Assembly: GCA_937889595.1 (NCBI GenBank)
Contig: CALAOR010000065.1
Span: 1 to 53,082 of the forward strand
Direction: 5' to 3'
DNA: 53,082 bases
Source: an uncultured bacterium
GTDB taxonomy: Bacteria; Oederibacteriota; PGYV01; Palsa-1178
The position numbers were made by a program, and so were the translations under genes. Every line of letters starts with the position of its first letter. Position 1 is the stretch's first letter. Under the pieces are notes generated by a model. The model was given only the letters and a program-made list of their open reading frames with translations. It was not told the origin of the DNA and did not search any database. Below, one piece after another: positions 1-53,082 of the stretch.

Positions 1-1573
1 ACTTCACAACCGCCGCCTTCATAAACCCTGACGCGTGTTCCCCTCGGCTTGTTGATGCCTCTATCCTGTATATGAAAACGCCGGATGCAACGGGCTTTAC
101 AGCCCTGTTTTTTCCGTCCCAGTAGAAGCTGTTATATCCTGCTTTACCGGCTAAATCTTCCTGCCACCTTACAATTTCCCCTGATACGTCAAATATTCTT
201 ATCTTAACATCCGCATCCACCGAAAGTTTATAAACTATCTGCGTGTCTTTTATAAAAGGATTGGGGAAATTTCCCTTTAAATCGAGTATAAGCGGAAGCG
301 GGGTGGGTGTAAAAGTCGGGGTTATAGTCGGCGTGGGAGTTATAGTTGAAGTATCGGTTATGGTATTAGTCACAGTATATGTGGGCGTATTTGTAAAAGA
401 CGGGGTTATGGTTGGAGTCGATGTCTTTGTCGAAGTCTCAGTCGGGGTAGCAGTCATGGTATATGTGGGCGTGGTTGTAAAAGTAGGAGTACTTGTAAAG
501 GAAGGGGTTGCCGTGTACGTAACCGTGATAGTAGGCGTCGGGGTATGCGTCAAAGTTTCCGTTAAAGTCGGGGTTATAGTATAGGTGGAGGTAAAGGTAC
601 ATGTCTGCGTTGATGTGGGCGAATACGTGAAAGTTTCCGTTATGGTAAAAGTCGGGGTATATGTTGCTGTGCATGATATGGTTTTTGTCGCGGTCGGGGT
701 TGTAAGCAGTGCTTCCTGATTTAACCCGTAATAAGTCAAAAATGTTATGCTCTGCCCGGGATTAAGCAGGAAACCATTTGATGTTGTATCCCCGTTACAC
801 CACCATAGCACCACCGCGCTGTCATTGTTTATCGCGCCGGGCGCGGCAGTATTCCACTGTATATTTCCGTTTACATTGTACCAGTATGCGATCTCCATGA
901 TATCCGGTTCGACAGCCGGCTCTCCATATGCGTTATTTTTTGTATATCCCCGGCCTACAAGCGAAGGGGTTCCCAGCGTAGGGGCCACATCATAGTCCCA
1001 CCAGTTGGCCTTAATTTGCCCCAGGGATTTTAGATATATGGTATTAGACGTAATAATATTAAATCCGTTATCCACCGATATGTTCGCGCCGTCATTGGTT
1101 ATTACCATAGTATCAAGTTCCAGCCTTAAAGCCACATAGTGCGGGACCGAATCGGAATTTTTCAGCGTATATTTATATTTTGCCGTGTCCGGCAAGACGC
1201 CTGTCGCAGGATTATTTACAAGTTCCCAGTCGCATATAATATCTATACCGGCGGTTCTTTTTGTGCCTGTGACAGTATTGCCTGTCGGGAAAAGCGAGGA
1301 TATCTTAGTAAGGCTGGCATCATGTATGTTGTAAAACGATCCGTCAACCTTTATGATTACGCGCGTAGTACTGTGACCGTCAGTCCAAATTGCGGGAAAC
1401 AACATGATATTGGAAGGGGACGGGCTGTACGAAGAAGAAGTAAACATGACAAAATCAAATGTAATATCGTCAATATCCACATCAAGAAATGAGTTTGTCA
1501 ATGCCATAGCGGAAATCATGCATGTTGCGGCCATAGCCATGATTAAAACCGCTGTCCTTATTAATCCGCGCAT
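1..1573 (-). CDS. Secreted Thr-rich stalk protein with C-terminal FlgD-like Ig domain (copy 1)
   Basis: All 524 codons are present; only the last two bases of the stop fall off the left edge (position 1 supplies its T). The product starts with a signal peptide (MRGLIRTAVLIMAMAATCM), then about 270 residues of an unrecognised beta-rich ectodomain, then a long run of dipeptides with Thr at every second position (roughly bases 290-700), and ends in an NFPNPF...YKLS...VKIRIFDVSGE...YNSFYWDGKN domain of the FlgD-Ig/type A sorting-like kind. It is a full-length tandem paralogue of the next gene. Likely role, by inference: an exported surface protein whose Thr stalk could be O-glycosylated. The ATG is preceded by AAAGGAGAAATA. 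Confidence 0.8.
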   Translation of the reverse strand, partial: MRGLIRTAVLIMAMAATCMISAMALTNSFLDVDIDDITFDFVMFTSSSYSPSPSNIMLFPAIWTDGHSTTRVIIKVDGSFYNIHDASLTKISSLFPTGNTVTGTKRTAGIDIICDWELVNNPATGVLPDTAKYKYTLKNSDSVPHYVALRLELDTMVITNDGANISVDNGFNIITSNTIYLKSLGQIKANWWDYDVAPTLGTPSLVGRGYTKNNAYGEPAVEPDIMEIAYWYNVNGNIQWNTAAPGAINNDSAVVLWWCNGDTTSNGFLLNPGQSITFLTYYGLNQEALLTTPTATKTISCTATYTPTFTITETFTYSPTSTQTCTFTSTYTITPTLTETLTHTPTPTITVTYTATPSFTSTPTFTTTPTYTMTATPTETSTKTSTPTITPSFTNTPTYTVTNTITDTSTITPTPTITPTFTPTPLPLILDLKGNFPNPFIKDTQIVYKLSVDADVKIRIFDVSGEIVRWQEDLAGKAGYNSFYWDGKNRAVKPVASGVFIYRIEASTSRGEHASGFMKAAVVK

Positions 1574-1600
1574 TATTTCTCCTTTAAATCCCACACCCTA

Positions 1601-1629
1601 ATAATACCATATTATTTTTAAATATTCAC
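1601..1629 (-). promoter_or_regulatory. Promoter of Thr-rich protein copy 1
   Basis: On the minus strand, GTGAAT (-35) and TATTAT (-10) are separated by 17 nt, about 30 nt upstream of the ATG. The neighbouring paralogue has TTGAAT-17-TATTAT in the same place, so the promoter appears to have been duplicated with the gene. Confidence 0.5.
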
Positions 1630-1660
1630 CAAAATCAACAAAACCATCCGCGAGTCCCTC

Positions 1661-3235
1661 CTATTTTACGCACGCAGCCTTTAAAGTACCTGATGCGTGT
1701 TCCCCGCGGTTGGTTGACGCCTCGACCCTGTATATATAAACATCCGATGCCACTGGTTTTGCGCGCCAGTTTTTTCCGTCCCAGTAGAAACTGTTATACC
1801 CTGCTTTGCCTGCTATGTCTTCCTGATGCCTTACTACCTCTCCTGATACGTCAAATATTTTTATCTTCACATCCGCGTCCACAGATAGTTTGTAAACTAT
1901 CTGTGTGTCTATAGTAAATGGATTTGGGAAATTGCCTTTAAGTTCAAGTAAAAGCGGAATCGGCGTGGGCGTATAGGTCGGGGTTATTGTGGGAGTGGCT
2001 GTCATGGTTGAAGTCTCGGTCACAGTATCTGTCACCGTGAACGTGGGCGTGTCCGTAAAAGTATCTGTGACCGTAAACGTAGGTGTCACAGTGGGCGTAT
2101 CAGAATAGGTGGATGTTTCCGTGATGGTCGGCGTGACCGATGATGTCTGAGTGATGGTGGGAGTATCAGTAACGGTATGCGTCTGTGTTATTGTAGGAGA
2201 GTCGGTATGGGTTTCAGTTATAGTATGGGTTTCCGTTATGGAATAAGTCGGCGTTATGGTACAGCTTGGGGTTTGGGTCCGCGTATAAGTCCGGGTAAAT
2301 GTGGAAGTGACCGTCCTCGTTGCCGTCGGGGTTGTTAGCACAGGTTCTGAGTTGAGCCCGTAATAGGTCAGAAAAGTCCTGCTTTCACCGGGATTAAGCA
2401 CAAACCCGCTTGAATTATCGTCGCCGTTGCACCACCACAGGACCACGGCGCTGTCCATAGGCTCGGGGGTTTCGCCTGGCGTCGGCCCGGGAGGTATGGT
2501 AATGCCCGGCGTTGACAGGCTCCATTGCGTATCCCCGTTCACATCCACCCAGTTTGCCACCTCCATAATGTCAGGCTCGACAGCAGCTTCACCATATATA
2601 TTATTTTTAAGATAACCTCTTCCCACGAGCCTTGCCAAAATAGGCAGCTGGTCATAATCCCACCAGTTTGAACTTATCTGGTTTAAGGATTTGTAATAAA
2701 TAGCATTTGATGTTATCACATTAAAACCGTTGTCAATCGAGATGTTTGTACCGTCATTATTTATGACCTTGGTGTCAAGCTCAAGCCGCAAAGCAACGCT
2801 GTGGGCCGTTAATGTATTGGAGTTGGTAAGTGTAAACCTGTATTTTACAGTATCCTGCCTCGGGGGTCCTGTAGCCGGATTCATGACAAGTTCCCACCTG
2901 GCAGTTACAACTATGTCCCCGATACTTTTTGTTCCTGTGATAAAATTACCCCCCGCGACAAGCGGAGATGAAGGCGTCAGATATGCCAGGTCATAGGGGA
3001 CATTATCGACTTTTACCACAGTGTGAGTCGACCAGATGTTGTTGGGAAAACCGTACAGCAGGTCGGCATTTGGCACGGAATAAAGCGGCGAAGTGCCTAT
3101 GACAAAAGCGAATGAAAAATCATCGACATTAAGTGCAATATATGTATCCTGCAATGTCATGTAGGCAAAAACTATATTAGGAGCGGTCAAAGCCAAAGCC
3201 AAAACTAAGACCGCCGCCCTAAAAAATCCGCGCAT
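1661..3235 (-). CDS. Secreted Thr-rich stalk protein with C-terminal FlgD-like Ig domain (copy 2)
   Basis: 524 residues: signal peptide (about 1-24), unrecognised ectodomain (about 25-300) with motifs shared with copy 1 (WWDYD, LVGRGY, YGEAAVEPDIMEVANW, VVLWWCNGD, FLTYYGLN), Thr/Pro stalk with Thr at alternate positions (about 301-427), and a FlgD-like Ig domain (about 428-524; NFPNPF, KIFDVSGEVV, FYWDGKN, VYIYRVE). The strict xT pattern predicts an extended chain with Thr on one face, a possible O-glycosylation or adhesion stalk. In other phyla this C-terminal domain type sits on exported proteins and can be a sorting signal; its role here is inference. AAAAGGAGATAGA precedes the ATG. Confidence 0.85.
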   Translation of the reverse strand: MRGFFRAAVLVLALALTAPNIVFAYMTLQDTYIALNVDDFSFAFVIGTSPLYSVPNADLLYGFPNNIWSTHTVVKVDNVPYDLAYLTPSSPLVAGGNFITGTKSIGDIVVTARWELVMNPATGPPRQDTVKYRFTLTNSNTLTAHSVALRLELDTKVINNDGTNISIDNGFNVITSNAIYYKSLNQISSNWWDYDQLPILARLVGRGYLKNNIYGEAAVEPDIMEVANWVDVNGDTQWSLSTPGITIPPGPTPGETPEPMDSAVVLWWCNGDDNSSGFVLNPGESRTFLTYYGLNSEPVLTTPTATRTVTSTFTRTYTRTQTPSCTITPTYSITETHTITETHTDSPTITQTHTVTDTPTITQTSSVTPTITETSTYSDTPTVTPTFTVTDTFTDTPTFTVTDTVTETSTMTATPTITPTYTPTPIPLLLELKGNFPNPFTIDTQIVYKLSVDADVKIKIFDVSGEVVRHQEDIAGKAGYNSFYWDGKNWRAKPVASDVYIYRVEASTNRGEHASGTLKAACVK

Positions 3236-3264
3236 TCTATCTCCTTTTCAAATCCCCCGGAACA

Positions 3265-3293
3265 ATAATACCATAATCCCTGCTGTAATTCAA
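3265..3293 (-). promoter_or_regulatory. Promoter of Thr-rich protein copy 2
   Basis: TTGAAT and TATTAT with a 17-nt spacer on the minus strand, about 30 nt upstream of the ATG at 3235. Same arrangement as at 1601-1629. Confidence 0.6.
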
Positions 3294-3345
3294 ATGATGC
3301 TTTAGGAAACCATCTATATCCATGAAATTCTTTTCCGACAGTATC

Positions 3346-3552
3346 TATATACAACCACTATTGTGATTTTACAAATAGAACAAATATGTTTATATGTGTT
3401 TTTTAGAACTCGTAGAGAGGGGGCTTGTCCCCCTCTAAAATGCTGGCCCCAGTTATCCGCCCAGCCCAGATTGAGAAGGGGACGAGCCCCTTCTCTACGA
3501 AAATTGTTTTGTTTATAACTATTGTGTTTAGTTACAATAGTGGTTGTATATA
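3346..3552. mobile_element. MITE-like palindromic element (GTAGAGAGGGGG family, copy 1)
   Basis: Perfect 19-bp terminal inverted repeats (TATATACAACCACTATTGT at 3346-3364; its complement at 3534-3552) enclose a second palindrome with 26-bp imperfect arms (3411-3436 and 3474-3499), each arm itself a hairpin of the type AGAGGGGG-cttgt-CCCCCTCT. No coding capacity. It begins 30 bp after the stop of the import operon. Related cores occur at 27126, 39775 and 48282. Confidence 0.7.
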
Positions 3553-3582
3553 AATAATCGCCAAATTCCGGCGGGTAAACGG

Positions 3583-3948
3583 TTATTTTTTCCTTCTCGT
3601 GAAATATACCGCTCCAAAAAGTATGATTAAAACCGCGAGAATTATCATGTTATAAAATTTCTGTTGTTTTATTTCCGCTTCCAGGTCCGACATTTTGGAG
3701 ATCACGGAGTCCATTACCTCGTTTTCGAGGTCGGACTTTGCTGCAAGCCCTTTCAAATCCGCTGTACTTACCTTTTTCTCAGGCGCGCGCTTTATTATGA
3801 AAACCGGCGTTTCAGCCGGCTGTTTGAAATCATCCTCGCCCTCGACCACAACCTTCATCGGAGCGGGTTTTTCGTCCGCCGCTGCCAGGGCCCCACAAAA
3901 TAAAGCCGCTGCCGTTAAAACCAGGAACAATACCGCTGTTTTTCTCAT
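3583..3948 (-). CDS. Small exported coiled-coil protein with C-terminal membrane anchor; last gene of the import operon
   Basis: 121 residues, family not recognised. Order: signal peptide (MRKTAVLFLVLTAAALFCGALAAA), a charged, Pro-containing segment (about 25-60), a predicted coiled coil (about 65-93; LAAKSDLENEVMDSVISKMSDLEAEIKQQ), one membrane helix (NMIILAVLIILFGAVYF) and a basic tail RRKK. It should therefore be a periplasmic protein anchored at its C terminus. I chose this ATG, not an upstream one at 4035, because GGAGG lies 5 nt before it and a signal peptide follows. It starts 28 bp after the permease stop, so it is probably co-transcribed; it may be an accessory subunit of the transporter, which is inference. 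Confidence 0.75.
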   Translation of the reverse strand: MRKTAVLFLVLTAAALFCGALAAADEKPAPMKVVVEGEDDFKQPAETPVFIIKRAPEKKVSTADLKGLAAKSDLENEVMDSVISKMSDLEAEIKQQKFYNMIILAVLIILFGAVYFTRRKK

Positions 3949-3976
3949 TTCCGCCTCCAAAAAATAATTTTTATCC

Positions 3977-4762
3977 TCAATTCCTTTTCCCGGCAATAAA
4001 AGAAAGGCCGTAAAGCGCACAGTTAAAAAGCACAACTGTTGCCGACACAGGCAGATTAAAAATAAACGAAACAGCAGTCCCCGCAGCCGCGCCTGAAGCC
4101 CCGATGATGACGGTCAGGACCATGAATATCTTAAGGTCATTTGTAAGGGAGCGGGCGATAGCCGGCGGTATGATGACAAGAGCAAAAAGCATGAGCCCTC
4201 CTATTATGTTTAAATTCACAGCGATAACCGCGCCGGACAGGATCATGATGCTGTAAAATATGAACTTGTCGTTGATCCCGTTGGCCGCGGCCATTTCCCT
4301 GTTAAAAAGCACGGCTGAAACCTGCCTGTAAAAGATCACCGTAAATAAGGCCGTGACAACCAGGGACGCAGTCATAAATATTATATCCTTAAAATCCGCC
4401 AAAAAAACACTTCCCCATAAGTATCCCGAGGCGTTCTGCATGCCTCCGGGCATTATCCCCGCGCCCATAAAAGCCAGCCCCATGGCAAGGGAAAAAATAA
4501 TGCCCAGCGATATGTTCGTTTTTGTGCCTGATCTGTCGGCAGCCGGGCCGGCGGTGATTGCTGTAAGTATGGAAAGTATGAAGGCGCCGGACTTACCCGG
4601 CAGGCCGAATATGACCGCCCATATGCCGCCCGCCATGGCAGCGTGGGCTATGGCAACGCCGATAAACGGGATGTTCAGGAGAAAAACAAAAACCCCTATC
4701 AAACCGCACTGCGCGCCGGCCAGGGCCATGACGCTTATTGCTTTTACGGAAAATTCATCCAT
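3977..4762 (-). CDS. ABC-3 family (ZnuB/TroC-type) transporter permease
   Basis: 261 residues, about eight hydrophobic segments, with the ABC-3 pattern near the N terminus (GLIGVFVFLLNIPFIGVAIAHAAMAG) and the conserved segment NIIGGLMLFALVIIPPAIARSL in the second half. Members form the inner-membrane channel for Zn, Mn or Fe import with a TroA-fold binding protein and a ZnuC-type ATPase; both partners are the next genes upstream. It overlaps the ATPase gene by 8 bp, which implies translational coupling. The substrate is not certain because the binding protein here is atypical. Confidence 0.85.
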   Translation of the reverse strand: MDEFSVKAISVMALAGAQCGLIGVFVFLLNIPFIGVAIAHAAMAGGIWAVIFGLPGKSGAFILSILTAITAGPAADRSGTKTNISLGIIFSLAMGLAFMGAGIMPGGMQNASGYLWGSVFLADFKDIIFMTASLVVTALFTVIFYRQVSAVLFNREMAAANGINDKFIFYSIMILSGAVIAVNLNIIGGLMLFALVIIPPAIARSLTNDLKIFMVLTVIIGASGAAAGTAVSFIFNLPVSATVVLFNCALYGLSFIAGKRN

Positions 4763-5453
4763 AAATTATTCTCTCTATATTTTTGTTTTTTAATATTTTA
4801 TTTTTTGGCCCGTCCATGATTATTTCCCCGTCTTTCATGACCACTATCCTCAGGCAGCTTTTGGGTATATGCCCCGTCAGGTGTGTCACGTATATTACGG
4901 TAAGGTTAAGCCTGCTTTTGAGTTTTTCAACAAGCGCGATGAAATTCCTGTACGCGCTTATGTCCAGGTTCAGGTTTGGCTCGTCTAAAAGAAGCAGTTC
5001 CGGTTCCCGGGAAAGCGCCATGGCAAGCATGACTTTTTGTTTTTCCCCGCCCGAAAGCGATCCAAAAGGCCTGTCAACTGTGTTTTCCAGCTTCATTTCA
5101 CGTGCCCATATGGCTGCCTGCTTCCTGTTCTTTCCCATGGCGATCACATCGCCGGACGTTATGGGAAAATCATTTTCAGACGAAAAATACTGGGGCACAT
5201 ATCCGGTTTTCAGCCGCATTGCCCGTATTGCAGCGCCGGTCAAGGCGGTCCCCGCTATTTCTACGCTGCCGGAAGCCGGCTTCGTGATCCCGAGTATGGA
5301 CTTAAGCACCGTTGTTTTGCCGGAACCGTTCCTGCCCAGCAGGGTTATGAATTCACCTTTTTTTACCTTTAAAGACAAATTATTTAATATGGCGGTTTTC
5401 CCGGCTTTGATCGTGAGGTTTTTAATTTCGATCTCCAAACCATTTGTTTCCAC
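4755..5453 (-). CDS. ABC transporter ATPase (ZnuC-type) of the import operon
   Basis: 232 residues. Walker A GRNGSGKTT (40-48), Q-loop near VPQYF (86-90), signature LSGGE (133-137), Walker B LLLLDEP (153-159) and a switch His in YVTHLTG. It energises the ABC-3 permease from the cytoplasm. The start is a GTG placed 1 nt after the binding-protein stop codon, with GGGGAATAAA in front of it; an in-frame TTG five codons on is the alternative. Gene order binding protein, ATPase, permease is the usual one for metal importers. Confidence 0.88.
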   Translation of the reverse strand: METNGLEIEIKNLTIKAGKTAILNNLSLKVKKGEFITLLGRNGSGKTTVLKSILGITKPASGSVEIAGTALTGAAIRAMRLKTGYVPQYFSSENDFPITSGDVIAMGKNRKQAAIWAREMKLENTVDRPFGSLSGGEKQKVMLAMALSREPELLLLDEPNLNLDISAYRNFIALVEKLKSRLNLTVIYVTHLTGHIPKSCLRIVVMKDGEIIMDGPKNKILKNKNIERIIYG

Positions 5454-5454
5454 T

Positions 5455-6267
5455 TTATTCCCCTAAAGCGTTTTTTAACCGGCTTAAATTATATTCCCAC
5501 AGGTTCATGAACATGCTTGCGCTGCCGGATTCTCCCGGAAAAACTATAAAGACCGCTTTTTTGACCTTCAGACTTTTATTAAGTATGTCCGCGGTTGAAT
5601 CATGGGTGCCTGTCATGTTGCTTATTATAAGCGATACGTGTTTCGATTTTGTCGCGGCCAGCAGGCCTCTTAAGTCCGCCGGTTTCAGGCTTTCCGGACC
5701 GCCAAAAGTCCCGGCAACATTGAGCCCCATGTACCGGGCTGATACCACCTGAAAACCGCTGGCAAGGACATATATATTTTTTTTCCTTACTTTCTGGATG
5801 TAGTCCATGTCATTGATAACCGAGCCCCTTATTTCGTTTATCCTGGAATTGATGCCGGATGAAAACTGCCCGGATAGTCCTGGAAAATATTTTTCCAGTA
5901 CAGCAGCCGTCTCCTCAAGCCCGCGAAAATAATTCTCTGGTATGGTCATGTCATCGGTCCTTATGGTATCAACCGCTATCTTTGGATTTATTTTCAACGC
6001 CTTCCCGGCCAGAGTCTGCTGGAACGGCTGTATCAAAAAAACCTCTGCTGACAATATCTTGGCCGCATCCTCCGGCCTTAGATCAAAACTTCCGGGACAA
6101 ACATCGGACGGGACCAAAACAGCCGCGTCCAGGCCCCCGCAGTCTTTGACCAGCGACAGCAGTATTGTGCTCCCGCACAGGACTTTTTTCGCGCTGGTTG
6201 CGGTCCTGGTGCAGCCAAAGACAAACAGCGTTGCGACGAGTATTATTATTAAAAGTGTTTTTTTCAT
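5455..6267 (-). CDS. TroA-like substrate-binding lipoprotein with non-canonical ligand positions
   Basis: 270 residues; lipoprotein signal with lipobox VFGC (Cys19), then a TroA/ZnuA-type fold: ILLSLVKDCGG, VPSDVCPGSFDLRPEDAAKI (about 52-71), a long helix (about 140-160), ASGFQVVSARYMGLNVAGTFGG (about 169-190) and LIISNMTGTHDSTADIL. In Zn/Mn binders the second segment normally reads like DPHxYEPxP, with His as ligand, and the later segment carries another His; here these are CPGSFDLRP and ASGFQ. The only His residues are 210 and 222. So fold and operon fit a metal-type importer, but the ligand may differ (for example Cys-bound metal, or a chelate). The operon context supports delivery from the TonB-dependent receptor. 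Confidence 0.8.
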   Translation of the reverse strand: MKKTLLIIILVATLFVFGCTRTATSAKKVLCGSTILLSLVKDCGGLDAAVLVPSDVCPGSFDLRPEDAAKILSAEVFLIQPFQQTLAGKALKINPKIAVDTIRTDDMTIPENYFRGLEETAAVLEKYFPGLSGQFSSGINSRINEIRGSVINDMDYIQKVRKKNIYVLASGFQVVSARYMGLNVAGTFGGPESLKPADLRGLLAATKSKHVSLIISNMTGTHDSTADILNKSLKVKKAVFIVFPGESGSASMFMNLWEYNLSRLKNALGE

Positions 6268-6313
6268 CTTAATCCTTTTTTGTTTTAGACTCTTTAGATT
6301 ATTGAGACTGCCT

Positions 6314-8206
6314 TTAAAGCCTTACCACCAGCCCGCCCTTTATCAAAAAACCGCTGACCGGATAACCTGTCTTAACCTCGTACTTATTATCCAGCATATT
6401 ATCTATATCCGCGTAAAAGGAAGTATCCGTGCCGAAAATCTCGTCCCTGTAATCAATTGACAAACTTAAAGTTATATAATCAGCAAGTTTTAACCGCCTG
6501 TTATCGGCGTCAAACCTGTCTTTTGCGAAATCCGCGCTTAATTTTATTCCTGACTTTTTCATGATCTGTGCTTTTATGTACGCTGTTCCGCTTAGATAAG
6601 CCATATTGGCCGTCTTTTCGCGCGGGTCAACATAGGTCCCGGAAAGCCCGGCCTTGAATATATCGAGGAACTTGCCCGACAGGTCGGCTTCCACACCCCT
6701 CATCAGTATGAACCCGGAGTTCTTTAATTTCATGTCAACAGGGTCCACCTGCATTATGTTGCTTCCTTCTGTCTGATAAAGCGCGATATTATAAGTGATG
6801 CTTTCGAATATTGTCTGCGTGGCGCCTATCTCGTACTCCCAGAATTCTTCGGGGCTTAACTTATCATACGAGCTAAACATCCATTCTCCCATGGCAGGCG
6901 TCTTAAATCCTTTTGAAACATTCACATAAAATGACTGCTGGTCAAAAAGGGATATCTTAAATCCGGCCTGCGGTACGGGAACGCTTCCCCATACGCTGTT
7001 AAATTCATAGCGCAGCCCGGCTGATATGCCAAATATCCCGATTGCCTGGCTCATCAAAAAATACGGGGCATAATCATTTTCATTCCAGCTTTTGTCAAAA
7101 GCAACAGGCGATACGGACGAATAATTCCCGCCGAAATACTGCCAGTCAAAGCCGGCCTTGGTGGAGTTTCCCGGAAATATAACCCACTCGTTCATTATTC
7201 TCAAACCGTTGTTTTCATACTGGCTGTACTCGCCGGGCACAAATATGAACGAGTTACCTGGCTGGGGCAGTGCGTTAAGCAGAAATTTATTGGAGCCTGA
7301 GTCGGTAAAGAATATTGTGGAACCGGTATAATCGGTAAGCTTATAATCAAGCCTGAAATCCCCGTCCCGCTGTATTGTCTGCGAAGCCTCGGCCTCCCTC
7401 GGCCAGTCATATCCGAGAGGCCCCGGATTAAATGTCCTGTCATAGGCATAATCAATATTTATCGAGGCTGTCAGGTTCTTTTCCAGTTCATAACCCCCGT
7501 GAGTATGGAAGTTTTCCAGGTATGAATCCGAGTTGGGCCTTGAGCCCGCGGTTGAACTGTACCCGGCCGAAACATTCATGTCAAGTTCCTCTTTTTTTAT
7601 GACAACGTCCGCAAATTGATTCTGCGTGTAATGGCTTCCTATCATGGTGCCCAATGTGTAGGAGCCGCCTTCAAGTTCCCTTTTTTTTGTTGTAATATTT
7701 ATGACTCCAGCGGCAGCCTGGTTCCCGTAAAGCACGCCTCCCGGCCCTTTTATGACTTCGATGGATTCTATGGAATCCAGGGCCAAGGTGTCAAAAAGCG
7801 GATGGCGGTATATGCCCATGGACTGCGGCCTGCCGTCTATGACCGTTAAGATCCCCGAGTTCGGGGTTTCACCCAGGCCGCGTATCTTCAGGACCGACGG
7901 GGTGAACATGCCTGACCCATAAGAAACTATTTCCGATTTGTTATAGTAAATGCCCGGCACCTCGCCGAGTATGTCCGCAACGGTCATCGCGGAATTATCG
8001 GTAATGGCGGAATTCTTAAAAGTTGCCGTTGACTGCGACAGGTCATTTAAACCCGTGGAAAAACTTTCATCTTCGTCCTCCACCATGATTGCGCCCAGGT
8101 CAACACCCGGCGTTTCATCCCCCGCGCCTGTAAAAATTCCGGGTGTCTCGGCTTTTATGATCACACAAAAAACCATTAGCAGTACGGCAAAAATTATTTT
8201 TTTCAT
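6314..8206 (-). CDS. TonB-dependent outer-membrane receptor
   Basis: 630 residues: signal peptide (about 1-19), a possible TonB box around DLGAIMVEDED, a plug domain (about 60-175; MTVADILGEVPGIYY, VLKIRGLGETPNSGILTVIDGRP, IESIEVIKGPGGVLYGNQAAAGVINITTKK), then a 22-strand-type barrel with alternating aromatic strands, ending FLIKGGLVVRL. This family takes up metal chelates, cobalamin and similar ligands through the outer membrane using TonB. It lies between tonB and the TroA-like gene, which marks it as the outer-membrane step of the same import route. The final residue is Leu, not the usual Phe/Tyr/Trp. The ligand cannot be told from sequence alone. Confidence 0.9.
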   Translation of the reverse strand: MKKIIFAVLLMVFCVIIKAETPGIFTGAGDETPGVDLGAIMVEDEDESFSTGLNDLSQSTATFKNSAITDNSAMTVADILGEVPGIYYNKSEIVSYGSGMFTPSVLKIRGLGETPNSGILTVIDGRPQSMGIYRHPLFDTLALDSIESIEVIKGPGGVLYGNQAAAGVINITTKKRELEGGSYTLGTMIGSHYTQNQFADVVIKKEELDMNVSAGYSSTAGSRPNSDSYLENFHTHGGYELEKNLTASINIDYAYDRTFNPGPLGYDWPREAEASQTIQRDGDFRLDYKLTDYTGSTIFFTDSGSNKFLLNALPQPGNSFIFVPGEYSQYENNGLRIMNEWVIFPGNSTKAGFDWQYFGGNYSSVSPVAFDKSWNENDYAPYFLMSQAIGIFGISAGLRYEFNSVWGSVPVPQAGFKISLFDQQSFYVNVSKGFKTPAMGEWMFSSYDKLSPEEFWEYEIGATQTIFESITYNIALYQTEGSNIMQVDPVDMKLKNSGFILMRGVEADLSGKFLDIFKAGLSGTYVDPREKTANMAYLSGTAYIKAQIMKKSGIKLSADFAKDRFDADNRRLKLADYITLSLSIDYRDEIFGTDTSFYADIDNMLDNKYEVKTGYPVSGFLIKGGLVVRL

Positions 8207-8264
8207 ATTTCCTCCGGCTGTTTTTATTGCGGGGTCCCTGGCTTGCCCCTCCGCTGATTTTATA

Positions 8265-8876
8265 TTAATTAAGCTTAAATACTATGGCCACCTGCATGTC
8301 GATCTTGGGGTTGTTTATGCTTCCGGCATATGCCGGGAACGGCGACGCTCTTTTAATAGTTGATACCGCTTCTTCGTCCAGTACTTCCCTGCCCGAAGAT
8401 TTAACAAGTGAAACCTGCCCGAGGGTTCCGTCGGGCAGTATCGCGAAAGATACCTCCACAGAACCCTGTGTTCCTTCTTTTCTGGCGTCATCAGGGTAAA
8501 ACCTGGCTTCCTGTATCATGCGCTTGACCTCATCCCGGTACATAAATACACTTTTATCGCCATCCCCGCCTGAAATTGGTTCGGCCTTTATGGCCCCAAA
8601 ATCCTCTTTTTTAACGCTCTGCATTTTGGCGTCATTGCCGTGTTTTAGGACGCTTGCATCCGATATGATTTCCACATCGGGAAGCAGGGCATATTGGGAA
8701 GCGGATATTTGGCTGATTTTTGCCGCTGTTTTACCGGATAAGGAAATAAGCCCGGAAGCATAAACTATACCGCCTATAATTGCGGCATGCAGGATGGCTG
8801 ACGCGAAAAGTCCCGTGAGCGCTATAACTTTGCCTGTATATTTGTTCTTTTTAAATGCCAAATTGTTTATTTTCAT
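8265..8876 (-). CDS. tonB: TonB-family energy transducer
   Basis: 203 residues: short basic N terminus, one membrane anchor (VIALTGLFASAILHAAIIGGIVYASG), a periplasmic linker without the usual long Pro-Lys stretch, and a C-terminal TonB domain (YPDDARKEGTQGSVEVSFAILPDGTLGQVSLVKSSG...IDMQVAIVFKLN). It couples the inner-membrane proton gradient to the receptor encoded 58 bp downstream. No exbB or exbD is in the window, so they must be elsewhere. The ATG start follows the signal-anchor logic; an upstream GTG at 8894 is possible, and neither has a clear ribosome binding site. Confidence 0.85.
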   Translation of the reverse strand: MKINNLAFKKNKYTGKVIALTGLFASAILHAAIIGGIVYASGLISLSGKTAAKISQISASQYALLPDVEIISDASVLKHGNDAKMQSVKKEDFGAIKAEPISGGDGDKSVFMYRDEVKRMIQEARFYPDDARKEGTQGSVEVSFAILPDGTLGQVSLVKSSGREVLDEEAVSTIKRASPFPAYAGSINNPKIDMQVAIVFKLN

Positions 8877-8919
8877 TATTGTAAATATTATCACATACTT
8901 ATGCTTACTTCAACACTCA

Positions 8920-9615
8920 TTAAATGCTGTTTTCCAGATTTTCCAGAACAGCACGCATTATGCCTTTTATGCCGTCATATCCTTTTTTGTTCTTCAATAT
9001 AATATCCGCGCTTTGCACGTATTTACCGGGCTGTAAAGCGTTCTGCGGGTCTTTAAAAAACGGGCTTATATGGCGGGGTGAATACTCAAAATGGAACTGC
9101 AGGCCAAATGCCCTCTCCTTGTATGAAAACGCCTGGTTTTTACAGCCTTTGCTTAAAACCAGACGGACCGCGCCTTTAGGGATGGAAAAAGTATCGCCGT
9201 GCCAGTGCATGACGGTAAATTCATCCGGCAAGCCTTTAAATATAGCGGAGTTCTTCCCCTGCTTTGTAAGCGTGGCCGGGAAAAATCCTATTTCCTTATA
9301 TTTATTCTTTGTAACTTTTCCGCCAAGACTGTCTGACAGAAGCTGCGCGCCAAGACACATTCCGAGGACAAGTTTTCCCGCTTCAACCGATTTTTTTATG
9401 AACTGTTTTTCCATGACAAGCCACGGGTATTTATCGTGTTCATAAATATTCATAGGCCCGCCCATGATGATAAGCCAGTCAAATAATTTCAGATCAGGCA
9501 GACCCTGATTTTTATATAACAGTGTCTTTGTAAGTTGATGCCCGCGTTTTTTCAGCCAGGTTTCCATATTGGCAAGGTTTTCGTATTTAACGTGCTGGAG
9601 GTAATGTACCCGCAT
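8920..9615 (-). CDS. Class I glutamine amidotransferase (GMP synthase-type GATase domain protein)
   Basis: 231 residues. Oxyanion strand MGGPMNIYEHDKYPWL, nucleophile elbow GMCLGAQL (Cys87), HWHGDTF (137-143) and the catalytic His-Glu in GLQFHFEY (His175, Glu177): a complete triad, so an active glutaminase or peptidase-like enzyme is expected. No synthetase partner is nearby, as is common for stand-alone members. The start was moved to the ATG at 9615, which follows AAAGGAGCCCTTC; 25 extra residues would come from an earlier ATG. It ends 43 bp before tonB and could share its transcript. Confidence 0.85.
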   Translation of the reverse strand: MRVHYLQHVKYENLANMETWLKKRGHQLTKTLLYKNQGLPDLKLFDWLIIMGGPMNIYEHDKYPWLVMEKQFIKKSVEAGKLVLGMCLGAQLLSDSLGGKVTKNKYKEIGFFPATLTKQGKNSAIFKGLPDEFTVMHWHGDTFSIPKGAVRLVLSKGCKNQAFSYKERAFGLQFHFEYSPRHISPFFKDPQNALQPGKYVQSADIILKNKKGYDGIKGIMRAVLENLENSI

Positions 9616-9776
9616 GAAGGGCTCCTTTATTTTGATACTGTTTAAACGATGGCTCTGTTTTATACGGCCTGCGGCGAGCGGCAGCAACATTCGACAAGCT
9701 CATGTTTCAGCAGCCGCTCTACAGATTATTGTTTTGTTGCGTAATTATCAAAACGCCCGCTCCTTACCCTTCCTCA
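9616..9776. other. Intergenic region between cydB and the amidotransferase
   Basis: 161 bp with no ORF of note and no clear terminator or promoter that I can defend. Confidence 0.4.
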
Positions 9777-10781
9777 TTAATATATGTCCGCCTTTGCCTT
9801 GCCTTTAAATATCCTGTATACAAAAATCGTATACCCTATCACCACCGGCATCCCTATCAGGGCGATCCACGACATGAGCGTCAGTGTCATTTGCGATGTG
9901 GACGCGTTTGTTATGGTTATGTTCAGCACGGGGCTGTTGGATGCTTTAATCAGGTTCGGGAAATGAGCGGCAGCGGTTATGATCCACAGTCCGGCCAGCG
10001 CCGCGGAAGTTGAGATGAAAACCAGGCCCTCTCTTGCTTTTACGCGCGCAGCCATTGCCGCTGTCAAACCGGCAAATACCATTGCCGCGCCCGCCATGAA
10101 AAACGGTGAAGCCACGATGTTTTTTACAAATATATTTATTACCAGCATATACACGGCTGACAGCACAAAATAAACAGGAAGTATATACTCAAGCGCGTTA
10201 AAAGCGCTTTCCCTTACTTTGCCCTCTGATTTTAAGGCCGCGTACGCCCCGCCCTGCGCCAAAATGGCGCATAAACCCAGCACGCCGAAAACAAGCGGAA
10301 CGGGCCTGAGCAGTGTAAAAAAATTGCCGGCATATTCCATGTCTGTTCCCAGCGGCACACCGTACACCACATTACCAAGCGCGACGCCGAATAATAACGA
10401 GGCAATAAAGCTTCCTATGGAAAAAGAAGCTTCCCAAAATCCCGCGCGTGCCGTGTCATGCGCCCTGAATTCCATGGAAACTGCCCTGAATATCAGTGAG
10501 AACAGGACAAGCATCATTGCAAGATAAAATCCCGAGAATGCGGTGGCATAAGCCTGGGGAAAAGCGGCGAATAAAGCCCCTCCCCCGGTAATCAGCCACA
10601 CTTCATTTCCGTCCCAGACCGGGCCTATTGACGCGATAAGGATGTCTTTTTCTTTTTTCTTTTCCGTAATAAAAGGAAGCAGCATGCCGACTCCCAGGTC
10701 AAAACCGTCAAGTATGGAATACCCGGCAAAAAGCAGGGCAACCAGTATGAACCAGAGTGTCTGCAGGTTTATAAGTTCCAT
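9777..10781 (-). CDS. cydB: Cytochrome bd ubiquinol oxidase subunit II
   Basis: 334 residues, about nine hydrophobic helices. Family signatures are LQTLWFILVALLFAGYSILDGFDLGVGMLLPF at the N terminus and GPVWDGNEVWLITGGGALFAAFPQAYA. It is the non-catalytic partner of CydA in the inner membrane. Its start lies 1 nt after the cydA stop, so the two are one operon. The full-length reading frame has no defect. Confidence 0.95.
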   Translation of the reverse strand: MELINLQTLWFILVALLFAGYSILDGFDLGVGMLLPFITEKKKEKDILIASIGPVWDGNEVWLITGGGALFAAFPQAYATAFSGFYLAMMLVLFSLIFRAVSMEFRAHDTARAGFWEASFSIGSFIASLLFGVALGNVVYGVPLGTDMEYAGNFFTLLRPVPLVFGVLGLCAILAQGGAYAALKSEGKVRESAFNALEYILPVYFVLSAVYMLVINIFVKNIVASPFFMAGAAMVFAGLTAAMAARVKAREGLVFISTSAALAGLWIITAAAHFPNLIKASNSPVLNITITNASTSQMTLTLMSWIALIGMPVVIGYTIFVYRIFKGKAKADIY

Positions 10782-10782
10782 A

Positions 10783-12114
10783 CTACACCCCCTTTTCTTC
10801 CGTTTTAAAACCTTCGTTTATTATTTTGAACGCCACTGAAAGGAATATGGTTCCCAGCAGGAGGTAAATGACAGCGAACATGATGAGTGAGAACAGTATC
10901 TGCCCCGCAGGCACGACTACGGAGGCGGCGTCCCGCGTTTTCATAAGGCCGTAAATAATCCACGGCTGGCGCCCGACCTCGGCCGATATCCAGCCGGTCT
11001 CGTATGCGATATGCGGAAGAGGTATCATCAGGGGCAGCAGGAACAAGAACCACTTTGTGTCATAGAGTTTTTTTGTATACAACAGGTACGCCCCAAATAA
11101 CCCCACGCCGATGGACAGCAGCCCGATGGCCACCATGATGTGATATGTCTGGAAAACGAAGTTCACGTTCGGCCAATTTTCCCTTGGAAAATCATTCAAA
11201 CCTTTTATCACGGAATCAAATTTAAAATTATACAGAAAGCTGAGGAAATTAGGCATATAAAAACCGGTTGTTTTTTGATTTTTTACGTCAACCCATCCGA
11301 ACGCGTACAGGGGAACTCCCGCGGATGTGTTAAAATGCCCCTCAAGCGCAGCCGCTTTTACAGGCTGGGTATTGATGACCTGTATCGCGTGCTGGTGCCC
11401 GGTCAGGAGCTGCAGTATGGGGGTGATTGCAAACAATATGATGCCCACTTTAAGCATTTTTTTCGCGGTTTCCCCGTGCTGTTTTGTGAAAACGTAAAAC
11501 GCGCCTATGCCGGTTACCATTATGGAACATGTCATCCACGAAGCCATGATGGTGTGCAGGAAGCGGATCACGGTGGAAGGGTTGAAAACAGCCGCGCCAA
11601 AATTACTCAGGACAATTTTTCCTGTTTGGGCAAAGACATTCGCGTCATATCCGGCGGGCGTCTGCATCCATGAATTCGCCACAACTATCCAGAAACCGGA
11701 CAAGTGCCCGCCTATAAAAACCAGCAAAGCCGACAGCCAGTACACCCCTTTTGACACCCTGTTCCTCCCGAACACCAATACGCCTATAAAAACCGACTCA
11801 AGAAAAAATGCCACAACGCCCTCAATCGCAAGGATGGGCCCGAAGATGTCGCCGACCATCCTGGAATACGACGACCAGTTATTGCCGAATGAGAACTCCA
11901 TGGTAATACCTGTGGCCACGCCTACAACAAAGATCACGCCCAAAAGCCTTGCGAGGAAGTCCGTTATTTTTTTATAATCCCCGTCTTTTTTTACAAGATA
12001 AATGGACTCCGTTATTAAAATAATAAGGGCCGTACCAAGCGTCATAGCCGGAAAGAGAAAGTGAAACCCTATAGTCAGCGCAAACTGTATCCTGGCAAGT
12101 ATTACCGCGTCCAT
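10783..12114 (-). CDS. cydA: Cytochrome bd ubiquinol oxidase subunit I
   Basis: 443 residues. ARIQFALTIGFHFLFPAMTLG carries the heme b595 His, FGPILAIEGVVAFFLESVFIG the proton-channel glutamates, and SGFWIVVANSWMQTPAGY is a family hallmark. The quinol loop is short, as in the CIO/Bacillus-like type. The enzyme reduces O2 to water with quinol and works at very low oxygen, so the organism respires or at least detoxifies oxygen. AGGAGGGAACC precedes the ATG. Confidence 0.95.
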   Translation of the reverse strand: MDAVILARIQFALTIGFHFLFPAMTLGTALIILITESIYLVKKDGDYKKITDFLARLLGVIFVVGVATGITMEFSFGNNWSSYSRMVGDIFGPILAIEGVVAFFLESVFIGVLVFGRNRVSKGVYWLSALLVFIGGHLSGFWIVVANSWMQTPAGYDANVFAQTGKIVLSNFGAAVFNPSTVIRFLHTIMASWMTCSIMVTGIGAFYVFTKQHGETAKKMLKVGIILFAITPILQLLTGHQHAIQVINTQPVKAAALEGHFNTSAGVPLYAFGWVDVKNQKTTGFYMPNFLSFLYNFKFDSVIKGLNDFPRENWPNVNFVFQTYHIMVAIGLLSIGVGLFGAYLLYTKKLYDTKWFLFLLPLMIPLPHIAYETGWISAEVGRQPWIIYGLMKTRDAASVVVPAGQILFSLIMFAVIYLLLGTIFLSVAFKIINEGFKTEEKGV

Positions 12115-12145
12115 GGTTCCCTCCTGAATGTTTTATGATACTTGC

Positions 12146-12174
12146 ATTTTATACTTGGTTGGCGTTTAAATCAA
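12146..12174 (-). promoter_or_regulatory. Candidate cydAB promoter with overlapping palindrome
   Basis: On the minus strand TTGATT and TAAAAT are 17 nt apart, 32 nt upstream of the cydA start. A palindrome TTGGC-N11-GCCAA (12159-12179) overlaps the -35, a plausible operator for a regulator. I cannot assign it to a known factor; it matches neither the FNR nor the Rex consensus well. Confidence 0.4.
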
Positions 12175-12238
12175 GCCAAAACAATGCAATGTCCGGTTGA
12201 AGAGACGGCGCACGAAATAAAATTTCCGGCATTCGTCC

Positions 12239-12267
12239 TTGACTTTTCCCTCATAACTTCCTATATT
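12239..12267 (+). promoter_or_regulatory. Promoter of the rubredoxin-like/DUF2231-like gene
   Basis: TTGACT and TATATT with a 17-nt spacer, ending 30 nt before the ATG; GGAGG sits 6 nt before the start. It is divergent from the cydAB promoter within a 183-bp intergenic region. Confidence 0.65.
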
Positions 12268-12297
12268 GTTAAAAACGATATTTGAAGGAGGTTTTAG

Positions 12298-12858
12298 ATG
12301 GCTGAACTGATAAAATGCAAATCATGCGGGTTTGTTATGGAGGCAGGCAGGCTGCACGATGTATGCCCTGCATGCGGCGTTCCGGCTAAAATGTTTGAGC
12401 CTTATATTGACACGGTTTCGGACAAGAGGCGCATGATACTCGGCATGCATATACATCCCATTATAGTCCACTTCCCCCAGGCATTCGGCGCCGTGCTCTT
12501 TATTTTTTCCGCGGCCATGTTTTTCATACAGGGACAATTGCGGGATGATATCTTCACCACATCAAAGGTCATTGCTTTTTTCCTGCCTATAGTCCTGGCC
12601 CTTTCTTTCGTAACCGGGCTTTTTGACGGGACCATACGGTTTAGGAAAATACAATCGCCTTACTTGGTACAGAAAATAGTCTGGGCCTCCATATATGTAG
12701 TGCTGTCCGTTGTTTTTTTTGCGGTTTTGATAAAAGGCGGGTATGCTTCGACAACTTCAACAGCCATACTGACCGCAATAAGCGCGGGCCTGCTGGAAAG
12801 TTCCACTATGCTCGGGCTGATTGGGACAAAACTTATAGATGCGAAATTCCCGGGGTAG
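12298..12858 (+). CDS. Rubredoxin-like zinc-ribbon fused to a four-helix membrane domain (DUF2231-like)
   Basis: 186 residues and the only clear plus-strand gene. The N-terminal knuckles CKSC (Cys7, Cys10) and CPAC (Cys23, Cys26) form a rubredoxin/rubrerythrin-type metal site. About 20 residues later comes a membrane domain with a HIHPIIVHFPQAFGAVLF motif of the DUF2231 kind and four hydrophobic helices. The conserved His residues next to the first helix could bind heme. A Cys4 iron or zinc site joined to a membrane His motif, placed divergent to cytochrome bd, suggests a redox or oxygen-stress role; this is inference. Confidence 0.8.
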   Translation: MAELIKCKSCGFVMEAGRLHDVCPACGVPAKMFEPYIDTVSDKRRMILGMHIHPIIVHFPQAFGAVLFIFSAAMFFIQGQLRDDIFTTSKVIAFFLPIVLALSFVTGLFDGTIRFRKIQSPYLVQKIVWASIYVVLSVVFFAVLIKGGYASTTSTAILTAISAGLLESSTMLGLIGTKLIDAKFPG

Positions 12859-12866
12859 GATTTGGG

Positions 12867-12937
12867 TGTTCTCTGTTCTCTGTTCTCTGTTCTCTGTTCT
12901 GTGAAACAAAGAACAGAGAACAAAGAACAGAGAACAA
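12867..12937. repeat. Iterated TTCTCTG palindrome between convergent genes
   Basis: About four and a half copies of the 7-mer TTCTCTG (12867-12900) are followed after a 7-nt loop by its inverted form (GAACAGAGAAC units, 12908-12937). It forms a stem of about 28 bp and fills the 86-bp gap between the stop codons of two convergent genes, so it may act as a bidirectional terminator. Confidence 0.7.
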
Positions 12938-12944
12938 ACAAGAT

Positions 12945-13622
12945 CTACCCAAGCGCCGGGTCTTTAACTCCCGACTCATCAAAACCCTTCCTGCGGAGCA
13001 CGCAGGCCGGGCATTTGCCGCAGCCCGGTTTCTTGCCTTCATAACAGGTATGCGTATAGGCCATTATTTCCAGCACCCCGAGTTTTATGGCCAATAGCAC
13101 GGTCTGCTTTTTATCCAGTTTTATCAGCGGCGTGTGTATTTTTACGGGGTATTCCATTCCAATACTTAATGTCTTTTCCATGGACCTTATGAATCCGGCC
13201 CTGCAATCAGGATAACCGGAATAATCGACTTGGGAAACTCCGATGACAATATCCTTGATGCCGCGCGTATATGCAAAAGCGGCCGCCACCGTCAGGAACA
13301 GGATATTCCTTCCGGGCACAAAAGTGGCCGGAAGGTTTTTATTTACGCTGTCCTTGCCTTTGAGATTTATCTTTTTATCAAGAAGCGCATTGTTTTTTAA
13401 GGCCTCAAATTCCTTTATTTTTATCACTGTGTTGCCGGCATCGGCCAGCTTGGCAATTTTCTTGGCGCTTTTCAACTCTATCTTATGCCTCTGCCCGTAG
13501 TCAAACGACAGTGTCTCCACATATCCGAACTTATTCTTGGCCCAAAAAAGTGAAGTTGTGGAATCCTGCCCTCCGCTTAACAATACCAGCGCTTTTGCGC
13601 CGTTAGCCCCGTGTTTTTTCAT
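12945..13622 (-). CDS. queC: 7-cyano-7-deazaguanine synthase
   Basis: 225 residues. PP-loop SGGQDS (16-21), FDYGQRHKIEL, NILFLTVAAAFAY, DCRAGF, and the C-terminal zinc site C-x7-C-x2-C-x2-C (Cys193, 201, 204, 207). It converts 7-carboxy-7-deazaguanine to preQ0 with ammonia and ATP, on the path to queuosine in tRNA. No other que genes are in the window. It is the last gene of the run that begins with rmlA, 16 bp after comF. AAGGAAAAAAC precedes the ATG. Confidence 0.95.
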   Translation of the reverse strand: MKKHGANGAKALVLLSGGQDSTTSLFWAKNKFGYVETLSFDYGQRHKIELKSAKKIAKLADAGNTVIKIKEFEALKNNALLDKKINLKGKDSVNKNLPATFVPGRNILFLTVAAAFAYTRGIKDIVIGVSQVDYSGYPDCRAGFIRSMEKTLSIGMEYPVKIHTPLIKLDKKQTVLLAIKLGVLEIMAYTHTCYEGKKPGCGKCPACVLRRKGFDESGVKDPALG

Positions 13623-13638
13623 GTTTTTTCCTTTTATG

Positions 13639-14340
13639 TCAGATTGACCTTGCTATCACAAGACCCCTGACTTCTTTAGCGGACGCTTTTTTTAAGGTCC
13701 TGGCTATCTCATTAATGGTGGCTCCGGTCGTAAAAACATCGTCAACCACCACGACTGTCTTCCCCGACACGTCATCTTTCACCTCGAACGCGCCTTTCAA
13801 ATTTTTCAGCCGTTCTTTCCTGTCCAGCTTGTTCTGCGGCAGAGTTTCCCGTATTTTCCTGACGCTTTGGGCCAGTGGTATGCCTGTCTGTGCCGATAAT
13901 ACCTTTGCCACTTCATAAGTCTGGTTGTATCCTCTTTCCGCCGCGGAACCGCGGCTTAAAGGCGCCGGGACTATCATGTCGGCGCCGGTAAATATTTTAT
14001 GGTCAACGCGTTCCATTATAAGTCCCGCCGCTACCTTTGCCGCTGATTTTTTATTGTTAAACTTCATGTAATGTATCATTTCTTTCAAAGCGCCTTCGTA
14101 AACCCCGGCGGCAAGGACATAGGAAAACTCGTTGCCGCGTTCTTTGCATTCCCTGCAGCCGTCCGCGTGTTCAGACTGTATGGGCTTGGCGCAGGCCGGG
14201 CATATTCTTTGCGGTAGAAGCCTTAAACCTTCATAGCAAGCCGGACAGACGTATACGTATTTAAAATCTTTTATGTACCTTTTGCAGCCGGCACACTGTG
14301 TCGGAAACAGGATGCTTAAAAAACCGTTGATTATGTTCAA
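13639..14340 (-). CDS. comF: ComF family phosphoribosyltransferase-like protein
   Basis: 233 residues from a TTG start. N-terminal double zinc ribbon (CAGCKR, CPACYE, CPACAKP, CRECKE), then a type I PRTase fold with the PRPP loop VVVVDDVFTTGATINE. ComF acts in DNA uptake or processing during transformation; comEC and comEA are also in this window. Start choice: an ATG frame extends to 14472, but those codons run through a palindrome; TTG at 14340 has GGAGGG 5 nt before it and gives the usual length. ATG at 14370 is the alternative. Confidence 0.85.
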   Translation of the reverse strand: MNIINGFLSILFPTQCAGCKRYIKDFKYVYVCPACYEGLRLLPQRICPACAKPIQSEHADGCRECKERGNEFSYVLAAGVYEGALKEMIHYMKFNNKKSAAKVAAGLIMERVDHKIFTGADMIVPAPLSRGSAAERGYNQTYEVAKVLSAQTGIPLAQSVRKIRETLPQNKLDRKERLKNLKGAFEVKDDVSGKTVVVVDDVFTTGATINEIARTLKKASAKEVRGLVIARSI

Positions 14341-14366
14341 CCATTCCCTCCGAATTACATACTGGA

Positions 14367-14431
14367 TCATGTAGGCGCAACCTTTATCCGTAGACGCAAA
14401 GCGGATACGGATAAAGGTTGCGCCTGCATGA
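14367..14431. repeat. 26-bp inverted repeat upstream of comF
   Basis: Arms at 14367-14392 and 14406-14431 match at 25 of 26 positions (TAGGCGCAACCTTTATCCG and complement) around a 13-nt loop. It lies about 50 bp after the glycosyltransferase stop and just before comF, and creates a false N-terminal extension of the comF frame. Likely a dispersed palindromic element. Confidence 0.75.
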
Positions 14432-14484
14432 CCAAAGTCAAGTACCTGCTGATTCAAAACCTGCGTGCGCACAGCGCGGGAGCG

Positions 14485-15576
14485 CTATCCCAACAAAGAC
14501 TTGTATACGTTGTTTATTTTTTCAGCTATTATTTCATTTGTGTAATTCTGCCTGACCCTTTCCAGGCCTTTGGCCTGCAAATCCTTATACAGCGCTTTAT
14601 CTTCCGACAATTTTTTTATCTGCCCGGCCAGGTCCTGCGTATTGCTTTCCTTAAAGATCAATCCGGCTTTGCCAACCACGTTAGGTATCTCGCCGGAATC
14701 AGAACCTATGACAGGCACCCCCGCAGCAAACGCTTCGATGATAACCCTCCCGAATTGTTCCTTCCATCCCCCGGTGGTGATTGACGGAAGCACCAGGCAA
14801 TCCATATTGGCCAGAAAATCCGGCACTGCCTGCCTTTCCACATGCCCGTAGAACTTGACGCGGTCTTCAAGTTTAAAATGCTTTACCATGCCGTGTAAGA
14901 CGTTTTCCATATTTCCCGTGCCGGCCAGGTGCAGGGTTATGTTTGGCAGGATTGCGCAGGCGCTGACCAGGTGCGCAAGCCCCTTTTCCGCGATAAGCCT
15001 TCCCATGAAAGCCGCATTAAATACGCCTGTGTTGCGCCGGCTTTTTTTGGCTTTAAAATCTTCAGGATTTATGCCGTACTGCGGTATGACCTGAACGGGT
15101 TTTTTAAAATTCTTCTCCAGTAGTATTTCTCCGGCCTCACGGTTCCCGGCGATTGCCGCATCGGCATTTAACAGGCAGTGATTGTTAAAATAAGTGTAAA
15201 CGGGATTATGCCCGCGCCTTAAGTTTTCCCAGGTAAAGAACAATGATTTTTTACCGCGTTTCTTCGCCTCGCTTACGAACTGAAAACACGCGAAATCAAA
15301 AGGCTCCTCTTCTATATGTATTATATCGGGGTTCACTTTTTTTACTATCTCCCCGATGTTTAAGTAAAAGTGCACGATTTTTTTCCAGTAAAACACCCTG
15401 CCGATCACATAATGGAGTTTTTCATTGCCGGTATAGGCCTCTTTATCTACCCCGCCTTCGGGCCAGTGCGGTGGCATACATAACCATATCTCATGCCCAT
15501 ATTTACCGGCCAGAATAACAAGTTTTTGCTGATGTTCTTTAAGCACCGCGCTGTGGGAAACAAATAAGATTTTCAT
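14485..15576 (-). CDS. GT4-family glycosyltransferase
   Basis: 363 residues with a GT-B fold: N-terminal acceptor domain (MKILFVSHSAVLKEHQQKL...DIIHIEEEPFDF), linker, and C-terminal donor domain with MGRLIAEKG, GHVERQAVPDFLANMDCLVLPS and the E-x7-E motif EQFGRVIIE (Glu273, Glu281). It probably adds a sugar to a lipid-linked or surface glycan using the nucleotide sugars made by the genes upstream. The acceptor is unknown. AAAGGATATTAA precedes the ATG. Confidence 0.88.
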   Translation of the reverse strand: MKILFVSHSAVLKEHQQKLVILAGKYGHEIWLCMPPHWPEGGVDKEAYTGNEKLHYVIGRVFYWKKIVHFYLNIGEIVKKVNPDIIHIEEEPFDFACFQFVSEAKKRGKKSLFFTWENLRRGHNPVYTYFNNHCLLNADAAIAGNREAGEILLEKNFKKPVQVIPQYGINPEDFKAKKSRRNTGVFNAAFMGRLIAEKGLAHLVSACAILPNITLHLAGTGNMENVLHGMVKHFKLEDRVKFYGHVERQAVPDFLANMDCLVLPSITTGGWKEQFGRVIIEAFAAGVPVIGSDSGEIPNVVGKAGLIFKESNTQDLAGQIKKLSEDKALYKDLQAKGLERVRQNYTNEIIAEKINNVYKSLLG

Positions 15577-15642
15577 TTAATATCCTTTATGGAAATAATG
15601 ACGTGTCGGGAAAACCCTGATTGCTGTTCCAGAACCTGCCGG

Positions 15643-16668
15643 TTACAGGTCTGTAAAAAGATCTTTGTTGTCTTTCACCCATTCATACAGAAGTTCCACT
15701 CCGCGTTCGGGCGATATCTTTGGCTCCCACCCGAATGCTTTTTTTGCCTTTGATATGTCACATACAAAGACAGGCTGGTCGCCGGGGCGCCAGGGAGCGA
15801 ATTTCAGCGGTATCTTTTTGCCGAAGAATTTTTCGAGGAAAGCAATGAGCTCCAGGAGCGACATTGTGTTCTTTACGCCGCCGCCCACGTTGAAAGCCTG
15901 CCCTTTTATTTTGTCGATGTTCCTGATAGCCGCTTCATAGCCGTCTATCAGGTCCTCTATAAAGAGCACGTCCCTGACCTGTTTGCCGTCGCCGTATATG
16001 GAAAGCGGCTTATTCAGCATGGTTGCGATCGTAAACCATGCCACCCAGCCCTGGTCCTCTATGCCAAACTGCCTGTAACCGTATATGCACGACTGCCTGA
16101 AAACAACGGTCCTTAAACCGTATATCCTGGAATAATCTATCATATACTGGTCAGCCGTGCCTTTGGAACAGCCGTACGGCGAATGAAAGTCAAGTATCCT
16201 GTCCTCGGATATTCCTTTTGGCAGGTCTTTATAGGCATACCTGCCTTTTTTCTCAACTATCTTTATGTCGGTCATTCCGCCGTATACTTTATTTGTGGAT
16301 GAATACAGGATCGCCGGGTTTGATTTGGTTTCCCTTATGGCTTCAAGCACGTTAAAACTTCCAAATGCATTTATTTCAAAATCTTCCCTGGGGTTGGTAA
16401 CCGACGTCGTGACCGCCACCTGGGCCGCCAGGTGGAATACGGCGTCAAAGTCCCTGTTGGCCCTGAAAAGCTTCTTTAATTCGCCATAATTCCGCGTATC
16501 GCCTTTTACAAATTTAAGTTTTTTATTCTGTTTTAGCCACTTTAAGTTCCACTCGGTTCCCCTGCGCGATAAATTATCAAACACCCATACTTCATTTCCC
16601 TTTTTTAAAAGCCTGTCGGCCGTATTGGCTCCTATAAACCCGGCTCCGCCTATTACAAGTGCTTTCAT
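15643..16668 (-). CDS. NAD-dependent sugar epimerase, CDP-paratose 2-epimerase-like
   Basis: 341 residues, extended SDR fold. GGAGFIG (7-13), FDNLSRRGTEWNLKWL, HLAAQVAVTTSVTNPREDFEINAFG, SSTNKVYGG and catalytic YGCSK. The SSTNKVYG and RRGTEWNL blocks are those of CDP-tyvelose/paratose 2-epimerases and not of GalE or RmlB. It would make a dideoxyhexose-like sugar, but no CDP-glucose pathway genes are seen here, so its true substrate may differ. It lies 42 bp after rmlD. Confidence 0.8.
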   Translation of the reverse strand: MKALVIGGAGFIGANTADRLLKKGNEVWVFDNLSRRGTEWNLKWLKQNKKLKFVKGDTRNYGELKKLFRANRDFDAVFHLAAQVAVTTSVTNPREDFEINAFGSFNVLEAIRETKSNPAILYSSTNKVYGGMTDIKIVEKKGRYAYKDLPKGISEDRILDFHSPYGCSKGTADQYMIDYSRIYGLRTVVFRQSCIYGYRQFGIEDQGWVAWFTIATMLNKPLSIYGDGKQVRDVLFIEDLIDGYEAAIRNIDKIKGQAFNVGGGVKNTMSLLELIAFLEKFFGKKIPLKFAPWRPGDQPVFVCDISKAKKAFGWEPKISPERGVELLYEWVKDNKDLFTDL

Positions 16669-16710
16669 AAATACTCCTTTTTAGGATGCGATTTAAAATT
16701 TAATTGCGTT

Positions 16711-17556
16711 TCAAGCCACATATTTAAACCGTATGTATCTTTTAAGCGCATCCCTCCAGCCGGGCATGCTGTCTTTATCCAGCAACTGCAGGTGGTAATT
16801 TTTCAGGGCCGAAAACACCGGCCTTGCTGCGGGCTTTTTCCACTGGCTCTGCGACAATACCTGCACGCGCGTCTGTTTTTTCATTATTTTCATGATCGCT
16901 TCAACCATCTGCACGCGCGAGCAATAACCCTTGTTAACCCCGTGAAATATGCCTGCCTGATTTAAGGGAAGTATTTCCTTTATGAGTTCAGCGAGGTCAA
17001 GCGAGTATGTCGGCGACGACACCATGTCTTTTACGGCTATGACTTCCTCGCCTTTATTGATGGCATCTATGACGTAATCCACAAAATGTTTCCTTCTTGT
17101 CCCGAAGATCCAGGCAGTCCTTATTATCATGAACCGCTCCGTGCACATCTGCACGAACTGTTCGCCCGCAACTTTTGACTTGCCGTACACGTTTACCGGG
17201 TTTACCTGCTCAAACTCGTCATAAGGCGAGTCTTTTTTTCCGTCAAAAACATAATCAGTGCTTATATGTATCATGCGCGCGTTAAAATCCCTGCAGGCAA
17301 TCGCTATGTTCTTGGGACCCATGGCGTTTATCCTGTATGCCATATCCGGGTTTAACTCACACTTGTCCACGTCTGTCATAGCCGCGCTGTTTATCACGGC
17401 CTCGGGTTTGTGGGCCTTAATAAGGTTATATACAGACTCCGGATCTGTTATGTTCACATCAGCGCTGCCCAGCGATATGACCTCATGCTCTCCTGCGCAG
17501 ACCTTGATAATGTCAGAACCTAAAAGCCCGTTCCCCCCGAACATCACTACTTTCAT
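16711..17556 (-). CDS. rmlD: dTDP-4-dehydrorhamnose reductase family protein
   Basis: 281 residues, SDR of the RmlD type. FGGNGLLGSDI (nucleotide loop), INSAAMTDVDKCE, STDYVFDG, catalytic Tyr-Lys in YGKSK, and RTAWIFG. It makes the last step of dTDP-L-rhamnose or a related deoxysugar. It starts 16 bp after rmlB, in the same transcript. GGAGGAGCAA precedes the ATG. Confidence 0.85.
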   Translation of the reverse strand: MKVVMFGGNGLLGSDIIKVCAGEHEVISLGSADVNITDPESVYNLIKAHKPEAVINSAAMTDVDKCELNPDMAYRINAMGPKNIAIACRDFNARMIHISTDYVFDGKKDSPYDEFEQVNPVNVYGKSKVAGEQFVQMCTERFMIIRTAWIFGTRRKHFVDYVIDAINKGEEVIAVKDMVSSPTYSLDLAELIKEILPLNQAGIFHGVNKGYCSRVQMVEAIMKIMKKQTRVQVLSQSQWKKPAARPVFSALKNYHLQLLDKDSMPGWRDALKRYIRFKYVA

Positions 17557-17572
17557 TTGCTCCTCCGGATTT

Positions 17573-18571
17573 TCATTTTTTTCCGTAATTTGATCTATAG
17601 TACTTGCTGAACTTTTTGCCTTTTAGCCCCATCCACCACTTGTCATTATTGGCATACCACTGGATGGTCAGGCCGATCGCTGCTTCAAACTTATACTTCG
17701 GCTTCCAGCCGAGTTTCTTTAATTTTGAGGAATTAAGGGCATAACGCCTGTCGTGCGCCAGCCTGTCTTTTACAAACTTTATAAGCCCCATATCCCGGCT
17801 CAGCGCATCCACTATGCATTTTGCGACTTTTATGTTCGGCTCTTCCACATCCCCGCCTACATTGTATATTTCCCCGTTTTTTCCTTTGTGCAGTACAATA
17901 TCCAGACCCGAACAGTTGTCTTCAACATAGATCCAGTTCCTCACATTTTTGCCGTCGCCGTACAGGGGAAGCTGCTCGCATTCTATGGCGCGGGTTATGA
18001 ACAAAGGCATGAATTTTTCCGGGTGTTGGTACGGCCCGAAATTATTGGAACTGCGGGTTATCACGACAGGCAGGCCGAATGTTTTATAATATGAAAGCGC
18101 GATCAAATCAGCCGAAGCCTTTGAAGACGAATACGGGCTCGTGGGGTCGAGGATATCACCTTCTTTTGATTTTCCTTTTTTAATGCTTCCGTAAACCTCG
18201 TCGGTCGATATATGCAGGAATTTTTTCACTCCGCAAAGCCTGGCGGCTTCGAGCATATTGAATGTGCCTTTAACGTTTGTTTCTATGAACGCTTCGGGCC
18301 CTGATATGGACCTGTCCACATGCGACTCCGCCGCAAAATGAACTATCATGTCCTGCCCCTTGACCGCATTCATCACGGCCTTGAAATCGCAGATATCGCC
18401 TTTTATAAATTTGAAATTTTTATTCTTCCTGAATTTGTTTATGGTCTCGGGGTTGGACGCGTATGTCATGGCATCGAATACCGTGAGCCTGTAGTTCTTG
18501 TATTTTTTCAGCATATATTCCGTGAAGTTGGACCCTATAAACCCTGCTCCGCCTGTTATCAGTACTTTCAA
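17573..18571 (-). CDS. rmlB: dTDP-glucose 4,6-dehydratase
   Basis: 332 residues. GGAGFIGSN (7-15), FAAESHVDRSI, STDEVYGSI, catalytic YSSSK in TSPYSSSKASAD, and RSSNNFGPYQHPEKFMPLFI, all diagnostic for RmlB. It forms dTDP-4-keto-6-deoxyglucose from dTDP-glucose, the shared precursor in the cluster. Starts 11 bp after the RmlC-like gene. Confidence 0.95.
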   Translation of the reverse strand: MKVLITGGAGFIGSNFTEYMLKKYKNYRLTVFDAMTYASNPETINKFRKNKNFKFIKGDICDFKAVMNAVKGQDMIVHFAAESHVDRSISGPEAFIETNVKGTFNMLEAARLCGVKKFLHISTDEVYGSIKKGKSKEGDILDPTSPYSSSKASADLIALSYYKTFGLPVVITRSSNNFGPYQHPEKFMPLFITRAIECEQLPLYGDGKNVRNWIYVEDNCSGLDIVLHKGKNGEIYNVGGDVEEPNIKVAKCIVDALSRDMGLIKFVKDRLAHDRRYALNSSKLKKLGWKPKYKFEAAIGLTIQWYANNDKWWMGLKGKKFSKYYRSNYGKK

Positions 18572-18582
18572 GAATTCCTCCC

Positions 18583-19038
18583 TTATTTATCTATTCTCGA
18601 CCAATCGTACGGTATTTCCTCGGTATGCGCCGGGAGCCTGTATTCGTCCGGGTCTTTCCTGTCATAGGCCTCGGTGCAGCAGTTGATTATTATGGATTCC
18701 GTCTCCGAGATGCCCTTGAATCCGTGGTAAACGTTCCTGGGTATCTGCACCAATATCTGGTTATGCTCGCCCATAAAAAACTCATTTACTTCGCCTTTTG
18801 TTTTTGAGCCTTCCCTTGAATCATAAAGCACAAGCTTGAGCATGCCTTTGACGCATACAAAATTATCCAGCTGTTTTTTATGGTAGTGCCACCCCTTGAC
18901 AACCCCGGGATAGCATGTGGTCATATATATCTGGCCGAACTTGATGAATTCCTTGTCGTCGTGCCTGAGCATTTCCATAAGCCTGCCGCGCTCGTCAGCT
19001 ATGGCCTTTAATTGTTTCACCTTCACACCATTGATCAT
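18583..19038 (-). CDS. rmlC: dTDP-4-dehydrorhamnose 3,5-epimerase-related cupin
   Basis: 151 residues, shorter than the usual 180-190 of RmlC. The cupin core has KGWHYHKKQLDNFVCVKGMLKLVLYDSR and IPRNVYHGF, with the catalytic-type His in WHYH. The position between rmlA and rmlB supports a 3,5-epimerase or 3,4-ketoisomerase-like role; the short form leaves the exact reaction open. The ATG at 19038 was chosen because AAAGGAG lies 6 nt before it. Confidence 0.75.
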   Translation of the reverse strand: MINGVKVKQLKAIADERGRLMEMLRHDDKEFIKFGQIYMTTCYPGVVKGWHYHKKQLDNFVCVKGMLKLVLYDSREGSKTKGEVNEFFMGEHNQILVQIPRNVYHGFKGISETESIIINCCTEAYDRKDPDEYRLPAHTEEIPYDWSRIDK

Positions 19039-19062
19039 AAGGTCTCCTTTAGTCATTTAATT

Positions 19063-19178
19063 CAATTCAAAATTAAAAATTCAAAATTATCGTCTATGCT
19101 CGTCGCTTTGCTCCTCGCATATTATAATAGTCCGCGGAGCACAACAATTTTAAATTCTTAATTTTGAATTTTAAATTG
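19063..19178. repeat. AT-rich palindromic repeat (copy 1), inside the rml operon
   Basis: Arms made of AATTCAAAATT/AATTAAAAATT words flank a conserved centre beginning GTCTATGCTCGTC and ending GAGCACA. A second copy with the same centre is at 29235-29359. It starts 3 bp beyond the rmlA stop. Confidence 0.75.
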
Positions 19179-19181
19179 CCT

Positions 19182-19913
19182 TTATATATGATTTGCCCCG
19201 TGCTTCTTCACGAACATACCGGCTTCGAGCAGCGTATCTTTTGACTCGCCCGCGTCCAGCCACCAGCCGTCAAGCAGGCTGTAGGTAAGTTTTCCCTGTT
19301 TTAAGTACGCGTTGTTAACATCCGTTATTTCAAGCTCGCCTCTTTTGGAGGGTTTTAAGGTTGTTATCTTTGAAAATACATCATTCGGATAAAAATAGAT
19401 CCCTATTACGGCAAGGTCGCTTATAAACTTCTTCGGTTTTTCTATTATCCTCTTTATTTTATTGCCTTCAACTTCCGCCACCCCGTACTGGTCGGGATGC
19501 TCAACTTTTGTAAGCAGTATCCTGGCCCCTGATTTCTGCGTTTCAAATTCTTTGACGACTTTTCTTATGTTCTTTTCTACGATATTATCACCCAAAACAA
19601 CCACCATCTTGTCACATCCAACGAAATCCTCGCATATCTTCAGGGCATCCGCAATACCGCCCTCGCCTTCCTGATAGCCGTAATGGATGTGCTTTAACCC
19701 GAAATGCTTGCCATTGCCCAGAAGCCTTAAAAAATCGCCTGAATTCGTACCGCCGGTAATAACCATGATGTCGTCTATACCCGCGTTAACCAGCATTTCT
19801 ATGGAATAAAATATCATGGGTTTGTCGTAAACAGGAAGCAGGTGTTTGTTGGTAATTCTCGTCAAAGGATGAAGCCTTGTCCCAAGCCCTCCGGCCAATA
19901 TGATTCCTTTCAC
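19182..19913 (-). CDS. rmlA: Glucose-1-phosphate thymidylyltransferase
   Basis: 243 residues, the short form that lacks the C-terminal extension of the enterobacterial enzyme. GGLGTRLHPLTRITNKHLLPVYDKPMI (nucleotide and sugar-phosphate site), VVLGDNI (metal Asp), YGVAEVEGNKI, IEKPKKFISDLAVIGIYFY. It makes dTDP-glucose for rmlB. As first gene of the run it has its own promoter. Confidence 0.93.
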   Translation of the reverse strand: MKGIILAGGLGTRLHPLTRITNKHLLPVYDKPMIFYSIEMLVNAGIDDIMVITGGTNSGDFLRLLGNGKHFGLKHIHYGYQEGEGGIADALKICEDFVGCDKMVVVLGDNIVEKNIRKVVKEFETQKSGARILLTKVEHPDQYGVAEVEGNKIKRIIEKPKKFISDLAVIGIYFYPNDVFSKITTLKPSKRGELEITDVNNAYLKQGKLTYSLLDGWWLDAGESKDTLLEAGMFVKKHGANHI

Positions 19914-19981
19914 TTTTGACCCACCTCGTTAAAAGATTTTAAGGCAAATAACCTTGAATCCGGCCGTAAAAATATGGCTTA

Positions 19982-20010
19982 ATTATATAAAATATGGGTT
20001 TTTTAATCAA
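19982..20010 (-). promoter_or_regulatory. Promoter of the rmlA operon
   Basis: TTGATT and TATAAT with a 17-nt spacer on the minus strand, about 70 nt upstream of the rmlA ATG. Confidence 0.7.
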
Positions 20011-20040
20011 CAAAAATAAAGGACTTTTCCGACAGTCCCT
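20011..20040 (-). terminator. Terminator of comEC
   Basis: On the minus strand a 7-bp stem (AGGGACT/AGTCCTT, one G-U pair) with loop GTCGGAAA is followed by TATTTTTG. It lies 11 bp after the comEC stop and just ahead of the rmlA promoter. The 11-mer TTTTCCGACAG in it also occurs at 3331 and 27246. Confidence 0.55.
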
Positions 20041-20050
20041 CCTGCAGTAT

Positions 20051-22228
20051 CTAAGGGTATTTAAACATGCCTTTATCCGACAGGTCCCATATATTTTCCG
20101 CCTCGATTGGTGCGGGTTTCCTGTAAAATCCGGCGTTTGCGCTGTTAATCACGCATATGTTGTGCACGGCAAGCGCCTGAACATAACTTTTATCCGGCAC
20201 GCAGGAGTATATGACGCAGCCTGTCCTTTTGCCCGTGTCAGGGTCCAAACTTTTAAGGAAAAGGATTTCTTTATCACCGAAGCTTATATCGGCGCCGCTT
20301 AATGTGAAGGTAATAAATGTTTTATCGCCTTCCTTGATATAAAAATCCCCGTCGATTTTAACCGCATTTTTTTCATTTTCCAGCGCCGCGAAACTCAAAG
20401 GATCGGCGAACACCCCTTTAATATTGAAGCTTCTTTTAAGCGCCGCAATATTCGCGCTGTTTTCCATGGAATATAAAACGAGCCTGTCTATGTTATTAAC
20501 GCCCTCATACCTCAAAAACGGGATCACGGTATTTTTAACGCCAAAATAGTTTTTAAGGTCATCGCGCCCCAGCATAAGCACTTTTTTATTGTCCTGGGTC
20601 ACCAGCAAGGCCGCGTTCACGCCCCTTGCGGACACGGCGTAAAAAGCCGGCTTTGCGCCGGGCAGCAGCAGGTGCAAAGGCATCCAAACGCAAAGCACTC
20701 CCCCTAAAACGGCTTTTAGCCCCATTTTTTTTATTTTTATGTCGATATCTTCATAAGGAAGAATAAGAAAAAACGCATAATATACCAGGCTCAGAATAAC
20801 AGGGATGGTCTTTACAGATATGGCCGCGTAAGGTATGGCAGCCAGAGTATCCACTATGAACATCATAACCTTTATCATAACCCATATGGTGGCGCCGAAT
20901 ATCTTTCCCATGACAATGCTTATTGATCCAAACATCCACATGGCGAAACCAAATATGGATATAATGCCGGATAAAGGTACTATGAATATATTCGCAAGTA
21001 CGGAAATAACCGATATCTGGTGGAACGTAACTGCCATGACCGGAGTTAAAAACAACTGCGCGGCGATTGTGGAGGCCAGGGTTCCTGACAGCCATTTGGG
21101 CATGTTTTTGAATATAACCCCGACCCAGTCAATGAAATATATGATGCCGAATGTCGCCAGAAAAGAAAGCTGGAACCCGACGTCGTAAATATTGGACGGG
21201 TTGCATAACAGAAGGACAAACGCGGCGATTGAAAGCGAATTTATCAGGTCCGTATCCTTTTCCAGTATAAGCCCGGTGAGGACAACATAACCCATGACGG
21301 TCGCCCTCACTATCGAAGCCCCTGCCCCTGTTATAACCGCGAATACCGTGATAAAAAGCAGTGTTATCACGGCTGCGGCTTTTTTTTTCACCCTGAATAT
21401 CTTCAGGACAAGGAAAATAAAGATCCCTATCAATCCCACATTCATGCCCGAGACCGCGAGTATATGGACGGTCCCGGTTATCTTGAACCTGTCATAGACG
21501 TCGTCGGGTATCACCCTCTGGTTGCCGAGCATAAGTCCGTTTAAAATATCGGCCTCTGCTTTGGGAACTGAAGTGTATATTATTTCCAACAGCCTGTTCT
21601 TAACCTTATATGAAATATGCTTGAAATAATTGTCAATTCTCGATCCCTGTTTTTCGCAGGCAGTGTCTTTGGCATATACAGTGTAAAAAACCTGCCTATA
21701 CCTTAAGTAACGCTTATAATCAAACTCTCCCAAATTTTTGGGCGGTTCGGGCGGCCTTAACTTTCCCTTTATATAAAGTATGTCGCCATATTGCGGCTTA
21801 AAACCGAGGTTTTTTTCCAAAGTCACCCTGACTTTGCCGTATACCCCGGAGGTTTCCCTGCCTTTCTCAAAAACACTTATCAACGAACCGTAAAACAAGG
21901 TTTTGTTGTCGTTGTACTCAGGATCGTCCCGCACCAATACTTTTACGCCTGTTATGCCGTTCTTATTGTCCGCTCCCGGGTCAATACCGGCCATATACGA
22001 ACGTATGTCATTTTTTGGGATATACGTGTTCTGGAAAGAAAAAATAGCCGCCCCGAAAAGAGCGAAAACAAGAAAAACCAGCCCGCCGTATTTTTTGTTA
22101 AAAATGACATACGCGCCGACGGAAACCGCCAGCATGATAACAGCGGGGATATAATTTATGGAAGTAAACCCCGCGGCAGCCATCCCGAAAATAAGTGCGG
22201 CTGTTATAAAGAACAAGGGCCTGTTCAT
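20051..22228 (-). CDS. comEC: ComEC/Rec2 DNA-uptake channel with degenerate C-terminal lactamase-like domain
   Basis: 725 residues: N-terminal membrane/OB segment (about 1-190), the Competence channel domain (about 215-500; GLMLGNQRVIPDDVYDRFKITGTVHILAVSGMNVGLIG), and a C-terminal region (about 535-725) that follows the metallo-beta-lactamase fold (FYAVSARGVNAALLVTQDNKKVLMLG). Where active members have a SHPDxDHxGG metal motif this protein reads YSMENSANIAALK, so the metal site is lost. It carries single-stranded DNA over the inner membrane; here any nuclease function of the tail is presumably absent. Start overlaps the comEA stop by ATGA. Confidence 0.9.
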   Translation of the reverse strand: MNRPLFFITAALIFGMAAAGFTSINYIPAVIMLAVSVGAYVIFNKKYGGLVFLVFALFGAAIFSFQNTYIPKNDIRSYMAGIDPGADNKNGITGVKVLVRDDPEYNDNKTLFYGSLISVFEKGRETSGVYGKVRVTLEKNLGFKPQYGDILYIKGKLRPPEPPKNLGEFDYKRYLRYRQVFYTVYAKDTACEKQGSRIDNYFKHISYKVKNRLLEIIYTSVPKAEADILNGLMLGNQRVIPDDVYDRFKITGTVHILAVSGMNVGLIGIFIFLVLKIFRVKKKAAAVITLLFITVFAVITGAGASIVRATVMGYVVLTGLILEKDTDLINSLSIAAFVLLLCNPSNIYDVGFQLSFLATFGIIYFIDWVGVIFKNMPKWLSGTLASTIAAQLFLTPVMAVTFHQISVISVLANIFIVPLSGIISIFGFAMWMFGSISIVMGKIFGATIWVMIKVMMFIVDTLAAIPYAAISVKTIPVILSLVYYAFFLILPYEDIDIKIKKMGLKAVLGGVLCVWMPLHLLLPGAKPAFYAVSARGVNAALLVTQDNKKVLMLGRDDLKNYFGVKNTVIPFLRYEGVNNIDRLVLYSMENSANIAALKRSFNIKGVFADPLSFAALENEKNAVKIDGDFYIKEGDKTFITFTLSGADISFGDKEILFLKSLDPDTGKRTGCVIYSCVPDKSYVQALAVHNICVINSANAGFYRKPAPIEAENIWDLSDKGMFKYP

Positions 22229-22557
22229 TTTGCGGCTTCCGTGGTTATGTACTTCCGCATTTTTTCTATCTTTTTTACCGTCATACCCTTGACTTTCTTC
22301 AGGTCATCAGCGGATGCAAAAAGCCCGTTACTCGCCCTCAATTTCACGATCCTATCTGCCGTTACTTTTCCCACGCCGGGCAGCCTGTCGAGCTCCTCCA
22401 CCGATGCGGTATTGATGTTGATCAGCAAAGGGGCCGATACGGTTTCGTTCACCCGGATTTTATTGCCGTATGAAAAAAAAATATTGATAATAAGCCCGGC
22501 TATGGCGGCTATAACTATGCCGATAAGAATGTTTTTTTCTTCATCTGTAAGCTTCAA
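22225..22557 (-). CDS. comEA: ComEA-type helix-hairpin-helix DNA-binding protein
   Basis: 110 residues: membrane anchor (NILIGIVIAAIAGLIINIFF), linker, then a ComEA helix-hairpin-helix domain (LLININTASVEELDRLPGVGKVTADRIVKLRASNG...VKKIEKMRKYI). It would bind incoming DNA in the periplasm and pass it to ComEC, whose gene overlaps the stop. I chose the TTG at 22557, with AGGGGG 4 nt before it; the longer frame from 22638 overlaps pth and adds 27 residues of no known kind. Confidence 0.82.
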   Translation of the reverse strand: MKLTDEEKNILIGIVIAAIAGLIINIFFSYGNKIRVNETVSAPLLININTASVEELDRLPGVGKVTADRIVKLRASNGLFASADDLKKVKGMTVKKIEKMRKYITTEAAK

Positions 22558-22583
22558 AGTACCCCCTATATTTTGCAACGTTC

Positions 22584-23150
22584 TTAATCTATATCCTTGA
22601 ATCTTCCCGCGGCCTTGGTATATCCCAACTTCAGCCAATCCATCAGAAAACCTTCTACAACCACAAACTTCTTATTATAATTTTCCATGTCGGTTTTATC
22701 CATCTTTCCAAGGACATAGTCAACTGTCTGGCTTTTATGCTCGGGTTTGCCGACCCCAATCCTGACACGGGGAAAATCCTTTGTACCAAGTCTTTCAATT
22801 ATCGATTTTATCCCGTTATGCCCGCCGTCGCTGCCGCCAAATTTGATCTTTATTTTGTAAGGCGGAATGTCTATTTCATCATGTATAATGAGGATATTGG
22901 TCGGGACAACCTTATATTTGGAGGCAAAAAACTTCACGGCGTCGCCGGACAGGTTCATGTAGGTAAGCGGCTTGATGACGACTGTATCTATATCTTCAAA
23001 CTTTTTTTCAGCAAAGTTCGCAAGCGAGTTCTTTGCGCTGACCTGGAATTTGTGCCTGGCCGCGAGGTAATCGATGAATTCAAAACCTATGTTATGCCGC
23101 GTGTGGGCGTATTCAGAACCTTTGTTTCCAAGCCCTGCGATTAGTTTCAT
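22584..23150 (-). CDS. pth: Peptidyl-tRNA hydrolase
   Basis: 188 residues. MKLIAGLGNKGSEYAHTRHNIGFEFID has the catalytic His and the substrate Asn of the family; KPLTYMNLSGDAV, IIHDEIDIP and GGHNGIKSII follow. It frees tRNA from peptidyl-tRNA dropped by ribosomes. Gene order glmU-prs-rplY-pth is common in bacteria. Start at the third-codon-later ATG because the N terminus then matches the family. Confidence 0.95.
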   Translation of the reverse strand: MKLIAGLGNKGSEYAHTRHNIGFEFIDYLAARHKFQVSAKNSLANFAEKKFEDIDTVVIKPLTYMNLSGDAVKFFASKYKVVPTNILIIHDEIDIPPYKIKIKFGGSDGGHNGIKSIIERLGTKDFPRVRIGVGKPEHKSQTVDYVLGKMDKTDMENYNKKFVVVEGFLMDWLKLGYTKAAGRFKDID

Positions 23151-23298
23151 AAACTCCAATCCCCTATGTTTTGGATTCCATATTTTAATGCTGTTTTTCG
23201 GGTTTTATTATAGTATAAAATCTCGATAAAAACCATTTTTTTATATACACTCCCGGTTAACCCGCGGATGGCCGCATGATATGCGGCCACTACTAATA
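23151..23298 (-). promoter_or_regulatory. Region upstream of pth with a -10 and a 9-bp hairpin
   Basis: A TATAAT (23207-23212, minus strand) lies 57 nt before pth, without a convincing -35. Upstream, a perfect hairpin TGGCCGCAT-gat-ATGCGGCCA occupies 23269-23289; it lacks a T-run and may be a repeat element or part of the leader. Confidence 0.4.
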
Positions 23299-23334
23299 TA
23301 AAAAAAGGCCCGCGGTTTTTAGGCCGCGAGCCTT
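23299..23334 (-). terminator. Intrinsic terminator of rplY
   Basis: On the minus strand AAGGCTCGCGG and CCGCGGGCCTT form an 11-bp stem (one G-U pair) with an 8-nt loop, followed by TTTT. It starts 22 bp after the rplY stop. Confidence 0.85.
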
Positions 23335-23356
23335 GTATGAAAACGCCTTGCGGGCG

Positions 23357-24130
23357 TTATTTTTTCTTTTCCGCTTTCTTTTCTTCTTTTGCGGGGGCCG
23401 CGCCTTTTGCAGGGGCTGCTCCTCCTTTTGCAGGGGCCGCTCCTCCCTTTGCAGGGGCCGCTCCTTCTTCGCCTTCGGCTGTCGCCCTTTCTTTCTTGAT
23501 AAGTTCGGGCTGTGCGCCTTCCGCTGTCGCAACCGCTGCTGCCGCGTCTTCCGGCTTCGGCGCTTCCTCTATCTTGTGCGCTACAACCGTGAATACCACC
23601 TTATGCGGGTCTGTCATAAACTCGACGCCTTCCATTTTCGGAAGCTCACCGACCGTGATGTCGTTGCCTATCATAAGGGAAGTGACATCAACCTCTATTT
23701 TTAACGGCAGGTCTTTCGGCAGGCAGCGTACCTTGACCGACCTGGTAATAAACTCCAGTACGCCCCCGATCTTTACGCCTTCTGAAAGGCCTTTTCCGAA
23801 TATGGGAAGCTTGAATATGGATTTCTCTTTTTCGGATATCTGCTTGAAATCAGCATGGATGATCTCCTCCGTGCTCGGATCCCTCTGTACTTCCTGAATT
23901 ACGACGATCTTTTCCTCGCTCATGCCTTTGCCTGTCAACTTTAAGGTTATCAAAAGCGTGCCTTCGGATAAATGCTTCACTGTTTTTTCGATATCCTTTA
24001 TCCTGATCTCTATGGGCATGCTCTTTGTTTCTTTCCCGTAAACCACTGCCGGCACTTTTCCATCTTTTTTCAATTTCTTGCCCTCCACTTTTCCCTCGCG
24101 AACCGTTCCTTCCAAAACAACCTTTTCCAT
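23357..24130 (-). CDS. rplY: 50S ribosomal protein L25 (CTC form) with low-complexity tail
   Basis: 257 residues. N-terminal L25 beta-barrel (VVLEGTVREGKVEGKKLKKDGKVPAVVYGKE), then the TL5/CTC domain (KLPIFGKGLSEGVKIGGVLEFITRSVKVRCLPKDLP...DITVGELP), and a tail of repeated PAKGGAA units ending KEEKKAEKKK. It binds 5S rRNA. The tail comes from direct repeats in the DNA (about 23398-23465), so its length is likely to vary between strains. The ATG was chosen for the AGGAGGAAGAA before it. Confidence 0.92.
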   Translation of the reverse strand: MEKVVLEGTVREGKVEGKKLKKDGKVPAVVYGKETKSMPIEIRIKDIEKTVKHLSEGTLLITLKLTGKGMSEEKIVVIQEVQRDPSTEEIIHADFKQISEKEKSIFKLPIFGKGLSEGVKIGGVLEFITRSVKVRCLPKDLPLKIEVDVTSLMIGNDITVGELPKMEGVEFMTDPHKVVFTVVAHKIEEAPKPEDAAAAVATAEGAQPELIKKERATAEGEEGAAPAKGGAAPAKGGAAPAKGAAPAKEEKKAEKKK

Positions 24131-24259
24131 TTCTTCCTCCTGCTTAAATTGACAACGTTTGCTGTCACAATCATTCCGCATTCCAAATCCCCCATCCCGC
24201 CTCAGGCGGTACTCAGGACCGGTGCTATGTACAAGGCAAAAATTATTGCCCGGTAAATT
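24131..24259. promoter_or_regulatory. Leader between prs and rplY
   Basis: It holds an inverted repeat TTGACA-N8-TGTCA (24149-24167), close to the rplY ribosome binding site, and a perfect palindrome CCGCCTCAGGCGG (24197-24209). The first could be an autoregulatory or operator site; no promoter pair is convincing. Confidence 0.35.
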
Positions 24260-25186
24260 CTACTTAAAAAGCTGTGATATCGTCTTTTCCTCGTGTATCC
24301 GCGTTATCGCCTCTGCGAAAAGTTCTGCAACCGACAGCACGGTGATCTTCTTTAAGTTCTTCCTGTCATCCTGCGGTATCGTGTCCGTTACCACGACTTC
24401 CTTTATGGGCGAGTCCATTATTTTTTCTATGGCCTGGCCCGAGAAAAGCCCGTGTGTCATGCACGCGTATATGTCCTTCGCGCCGCGGGCCTTTAAGAAT
24501 TTTGCGGCGTGCACGAGTGTGCCGCCGGTCGCTATCATGTCGTCCGGTATGATGACATTCTTGCCCTTCACGTCGCCGATCAGGTGCATGGCTTCGACGG
24601 ACTCGGGGCCCGTCCTTTTTTTATCAACAACAGCAAGCTCCACTTTCAGCCTCTCCGCAAAATACCAGGCGAGCTTTATGCCTCCGATGTCGGATGTTGA
24701 TATTACAAAGTTCTTAAGCTTTTTCTTTTTGAAATAATCCAAAAAAACCGGCGCAGCAAGCAAGTGGTCGACAGGGATGTCAAAAAATCCCTGTATCTGT
24801 CCTGCGTGCAGGTCCATGGTCAAAACCCTGTTTGCGCCCGCGATCGTCAGCAGGTTTGCCACAAGCTTTGCCGTGATAGGGACCCTGGGCTGGTCTTTCC
24901 TGTCCTGCCTGGCGTATCCGTAAAAAGGAAGGACCGCCGTGATCCTCTTGGCTGACGCGCGCTTTAGCGCGTCTATCATGCATAAAAGTTCCATTAAGTT
25001 GTCGTTTGCCGGCGGGCAGGTGGACTGCAGCACAAAAACATCCATACCGCGCACGTTGTCATTTATCTTGACCCTTATCTCTCCTTCGGGGAACTTTCCC
25101 ACAAAAGCGTCCCCGAGCTTCATGTCCATATTGTCAGCTACTGCTTTAGCCAGCTTTATATTCGAATTACCTGAAAATAAGATCAT
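24260..25186 (-). CDS. prs: Ribose-phosphate pyrophosphokinase
   Basis: 308 residues. MILFSGNSNIKLAKAVAD start, FPEGEIRVKINDNVRG, YARQDRKDQPR (ATP site), TMDLHAGQIQGFFDIPVDHL and the PRPP loop DDMIATGGTLVHAA. It makes PRPP for nucleotides, His and Trp. The start at 25186 overlaps the glmU stop by ATGA; AAGGAG lies 9 nt before it. Confidence 0.96.
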   Translation of the reverse strand: MILFSGNSNIKLAKAVADNMDMKLGDAFVGKFPEGEIRVKINDNVRGMDVFVLQSTCPPANDNLMELLCMIDALKRASAKRITAVLPFYGYARQDRKDQPRVPITAKLVANLLTIAGANRVLTMDLHAGQIQGFFDIPVDHLLAAPVFLDYFKKKKLKNFVISTSDIGGIKLAWYFAERLKVELAVVDKKRTGPESVEAMHLIGDVKGKNVIIPDDMIATGGTLVHAAKFLKARGAKDIYACMTHGLFSGQAIEKIMDSPIKEVVVTDTIPQDDRKNLKKITVLSVAELFAEAITRIHEEKTISQLFK

Positions 25187-26502
25187 TTCTTTTTTCTCCT
25201 TTTTAAGGCCCATTTTTCTTTATTGACCTGCCTCGCGCGGGCGACTGAAAGCGCGTCCGCCGGCACGTCCCCGGTTATTACCGATCCGGCCGCGATTATT
25301 GCGCCGCGCCCGACCTTAACCGGCGCGACAAACTTGGTGTCGCTTCCCACAAAAACATTATCACCGATTATTGTCTTATGCTTCTTGAATCCGTCATAAT
25401 TGCATGTTATGGTCCCGGCGCCGATATTCACGTTCGAGCCGAGTTCCGCGTCGCCTATATAGCTCAAATGCGACACGAAAGTATTGTTTCCAAGCGTTGA
25501 TTTTTTTATTTCCACATAATTTCCGACCCTGCAGTTATCTCCGATAACCGTGCCTGGCCTTATGTGCGCGAAGGGCCCTATGTTACAGCCCTTGCCTATA
25601 CGGGATGATCCTCTTATGACGGTAAATGGTTGTATAACAGTATCGGCTCCGATACTTACATTTTCATCAATGAATACCGTATCAAAATCAACAATAGTTA
25701 TACCATTTTTCGCAAATCTTTCAAGAGTTTTTTTGTTCTTCATCTTTCCCGCTTCCATAAGCTGCACCCTGTCGTTTATTCCGGCCACTTCCGCATAGGC
25801 AACGGTTAAAGGCCTTATTTTTATTCCGTTTTCCGCCATAATGCCGGCGATATCGGTAAGATAGTACTCTTTTTTCAGAGGATTCATCTTTATCCGGGAT
25901 ATGTATTTTTTCAGATATTCCCTGTTAAATATATAAACCCCGCCGTTTATGTGGTCTATTTCCTGCTGTTCCGGGGTCGCATCTTTCTGTTCCACTATGC
26001 TTTCTATGAAGCCGTGCGCGTCCCTGACTATCCTGCCGTAACCAAAAGGATTGTCAACTTTTGAGGTCAGGATTATACCACCGGGCTTTTCAATTGTAAA
26101 CTCATTAATTGCATTTCTTATAGTATCAGGTTCTATAAGCGGCACATCCCCGCTGAGGATGAGAATTATCTCTTCGTACTTGATTTTCGCCTTAAGCGCC
26201 GTGGAAATTGCGTGGGCCGTACCTAACTGTTTTTTCTGTATGACTATTTTAATGCCGCCATTGGGATAAGTAATACGCGTAAATTCCCTGATTTCGGGAT
26301 AGTTGGCGCCGGATATCAAAACAATGTCTTTTACCCCGGCCTTTTGGCAGGCGTCAATAACATACCCAAGCATGGGTTTTCCCGCGACGTCGTGCAGGAC
26401 TTTGGATCTTTCCGATTTCATCCTCGTGCCCTTGCCGGCGGCCATTATAATGGCAGTTACATTATTGCGGACTGCGGATTTCGGATTGCGGACTTTTTCC
26501 AT
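25183..26502 (-). CDS. glmU: Bifunctional UDP-N-acetylglucosamine pyrophosphorylase / glucosamine-1-phosphate acetyltransferase
   Basis: 439 residues. Uridylyltransferase domain (about 15-240; [35 protein letters not shown]) and left-handed beta-helix acetyltransferase domain (about 260-435; [23 protein letters not shown]-type hexapeptides). It makes UDP-GlcNAc for peptidoglycan and lipid A. The first 14 residues ([14 protein letters not shown]) are not typical and are encoded by an iterated repeat at 26465-26494; no later start codon is available, so the repeat seems to supply the start. Confidence 0.94.
   Translation of the reverse strand: [439 protein letters not shown]
26465..26494. repeat. 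Short iterated repeat (TGCGGACT/TGCGGATT) inside the 5' end of glmU
   Basis: Three near-copies of a 9-10 bp word of the type TTGCGGACTGCGGATT run through codons 3-13 of glmU. It lies about 55 bp after the FmdB-gene stop, the same setting as other repeats in the window. Confidence 0.55.
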
Positions 26503-26549
26503 GTTTTATTTTTCCCGGGTTTTGATATTTGAAATTTCAATTCATTCAG

Positions 26550-26840
26550 CTATTTGCATTCCCCTGTTTTTGCTTTTTCGCAGCCCGCGCATGGCAATGC
26601 CGGTTTTTCCGCAGCTGGTTTTTCAGCCGATACCTTGCTGGCGTAATCCGACCCGGCCTTGCGCTTGTAATCTGTTTCGTAAAACCCGCCGCCCTTTAAG
26701 ATAAAGGCGGTATTATTCCCTATAAGGCGTTTTAACCCGGTCGTGCCGCATGTAGGGCAGACGGTCAAGGCATCCAGTTTTATGGAGTGTTCAATATCAA
26801 AACTCCCGCATTTAGAGCATTCGTAAGTGTAGCTGGGCAT
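26550..26840 (-). CDS. FmdB family zinc-ribbon protein
   Basis: 96 residues. MPSYTYECSKCGSFDIEHSIK...VCPTCGTTGLKRLIGNN is the FmdB/CxxC_CxxC ribbon (Cys8, Cys11, Cys28, Cys31), probably binding zinc. The Ala/Pro/Lys tail ends in a further CAGCEKAKTGEC cluster. The function of this small regulatory-like family is not settled. It lies 33 bp after a Cys-rich small gene and 47 bp before glmU. Confidence 0.85.
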   Translation of the reverse strand: MPSYTYECSKCGSFDIEHSIKLDALTVCPTCGTTGLKRLIGNNTAFILKGGGFYETDYKRKAGSDYASKVSAEKPAAEKPALPCAGCEKAKTGECK

Positions 26841-26873
26841 GGTATTTAGATCTCCTTTAATTCAAAATTAAAT

Positions 26874-27032
26874 CTATTTGTGTTCATAATCCTTGCACGA
26901 TTTTTTGTTCGGCCTCTCCGGGTGCGGGCAGTCGTTCGGGTGGTTATACCTGCACGTATCGCAGAGAAAACCATTGTCCAGCTTTATCATGAGCTTTAAT
27001 ATGTTGTTCTTAACCTGCGTCCAAAAATTCAT
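26874..27032 (-). CDS. 52-residue Cys/His-rich small protein
   Basis: Translates as a basic helix-like start (MNFWTQVKNNILKLMIKLDN) followed by GFLCDTCRYNHPNDCPHPERP and NKKSCKDYEHK. The CxxC...C...C spacing with adjacent His suggests a metal-binding knuckle. AAAGGATCAATC precedes the ATG, and the strongest promoter of the window stands right upstream, so it is very likely real. It heads the transcript with FmdB, glmU and prs. I do not recognise a family. Confidence 0.75.
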   Translation of the reverse strand: MNFWTQVKNNILKLMIKLDNGFLCDTCRYNHPNDCPHPERPNKKSCKDYEHK

Positions 27033-27059
27033 GATTGATCCTTTCACAAGGTTTGATTG

Positions 27060-27087
27060 ATTATAAAGGTTTTGGGGGATTTGTCAA
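27060..27087 (-). promoter_or_regulatory. Consensus sigma70 promoter of the small Cys protein-FmdB-glmU-prs unit
   Basis: TTGACA and TATAAT, both perfect, with a 16-nt spacer on the minus strand, 28 nt before the ATG at 27032. A tandem duplication of the 15-mer GCTGTGGAAAATACC (27088-27102, 27103-27117) abuts its upstream side. Confidence 0.8.
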
Positions 27088-27125
27088 GCTGTGGAAAATA
27101 CCGCTGTGGAAAATACCCGCCCCGA

Positions 27126-27222
27126 ATTTTGTAGAGAGGGGGCTTGCCCCCTCTCACTGCAGGATTTTGATTCTATGTTTAAAGCCAACTGGGAGAGGGG
27201 GCAAGCCCCCTCTCTACAAAAT
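27126..27222. mobile_element. MITE-like palindromic element (GTAGAGAGGGGG family, copy 2)
   Basis: Perfect 30-bp inverted arms (27126-27155 and 27193-27222; GTAGAGAGGGGGCTTGCC core) enclose 37 bp. It starts 72 bp after the arsC stop, at the end of the pst operon, and could end that transcript. Confidence 0.75.
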
Positions 27223-27294
27223 ACAATCATACCTATCATCAAGGCTTTTCCGACAGCATCCATAAATATTTATAAATGCAGGGTGACTTTGGTT

Positions 27295-27723
27295 TTAAAC
27301 TTCTGAGATTAATTTAATAACCTCTTCCTTTATCTCATCCCTGACCTTTGCTATTTGTTTCAGTTTTTCCTCGTGCGTCCCCATGAACTTTGCCGGGTCG
27401 CTGAAGAACCACTGCAGGCGTTTTGTCACGCCCAAAAATATGGGGCAGCGGTCCGCCGCCTCTTTTTCGCATACTGTTATGACGTAAGAGAACATCCTGC
27501 CCTGTTTATAGAATTCAAAGACGGATTTCGTTTTGTTGCCTGATATGTCTATTCCCGCTTCATTCATTGATTCCACAACGAATGGATTTAAAATGCCCGC
27601 GTCAATGCCCGCACTTTCCGCAATGAACCTGTCGCCGGCCAGGCGGTTCAAAAAAGCCTCGGCCATCTGGGAGCGGCCTGAGTTATGGATACATACGAAC
27701 AAGACCCTTATTTTATTTTCCAT
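27295..27723 (-). CDS. arsC: Arsenate reductase / low-molecular-weight phosphatase family protein
   Basis: 142 residues. P-loop C-x5-R (CIHNSGRS, Cys11-Arg17), the two further cysteines of thioredoxin-coupled ArsC ([10 protein letters not shown], Cys85 and Cys93) and the acid loop FFSDPAKF (Asp109). It reduces arsenate to arsenite in the cytoplasm. As last gene of the pst operon it may deal with arsenate brought in by the phosphate system. AAAGGAGAACTGCA precedes the ATG. A tyrosine-phosphatase role is less likely given the extra cysteines. Confidence 0.88.
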
Positions 27724-27750
27724 TGCAGTTCTCCTTTTCCCGGTCCAATG

Positions 27751-28410
27751 TTACTGCTCAAAATCATGCTTGATCGTTTTCGCGTCTACCATGTACACTA
27801 TGTCCTCGTCAATATTTGTGACGTGGTCCGCCATTCTTTCAATGTGTTTGGCTATCAGTATCAGTTCTATGCCTGTTTTTATGTTGTTGCTGTTTTCCAT
27901 CATGTATGTCAGGACTTCCCTGAATATCTGCACGTAAAGACCGTCCACGTCGGTATCACGCGTTAATATTTTTCTCGCAAGTTCCGTGTTATTGCTTATC
28001 AGCGCGTTTATAGAGTCTTTTAACATTGAGCGCACTATCTTAGCCATCTTTGGTATGTCTATCAAAGGCTTTAACTGGGGATACTTGATCAGTATCCTAG
28101 TTTTATGCGCTATATTGCCGGCAAGGTCTCCGATCCTTTCCAGGTCGCTGTTAATTTTCATGACCGATGTTATAAAACGCAGGTCTATGGCGATCGGCTG
28201 CCTTCTGGCCAGGAGTTCCAGGCATTGTTTTTCTATTTCTATTTCAAGCATATCTATCCGCTCATCGTCTTCTTCCACAGCCTCAGCCAGTTCATCTCTT
28301 CGCTCCACAAGTGCCTTTATAGAGCGTTCTATGGCTTCATCCACGAACGATGCCATCTTCAGGATATTCTTTTTTAAGCTGTTCAATTCTTCGTCAAATT
28401 GCCTGTTCAT
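27751..28410 (-). CDS. phoU: Phosphate signalling protein PhoU
   Basis: 219 residues, two repeats of the PhoU three-helix bundle with the metal-binding-type motifs (LEIEIEKQCLELLARRQPIAIDLRFI and HIERMADHVTNIDEDIVY). It links the Pst transporter to the PhoR kinase and limits phosphate uptake. It starts 28 bp after pstB and stands before arsC. AGGAGGGCAAACTAA precedes the ATG. Confidence 0.95.
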   Translation of the reverse strand: MNRQFDEELNSLKKNILKMASFVDEAIERSIKALVERRDELAEAVEEDDERIDMLEIEIEKQCLELLARRQPIAIDLRFITSVMKINSDLERIGDLAGNIAHKTRILIKYPQLKPLIDIPKMAKIVRSMLKDSINALISNNTELARKILTRDTDVDGLYVQIFREVLTYMMENSNNIKTGIELILIAKHIERMADHVTNIDEDIVYMVDAKTIKHDFEQ

Positions 28411-28438
28411 TTAGTTTGCCCTCCTTGGGTTGATTGCC

Positions 28439-29212
28439 TCACCCGAACCTTCCCGTTATATAGTCTTCCGTTATCTTTTTCCCCGGCTTTGTAAACATCT
28501 TGGATGTCAGGTCATATTCTACCAGTTCACCCAGCATAAAAAAAGCCGTCTTATCCGCGACCCTTGCCGCCTGCTGCATGTTATGGGTTACGATCACGAT
28601 TGTGTAGTCTTTTTTTAAAACCTGTATAAGTTCCTCTATCTTTGCGGTGGAGATCGGGTCCAGCGACGCTGTTGGTTCGTCCATAAGTATGACCTCTGGC
28701 TTTATTACCAGCGCGCGCGCTATGCACAGCCTCTGCTGCTGGCCGCCAGAGAGTTCAAACGCGCTTTTATCCAGGTCGTCTTTTACCTCTTCCCATACAC
28801 CGGCTTCCATAAGGCTCTTTTCGATCTTTTCCTGCAGGTCCTTATTATCCTTAAAAAGCCTGTTTACCCTGAGGCCGTATGCTATGTTTTCAAATATGGT
28901 CTTTGGAAATGGATTTGGTTTTTGAAATACCATCCCGACCTTCCTGCGCAGCTGCGTGACGTCTATGGATCTGTCATAAACGTCGCTGCCGTCTATCATC
29001 ATCTTCCCGTCGGTTTTGAAGTTCTCTATAAGGTCATTCATGCGGTTAATGGACCGCAAAAAAGTGGATTTTCCGCACCCCGAAGGCCCTATCATGGCCA
29101 TGATTTTATTCGCCGGTATATCAATGCTCACATTTTTCAAAGCATGCTTTTCGCCGTAAAAGGCGTTAAAATCCTTCACCGTTATCCTGTTAACTATAGT
29201 GTCATCGCTCAT
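28439..29212 (-). CDS. pstB: Phosphate ABC transporter ATPase
   Basis: 257 residues. Walker [28 protein letters not shown] (PstB-specific), signature LSGGQQQR, Walker [14 protein letters not shown], and the switch His in VTHNM. It drives PstCA. The start was set at the ATG behind AGGAGAATGAC; ten residues upstream are dropped. A palindromic element separates it from pstA. Confidence 0.96.
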
Positions 29213-29234
29213 GTCATTCTCCTGTTTTTTAAGG

Positions 29235-29359
29235 CAATTCAAAATTTACAATTAAAAATTAAAAATTATGGTCTATGCTCGTCATTTCATTCCTCGCATT
29301 ATTATAATAAGTGCGAAGCACACATTAATTTTTAATTTTAACTTTTTAATTTTTAATTG
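29235..29359. repeat. AT-rich palindromic repeat (copy 2), between pstA and pstB
   Basis: Same structure and centre (GTCTATGCTCGTC...GCACA) as the element at 19063-19178, with arms made of AATTAAAAATT words. It lies 13 bp after the pstA stop and 22 bp before pstB, so it could act as a processing or attenuation hairpin within the pst message. Confidence 0.75.
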
Positions 29360-29372
29360 CTTCACCCTTGCT

Positions 29373-30257
29373 TCACCATTTCCTCGCCCTTCTTGCCTTT
29401 ATCCTGATAAATATCGCCACGCTGTTTATGGCCAAAACCAGCAGCAGCAGCACAAGCGCCGTGCCGTACGCTATTTCCGTCTGCCCTTTTTTCGACCCTT
29501 CGGTCATAAGCGCGTATATATGATAAGGAAGCGCCATTACTTTTGAAAACAGCGAGTTCGGCAGCCTTGCCGTGTAAAAAGTCGCGGCTGTCATGAGTAT
29601 GGGCGCGGTCTCGCCCGCTGCCCTGCCCACGCTTAGTATTATACCCGTTATAATTCCCGATATTGCATTCGGCAGTGTTATTTTGTACATGGTTTCCCAT
29701 CTTGTCGCGCCAAGCGCCAAAGACGCTTCCTTAAAAGCTTTTGGAACCGTAAGCAAAGCTTCTTCTGAAGCGCCTATAATCGTCGGAAGAATAAGTATAC
29801 CCAGGACAAGCGCGCCTGACAAAAGCGATACCCCAAACTGCATAAATTTCACGAAAAACATCAGTCCAAAAAGCCCGAACACTATTGACGGAACACCCGC
29901 CAGAGAATTGATCCCTATCCTGACAATCCTTACGAATTTTTGGTTTATGGCATACTCGGTCAGCCATACCGCCGTCAATACGCCTGTGGGCAGGGCAAAT
30001 ATCAGCGCCCCGACAGATAATAAAAAAGTCCCGAGTATTGCCGGGAATATGCCGCCTTTGACCATACCGTCGCGCGGAGCCTGTGTTAAAAACTCAAAAT
30101 TAACAACCCGAAAACCTTTCATGGTTATGTAAAACAACAGGATGCAAAGGGATATAACAACTATCAGTATGCATATCCTTAACGCCATAAAACCCATTTC
30201 CTGCGCAACTGTCCTGTCATCCCTGTTCTTTAAGGCTTTGATAAGCAGATCAAACAT
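29373..30257 (-). CDS. pstA: Phosphate ABC transporter permease PstA
   Basis: 294 residues with about six membrane helices and the permease EAA-type loop (EEALLTVPKAFKEASLALGATRWETMYKITLPNAISGIITG). It pairs with PstC in the inner membrane. It overlaps the pstC end by 8 bp. Confidence 0.95.
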   Translation of the reverse strand: MFDLLIKALKNRDDRTVAQEMGFMALRICILIVVISLCILLFYITMKGFRVVNFEFLTQAPRDGMVKGGIFPAILGTFLLSVGALIFALPTGVLTAVWLTEYAINQKFVRIVRIGINSLAGVPSIVFGLFGLMFFVKFMQFGVSLLSGALVLGILILPTIIGASEEALLTVPKAFKEASLALGATRWETMYKITLPNAISGIITGIILSVGRAAGETAPILMTAATFYTARLPNSLFSKVMALPYHIYALMTEGSKKGQTEIAYGTALVLLLLVLAINSVAIFIRIKARRARKW

Positions 30258-31128
30258 TTCTTTTCCCTTTCTGGAACTGGTCGGCGATCAGGTTAAAAAT
30301 TATATTTATTACAAATAATACCAGCCCCATAGCAAAAAGCGCGTGGTAGTGCGGGCTGCCCACAACCGCCTCGCCCATCTCGCCCGCAATTGCTGCTGTC
30401 ATGGGCCTCATGGGCACAAAAAGGCCCGTCGGTATTTTTATCGCCCCTCCGGCCACCATTAAAACAGTCATGGTTTCGCCGAGGGCCCTGCTGACGCCGA
30501 GTATTATTGACGTAAATATACCTGTCTTTGCCGCGGGCAATACGGCATTTATTATCGTTTCCCACCTGTTGGCGCCGAGCGCGTATGAAGCATTTCTCAG
30601 ATCCTTTGATATGGCTGAAATCGCGTCCTCTGAAATACTGGCGACTGTTGGAATGGCCATAAGCCCGAGTATAATTGCGGCCGTAAACCCGCACAGACCC
30701 GTATCCAGGTGGAATGCTTTCTGGACTATAGGTGCCACAAAAACTATGCCAAAAAAACCGAAAACTACGGAAGGGATCCCCGCCAAAATCTCCATGACAG
30801 GTTTTATAACTTCCTTTACTTTAGGCGAAGCGATTTCAGCCGTATACAAGGCGCTTCCAAGCCCGAGCGGCAGGGCAAACAGTATGGCCCCAAAAGTCAC
30901 ATAAAAGGACGCGACCATAAGCGACCATATCCCGAGGGACGGGGTTTCCGCTGTTGGTATCCATTCGGAACCAAACAGGAAGCCCTGTAAACTTACTGAT
31001 TTAAAAACAGGCAAAGATGTAAAAACGAGGGTAAACGCTATCCCTAGCAAGAACAACATGGATACAGAAGCTATTATGGGAAGCATTCGCTCTATAAGGT
31101 TTTTCCTCATTCCAGTGTGCGTTGGCAT
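30250..31128 (-). CDS. pstC: Phosphate ABC transporter permease PstC
   Basis: 292 residues with six membrane helices, GSALYTAEIASPKVKEVIKPVMEILAGIPSVVFGFFG, and the EAA loop EDAISAISKDLRNASYALGANRWETIINAVLPAAKTGIFTS. First gene of the pstCAB-phoU-arsC unit; a Pho-box promoter stands upstream. Confidence 0.95.
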   Translation of the reverse strand: MPTHTGMRKNLIERMLPIIASVSMLFLLGIAFTLVFTSLPVFKSVSLQGFLFGSEWIPTAETPSLGIWSLMVASFYVTFGAILFALPLGLGSALYTAEIASPKVKEVIKPVMEILAGIPSVVFGFFGIVFVAPIVQKAFHLDTGLCGFTAAIILGLMAIPTVASISEDAISAISKDLRNASYALGANRWETIINAVLPAAKTGIFTSIILGVSRALGETMTVLMVAGGAIKIPTGLFVPMRPMTAAIAGEMGEAVVGSPHYHALFAMGLVLFVINIIFNLIADQFQKGKRNV

Positions 31129-31166
31129 TTGTTTACCTCATTTTACTTTATCTTTCTTCCTTATTA

Positions 31167-31221
31167 AGGATACAAAGCCGCGGTTAATGCTTGGTTTGTT
31201 AATTGTTAAGATTGTGTTAAT
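31167..31221 (-). promoter_or_regulatory. Pho box and promoter of pstC
   Basis: On the minus strand, four repeats of the CTTAAC type lie at a strict 11-bp period (hexamers beginning at 31216, 31205, 31194 and 31183; the third is weak). The last ends exactly 10 nt upstream of TATCCT (31167-31172). The same geometry is found before the porin and phoB genes. Confidence 0.75.
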
Positions 31222-31338
31222 TATATTATCACTTCAAAATTTACCGGCTGATAAAATCAAATAACAAGTATTCGGCCTCTGCAAGATGCCGTTTCTACTC
31301 TCTACTATCTCCTCTCTGAATATTTTGAATTTTAACAG

Positions 31339-31367
31339 CCAAAGGCCCGCATGAAGCGGGCCTTTGG
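31339..31367 (-). terminator. Terminator after pstS
   Basis: A perfect 12-bp stem CCAAAGGCCCGC/GCGGGCCTTTGG with a 5-nt loop, 37 bp after the pstS stop. No strong T-run follows, so it may also be a processing hairpin that sets the high pstS level apart from pstCAB. Confidence 0.7.
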
Positions 31368-31403
31368 CATAAGTGCAAAACAAAACAAGTCCTTTGGAGG
31401 GGA

Positions 31404-32246
31404 CTACTTTATTGCGACAAAACCTGTTTCTTTCACTGTTTTCTGTCCGTCAGCGCTTACGATGAAATCTATCAGGTCCTTTGCCAGTCCCTGCGGTTCT
31501 CCGTTGGTGTACATGAAAAGCGGCCTTGCGAGCTTGTACGTGCCGTTTAAAACCGTGGCGTCAGACGGCACAACCCCCGCTACTTTTAAGGCTTTGCTGT
31601 CGGATGAAAGATAACCCAAACCCACATAACCTATGGCGCCCGGTGTCTTTGCCACAGTCCCGGCTATTTCCTTGTTTGACGCCATCATAAGGGAATCTGT
31701 CCTTAGCTTGGCGCCCTTTAACACTAGTTCGTTAAAAACTTCAAAAGTACCGGAAGCGCTGTCGCGCGAAACGACGACTATTGCGTCGCCTGTCCCGCCT
31801 ATCTGGCTCCATTTTGTTATCTCGCCCGAGTATATGCTTTTTAGCTGTTCAAGGGACAGTTCCATTACCTTATTTCCGTTATTTACAATTACAGCTATAC
31901 CGTCGTTCGCTATTATGGTTCCTACGGGATTTACGCCTTTTGTTTTGGCAAGGACGATCTCCTTTGCCTTGATCGGCCTGGATGAGTTTGCTATGTCAGC
32001 CGATCCGTCTATCAAAGCCGCGATACCTACTCCCGAGCCTCCGCCTGATACGGTAACATCGGCTTCCTTATTCAATTTCATGAAAGCCTCTGCCTCTGCC
32101 TGGGCAATCGGAAGGACTGTTGTGGACCCCTGGGTTGACAGCTTATTCGCTGCTTTCTGCGCCCACGGGAAGTTCCATGCAAACGCCGGGGCCGCAAGCA
32201 TCAAAACCACTGCTGCCGCTCCGATGAACTTATTGATGTTTTTCAT
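31404..32246 (-). CDS. pstS: Phosphate-binding protein PstS
   Basis: 280 residues: signal peptide (about 1-23), then STQGSTTVLPIAQAEAEAFM, VSGGGSGVGIAALIDGSADIANSSRPIKAKE and VSRDSASGTFEVF, which are the phosphate-binding loops of PstS. No lipobox, so it is a soluble periplasmic protein. It follows the porin gene by 53 bp, giving an outer-membrane-to-periplasm relay. Confidence 0.94.
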   Translation of the reverse strand: MKNINKFIGAAAVVLMLAAPAFAWNFPWAQKAANKLSTQGSTTVLPIAQAEAEAFMKLNKEADVTVSGGGSGVGIAALIDGSADIANSSRPIKAKEIVLAKTKGVNPVGTIIANDGIAVIVNNGNKVMELSLEQLKSIYSGEITKWSQIGGTGDAIVVVSRDSASGTFEVFNELVLKGAKLRTDSLMMASNKEIAGTVAKTPGAIGYVGLGYLSSDSKALKVAGVVPSDATVLNGTYKLARPLFMYTNGEPQGLAKDLIDFIVSADGQKTVKETGFVAIK

Positions 32247-32299
32247 TTTGTTCTCCTTTTTTTTATTTTTAAAATTGACGTCTATTTTCTGTTACAGGC

Positions 32300-33388
32300 T
32301 TACCAAGACCATACCAGCTGCGTCAGCAGCTGGTTGTTATTTGTCTTGTTGTTGTCTGCCGCGCCGTGTAACGTGTGCACGTTCTTGTCGAGCTGATAAT
32401 TGATCTGAAGCAGGGTGACGCCGGTAAGTTTCAGGTTCACTCCCGCAATGAACGTGTTGACCTCGTCATTTATCACGCGCGTATCCGGGTTGTACGTGTC
32501 GGCCCTTAAGTGCACTGATACAACATCTGACAGCTTTACCCCAAGGTAACCCGATACGCCTACAGCAACCCCGGATCTGCTTCCTGCGGCGTAGTTCTTT
32601 GAAATATTGTCGGTTAAATATTCGACAAATCCTTCGATCGGCCCGGTTGCGCCCCCCAAAACTATTGCGGTCGCATTGTATGCCGCTTCAGACGAGGCGA
32701 TGTTGTTGGTTGATTTATGGAGAAAAGAACCCCTTACGTATATGCCTGCTATGGGTGTAAAAAGCAAACTTCCTACGTAGGCCTTTTCCGTTATGTTCTG
32801 GGCCGCGTCAAATGCGGTTGTTTTATATCCGGTCCCGTTGTAAACACCCAGCTCGTACGCGCCGTATCCTGCCGGGATCTTTCCGATAAGCGCTATTCCC
32901 TGGTCCGCGCTGCTTACCACCCCGTTTTTATCTTCCATTGCCTTTTCAATCACAGGATACTGCCATGTGTCGACCGCTCCGAAATAAACGCCCTGCTGTC
33001 CGACCCTGAGCACGGTGTCAATGTCGGAAAGGAACGGTATTTTCTTAAAATCCACGCTGCCATTTTTAACCCACGAAGCCCAGTCGATCGCTCCGGCAAC
33101 GCCGGTTGTTGTTACTCCCTGTCCGCCGTTTGAGTTGTTAATGTCAATGGTCAGGTTTCCCTCATAGCCGGCCGCTTCGTCAGCCACCTTAAACCTCAGG
33201 TAAGTCCTGGGTATGGAAAACGTGTTGTTGCTTTTTGCCGGCACAGCGCCATATGACCCGCCGTAAACCTGATAATCATACCTGAGCCACTGATAACCGT
33301 AAAACGTCGATACAGGTTCAGCAAAAACAACAGCGAAGAACGAGAACATAAATACCAAAACCAATCCCGAGCCTATTGCCTTTTTCAT
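32300..33388 (-). CDS. Outer-membrane porin, probably phosphate-starvation induced
   Basis: 362 residues: signal peptide (about 1-23, ending VFAEP), then a beta-barrel with alternating pattern (TFYGYQWLRYDYQVYGG, RTYLRFKVADEAAGYEGNLTIDINNS, RVGQQGVYFGAVDTWQYPVIEKAM) and a C-terminal aromatic residue (LVWSW), the Bam recognition type. The pattern resembles the phosphate-selective porin O/P kind in layout, but selectivity is inferred from the Pho box and from pstS just downstream. Confidence 0.82.
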   Translation of the reverse strand: MKKAIGSGLVLVFMFSFFAVVFAEPVSTFYGYQWLRYDYQVYGGSYGAVPAKSNNTFSIPRTYLRFKVADEAAGYEGNLTIDINNSNGGQGVTTTGVAGAIDWASWVKNGSVDFKKIPFLSDIDTVLRVGQQGVYFGAVDTWQYPVIEKAMEDKNGVVSSADQGIALIGKIPAGYGAYELGVYNGTGYKTTAFDAAQNITEKAYVGSLLFTPIAGIYVRGSFLHKSTNNIASSEAAYNATAIVLGGATGPIEGFVEYLTDNISKNYAAGSRSGVAVGVSGYLGVKLSDVVSVHLRADTYNPDTRVINDEVNTFIAGVNLKLTGVTLLQINYQLDKNVHTLHGAADNNKTNNNQLLTQLVWSW

Positions 33389-33423
33389 CTCTTCCTCCTT
33401 GGATTTTTTTTCTTTCAGACAGA

Positions 33424-33478
33424 AGTATAGAAAATCTCCGTTAAGTAAGTATGTTTAATTTGTTAAGATACAATTAAG
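33424..33478 (-). promoter_or_regulatory. Pho box and promoter of the porin-pstS unit
   Basis: Minus-strand CTTAAT/CTTAAC repeats begin at forward positions 33473, 33462, (33451, weak) and 33440, an exact 11-bp period; the last ends 10 nt upstream of a TATACT -10 (33424-33429). The box stands in for the -35. Confidence 0.8.
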
Positions 33479-33516
33479 TTTTCGTACGAAATTTTTATTA
33501 AAATAGTTTTTGCGTC

Positions 33517-33567
33517 AAGCCTTAATTAGTAATTTGTAATTAGTCATTGGTAATTTTGTTTAAGGCC
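33517..33567. repeat. Iterated TAATTAGTAATT palindrome after phoR
   Basis: Outer arms AAGCCTTAA/TTAAGGCCTT flank several copies of a TAATTAGT/TTGTAATTAGTCATT word. It abuts the phoR stop codon and may end that message. Confidence 0.5.
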
Positions 33568-35298
33568 TTACGCCGGCAGAACCACAGTAAACACCGTGCC
33601 TTTTCCCGGTTCGCTTTCGGCTATTATCCTGCCGCCGTGCAACTGTACTATGTGTTTTACGATGGACAGGCCCAGGCCCGTGCCGCCTGATTTTCTTGAG
33701 CGGGATTTGTCAACAACGTAAAAACGCTCAAAAATCCTTGGCAGCTGCTCCGAAGGTATCCCTATGCCTGTATCCGCTACGGATATTTCCATATTAGAAC
33801 TGGCTTTTACGGCTTTAACTCTTATGCTCCCTTTTTCAGTGTATTTCACCGCGTTATCTATAAGATTGATGAACACCTGCTCCAGCCTGAAAAAATCGCC
33901 TTTTAAGACCGGTATTCCCGCCTCTATATCCACGCTTATATCAAGCCCTTTTGCCATGATTGCCTGCTCATTTATCTTCACGGCGTTCCCCATCAATTCA
34001 TGCAGGTCCACGTTCTCATTTTCATAGGGTTTTTCCATCTGTTCGAGCTGGGAAAGTGTTAAAAGGTCCGACACTATATTGATAAGCCTTTCAGTATTAT
34101 TTTTTATTATCCCGAGATAATGCGTAGACTCGGGATTTTTTGTTTCCTGCTCCAGTGTTTCGGCAAAGCCCTTTATGGCGGTTAAAGGCGTCCTGAGTTC
34201 GTGCGATACATTTGCCACAAAATCCTTTTTTATCCTTTCAAGGTCCTTAAACTCGGTAATGTCATAAAGGACAAAAGCCGCCTGTTTTTTTTCCTCAAGG
34301 AAATTCTCGCTGCAAAGATACATGCGGTTCTTAATTTCCACCTGTTCAACCGCGTTCTCCCTTTTTTTCAGCCCTTCCTCTATCAGGGAATTAAAAGCCG
34401 CCGGCATAAGGCATTCCCAGTAAAAACTTCCTTCATTGCACTGAGTTCCTGATATTTTAAGGAAACTTTTGTTTATCAGCACTATCTTGCCCTTTTCATC
34501 CGTGACTATAAGCCCTTCCGCTACCGCGTCTATGACCGCATCAAGCTGTTTTTTCTTCTCAGTAACTTCCCCGAATAGAGCCTTTATCTGCGATGTCATA
34601 AAGTTAAAATTATCGGTTAAGTCCCGCATTTCGCCTTTTTCCCTGATGATCACCCTGGTGTCAAAATCGCCGCCCGCTACTTTTTTTGCCGCGTCAGCGA
34701 GTTCCCTGATGGGCCTGTAGATATTGCGGGAAAACAGGAAAGCCGCGGCAAAAGCGGCCGCAAGCGCGAAAACGAGCGCTTTTAATATTCCATTGTTCAA
34801 ACCGTTGGCGAGTATTTTTACATCCTTCAGCGGTATGCTTGACCTGAGTATTATTGCCGCGCCATTTTTCCCGTTTGAAACCGGTTCCGCGAGGTACAGC
34901 ATGTCTTCACTTAGTGTGTTGGAATACCGGACAGCCGTGCCTTCGGAGCCTTCAAACGCCGCGCGCACCTCGGGCCGGTTCTTATGGTTATCCATGGATT
35001 CCGGGTCCCTTTCAGAATCCGCAAGCACTTTTCCATCATGGTCGATTAATGTAAACCTTATATCGCCTGATGATTTCATCTTCTTAAGTATCGCTTCCAG
35101 ACCGGCATAATTTTTGGTGTTAAAGTACGGCGCAATAACAGGTTTTAACACGGCATTATACGCGCGGAGATTTATTTTTTCCGATTCCATTATGTGTTTT
35201 TTTACAATATCAGAAGAAATGCCTGTGATAAGCAGTGACAAAAATACTATAACCGCGGCGTATCCCAAAAATATCCTGGCAAAAAGTGTCCTTTTCAT
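33568..35298 (-). CDS. phoR: Phosphate regulon sensor histidine kinase
   Basis: 576 residues: membrane helix (about 8-28), extracytoplasmic sensor (about 29-165), second helix (about 170-190), HAMP (about 190-245), PAS (about 250-345), HisKA with SHELRTPLTAIKGF (phospho-His), and HATPase with NLIDNAVKYTEKG, DTGIGIP and GTGLGLSIVKHI. The order is that of long PhoR. It overlaps phoB by 4 bp and should phosphorylate PhoB when phosphate is low. Confidence 0.92.
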   Translation of the reverse strand: MKRTLFARIFLGYAAVIVFLSLLITGISSDIVKKHIMESEKINLRAYNAVLKPVIAPYFNTKNYAGLEAILKKMKSSGDIRFTLIDHDGKVLADSERDPESMDNHKNRPEVRAAFEGSEGTAVRYSNTLSEDMLYLAEPVSNGKNGAAIILRSSIPLKDVKILANGLNNGILKALVFALAAAFAAAFLFSRNIYRPIRELADAAKKVAGGDFDTRVIIREKGEMRDLTDNFNFMTSQIKALFGEVTEKKKQLDAVIDAVAEGLIVTDEKGKIVLINKSFLKISGTQCNEGSFYWECLMPAAFNSLIEEGLKKRENAVEQVEIKNRMYLCSENFLEEKKQAAFVLYDITEFKDLERIKKDFVANVSHELRTPLTAIKGFAETLEQETKNPESTHYLGIIKNNTERLINIVSDLLTLSQLEQMEKPYENENVDLHELMGNAVKINEQAIMAKGLDISVDIEAGIPVLKGDFFRLEQVFINLIDNAVKYTEKGSIRVKAVKASSNMEISVADTGIGIPSEQLPRIFERFYVVDKSRSRKSGGTGLGLSIVKHIVQLHGGRIIAESEPGKGTVFTVVLPA

Positions 35299-35975
35299 AA
35301 TTCTATTTTATACCCCACTCCGCGTATATTCTTGATCATCTTTCCCGAACTGCCGAGCTTTTCCCGCAGGTGCTTGATGTGCACGTCCACGGTCCGGTCA
35401 ACCACGGTTTTTTCATTGCCCCAGAGATTGTCCAGAAGCTGCTCGCGCGAAAAGACCCGTTCCTGTTTCGAGGCGAGTATTTCAAGTATCCGGTACTCGG
35501 TAGCCGTAAGCTCTGTCTTTTTATTCTTTACCATAACTTCATGCTTTTCCGCGTCCATGGTTATATCGCCGATCTTCACAAGGTTTGTTTCTTCTTTTCT
35601 TATATCCCCCCTGCGCAGCACGGCCTTGACCCGCGCAGCGAGCTCTTTTGGCGAGAACGGTTTTGTAATATAATCATCAGCGCCTATCTCAAGCCCGACG
35701 ATCTTGTCGGTTTCCTCGGCCCTGGCAGTAAGCATTATGACCGGTATTTTCGCGTAGCGGTTGTCCCGCTTGAGTATTTTGCATGCCTCGATCCCGTCAG
35801 TGCCGGGCATCATGAGGTCAAGGACGATTAAATCAGGCAGGCTTTTTGGCATGGCTTTCAAAAGGGAATCGGCATTTTCATATTCTTTAACCTTATAACC
35901 CACCCTTTTCAGGCATATGGAAACCAGTTCCCTTATGTCTTCCTCGTCGTCAACGACAGCTATTAATTTGTCCAT
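35295..35975 (-). CDS. phoB: Phosphate regulon response regulator
   Basis: 226 residues. Receiver domain with DDEED, phosphorylated Asp in LIVLDLMMPGTDG, TARAEETDK and KPF; OmpR-type winged helix (about 130-226; LTATEYRILEILASKQERVFSREQLLDNLWG, VDRTVDVHIKHLREKLG, IRGVGYKIE). Start at the ATG behind AAAGGCGGTGCTAC. Its own promoter carries two of the Pho repeats, so it should be autoregulated. Confidence 0.93.
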   Translation of the reverse strand: MDKLIAVVDDEEDIRELVSICLKRVGYKVKEYENADSLLKAMPKSLPDLIVLDLMMPGTDGIEACKILKRDNRYAKIPVIMLTARAEETDKIVGLEIGADDYITKPFSPKELAARVKAVLRRGDIRKEETNLVKIGDITMDAEKHEVMVKNKKTELTATEYRILEILASKQERVFSREQLLDNLWGNEKTVVDRTVDVHIKHLREKLGSSGKMIKNIRGVGYKIEL

Positions 35976-36022
35976 GTAGCACCGCCTTTCAATAACCATA
36001 TTATACATGATGAATTGTGAGG

Positions 36023-36055
36023 ATTATAGGGGATTTTTGTTAAGATTTGGTTAAG
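36023..36055 (-). promoter_or_regulatory. Pho box and promoter of phoBR
   Basis: Two CTTAAC repeats 11 bp apart (forward 36050-36055 and 36039-36044) end exactly 10 nt upstream of a perfect TATAAT (36023-36028) on the minus strand. Confidence 0.8.
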
Positions 36056-36090
36056 AAGGATTTTTCCGGGTATCAGGCCAGAAATTCCGG

Positions 36091-36501
36091 TCAGTGATGG
36101 TTGGCAACAATCACAAGAGCGCCGATGGCCGCGGCGATTATCAGGACCGGGCCAAAGTAGAGCATGGAATATGAAAACTGCCTGCTCCTTGCCTCATCCT
36201 GAAAACAGTGGGTATATTCCTGCACATATTTTGGTGCCTTGTCCGTCAGCCTTTCTTTCGGTATCTCGGGCAGGACGGTCAGGCTTAAAACTGTGCCTAT
36301 GAACGGCAGGAACAGTCCTCCCATTTCCCACATGAAAATTTTATCTGAAGCGGCAACCTTGCCCTCGTTCTTAGCGAGGTCGCAGACGTCTTCCAAAGTA
36401 TACCCCCTGGTTTCGGGCCTCGGTTTCCTGGCCGTGGCGCAGGCGGGCATGGTTATTATGATCACCGCGAGCATAAGATATATGCAAATCAGTTTTTTCA
36501 T
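36091..36501 (-). CDS. Lipoprotein with two hydrophobic segments (unknown function)
   Basis: 136 residues. Lipobox MPAC (Cys21), a polar stretch (TLEDVCDLAKNEGKVAAS), a hydrophobic segment (EMGGLFLPFIGTVLSLTVLP), an acidic/basic stretch with a second Cys, and a C-terminal membrane helix (MLYFGPVLIIAAAIGALVIVANHH). Not recognised. The start behind AAGGGCGGTACAAAC was chosen over a more distant ATG. Last gene of the protease-lipoprotein operon. Confidence 0.7.
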   Translation of the reverse strand: MKKLICIYLMLAVIIITMPACATARKPRPETRGYTLEDVCDLAKNEGKVAASDKIFMWEMGGLFLPFIGTVLSLTVLPEIPKERLTDKAPKYVQEYTHCFQDEARSRQFSYSMLYFGPVLIIAAAIGALVIVANHH

Positions 36502-36542
36502 GTTTGTACCGCCCTTAAGTATTATTTTCTTGCCCGTATATT

Positions 36543-37223
36543 TCATATTTTTCCGCCCTTGCTGCCGAGCCAGTGCGTCAGCGTCTTCCTGAGCTTGACC
36601 GAAGCAGCAAACTTTTTCCTGAAATCAGGAAGGACGCTGTTATACTCGTCTATGACCTCGACGTTTTTCCATTCATAATACAGGTCCCTGGTGTACTTTA
36701 TGGTGCCTATGTATATGGCCTTATCTCCCGGCTGTATGTCCAGAGCAAACGCCGCAGGCGCAAAAATAAACTCTGCTTCCCCGTCACGTTCCATATAGAA
36801 CGCGGCTGCGATCCCGAAATATTTTATCTTTTTCAGCATGATATAAAATGTCTCGCCCTCGTAAGCCATCAGCTTCATGTTCTCGGGCCAGGCATTATAT
36901 GCTTTCCTTGTCCTGCCGGTTGACGGCCTCATATACCTGTCCAGGAACATGTGGAACTGTCCGCCAAGCTGGGATTTTCCGCCGAAATCGATCACTGTTT
37001 CCCCGTGAAAACCGTACATGGAAGGTTTTCTCTCGTAGCCCTCGGGTATGGGGTCGATGATAAATTTCCCAACCACCATCACCTCGCCGTCCGGGACAAC
37101 GATACCCGTTCCTGCCAGACGCTTCGCACCTGTCGCGCATGACACGGTAAGCGCAGCCAGCGCCAGGAACACAAGGCTACTTATGAGCAGTTGTATTTTT
37201 GACGGGTGTTTTGTTTTTATCAT
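36543..37223 (-). CDS. Envelope lipoprotein of unknown function (226 aa)
   Basis: Lipobox VSCA (Cys29), then a beta-rich domain with VMVVGKFIIDPIPEGYERKP, GETVIDFGGKSQLGGQFHMFLD and PGDKAIYIGTIKYTRD. The stretch YIGTIK has a counterpart (YMGTFK) at the same distance from the C terminus in the next gene, so the two are probably distant paralogues. The ATG lies within the 3' end of that gene (47-bp overlap), with GGAGG 7 nt ahead, so translation is coupled. Confidence 0.75.
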   Translation of the reverse strand: MIKTKHPSKIQLLISSLVFLALAALTVSCATGAKRLAGTGIVVPDGEVMVVGKFIIDPIPEGYERKPSMYGFHGETVIDFGGKSQLGGQFHMFLDRYMRPSTGRTRKAYNAWPENMKLMAYEGETFYIMLKKIKYFGIAAAFYMERDGEAEFIFAPAAFALDIQPGDKAIYIGTIKYTRDLYYEWKNVEVIDEYNSVLPDFRKKFAASVKLRKTLTHWLGSKGGKI

Positions 37224-37815
37224 AATATTTCCTCCATTGCCGCAGCTGGGCAAGCCTTTTTTTGAGCACGCCCTCCCAGTAACAGCCCTTGTCGGTTATT
37301 TCGAGCAGCCTGACTATCAGGTCCTCTTCGGAAGGGTAATATATCCTTTTTAACTCAAAAGACGATTCCTCAAGGAATTTCATATCGTTTATTACCTTAA
37401 AAGTGCCCATATAGTAAACACCGGGTTTCTCAAACTTGAACCCGTTGCCCTGCACCGGGATCTTGTAATTAATGATGGCCCTGCCTCCGAAATCCATGAA
37501 TAAAAACGGCATGGAAATATAGCCGTACGAACTGAACTTTTCCAGCCTGTAAAAGCCAGGTTCCACGAACGTAAAAAACAGCGTGCCCAGGATCCAGTCG
37601 CTGTGAAAATAAGGCGTGTCTGAGGGCGGCTCCACCTTCCTGAAAGTCAGGCCGTCTATCCAAAGCTTGTAAGGCTCGTTGTTCTGCTCTATATCCATGA
37701 AACCGTAAACCAGGACCTTGTCCCTGCCTGCCGATTCCGTTATCCTGGGGTCGGAAGCGCAGCCCCAGACAGAGATAAGGGCTGCCAGGACGGCTAAATA
37801 TCGCATATGTTTCAT
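37177..37815 (-). CDS. Envelope lipoprotein of unknown function (212 aa)
   Basis: Lipobox VWGC (Cys19), then KVLVYGFMDIEQNNEPYKLWIDGLTFRKVEP, FFTFVEPGFYRLEKFSSYG and PGVYYMGTFKVIND, a beta-sandwich-like pattern resembling DUF-type lipoproteins that limit or bind envelope components. No family can be named. It starts 30 bp after the protease-TPR gene; AAGGAGACCAC precedes the ATG. Confidence 0.75.
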   Translation of the reverse strand: MKHMRYLAVLAALISVWGCASDPRITESAGRDKVLVYGFMDIEQNNEPYKLWIDGLTFRKVEPPSDTPYFHSDWILGTLFFTFVEPGFYRLEKFSSYGYISMPFLFMDFGGRAIINYKIPVQGNGFKFEKPGVYYMGTFKVINDMKFLEESSFELKRIYYPSEEDLIVRLLEITDKGCYWEGVLKKRLAQLRQWRKYYDKNKTPVKNTTAHK

Positions 37816-37845
37816 GTGGTCTCCTTGGTATTTTTACCGGCGCGT

Positions 37846-39237
37846 TTATGAATAAATTTCGTAAAAAAGCTTTTCCGCCGCTTTTTTGTCTATTTCCTTT
37901 AACTTGTTGTAGATTTTTATGGCCTCTTCCTTTTTACCTTCTTTCATAAAGGCGGAACCCAAGCCGTAATACGCATCGGAATTGGACTTATCCAGCTTAA
38001 TGGCAGTGCTGAATTCCAGTTCAGCTGAAGGCACATCCACGAGCCTTATAAACATGAAGCCGAGCCTCGAGTGCAGCAAAGAGGTGTCTTCGCATTTTAC
38101 TATACCCTGCTTTAATATTTCTATGGCGTCATCGACCGAACCGCTCTCCTCGTAAATACCCGCGAGGTTGTAATACGGGTCCGGGTTATCCGGATGTTTT
38201 TCCATTTCGAGAAAATATTCCTCGGTCGCTTCCGCCGACATATTGGATTTGCGGTACATGACGCCCAGATCATTGTGCACCGACTCCATATCCGGCTCGA
38301 GCGTATAAGCGTATTTCATGGCCTTGAACGCATAATCAATGTTACCTGCTTCATAAGCGCTTTTCCCGGCAAGGAACCATCCTTTTGCGAATTTTTTGTC
38401 CTTTTTCATTATCATACCCGCGCAGTCCAACGCCTTTTTAAATTCCCCGGAATTATAATAAATAAAACCGAGCCGCAACAAGCCGTCGGATGTGGATGGC
38501 ATATAACCGACCCCGTTTTTTCTCCACGAGACAAAATCCATGGGCCGCCTGGCAGAACTGTTTACAAGAGCGAGTACCTTGTAGCCGGGCACTATGAAAT
38601 TTAAATTCTGGCCCTCCTTATATCCCATTGTCACAACGCCTACGACATAACCGCCGGTGTTTATCACAGGCCCGCCGCTCGAACCCGGAGACACAGGCGC
38701 TGTTATTTGATATACCTGCCCGTAGTCGGGCAGGTCCCTGACCGCTGACACAATGCCGTTTGACGCAGTGAGTTCCAGCCCCATTGGATTGCCTATAGCC
38801 AGGATATCGTCGCCTACCTCGGCTTTTCCGTCGGTAAAGGCCAGGTAATTCCTACTGCTGCTGAGGCCTTTGAGGGAAAAAAGAACGAGGTCGGATTCAA
38901 CATCGGTGTTTATTACCCTGTCTATGCGGTATTCCTTGCCGTCGTTTGTCTTTATACTCACATCCGCAGCGTCAACAACAACATGCAGATTGGTGGCCAC
39001 ATAACCGTAACGGCTTACAAAAAAACCCGAGCCCTGCCCGTGTTTTTTGCCGTCAGTACCGTAGTTAAAGATTTCCACGACCGCTGCTTTTGAGCTGTTG
39101 ATCGTGTTTCTTAATGCTGTATTGGCATGAAGAAATGGAATTATAAAGACAGACAGGCAGACCAGCAGCGCTGTTTTAAATAACGGAATTAAAAAGCAAA
39201 CGGATGATTCCCTGTTTCCTCGCAATACAGATGCCAA
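37846..39237 (-). CDS. Trypsin-like serine protease with C-terminal TPR repeats
   Basis: 463 residues from a TTG start behind GGGAGGATTAAA. An N-terminal signal/anchor (about 14-38), then an HtrA-type protease domain with the complete triad: His85 (ATNLHVV), Asp116 (ESDLVLF) and Ser187 (PGSSGGP). There is no PDZ domain; from about 250 to 455 there are TPR helices instead (AKGWFLAGKSAYEAGNIDYAFKAMKYAY, DPYYNLAGIYEESGSVDDAIEIL, YYGLGSAFMKEGKKEEAIKIY). A periplasmic quality-control or processing protease that recruits partners through TPRs is plausible. It leads an operon with three lipoproteins. Confidence 0.88.
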   Translation of the reverse strand: MASVLRGNRESSVCFLIPLFKTALLVCLSVFIIPFLHANTALRNTINSSKAAVVEIFNYGTDGKKHGQGSGFFVSRYGYVATNLHVVVDAADVSIKTNDGKEYRIDRVINTDVESDLVLFSLKGLSSSRNYLAFTDGKAEVGDDILAIGNPMGLELTASNGIVSAVRDLPDYGQVYQITAPVSPGSSGGPVINTGGYVVGVVTMGYKEGQNLNFIVPGYKVLALVNSSARRPMDFVSWRKNGVGYMPSTSDGLLRLGFIYYNSGEFKKALDCAGMIMKKDKKFAKGWFLAGKSAYEAGNIDYAFKAMKYAYTLEPDMESVHNDLGVMYRKSNMSAEATEEYFLEMEKHPDNPDPYYNLAGIYEESGSVDDAIEILKQGIVKCEDTSLLHSRLGFMFIRLVDVPSAELEFSTAIKLDKSNSDAYYGLGSAFMKEGKKEEAIKIYNKLKEIDKKAAEKLFYEIYS

Positions 39238-39433
39238 TTTAATCCTCCCTTATAAAAAAATATTTACCTATTCAGTATATCAAAAAAAAGCGTGCTTTAA
39301 AATACAAAATTATGCAAATCATACAAAAAATTGTGATAAATAACGGCATTTAATGGTGGGGTGGACTATCAGGCATTGATGTTTTAATGTCCATATGATT
39401 TGTTTACAGGTGAATGGCTTTGTCACTGCTGTT
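39238..39433. other. AT-rich region upstream of the protease operon
   Basis: It holds a TATACT -10-like hexamer on the minus strand about 40 nt before the TTG start, without a good -35. The rest shows nothing I can name. Confidence 0.35.
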
Positions 39434-39586
39434 TTAATCCTTGCTGATCAAAGCAAGGAACCTTCTTAATTGTTCCCTTTCCCTAGTCTCTTCGGGTGTG
39501 GAAAACCTTGATGGATCGTCAAAATCATGCACAATAAATACAGTGTCTTCGTCGTACAAACTTAAAGGGTAGTCGTTGATGAACAT
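39434..39586 (-). CDS. 50-residue acidic small protein
   Basis: Translates as MFINDYPLSLYDEDTVFIV followed by HDFDDPSRFSTPEETRERE and QLRRFLALISKD. A strong ribosome binding site (GGAGGCGGCAT) precedes the ATG. The N-terminal half is acidic and aromatic; the C-terminal half is a charged helix. The family is unknown. It stands alone between the protease operon and the fad operon. Confidence 0.6.
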   Translation of the reverse strand: MFINDYPLSLYDEDTVFIVHDFDDPSRFSTPEETREREQLRRFLALISKD

Positions 39587-39710
39587 ATGCCGCCTCCAGT
39601 TTTTATTTGTTACGGCATAAGTTTAGACAATTACGATTAATATTGGGTTAATTCAAGATTTTTTGAGTATTAATAAACTTAGAATAATCAAAGATCATTT
39701 ATACGGAAAA
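39587..39710. other. AT-rich stretch upstream of the small protein
   Basis: It includes a weak TTGAAT-17-TAATTG promoter-like pair on the minus strand. Nothing else is seen. Confidence 0.3.
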
Positions 39711-39845
39711 TATTATAGGTATTGAACGCAGGATTTACAGCACAAATGTTGAAACACAAATAAATCAAAACCTGTAGAGAGGCGGCATCTTGTCCGCTGG
39801 AGCTTCAGCGAAAGCGGATGCCCCCTCTCACCGTGGGCTTTAACT
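39711..39845. mobile_element. Palindromic repeat (GTAGAGAGG family, copy 3)
   Basis: Shares about 72 bp with the element at 48222 at all but four positions (from TATTATAGGTATTGAA to AACCTGTAGAGAGG), and also its right end CCCCCTCTCACCGTGGGCTTTAACT. The hairpin centre is expanded here (39790-39822). It ends 30 bp from the acyl-CoA dehydrogenase stop. Confidence 0.75.
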
Positions 39846-39875
39846 CAGGTATATGGCATGCTTTTCAGCGGTCTT

Positions 39876-41780
39876 TTAACGCGGTGGAACCGTACCCTGG
39901 CCCGGCTTTAAATCCGCCACCGGCATTACGCCTTTTTCCAGCCAGATGAAATCGCCTGCGAGCACTTTTTGCGCGAGGGAATAATGTCTTTTGTCGTCAT
40001 GGCTCCACAGGCTTTTTGACGCGGCTTTAACGCGCCTGCGTGCCTGCAGGCAGAATTGGTCCGCGAGCTCGACTGAGTCGGCCCTGTTTTCGTGCTCTGA
40101 CATGTGCCTTGCAAACGAGCATGTGCAGGCGACGGCAAAAAGGTCGACGGCTATATCCACTACCCTCGCCAAAATCGCCTGGCGCTTTTCCAGCCCCGGG
40201 CCGTTTAAGGCCATCAAATGGAAAAGATTACGGCCCAGCTTGTTTGACTGGTTTTGAGCCCATTGCATATGTTTGGCAAGTTTGCCGTATTTTCCGAATG
40301 TTCCTGGAAGGCCTCTTGGGATCCACCTTGCCGGATACCACAGCGAGTAAAACATCCCGGCTTTAAGCAGATCCTTAAACAGTGTTCCTATCCCGCCGGC
40401 TGCTTTCGGGTTGACGAGCGAGCCTGCCATTTTCATGTGCTTGTCCATCGCTTCCCTGATAATAAACAGCCTCATTATTTCGCTGGAACCCTCTATGATC
40501 CTGTTAATGCGGTGGTCGCGCATCATGCGCTCTACCGGGTATCCCGCTTCGCCCCTTGCGCGCAGGGACTCGGCCGTCTCATAACCCCTGCCTCCCATAA
40601 CCTGCAAAGTATCATCGATTATTTTCCAGCCTGCCTCGCTGGCAAAAAGCTTGGCCATGGCCGCCTCAAGACGGATGTCCGCGGTATGTGAGTCCGCCAG
40701 GCCGCTCACGTAGTAAGTTACCGCTTCCATGGCAAATGTCGTGGACGCCATGGCCGCTATCTTTTGCGCTACGGCGTCGTGCCTGCCTATGGGTTCGCCC
40801 CACTGCACGCGGTGGTTTGCCCAGCGCCGCGTTATGGCCACGCACATCTTGGCCGTTCCCGTGCTCGCCGCAGGAAGGGTCAGCCTGCCGGTGTTAAGCG
40901 TCACAAGCGCCAGTTTTAATCCCTGGCCTTCGCCCGAGAGCATATTCTCACGCGGAACCTTCACATTTGTGAAACGTATGACCCCGTTTTGTATGGCGCG
41001 TATTCCCATAAAGCGGCAGCGGTTCACGTTCTCGATGCCCGCCGTCTTTTTTTCCACTATAAATGCCGTTATCTGTTTGCGCATTTTTCCCCGTATTTCC
41101 CTGTCAGGGGTGCGCGCCATGACCACGAGAACATCGGCCACAAGACCGTTAGTGCACCAAAGTTTCTCGCCGTTGAGTGTGAAATATTTCCCGTCTGCGC
41201 TCGGAGTCGCGGTCAAGCTCACCTTGGCCGGGTCTGAGCCTGCTTCAGACTCAGTCAGCGCAAAACCCGAGATCGCCCCTTTTGCGAACATGGGGAACCA
41301 TTTGGCTTTTTGTTCCTCTGTGCCGAACATCAAAAGCGGCTGGGGAACGCCTATGGACTGGTGCGCGGACAGCCACACGGCTGTGGAGCCGCAATGGCTT
41401 CCTATGAGCGCTATCGCGCGGTTGTAATTCACCTGTGACAGACCCATGCCGCCGTACTTCTTGGGTATTTTCATCCCAAAGAGCCCCAATTCCGCAAGCC
41501 CTTTTAAAACCTTATCAGGCACTTCCTGCTCGCGGTCTATGGCGTCGGCATCAACGTTCTTTTTTAGGAAATCCTCGAGTTTGACGAGGAGTTCGTCCCC
41601 TATCTTGCGGTCCTCGGCCGATTGGGCCGGATACGGCCATATGAGTTTCTCCCGGAACTTGCCCATAAAAATTTCAGCCGCGAAACTCGGCTGCGTCCAT
41701 TCCGCCTGCCGCGCCGCCTCTGATACCTCAAGTGCTTCCTGTTTGCCTTTGCTCATTTTGCTCGTATCTATCATAGCCAT
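39876..41780 (-). CDS. fadE: Acyl-CoA dehydrogenase, very-long-chain (VLCAD/ACAD9) type
   Basis: 634 residues: N-terminal helical, beta-middle (FALTESEAGSDPAKVSLTATPS, LNGEKLWCTNG) and C-terminal helical domains with catalytic Glu in RIIEGSSEIMR, plus an extra C-terminal domain of about 170 residues as in VLCAD/ACAD9. It makes trans-2-enoyl-CoA, passing electrons to ETF, which is not encoded here. Last gene of the beta-oxidation operon, 1 nt after the CoA ligase. Confidence 0.9.
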   Translation of the reverse strand: MAMIDTSKMSKGKQEALEVSEAARQAEWTQPSFAAEIFMGKFREKLIWPYPAQSAEDRKIGDELLVKLEDFLKKNVDADAIDREQEVPDKVLKGLAELGLFGMKIPKKYGGMGLSQVNYNRAIALIGSHCGSTAVWLSAHQSIGVPQPLLMFGTEEQKAKWFPMFAKGAISGFALTESEAGSDPAKVSLTATPSADGKYFTLNGEKLWCTNGLVADVLVVMARTPDREIRGKMRKQITAFIVEKKTAGIENVNRCRFMGIRAIQNGVIRFTNVKVPRENMLSGEGQGLKLALVTLNTGRLTLPAASTGTAKMCVAITRRWANHRVQWGEPIGRHDAVAQKIAAMASTTFAMEAVTYYVSGLADSHTADIRLEAAMAKLFASEAGWKIIDDTLQVMGGRGYETAESLRARGEAGYPVERMMRDHRINRIIEGSSEIMRLFIIREAMDKHMKMAGSLVNPKAAGGIGTLFKDLLKAGMFYSLWYPARWIPRGLPGTFGKYGKLAKHMQWAQNQSNKLGRNLFHLMALNGPGLEKRQAILARVVDIAVDLFAVACTCSFARHMSEHENRADSVELADQFCLQARRRVKAASKSLWSHDDKRHYSLAQKVLAGDFIWLEKGVMPVADLKPGQGTVPPR

Positions 41781-41781
41781 G

Positions 41782-43467
41782 TTATTTCGCCTCCTTTTTT
41801 TTGAGTTCTTCTTCCCTTAACAATCTGCGGAGTATTTTTCCTATAATATTTTTCGGCAGCGCTTCCCTGAACTCGAATTCATGCGGTATCTCGAATTTGG
41901 CCAGGGATTGTCTGCAAAAAGCCGCAAGTTCCTCAGCCGAGCATACGCTGCCCTGCCTGAGTATGACATAAGCTTTTATCTTTTCCCCCATCGCCTCATC
42001 CGGAAGCCCCACCACTATGGCGTCGGCAACATGCGGGTGTTTCCTGAGCACTTCCTCAATGCTGCGCGGGAACACATTTTCCCCGCGCGATTTTATCATG
42101 TCCTTCTTGCGCTCCATAATGCGGAAATATCCGTCCTTGTCCATGACAGCGAGATCCCCGGTATAAAGCCAGCCGTTGCGGAGCATTTCTCGTGTTGCCT
42201 CGGGCTTGTTCCAGTATCCCTTCATGACCTGCGGCCCCTTGACTATCAATTCCCCTGTTTCCCCAACAGGCATATCTTTTTCCCCTTTTTCCGGGTCGAC
42301 TATTCGCGCCTCGGTGTCGGGCATGGGCACGCCGACGGTTCCTGTCCTGCGCTCCCCGAATATCGGGTTGCAGTGCGTGACCGGGGACGCCTCGGTGAGC
42401 CCGAACCCTTCAACAACCCGGCCGTGGGTTAAGGATTCAAATTTTTCCTGGACCGCGAGATAAAGCGGCCCTGCCCCGCTTATGCAGGCCCTGATTGAAG
42501 AAAGATAACCACGGGCGCTTTTCGGCGAATGGTTCAGCGCGTTATACATAAGTTCCACTCCTGGAAATATGGTGCAGCGGTATTTTTTAATAGTCTCAGC
42601 CACCCGGTCCACCATGAACCGCGGCAGAAGCACCAGTGTGCATCCCGCGCATATGGCGAGGTTCATAACAACCGTCATGCCGTAAACGTGGAAGAACGGA
42701 GTGACGCCCATGAATATATCCCCGCCCGGGCCGGACTTTATGTCATGAAGCCATGCTTTGCACATGAGCGTGTTGGCTATCAGGTTGGAGTGGGAAAGTA
42801 TGGCGCCCTTCGGGCTTCCTGTTGTCCCTCCGGTATATTGGATAAGCGCAGTGTCGCCTGAGGCGGCTTTGCCTTCGGCCGCCGGAGCAAGAGCGCCTGC
42901 GGCAAGTATGTCATCGAACTTATACAGCCCCGGCCCTTTTTTCGGGCCTGTCGGCACGCGCTGCAAACGGCTCTCCAAACCAATGAGAACGCGGTACAGC
43001 GGCGACGCGTAATCTCCCACGTCGGTCAGCACCACATGCTTAAGCACACCTTCTTTTAACAGCGGCGCAAAAACGTTCTCATAACGCGGCAGGCAGATTA
43101 TTGTGTTGGCACCGGAATCACGGACTATAAAATCCACCTCTGACGCTGAGAGCAGCGGGTTTATCTGCACAATTATCCCGCGGGCCTTTAACACGCCGTA
43201 GTACGATGTAACCATCTGCGGGCAGTTTGGCAGCATTATAGCCACCCTGTCCCCCGGCTTTACATCCAATCCGGGCAAAGCGCGGCTCAAGTTGTCCGCC
43301 ATCCGGTTGAGCGCGGCAAAGGTTATTTTTGCGTCAAAAAATACGACAGCCGTATGTTCCGGGTACTTTTCAGCCGACTCCTCAAGGAAGCGGTTCAGGG
43401 GCTGGTTTGGATATTTTAGATTGGGCGGCACCTGCGGTTCATAATGGCTCAACCACGGTTTATTCAT
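41782..43467 (-). CDS. fadD: Long-chain fatty acid-CoA ligase
   Basis: 561 residues of the ANL family. P-loop IQYTGGTTGSPKGA, A5 segment EGFGLTEASPVTH, adenine-site Asp in GWLYTGDLAVMDKDGY, FACS-type ERKKDMIKSRGENVFP and the C-terminal Lys in IIGKILRRLLRE. It activates fatty acids with ATP and CoA at the inner membrane. It starts 3 nt after the thioesterase gene. Confidence 0.93.
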   Translation of the reverse strand: MNKPWLSHYEPQVPPNLKYPNQPLNRFLEESAEKYPEHTAVVFFDAKITFAALNRMADNLSRALPGLDVKPGDRVAIMLPNCPQMVTSYYGVLKARGIIVQINPLLSASEVDFIVRDSGANTIICLPRYENVFAPLLKEGVLKHVVLTDVGDYASPLYRVLIGLESRLQRVPTGPKKGPGLYKFDDILAAGALAPAAEGKAASGDTALIQYTGGTTGSPKGAILSHSNLIANTLMCKAWLHDIKSGPGGDIFMGVTPFFHVYGMTVVMNLAICAGCTLVLLPRFMVDRVAETIKKYRCTIFPGVELMYNALNHSPKSARGYLSSIRACISGAGPLYLAVQEKFESLTHGRVVEGFGLTEASPVTHCNPIFGERRTGTVGVPMPDTEARIVDPEKGEKDMPVGETGELIVKGPQVMKGYWNKPEATREMLRNGWLYTGDLAVMDKDGYFRIMERKKDMIKSRGENVFPRSIEEVLRKHPHVADAIVVGLPDEAMGEKIKAYVILRQGSVCSAEELAAFCRQSLAKFEIPHEFEFREALPKNIIGKILRRLLREEELKKKEAK

Positions 43468-43470
43468 ATA

Positions 43471-43896
43471 TCACTCCCTGTGCTTCGGGTCTAAGATAAT
43501 GTATGTGATAATGGAAATAGCCAGAAGTTTCTTTTTGCCGGTCGGTGTCAGCCTTACTTCCCAAACCATGCTCCTGCTCCCGCGGTGCAGGAGTTTGCCG
43601 TCAGCGTCAACGCTCCCGTTGGGGATGTTACCGAAAAAATTGATCTTCATTTCCGCGGTGAGTATCCGCCACCCCGGCCCGATAACGTGGATCGTTCCCA
43701 CCCCGGCTGTTGTGTCGGCCAGTGCGGCCAGCGCGCCTCCGTGGATAAGACCGTTCCATTGGCTAGCCCGCTTTGTCCATGGCATGCGCCCCTTAACGCT
43801 GTTTTTGCCCAGTGAAACCAGAGTCATTCCCAAAGTCTTCGCCAGGCCTGAGGTACGAAAGCCCAGCCGCGATATCAAAGTTTTTCTTTTGCTCAT
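43471..43896 (-). CDS. Hotdog-fold thioesterase (PaaI-like)
   Basis: 141 residues. The motif WNGLIHGGALAALADTTAGVGTI matches the PaaI-type active site (Asn, HGG, Asp). It would hydrolyse acyl-CoA esters and free CoA when intermediates build up. It overlaps the fadB/J gene by ATGA and is translationally coupled. Confidence 0.85.
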   Translation of the reverse strand: MSKRKTLISRLGFRTSGLAKTLGMTLVSLGKNSVKGRMPWTKRASQWNGLIHGGALAALADTTAGVGTIHVIGPGWRILTAEMKINFFGNIPNGSVDADGKLLHRGSRSMVWEVRLTPTGKKKLLAISIITYIILDPKHRE

Positions 43897-46034
43897 GATC
43901 TCTCCTTTGTCGGATAAAAAACGGAATTATTCGCCGCCATTTTTGTGAGCAGCGCCGGAGGGGCGAGCCTCGCTCCATATTTTCCGGCCAGTTCATTTGC
44001 GCGTTTGACAACCTCAGCTATGCCGCGGAAATCCGCCTCAGACATGGGTCCTCCCCTGTGCGGCGGAAATCCTATGCCGTAAACCATGGCAAGGTCCAGC
44101 AGCCCCGGGCTTGCGACAACATTCTCCTCAAGACATCTCACGCTCTCGTTTAAAAGCGCGGTGTACAGCCTGTCCTGTATGTCATCCTGGGACATGAGAG
44201 GATCTGCCTTGCCGACCCATCCTGATATGATCTCCCCGTTTACTTTCCATTTCCCGTTCTTGCCTTTGGCAAATGCTTCTGCCAGGTTGTCGCGGCCGAT
44301 CCATGTGGGCGCAGCCATATTTTTTCCGTACGCGTCCTGTATCTGGTGCAGTACCTTGCGCATGACCTCAACCCCGACTTCGGCAATTAAACGGATGGGG
44401 CCCATGGGCAGCCCGAAACTTTCAGCAGCCAGGTCCACTTTTCCGGCAGGAACGCCCTCTTCCACCAACTGGCCCGCTTCAAGCGCGTAAGCCGCGAGCA
44501 CCCGGTTGACCAGGAATCCCGGGCAGTCTTTTACCACCACAGGCACCTTGTCCATGGCCAGTGTCAGTTCTATGATAGTGGCTATGGTTTGGGGGGATGT
44601 TTTTGCGCCGGGGATGACTTCAACAAGCGGCATGATCTCGGCGGGCATAAAGAAATGCATGCCGATAAATCTTTCGGGCCTGGCCGAACCTTCCGCCAGT
44701 TTGGTGATTGGAAGGCTGGATGTATTGCTTGCTATGATCGCGTCGGAATTGACAACAGTCTCCAGTTCCGAGAACACCTTGCGCTTTAGATCCATTATTT
44801 CGGGAACCGCTTCTATCACCAGCTGGGCGCGCTGGAAACCGCCGTAGTTTGTCCCGGCGGAAAGCAGGTTAAAACGCCTTATAGCTTCCACTTCTTCGAC
44901 CTGCCGGCGCTCCACCCTTTTTCTGCCTAAGCCCCATGCTTTTTTAAGCGCGCGGCCGAGTACGGCAGTATCCGTGTCCTTAAGCAGGGTTTTAACCTTT
45001 GCGCGGTCCGTAAGCGCCACTGCAATGCCGGAACCCATAAGGCCCGAGCCCACTATGCCGGCTGACTCTATACGCGTTCCCTTCACTCCGTTGGATTGTT
45101 TTTTGGCGTCCTGCGAAAGAAAAAATAATTTTATAAGATTGGCGCAGACCCGGGTGGACATGGTGCTTCCGAGCGCCGCGGCTTCCGCGGACATTGCCTT
45201 GCTCCGGCTTCCGCCCCACCCGTTGCTGACGAGGTCAATAAGCCTAAACGGCGCAGGATAAGCCCCGCCTGTTTTTTTAATAACTTCAGCCCTGGCGCGC
45301 GATGCCGCAAAATCCTTAAGCACAGGAAGGCCCATGATGCGCTCAAGCAAGGGCCTTGTTTTCTTCCTATTCGCCTTTATAGCGGCAATACCTTTGGCGT
45401 CCGTAAGTTTCAGCGCGAGTTCCTGCGCGACCTGCGGCAGCTGTTCCTTAAAACACACGTCGTCCACAAGCCCCTGCCGCAGCGCGGACTTGCCGTCGAA
45501 ATTTTTTGATGTAAGTATCGCTGTCATGCCGCGCACAAATCCCAAAAGCCGCGGGAGCCGCCATGTGCCGCCGAATCCCGGCACTATACCCAGTTTCAAT
45601 TCCGGCAGGCCTAATTTTGTCGCCGGGTCGTTGGAAGCCACCCGTCCGTGACAGGCTATGGCGAGTTCCAGCCCGCCGCCCAGGCATGAGCCGTGAATGC
45701 CCGCAACAATAGGCTTCAAATAATCCTCAATGCGGTTCATAAGTTCATGGCCGACGCGCGAGGCTTCCCTGCCGCCCGCGCCTTCATCCTTAACCAACGC
45801 TATGGCCTGTATCTCCGCTATATCAGCGCCGGCTATGAACACTGATGGTTTGGCGGAACGGATAACCACGGCTTTAACCGTGTCGTCCTTTTCGAGCGAA
45901 TCAAGCCGTAAGTTCAGCTCCTCCAATAATTCTTTTCCGAGGGTGTTTACTTTTTTTTCAGTGTCGTCAAGTATCAGGTGCGCCACCGCGCCGTTTTTTT
46001 CTATACGCGTCCTCTTGCCTGCTGAGTTTGTCAT
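43893..46034 (-). CDS. fadJ: Bifunctional enoyl-CoA hydratase / 3-hydroxyacyl-CoA dehydrogenase
   Basis: 713 residues: crotonase domain (about 1-200; FIAGADIAEI, GSCLGGGLELAIACH oxyanion hole, PELKLGIVPGFGGTWRLPRL with the catalytic Glu pair), Rossmann domain (about 325-500; AGIVGSGLMGSGIAVALTDR) and HCDH C-terminal domains (VKDCPGFLVNRVLAAYALEA). In the dehydrogenase site, MHFFMPAEIMPLVEVI has Met where HFFNP usually has Asn, a possible change in activity. It overlaps the thiolase by 4 bp. Start at 46034 because upstream residues match no family member. Confidence 0.92.
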   Translation of the reverse strand: MTNSAGKRTRIEKNGAVAHLILDDTEKKVNTLGKELLEELNLRLDSLEKDDTVKAVVIRSAKPSVFIAGADIAEIQAIALVKDEGAGGREASRVGHELMNRIEDYLKPIVAGIHGSCLGGGLELAIACHGRVASNDPATKLGLPELKLGIVPGFGGTWRLPRLLGFVRGMTAILTSKNFDGKSALRQGLVDDVCFKEQLPQVAQELALKLTDAKGIAAIKANRKKTRPLLERIMGLPVLKDFAASRARAEVIKKTGGAYPAPFRLIDLVSNGWGGSRSKAMSAEAAALGSTMSTRVCANLIKLFFLSQDAKKQSNGVKGTRIESAGIVGSGLMGSGIAVALTDRAKVKTLLKDTDTAVLGRALKKAWGLGRKRVERRQVEEVEAIRRFNLLSAGTNYGGFQRAQLVIEAVPEIMDLKRKVFSELETVVNSDAIIASNTSSLPITKLAEGSARPERFIGMHFFMPAEIMPLVEVIPGAKTSPQTIATIIELTLAMDKVPVVVKDCPGFLVNRVLAAYALEAGQLVEEGVPAGKVDLAAESFGLPMGPIRLIAEVGVEVMRKVLHQIQDAYGKNMAAPTWIGRDNLAEAFAKGKNGKWKVNGEIISGWVGKADPLMSQDDIQDRLYTALLNESVRCLEENVVASPGLLDLAMVYGIGFPPHRGGPMSEADFRGIAEVVKRANELAGKYGARLAPPALLTKMAANNSVFYPTKERS

Positions 46035-47335
46035 TGTGTGTACGCCGTCCTTTCCAGTATAAAAGCCGCGCCCTGTCCGCCGCCTATGCATAAAGCGGCC
46101 AAACCGGTCTGCAGATTCCGTTTTTGAAGGTCAATTGCCAGCGACAAAAGAAGCCTGCCGCCGCTCGCGGCCACAGGATGCCCGAGCGCTATTGCTCCGC
46201 CGTTGACGTTGAGTATGGATGGGTCAACCGCTCCCGGCGCTTTTGCCAGCCCGAGAAAATCAGAGCTAAGTTTATCGGATTCGAATAACCTCAGGCAGGC
46301 TATGGTCTGCGACGCAAACGCCTCGTTTAACTCGACAAGCTGCATGTCGGACATTTTGCGCCCCAGTTTTCCAAGGAGTTTTGCCGTGGCAGCCACCGGA
46401 CCTAAGCCCATTCGCCGCGGCTCCAGCCCGGCGTACGCGCTTCCCGAAATTTTAATCAGCGGTTTTATTCCCCACGCCTCGGCACGTTCCCGCGTCGTCA
46501 CTATCATAGCCACAGCGCCGTCGCTTATCTGGCTTGAATTACCCGCAGTCACGGTCCCGTGCCGCTTATCAAACATGGGCTTAAGCTTCGCCAGCATTTC
46601 CAATGACTGGTCCGCGCGGATGCCGTTGTCCTCTGTTATCGGAGCAAACTCAGGGGCCGAAAACAGCGGGATTATTTCCTCAGCGAGCCGGCCGCTTTTC
46701 CTGGCACTGGCAGCCTTTATATGTGATTCAGTGGAGTATTGGTCCTGTTCATGCCGCGAAATCCCCAGATCGCGCGAGAGTAATTCCGCGGTGTCTCCCA
46801 TGATCATCCCGCATGTCGGGTCAGTAAGCCCTTCCATGATACCTATGCGCGGGTTGAGCATTTTCAGCCTGAACGATAAGAAAGCCGCGAGCTTCTGCGG
46901 CAGGGTCTTGGCCCGCGCCAGGCGGCTGAAAAAATCTGTAAAATAGCGGTTATAAATAAGGGGAGCATTGGAAAGGGATTCCATGCCGCCGGCCACTATG
47001 ACCTCGGCTGAACCGGCCTCTATCATTTCCACTGCATTGGTCACAGCCTGCATGGATGAAGAACAGTTCCGCTGTACCGTGTAGGCCGGTATGGACAAAG
47101 GAAGCCCTGCATTGATAGCTGCCACGCGGGCAATGTTGGTGGCGTCGATTGGCTGGGCTACACAGCCCATGATGACCTGGTCTATTTCAGTTGGATTTAC
47201 CGGCACTTTTCTCATGAGAGCCACAAGCGCCTGCCTGCCGAGCTCCTGCGAAGAAAGGTTCTTCGCGAGCGTACCGGCCTTTATAAAAGGCGTCCTTACG
47301 CCTCCGACAATAACGGCTTCTTTCATCTGTTCCAC
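46031..47335 (-). CDS. fadI: Acetyl-CoA acyltransferase (thiolase)
   Basis: 434 residues. Nucleophile Cys in QRNCSSSMQAVTNA, catalytic His in GGAIALGHPVAASGGR and second Cys in LAALCIGGGQGAA: a complete triad. It cleaves 3-ketoacyl-CoA in the last step of the cycle. First gene of the five-gene operon; the promoter and the inverted repeat lie upstream. Confidence 0.93.
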   Translation of the reverse strand: MEQMKEAVIVGGVRTPFIKAGTLAKNLSSQELGRQALVALMRKVPVNPTEIDQVIMGCVAQPIDATNIARVAAINAGLPLSIPAYTVQRNCSSSMQAVTNAVEMIEAGSAEVIVAGGMESLSNAPLIYNRYFTDFFSRLARAKTLPQKLAAFLSFRLKMLNPRIGIMEGLTDPTCGMIMGDTAELLSRDLGISRHEQDQYSTESHIKAASARKSGRLAEEIIPLFSAPEFAPITEDNGIRADQSLEMLAKLKPMFDKRHGTVTAGNSSQISDGAVAMIVTTRERAEAWGIKPLIKISGSAYAGLEPRRMGLGPVAATAKLLGKLGRKMSDMQLVELNEAFASQTIACLRLFESDKLSSDFLGLAKAPGAVDPSILNVNGGAIALGHPVAASGGRLLLSLAIDLQKRNLQTGLAALCIGGGQGAAFILERTAYTQ

Positions 47336-47357
47336 CTCTTATTTTCCCACAGGCCTG

Positions 47358-47394
47358 AAAATATTTCCACAATTCAAGCCGGGGGAAATATTTT
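47358..47394. promoter_or_regulatory. 11-bp inverted repeat in the fad leader (candidate operator)
   Basis: Perfect arms AAAATATTTCC (47358-47368) and GGAAATATTTT (47384-47394) with 15 nt between. It lies between the predicted transcription start (about 47417) and the thiolase start. Such a position fits a repressor site, for example of a TetR-family fatty-acid regulator, but no regulator gene is adjacent. Confidence 0.5.
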
Positions 47395-47423
47395 AGTAAC
47401 TTCGTGAACAACTGTATATACTA

Positions 47424-47452
47424 ATTATATTCGATAAAATGCCTTTTTTCAA
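47424..47452 (-). promoter_or_regulatory. Promoter of the fad operon
   Basis: TTGAAA and TATAAT with a 17-nt spacer on the minus strand; five of six and six of six consensus matches. About 90 nt upstream of the thiolase start. Confidence 0.75.
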
Positions 47453-47496
47453 TGCTTATTTCATACTGATTTGGTGTTGTTTTGAATGGCACAGGA

Positions 47497-48183
47497 CTAT
47501 AATAGCACTTTTCTTTTTTTCATCAGCTTTTTGTAGGTTTTTTCCCCGGTATAATGCTTAATCTGTTCCGTAAGTGAAGTATGAGCGGCCGGGCCTTCTT
47601 TGCCTGACACGCACCGTAAACCTGATGTCCCCTGAGAAAGGTATTTCGAGTTGTGCCCGTTAATCGTGGTCACAAAAGTTTTATCCCCGTAATGCATACA
47701 GTCAAAAGGCCAGGAAAAACATGTGGAAGGCTTATATGAGGTCCTTTTCAACTTGTGTTTCTTCGCCAGCAAATCCAGGACGCAAAGTATGATTCCGTCC
47801 TTTATCACGGACAAGACGCAGGTGTTGTTCTTCCTATGGCGCAAATAATGGCTGCCATCCCTGTTTTTCTCATAAAGTTTTTCTTTGAGCACCCACGGGT
47901 AGTTTTTCGCCGCTTCTTTTCCGCCTATTTTGAGTATTTCATGTATCCTGCTTTCTTCCTCTTTGCTGAGGTCCACGCTGAAATCCGTGCAGCAGGAGCC
48001 GTGGTAAATACCTTTTTTCTTTTTTAGGCATATACGCGGGTCGCAGGTGTAGCCGGTCTCGAGCAGGGCCTTGGTGTCGAAAAGCAGGCCTTCATGTTCG
48101 AATAGCTTGCCTTCTTTTTCAAGCTTGTTTATATAAACTTTAAGCTTCCTTTTGTTTATAGCCGGGTGGATGATGGTTTTCAT
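47497..48183 (-). CDS. YkgJ/DUF3109-like cysteine-cluster protein
   Basis: 228 residues. The cysteine pattern CDPRIC, GSCCTDFSVDLS, NTCVLSVIKDGIILCVLDLLAKK and PSTCFSWPFDCMHYG resembles the iron/zinc-cluster proteins of the YkgJ and DUF3109 groups. Their function is unknown. Start at the ATG with AAGGAG 4 nt ahead; 32 upstream residues are dropped. It stands alone, between a palindromic element and the fad promoter. Confidence 0.65.
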   Translation of the reverse strand: MKTIIHPAINKRKLKVYINKLEKEGKLFEHEGLLFDTKALLETGYTCDPRICLKKKKGIYHGSCCTDFSVDLSKEEESRIHEILKIGGKEAAKNYPWVLKEKLYEKNRDGSHYLRHRKNNTCVLSVIKDGIILCVLDLLAKKHKLKRTSYKPSTCFSWPFDCMHYGDKTFVTTINGHNSKYLSQGTSGLRCVSGKEGPAAHTSLTEQIKHYTGEKTYKKLMKKRKVLL

Positions 48184-48221
48184 AAAACTCCTTCTGAATT
48201 TTTGATTTAACGAACGGGAAG

Positions 48222-48325
48222 TATTATAGGTATTGAATGCAGGATTTACAACATAAATATTGAAACACAAATAAATCAAAACCTGTAGAGAGGGGGCTTG
48301 CCCCCTCTCACCGTGGGCTTTAACT
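48222..48325. mobile_element. Palindromic repeat (GTAGAGAGGGGG family, copy 4)
   Basis: Near-identical to the element at 39711 for 72 bp; the hairpin GAGAGGGGG-ctt-GCCCCCTCTC is intact here. Flanks AACGAAC (48209-48215) and GTTCGTT (48326-48332) are complementary. It lies 17 bp from the OB-fold gene stop. Confidence 0.75.
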
Positions 48326-48342
48326 GTTCGTTATTTATTTAA

Positions 48343-48819
48343 TTATAAGACCGTTATTGATTCCCTGCCGCCAAGGATTATCTCGACCCTGCCCTTATAT
48401 TCCTTTATCCTGCCTTCAACCCTCACCTTCTTGCCCTTGTAATACTTTTCCGGGCTGTCCGGGAACCTGGAGAACTTGGTCGAAAATATCACAAGCGTGA
48501 CCCAGTTTTTGTAGTCCTTGTCAAAATTAAGGTAGCACACTGTCCCGTTATTATATGAGGATACTATCTCGCCTTCGGTTACCACGTATGAATCCACGTA
48601 CTTTGCCGCGTCGCGCCAGTTGATCTTGACCTTTTCCTTGCTGAAATTCCTTGATTTATCTGTTAAAGAAGAAGATTCAGGCACGGCAGATCCGGACACT
48701 GCTGCCTGCCTGCTGTTGGCTATAAGCGGTTTTATGATCCACTTTTGCCCGTAAAAAAGCACAAGAAGTATGGCAGCAGTTACAAATACCAGTTTTACAT
48801 AAAACTCTTTATTCTTCAT
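48343..48819 (-). CDS. Membrane-anchored OB-fold protein
   Basis: 158 residues: an N-terminal membrane anchor (VKLVFVTAAILLVLFYG), a Ser-rich linker, then an OB-fold-like domain (WRDAAKYVDSYVVTEGEIVSSYNNGTVCYLNFDKDYKN...VRVEGRIKEYKGRVEIIL) of the nucleic-acid-binding type. Its start overlaps the thermonuclease stop by 4 bp, so the two proteins are probably made together and face the periplasm, perhaps as a DNA-binding and DNA-cutting pair. Confidence 0.75.
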   Translation of the reverse strand: MKNKEFYVKLVFVTAAILLVLFYGQKWIIKPLIANSRQAAVSGSAVPESSSLTDKSRNFSKEKVKINWRDAAKYVDSYVVTEGEIVSSYNNGTVCYLNFDKDYKNWVTLVIFSTKFSRFPDSPEKYYKGKKVRVEGRIKEYKGRVEIILGGRESITVL

Positions 48820-49337
48820 TTTTTTACCTGCCCCCCGGCTTCATCCATCCAAAGCCCTTTTCTGAATTTTTTTGCTATGTTCTCAAGCACCGCGAAATCC
48901 TTTGTCCTGGAATTCGGGTCCTTCACATAGGCATATGCCAGGCCCTGCTTTATCATCTCCGCGTTTATGTTCGTGTCATCCAGGAATATCATGGCAAGCG
49001 TCCTGTCGTACACGTCTTTCTCGTTCGTTGTTTCGTACTCAAATACGCAGGTCTTACCCTCGATGCGCTTTTTTAAATACTTTTTGGCTTCCTCCCCGTA
49101 TCTCTGCACGGGCTGGTCAGGATGGTTTGTCTCAGGGCTGTCGATCCCAACCAGACGTATCCTGCGCTGGTCGGAAAGCACAACCGTATCCCCGTCTATA
49201 ACACGCTCCACTTTTGCCGTGAATTTTTTAAAATGGCTTTCCTGTGTAACGTGCTTTACGTAAATCCCCGCGAAATACAGGCATACAAGCACAGCACCTG
49301 TAATGAGGATGGTTTTAATGTAGAATCCGCTTTTCAT
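48816..49337 (-). CDS. Membrane-anchored thermonuclease (SNase-like)
   Basis: 173 residues: membrane anchor (TILITGAVLVCLYFAGIYV), then a staphylococcal-nuclease fold with the full active site: RVIDGDTV (Asp48, Asp50), IRLVGIDSPE (Arg61, Asp66, Glu69) and VYDRTLAMIF (Arg112). It should cut DNA or RNA outside the cytoplasm with Ca2+. The coupled OB-fold gene follows. Confidence 0.9.
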   Translation of the reverse strand: MKSGFYIKTILITGAVLVCLYFAGIYVKHVTQESHFKKFTAKVERVIDGDTVVLSDQRRIRLVGIDSPETNHPDQPVQRYGEEAKKYLKKRIEGKTCVFEYETTNEKDVYDRTLAMIFLDDTNINAEMIKQGLAYAYVKDPNSRTKDFAVLENIAKKFRKGLWMDEAGGQVKK

Positions 49338-49485
49338 GCAGCCTCCGTTATCAACCCTTTTTTGAATTTTTGATTCCGTTATTATATCATTTGTTTTGTT
49401 TTATTCAACCTGCGATTTTGGGCATTGACACGATTTTCGGATCCGCATTCCGCAATGCAACCGGGCCGTCAAACATGGGCAAAAC

Positions 49486-50364
49486 TCAACCCCTTGGATG
49501 GAATTGTTTATGAATCTTCTTTAACCTTGTCTTATCCACGTGTGTGTATATCTGCGTTGTGGATATGTCCGCATGGCCCAGCATCTCCTGCACGCTCCGC
49601 AGGTCCGCGCCTCCGGCCAGTAAATGCGTGGCAAAGGAGTGCCGGAATATATGCGGGTACACATCTTTTTCTATGCCTGCTTTTTTGGCGTGGTTTTTTA
49701 CCACCTTCCATATGCCCACCCTTGTAAACCTTGTGCCGCGCCTTGTTACGAATAGATACGGGGAAAAATCCTTTAGGAACGTTTTCCTTATGTCTATGTA
49801 CCCGGACAGGGTTTCAACCACATAGTCGCCTATGGGTACCATTCTTTCTTTTGAGCCTTTGCCAAAACACCTTAAGACTTTCTCGTCCAGGTTTATATCC
49901 GTCAGTTCCAGCCCGGCGAGTTCCGACACGCGCAGGCCTGCGGAATACAGCAGCTCTATTATGGCCTTGTCCCTGATGCCTTCTTTTTTGGACATATCAG
50001 GTGCGGACAGAAGCCTTGATATGTCCTCGCTTGTCAACACCTCGGGGATTTTTTTGTTTGTTTTAAAAGAATCCATATCCTCAAACGGGCTCTTTTTCAT
50101 GCGATCTGTCCTGACCAGATATTTATAAAAGTTCTTTACCACGACCAATGACCGGGCGATCGATAAAGCGGCGTGCTTTGAGTTCTTTAATTCAAATATG
50201 AAGTCAAGCAGCGAGTCCTCGTCGGGCGCGGATATTTCATGTTTTTGAAGAAATTTATCGAATATTTCAAGGTCGGATTTATAGGCCTTTAAAGTGTTGT
50301 CAGCGAGACCCTTTTCAAACTGTATGAAGTTAAGGAACGCGTCTATCTGCTCTTTAAGGATCAT
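49486..50364 (-). CDS. xerD: Tyrosine recombinase, XerC/XerD type
   Basis: 292 residues. N-terminal SAM-like core-binding domain (about 1-90), catalytic domain with Arg in LLYSAGLRVSELAGL, HIFRHSFATHLLAGGADLRSVQEMLGHADISTTQIYTHV giving HxxR, His and the nucleophile Tyr. Full-length and single, so it is probably the chromosome-dimer resolution enzyme and not an integrase; no att-like duplication is seen beside it. Confidence 0.88.
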   Translation of the reverse strand: MILKEQIDAFLNFIQFEKGLADNTLKAYKSDLEIFDKFLQKHEISAPDEDSLLDFIFELKNSKHAALSIARSLVVVKNFYKYLVRTDRMKKSPFEDMDSFKTNKKIPEVLTSEDISRLLSAPDMSKKEGIRDKAIIELLYSAGLRVSELAGLELTDINLDEKVLRCFGKGSKERMVPIGDYVVETLSGYIDIRKTFLKDFSPYLFVTRRGTRFTRVGIWKVVKNHAKKAGIEKDVYPHIFRHSFATHLLAGGADLRSVQEMLGHADISTTQIYTHVDKTRLKKIHKQFHPRG

Positions 50365-50380
50365 TTACCCACCGTGTAAT

Positions 50381-50944
50381 TTAAACAAAGATTTGCGCCG
50401 CTTTTTTCAGCCGGGTTAACGCATTTTTATCTTTTAATATTTTTCCCTTTTCATCCATGCCCTTAAACTTCAAAACAACCGCCGTCTTAATATTATTGAC
50501 CGCAAAGAACGACCTTATCTCGCTCTCGGCAGGTTTGAAGTATTTGTCCTTATTGGTCCCTTCGGTAAGTATTATAATGCCTCTTTTTTTCTTTGGGCTT
50601 TTGGCGGGCTTTGCATACCTTTTGTACCACTGGACCTGATTCCGGTCTATAAAAGTCTTCAAAGGCCCGGGTACTCCCGTAAAATACACAGGTGATGCGA
50701 TAATTACAATATCCGATCTTTCGGCTTTTTTTATAAGTGCTGCCGCGTCGTCCTTAAAAACACATTTTAGATTATCCCTGCACTTATCGCAGGCATTACA
50801 TGCCTTAAACTGCAATTTGTTTATATTTACATTTGATATTTGTGATTTTGGACTTATGATTGAAGTTAAATAGCCCGCAGCCAGCGCGGAATTACCGCCT
50901 GTCCTTGGCGACGCGGTTATGACGAGAACGTTATTCTTTTGCAT
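50381..50944 (-). CDS. NADPH-dependent FMN reductase / iron-sulfur flavoprotein family
   Basis: 187 residues, flavodoxin-like. ITASPRTGGNSALAAGYL (FMN phosphate loop), a cysteine-rich insert KACNACDKCRDNLKCVFKDD, and SPVYFTGVPGPLKTFIDR. The CxxCxxC cluster may carry an Fe-S centre, as in iron-sulfur flavoproteins. It overlaps the glucosidase gene by 14 bp at the 5' end and lies 16 bp before xerD. Confidence 0.85.
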   Translation of the reverse strand: MQKNNVLVITASPRTGGNSALAAGYLTSIISPKSQISNVNINKLQFKACNACDKCRDNLKCVFKDDAAALIKKAERSDIVIIASPVYFTGVPGPLKTFIDRNQVQWYKRYAKPAKSPKKKRGIIILTEGTNKDKYFKPAESEIRSFFAVNNIKTAVVLKFKGMDEKGKILKDKNALTRLKKAAQIFV

Positions 50945-52955
50945 TTATATCTATATAATCCTCTAAGTATGACCGCAGCAGTTCGGCCACGGCCCACGCG
51001 TGCGATATCCTGCCGCGCGCGTTATACGGGAAATTACCGTCAAACATTTCCGACACAGTGCCCAATCCGGCTGTTTTTAAGTGCTCAAACATCGGCTCAT
51101 AAACTGTTTCTATGAAATCAACCGAATCTTTTCCCTTGCCGAATGTTTTCAGGTAGGCGGTCACAAAGTGGCCTATGGTCCAGGCCCAGACCGTACCCTG
51201 GTGCGCGGCCGCGTCGCGGACGCCCTGGTTTCCGTCATAGCGCGGCTTGAAGTTACTGTTCATGTTCGACAATGTGCGCAGACCGAAAGACGTATAGAGT
51301 TCCTTGATTATGGTATCCATTATCATTTCCCTTTTATCCGGGTCATCTATGAGCGTATACGGCAGGCTGATGGCCATGATCTGGTTTGGCCTTATGCTCG
51401 CGTCCTTGTTTCCATTTTCTATATAATCGTATAAGGCCCCGTCTTCCTCGTTCCAGAATTTTTCATTGAAACTTTTATATATTTTATCGGCCATTTCCGT
51501 ATAGCCTTTTGCCATCTCATGAGAGCCGTTTTTTAGGGAAATGAATTCCATGGTTTTTATGGCATTGTACCACAGTGCGTTTACTTCCACAGCTTTTCCC
51601 TGCCTTGCCGTCGGGGTTGTGCCGCCTACTTTTGTATCCATCCATGTCAGCTGTAATCCCTGGTAGCCCGCATAAAGCAGGCCGTCGTCGGCCATGTGTA
51701 TGTTAAAATCCGTCCCCTCCACGTGTTTTTGTATTATCCATGTAAGCCGCTTGAAAAAATCCCCATTTTTATCCACAAGGGCAAAATCTTTGGTGTATTC
51801 CAGATACTTATGCAGCGCGTAGAAAAACCACAGTGTGGTGTCCACGGACGTGTATTTTATGTCGTTCTTATTTATGGTCATATTAAAGGGAAGAAGCCCG
51901 TTCTTTTCATACTTTATCGATTCCATGAGTATTTTTTTCGCGTCGTCAAATTTTTTCAGGACAAGATAAAGCCCGGGCATGGAAGCGAAAGTATCCCTGA
52001 ACCAGATGTAGTGGGGCCATGGATAACCGGTCAGGACCATGGGCATTTTTTCATTATCCTCTATGGCAAACGATTCGGCCGCCATGATAAGCTGCTGTAT
52101 GTCCGCCCGGTAATCGTCATTGCGCACGCACGCTCCGGCATCGCGGCAGATATCACTCACGCGCTTTATCTGTTTCTTATAAAGCGCGCGCAAATCGTCC
52201 GCGCTGACGTTTTCCAGGTCCTCGGTGGAAAACACCATGGATTTGGGTTTGTTATACTCTATGTCCAGGTTAAATATGCCGACATTATACAGATCCTCCA
52301 CCGAATCAAATCCCGACTGGGCCTCCCTCATATAGGTAAAATCCCTGTACCAGACGCCGTCAAGCTTGAACTCGGCCTTGTCCGGATTGTAAATATAGGC
52401 AGGCGGTATGTTCAGGTAAGGCTGTATCCTTATTTTTTCCTTTGATACCACGCTGGCGTTCGCGTCAAAAATACCCATTTCGCGTATCACGTGCTCTGTT
52501 TCCCTGAAAGCGATAAAAGGCTTGACATGGAGCTTGGCGTATGAATTCGGGGTTAAAACAGTGTAAGTGATGACAACAGTGTTTTTATCCTTCATAAGGA
52601 ATATATCTTTTTTTAACCTGACATTATCTATCAGGAAAAGGAATGTCACCACGTCGTCTTTTAATGTAAAATTTTCAAGGTGTGAGTAGCCTTTCGGGTA
52701 TACGGTTTCCTTGTATTTGTGCGTGGAGATGTTGTAAATATTCCCAGCTATTTCCACATCCTCGTCGCAGTTCGGGAAAACAACGATGCGGTTGTCTATG
52801 CCCGGATATTTTGCCACAAGCAAACCGTGGTGTTTTCTTGTATTGGTCATGAGTATGGTGGAAGATGAGTAGCTGCCCATCTTGTTCGTGATAATCCACT
52901 CTTTTTCTATCGCAATGTTAAAGTCATTGCAGATATGCCGTCCGAACGAGATCAT
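50931..52955 (-). CDS. Amylo-alpha-1,6-glucosidase / glycogen debranching-type enzyme
   Basis: 674 residues: N-terminal GDE domain (about 1-260; EWIITNKMGSYSSSTILMTNTRKHHGLLVAKY) and a C-terminal (alpha/alpha)6 barrel of the GH133-like type (GYPWPHYIWFRDTFASMPGLYL, NGLLPFNMTIN, TWMDTKVGG, PNQIMAISLPY, AHQGTVWAWTIGHF). It removes alpha-1,6 branches of glycogen. First gene of its transcript in this window; the 127 bp upstream to the right edge show no clear promoter. Confidence 0.88.
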   Translation of the reverse strand: MISFGRHICNDFNIAIEKEWIITNKMGSYSSSTILMTNTRKHHGLLVAKYPGIDNRIVVFPNCDEDVEIAGNIYNISTHKYKETVYPKGYSHLENFTLKDDVVTFLFLIDNVRLKKDIFLMKDKNTVVITYTVLTPNSYAKLHVKPFIAFRETEHVIREMGIFDANASVVSKEKIRIQPYLNIPPAYIYNPDKAEFKLDGVWYRDFTYMREAQSGFDSVEDLYNVGIFNLDIEYNKPKSMVFSTEDLENVSADDLRALYKKQIKRVSDICRDAGACVRNDDYRADIQQLIMAAESFAIEDNEKMPMVLTGYPWPHYIWFRDTFASMPGLYLVLKKFDDAKKILMESIKYEKNGLLPFNMTINKNDIKYTSVDTTLWFFYALHKYLEYTKDFALVDKNGDFFKRLTWIIQKHVEGTDFNIHMADDGLLYAGYQGLQLTWMDTKVGGTTPTARQGKAVEVNALWYNAIKTMEFISLKNGSHEMAKGYTEMADKIYKSFNEKFWNEEDGALYDYIENGNKDASIRPNQIMAISLPYTLIDDPDKREMIMDTIIKELYTSFGLRTLSNMNSNFKPRYDGNQGVRDAAAHQGTVWAWTIGHFVTAYLKTFGKGKDSVDFIETVYEPMFEHLKTAGLGTVSEMFDGNFPYNARGRISHAWAVAELLRSYLEDYIDINAKE

Positions 52956-53082
52956 ACCGTTTTTCTCCCTCTCTTCTTAGAATTCAAATACAAAATAAAA
53001 CCATGAAATTCTTTATCGTGTCCGGTGCGGATGAAATTTTTCTATGGCCTGTGCGCCACTAAAACCCTTAATATGTTTTGCG

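Follow-up and report, generated by a model that had tools for sequence, protein, structure and literature searches.

The window, meaning the whole stretch of 53,082 nucleotides that was analysed, contains a compact gene cluster on the minus strand whose products would together form an import route across both membranes. The features are listed here in the direction of transcription, with Pfam matches in parentheses:

8920-9690, minus strand: class I glutamine amidotransferase-like protein (PF00117, 73.9 bits), 43 nt upstream of tonB
8265-8876, minus strand: TonB energy-transducing protein, 203 aa (TonB_C, PF03544, 68.7 bits)
6314-8206, minus strand: TonB-dependent outer-membrane receptor, 630 aa (Plug, PF07715, 68.1 bits; TonB_dep_Rec barrel, PF00593, 73.3 bits)
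5455-6267, minus strand: TroA-fold substrate-binding lipoprotein (SBP) of the CPGH family, 270 aa (PF01297, 29.2 bits)
4755-5453, minus strand: ABC transporter ATPase, 232 aa (ABC_tran, PF00005, 113.9 bits)
3977-4762, minus strand: ABC-3 family permease, 261 aa (PF00950, 132.6 bits)
3583-3948, minus strand: small protein, 121 aa, with a signal-like N-terminus and a C-terminal transmembrane segment

The five genes from tonB to the permease are separated by gaps of 58, 46, and 1 nt and a final overlap of 8 nt; the domain matches and the spacing both bear out the preliminary description, which had read them as one tight unit. The ABC-3 permease (PF00950), the ATPase, and the SBP, joined by the 1-nt gap and the 8-nt overlap, have the composition of an ABC-3 importer; the receptor with its plug and barrel and the protein with a TonB C-terminal domain point to TonB-dependent uptake. 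We infer the direction of transport from these importer families. The boundary at 3583 given earlier does enclose the five genes, but position 3583 itself is the end of a sixth ORF (3583-3948), for which the Pfam scan gave no match above cut-off. Homologues of this ORF recur behind the operon in Goldbacteria relatives (L022, L024, and L028 by BLAST; L036-L038 by HMM), suggesting that the putative membrane-anchored protein is the tail of the operon in this group. At the other end, the amidotransferase-like gene also adjoins the operon in L018 (upstream) and in L021, L023, and L025 (downstream); it is possibly co-transcribed with the operon, although its membership is not established. An Rfam search of the window and five related loci turned up no riboswitch, whether of the NiCo, the cobalamin, or another class.

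The SBP has a lipobox cysteine at residue 19, the sequence CPGSFDLRP at residues 57-65, and ASGFQ at 169-173; H210 and H222 are the only histidines among its 270 residues, exactly as had been noted. Its score for PF01297 (ZnuA) is barely above the cut-off (29.2 versus 29.0 bits), and a profile built from 68 family sequences (alignment A3, see below) matches PsaA with an E-value of 3.6e-21. Structure prediction, which had been proposed as a check, produced a confident AF2 model (pLDDT 93.9, pTM 0.87) with a predicted TroA-type fold; its best matches among solved folds are Mn, Zn, and Fe binders, including MntC, YfeA, ZnuA, and FpvC (fold E-value 1.4e-13). By its TroA fold and its relation to PF01297, the protein belongs with the cluster A-I SBPs that serve ABC-3 importers (TroA, PsaA, MntC, YfeA, and ZnuA; TM-scores of about 0.64-0.77 to the query), and it shares with them the long interlobe helix (residues 129-162 here), the lipoprotein anchor, and the accompanying ABC-3 permease and ATPase.

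Unlike the cluster A-I SBPs, the window protein keeps none of the four metal ligands, which are His, His, His or Glu, and Asp (in YfeA, His76, His141, Glu207, and Asp282; PMC6719664). We mapped the ligand positions by an alignment to PsaA and by a profile alignment to the ZnuA of the window's own genome (G000). The first position (His) is Gly59; the second His normally sits in a loop that here is shorter by about 17 residues, and the PsaA alignment puts Asp105 at its place; the third position falls on Gly171/Phe172, and the fourth (Asp) on Ile241/Val242. Judged from these alignments, all four ligands are missing, so the loss goes further than the two motifs first remarked on. Cys57, Asp62, residue 173 (Gln or His), and Asn217, together with His60 in most relatives, are candidate residues of a new site. 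Since the classical Zn/Mn site is absent, the metal is either held differently or arrives as a chelate; this part of the preliminary description stands, as does the import operon spanning two membranes, but the protein had been treated as a single oddity with no cargo named, while it belongs to a large family tied to NikR, as described below. An ordinary ZnuABC- or TroABCD-like importer for zinc or manganese, with an altered set of ligands, would account for the ABC-3 permease and for the fold and sequence relatives, which bind Mn, Zn, or Fe; we regard it as very unlikely, given the loss of every cluster A-I ligand position, the presence elsewhere in G000 of a classical ZnuA that has a permease and an ATPase of its own, and the linkage of the family to NikR.

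Among 45 genomes of the phylum searched with the protein, 12 of the 14 that belong to the window's order contain orthologues, and four others contain weaker relatives. The SBP adjoins an ATPase and a permease in 12 of the 14 genomes of the order, so the arrangement is not due to chance, and the order tonB-receptor-SBP-ATPase-permease recurs in several families; in family f6 the operon neighbourhoods have no adjoining receptor of this kind. TonB orthologues occupy the equivalent position in L018, L020, L022, L024, L027, and L028. In the alignment of the protein-search matches (A1, not selected by motif), Cys57, Pro58, Asp62, Pro65, and Asn217 are invariant (14/14), and position 60 is His, Ser, Gly, or Thr. 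The pattern CPG[HSGT][FY]D[LMI][KR]P is the signature of a distinct SBP family. A scan of the genome collection with the window protein alone as query found no relative, whereas a scan of GTDB genomes with the alignment, in practice via the motif, yielded 69 loci. These come from many, mostly anaerobic, lineages; by the titles of the metagenome-assembled genomes, whose taxonomy is unreliable, they include candidate division FCPU426/Goldbacteria, Hydrogenedentota, Sumerlaeota, Planctomycetota, Verrucomicrobia, Armatimonadetes, WOR-3, Elusimicrobia, Thermodesulfobacteriota, Desulfotomaculum-type clostridia, and a Bathyarchaeon. Among the 68 sequences of alignment A3, Cys57, Asp62, Asn217, Pro244, and Asn260 are present in all, His60 (CPGHFD) in 63, Gln173 in 59, and Asn242 in 56. 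The invariance at residues 57-65 in A3 is circular, because these residues stood in the search pattern; the conservation of Cys57 and Asp62 is independently backed by A1.

We counted neighbouring genes within 6 kb of the 69 SBPs by six-frame HMM scans. The ATPase is linked in 64 loci and the permease in 61; a TonB receptor lies nearby in 20, which bears on the earlier suggestion to look for other CPG-type TroA-like proteins and their receptors. The gene of the nickel-responsive repressor NikR lies in range of 17 of the 69 SBPs; with about one nikR per genome, the chance expectation is well under 1% per locus. In the window's order, nikR adjoins at least three orthologous operons: it overlaps tonB, the first gene of the operon, in L024/L038 (the L038 NikR scores 194.8 bits against a cut-off of 105), and it lies upstream of the operon in L028 and L076. 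The receptor in the window shares 45-49% identity with its counterparts in L020, L024, L027, and L028, whose operons have a NikR gene or box. Operators resembling the delta-proteobacterial NikR consensus (GTGTTAC-N13/14-GTAACAC; PMC545781), with two mismatches at most, were found upstream in 13 of the 69 loci but in only 3 of 1380 control stretches; the sites in L079 and L101 are perfect, and in the orthologous operon L020/L037 the operator lies 18 nt before tonB. The enterobacterial NikR-box consensus gave scattered matches only. Taken at the level of the family, the link to nickel is strong. The SBP in the window is no one-off variant; it belongs to a branch of the cluster A-I/ABC-3 importers that is large, conserved, linked to NikR, widespread, and apparently undescribed so far.

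Also linked is the gene of a class I SAM methyltransferase that matches no specific family; it lies within 6 kb of the SBP in 49 of the 69 loci. Pro119, His120, His145, Asn153, and His156 are present in all 56 methyltransferase sequences and Cys114 in 52, a pattern that may suggest a metal, or a ligand of one, as the substrate. Within the order, NikR and the operon-linked methyltransferase are confined to one shared set of six genomes (G033-G038), all of which have [NiFe]-hydrogenase matches and five of which have HypA.

In G000, contig C79 encodes the large subunit of a [NiFe]-hydrogenase, in which both CxxC pairs are present (RLCGIC and DPCLSC). On this contig HypA was identified by Pfam, and HypB-, HypD-, and HypE-like ORFs beside the large subunit were recognised by sequence reading only. 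Judged by gene content, G000 has a complete [NiFe]-hydrogenase, Hyp proteins included, and needs nickel, and a search of the genome found neither a CbiM/NikM nor a NicO/NiCoT importer. It does encode one SBP of the Opp/Dpp/Nik type, a possible nickel carrier, which counts to some degree against nickel as the cargo of the operon. CbiC is absent from all 14 genomes, G000 included, so there is no evident need for cobalt, and cobalt for B12 synthesis was lowered as a candidate cargo. LarC/Ni_insertion was found in none of the operon-bearing genomes of the order. Prismane matches were not counted as nickel enzymes, since their open frames of about 550 aa have what we take to be the size of the hybrid cluster protein rather than of Ni-CODH.

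The NikR genes and operators, the linked methyltransferase, the hydrogenase of G000, and its lack of NikM/CbiM or NiCoT lead us to propose, with a probability of roughly 0.6, that the operon in the window imports Ni(II) or a nickel chelate through a rebuilt ligand site, the cargo being read from context. The TonB-powered receptor would bring Ni(II) or the chelate into the periplasm, where it would be captured by the CPGH-family lipoprotein, in a cleft from which the four cluster A-I ligands have gone; the ABC-3 permease and the ATPase would complete its transfer to the cytoplasm, where the [NiFe]-hydrogenase is its probable user in this genome.

Several features of the window's own clade (families f1 and f6) count against nickel and suit a different history, in which the family imports nickel but this clade, having lost NikR and the methyltransferase, now serves other cargo such as iron or another metal chelate. 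Orthologous operons carry a NikR gene or box, but G000 has no NikR gene, no NikR box at its operon, and no operon-linked methyltransferase; NikR and the methyltransferase are absent throughout f1 and f6, and in G000 and G044 the operon stands behind cydAB and the amidotransferase gene, in place of nikR. The SBP in the window also has Ser, Gln, and Val where the family has His60, His80, and Asn242 (A3). The main doubt comes from close relatives: six of the seven genomes of f1 and f6 lack HypA and an over-cutoff [NiFe]-hydrogenase while keeping the transporter (in G039-G044 neither HypA nor an over-cutoff NiFeSe_Hases match was found, and the operon is kept in all six), and on this ground the substrate may have changed in the clade. 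On the other hand, G000 itself has the complete hydrogenase with its Hyp proteins and no NikM/CbiM or NicO importer, and orthologues from NikR-containing genomes (L020, L024, L026, and L028) likewise have Ser or Thr at position 60, so the loss of His60 does not track the loss of NikR. Weighing these points, we consider a changed cargo unlikely, if less so than a plain zinc or manganese importer.

If the cargo is nickel, the form in which it travels has to be considered. Chelates are common cargo of TonB receptors, and a bare ion would find few conventional ligands in the SBP; an organic nickel chelate might therefore cross both membranes intact, with the methyltransferase of the relatives, linked in those 49 loci and carrying the conserved histidines, Asn153, and Cys114, making or processing the ligand. 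This more specific version of the nickel reading is possible but doubtful: the window has no methyltransferase, a non-systematic look at the inspected neighbourhoods saw no cluster for chelator biosynthesis, and a TroA-like SBP served by a TonB receptor can also bind the ion in free form once it has been released in the periplasm, as with FpvC (PMC6954188).

The same system bears on the pairing of a TonB receptor with an ABC-3 importer, which had been called uncommon but has precedents. FpvA, a TonB-dependent receptor of P. aeruginosa, acts together with FpvC and the ABC transporter FpvDE (PMC6954188), and a TonB-type zinc receptor is present in Neisseria (PMC2895646). The FpvA-FpvCDEF pyoverdine-iron pathway likewise combines a TonB-dependent receptor, a TroA-like SBP (FpvC, one of the fold matches), and an ABC transporter; it differs in its iron cargo and in requiring the FpvG reductase and a second binding protein. 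NikR-regulated TonB receptors (FrpB4, FecA3, and those of the Caldithrix nik loci; PMC11247825, PMC5317091) resemble the one described here in belonging to a NikR-linked locus, but in Caldithrix the receptor is paired with NikMNQO-type importers, not with ABC-3. With the known nickel importers (NikABCDE, NikMNQO/NikKMLQO, NiCoT, and NiuBDE) the family shares the linkage to NikR genes or operators and the occurrence in genomes with [NiFe]-hydrogenase; it differs from them in its ABC-3 permease, and a search of open-access papers turned up no nickel importer of the ABC-3 type.

Some users of nickel enzymes, G000 among them, have no recognised nickel importer, and the family would supply one; the automatic annotation "zinc/manganese ABC transporter" would then be corrected in many lineages. 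The SBP would also be an example, open to direct test, of how a metal-binding fold can be rebuilt for new cargo. More tentatively, the family may constitute an undescribed class of nickel importer that is widespread in anaerobes, with an ABC-3 permease, a TroA-fold SBP whose Cys/Asp/Asn/Gln(His) site would bind a nickel chelate, and a dedicated methyltransferase; for passage across the outer membrane it would be paired in some lineages with a TonB receptor, and in others perhaps with a pilin-like protein. A pilin-like gene lies directly upstream of the SBP in 17 of the 69 loci, and together with the linked methyltransferase it raises the question of extracellular nickel capture.

Among the 69 loci selected by the CPG-type motif of the substrate-binding protein (L034-L102), the gene for this protein is directly preceded by a pilin-like gene in 17:

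L043, L044, L050, L052, L054, L060-L062, L066, L067, L077, L082, L084, L087-L089 and L097: pilin-like gene directly upstream of the binding-protein gene

The encoded proteins have an N-terminus of the prepilin type (GFTLIELL), and the one in L067 ends in H-X9-DG. In several of the 17 loci a NikR box (the operator type of the nickel repressor) or nikR itself precedes the pilin-like gene. No locus has both this gene and a matching TonB receptor, which is found in 20 loci; the probability of such zero overlap by chance is about 0.001 if kinship among the lineages is ignored. The pilin-like gene might be a substitute for the TonB receptor. In family f6, within the window's order, three operons (L021, L023 and L025, from genomes G040, G039 and G041, respectively) have kept tonB and the genes for the binding protein, ATPase and permease, with no receptor of the window operon's kind adjoining them.

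A further gene is linked with both the transporter and NikR; it encodes a protein with invariant His120, His145 and His156:

L020, L024, L026-L030 and 49 of L034-L102: class I SAM methyltransferase gene near the operon

Two distant TroA-like proteins, in G014 (L016/L031) and G016 (L017/L032), contain neither the CPG motif nor PHxYEP; their common neighborhood includes an alpha/beta hydrolase-like gene, and no adjoining ABC-3 permease was called.

The window operon itself is flanked as follows:

8920-12114, same strand as tonB and directly upstream (gap of 43 nt): cydAB and a glutamine amidotransferase-like gene
3583-3948, downstream side: small protein with a signal-like start, an acidic VEGED motif and a C-terminal transmembrane segment

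The amidotransferase-like gene also adjoins the operon in family f6. Homologues of the small protein lie behind the operon in Goldbacteria relatives only. Also on the downstream side, 1661-3235 encodes a secreted-looking protein with a long Thr/Pro-rich linker of TPT repeats.
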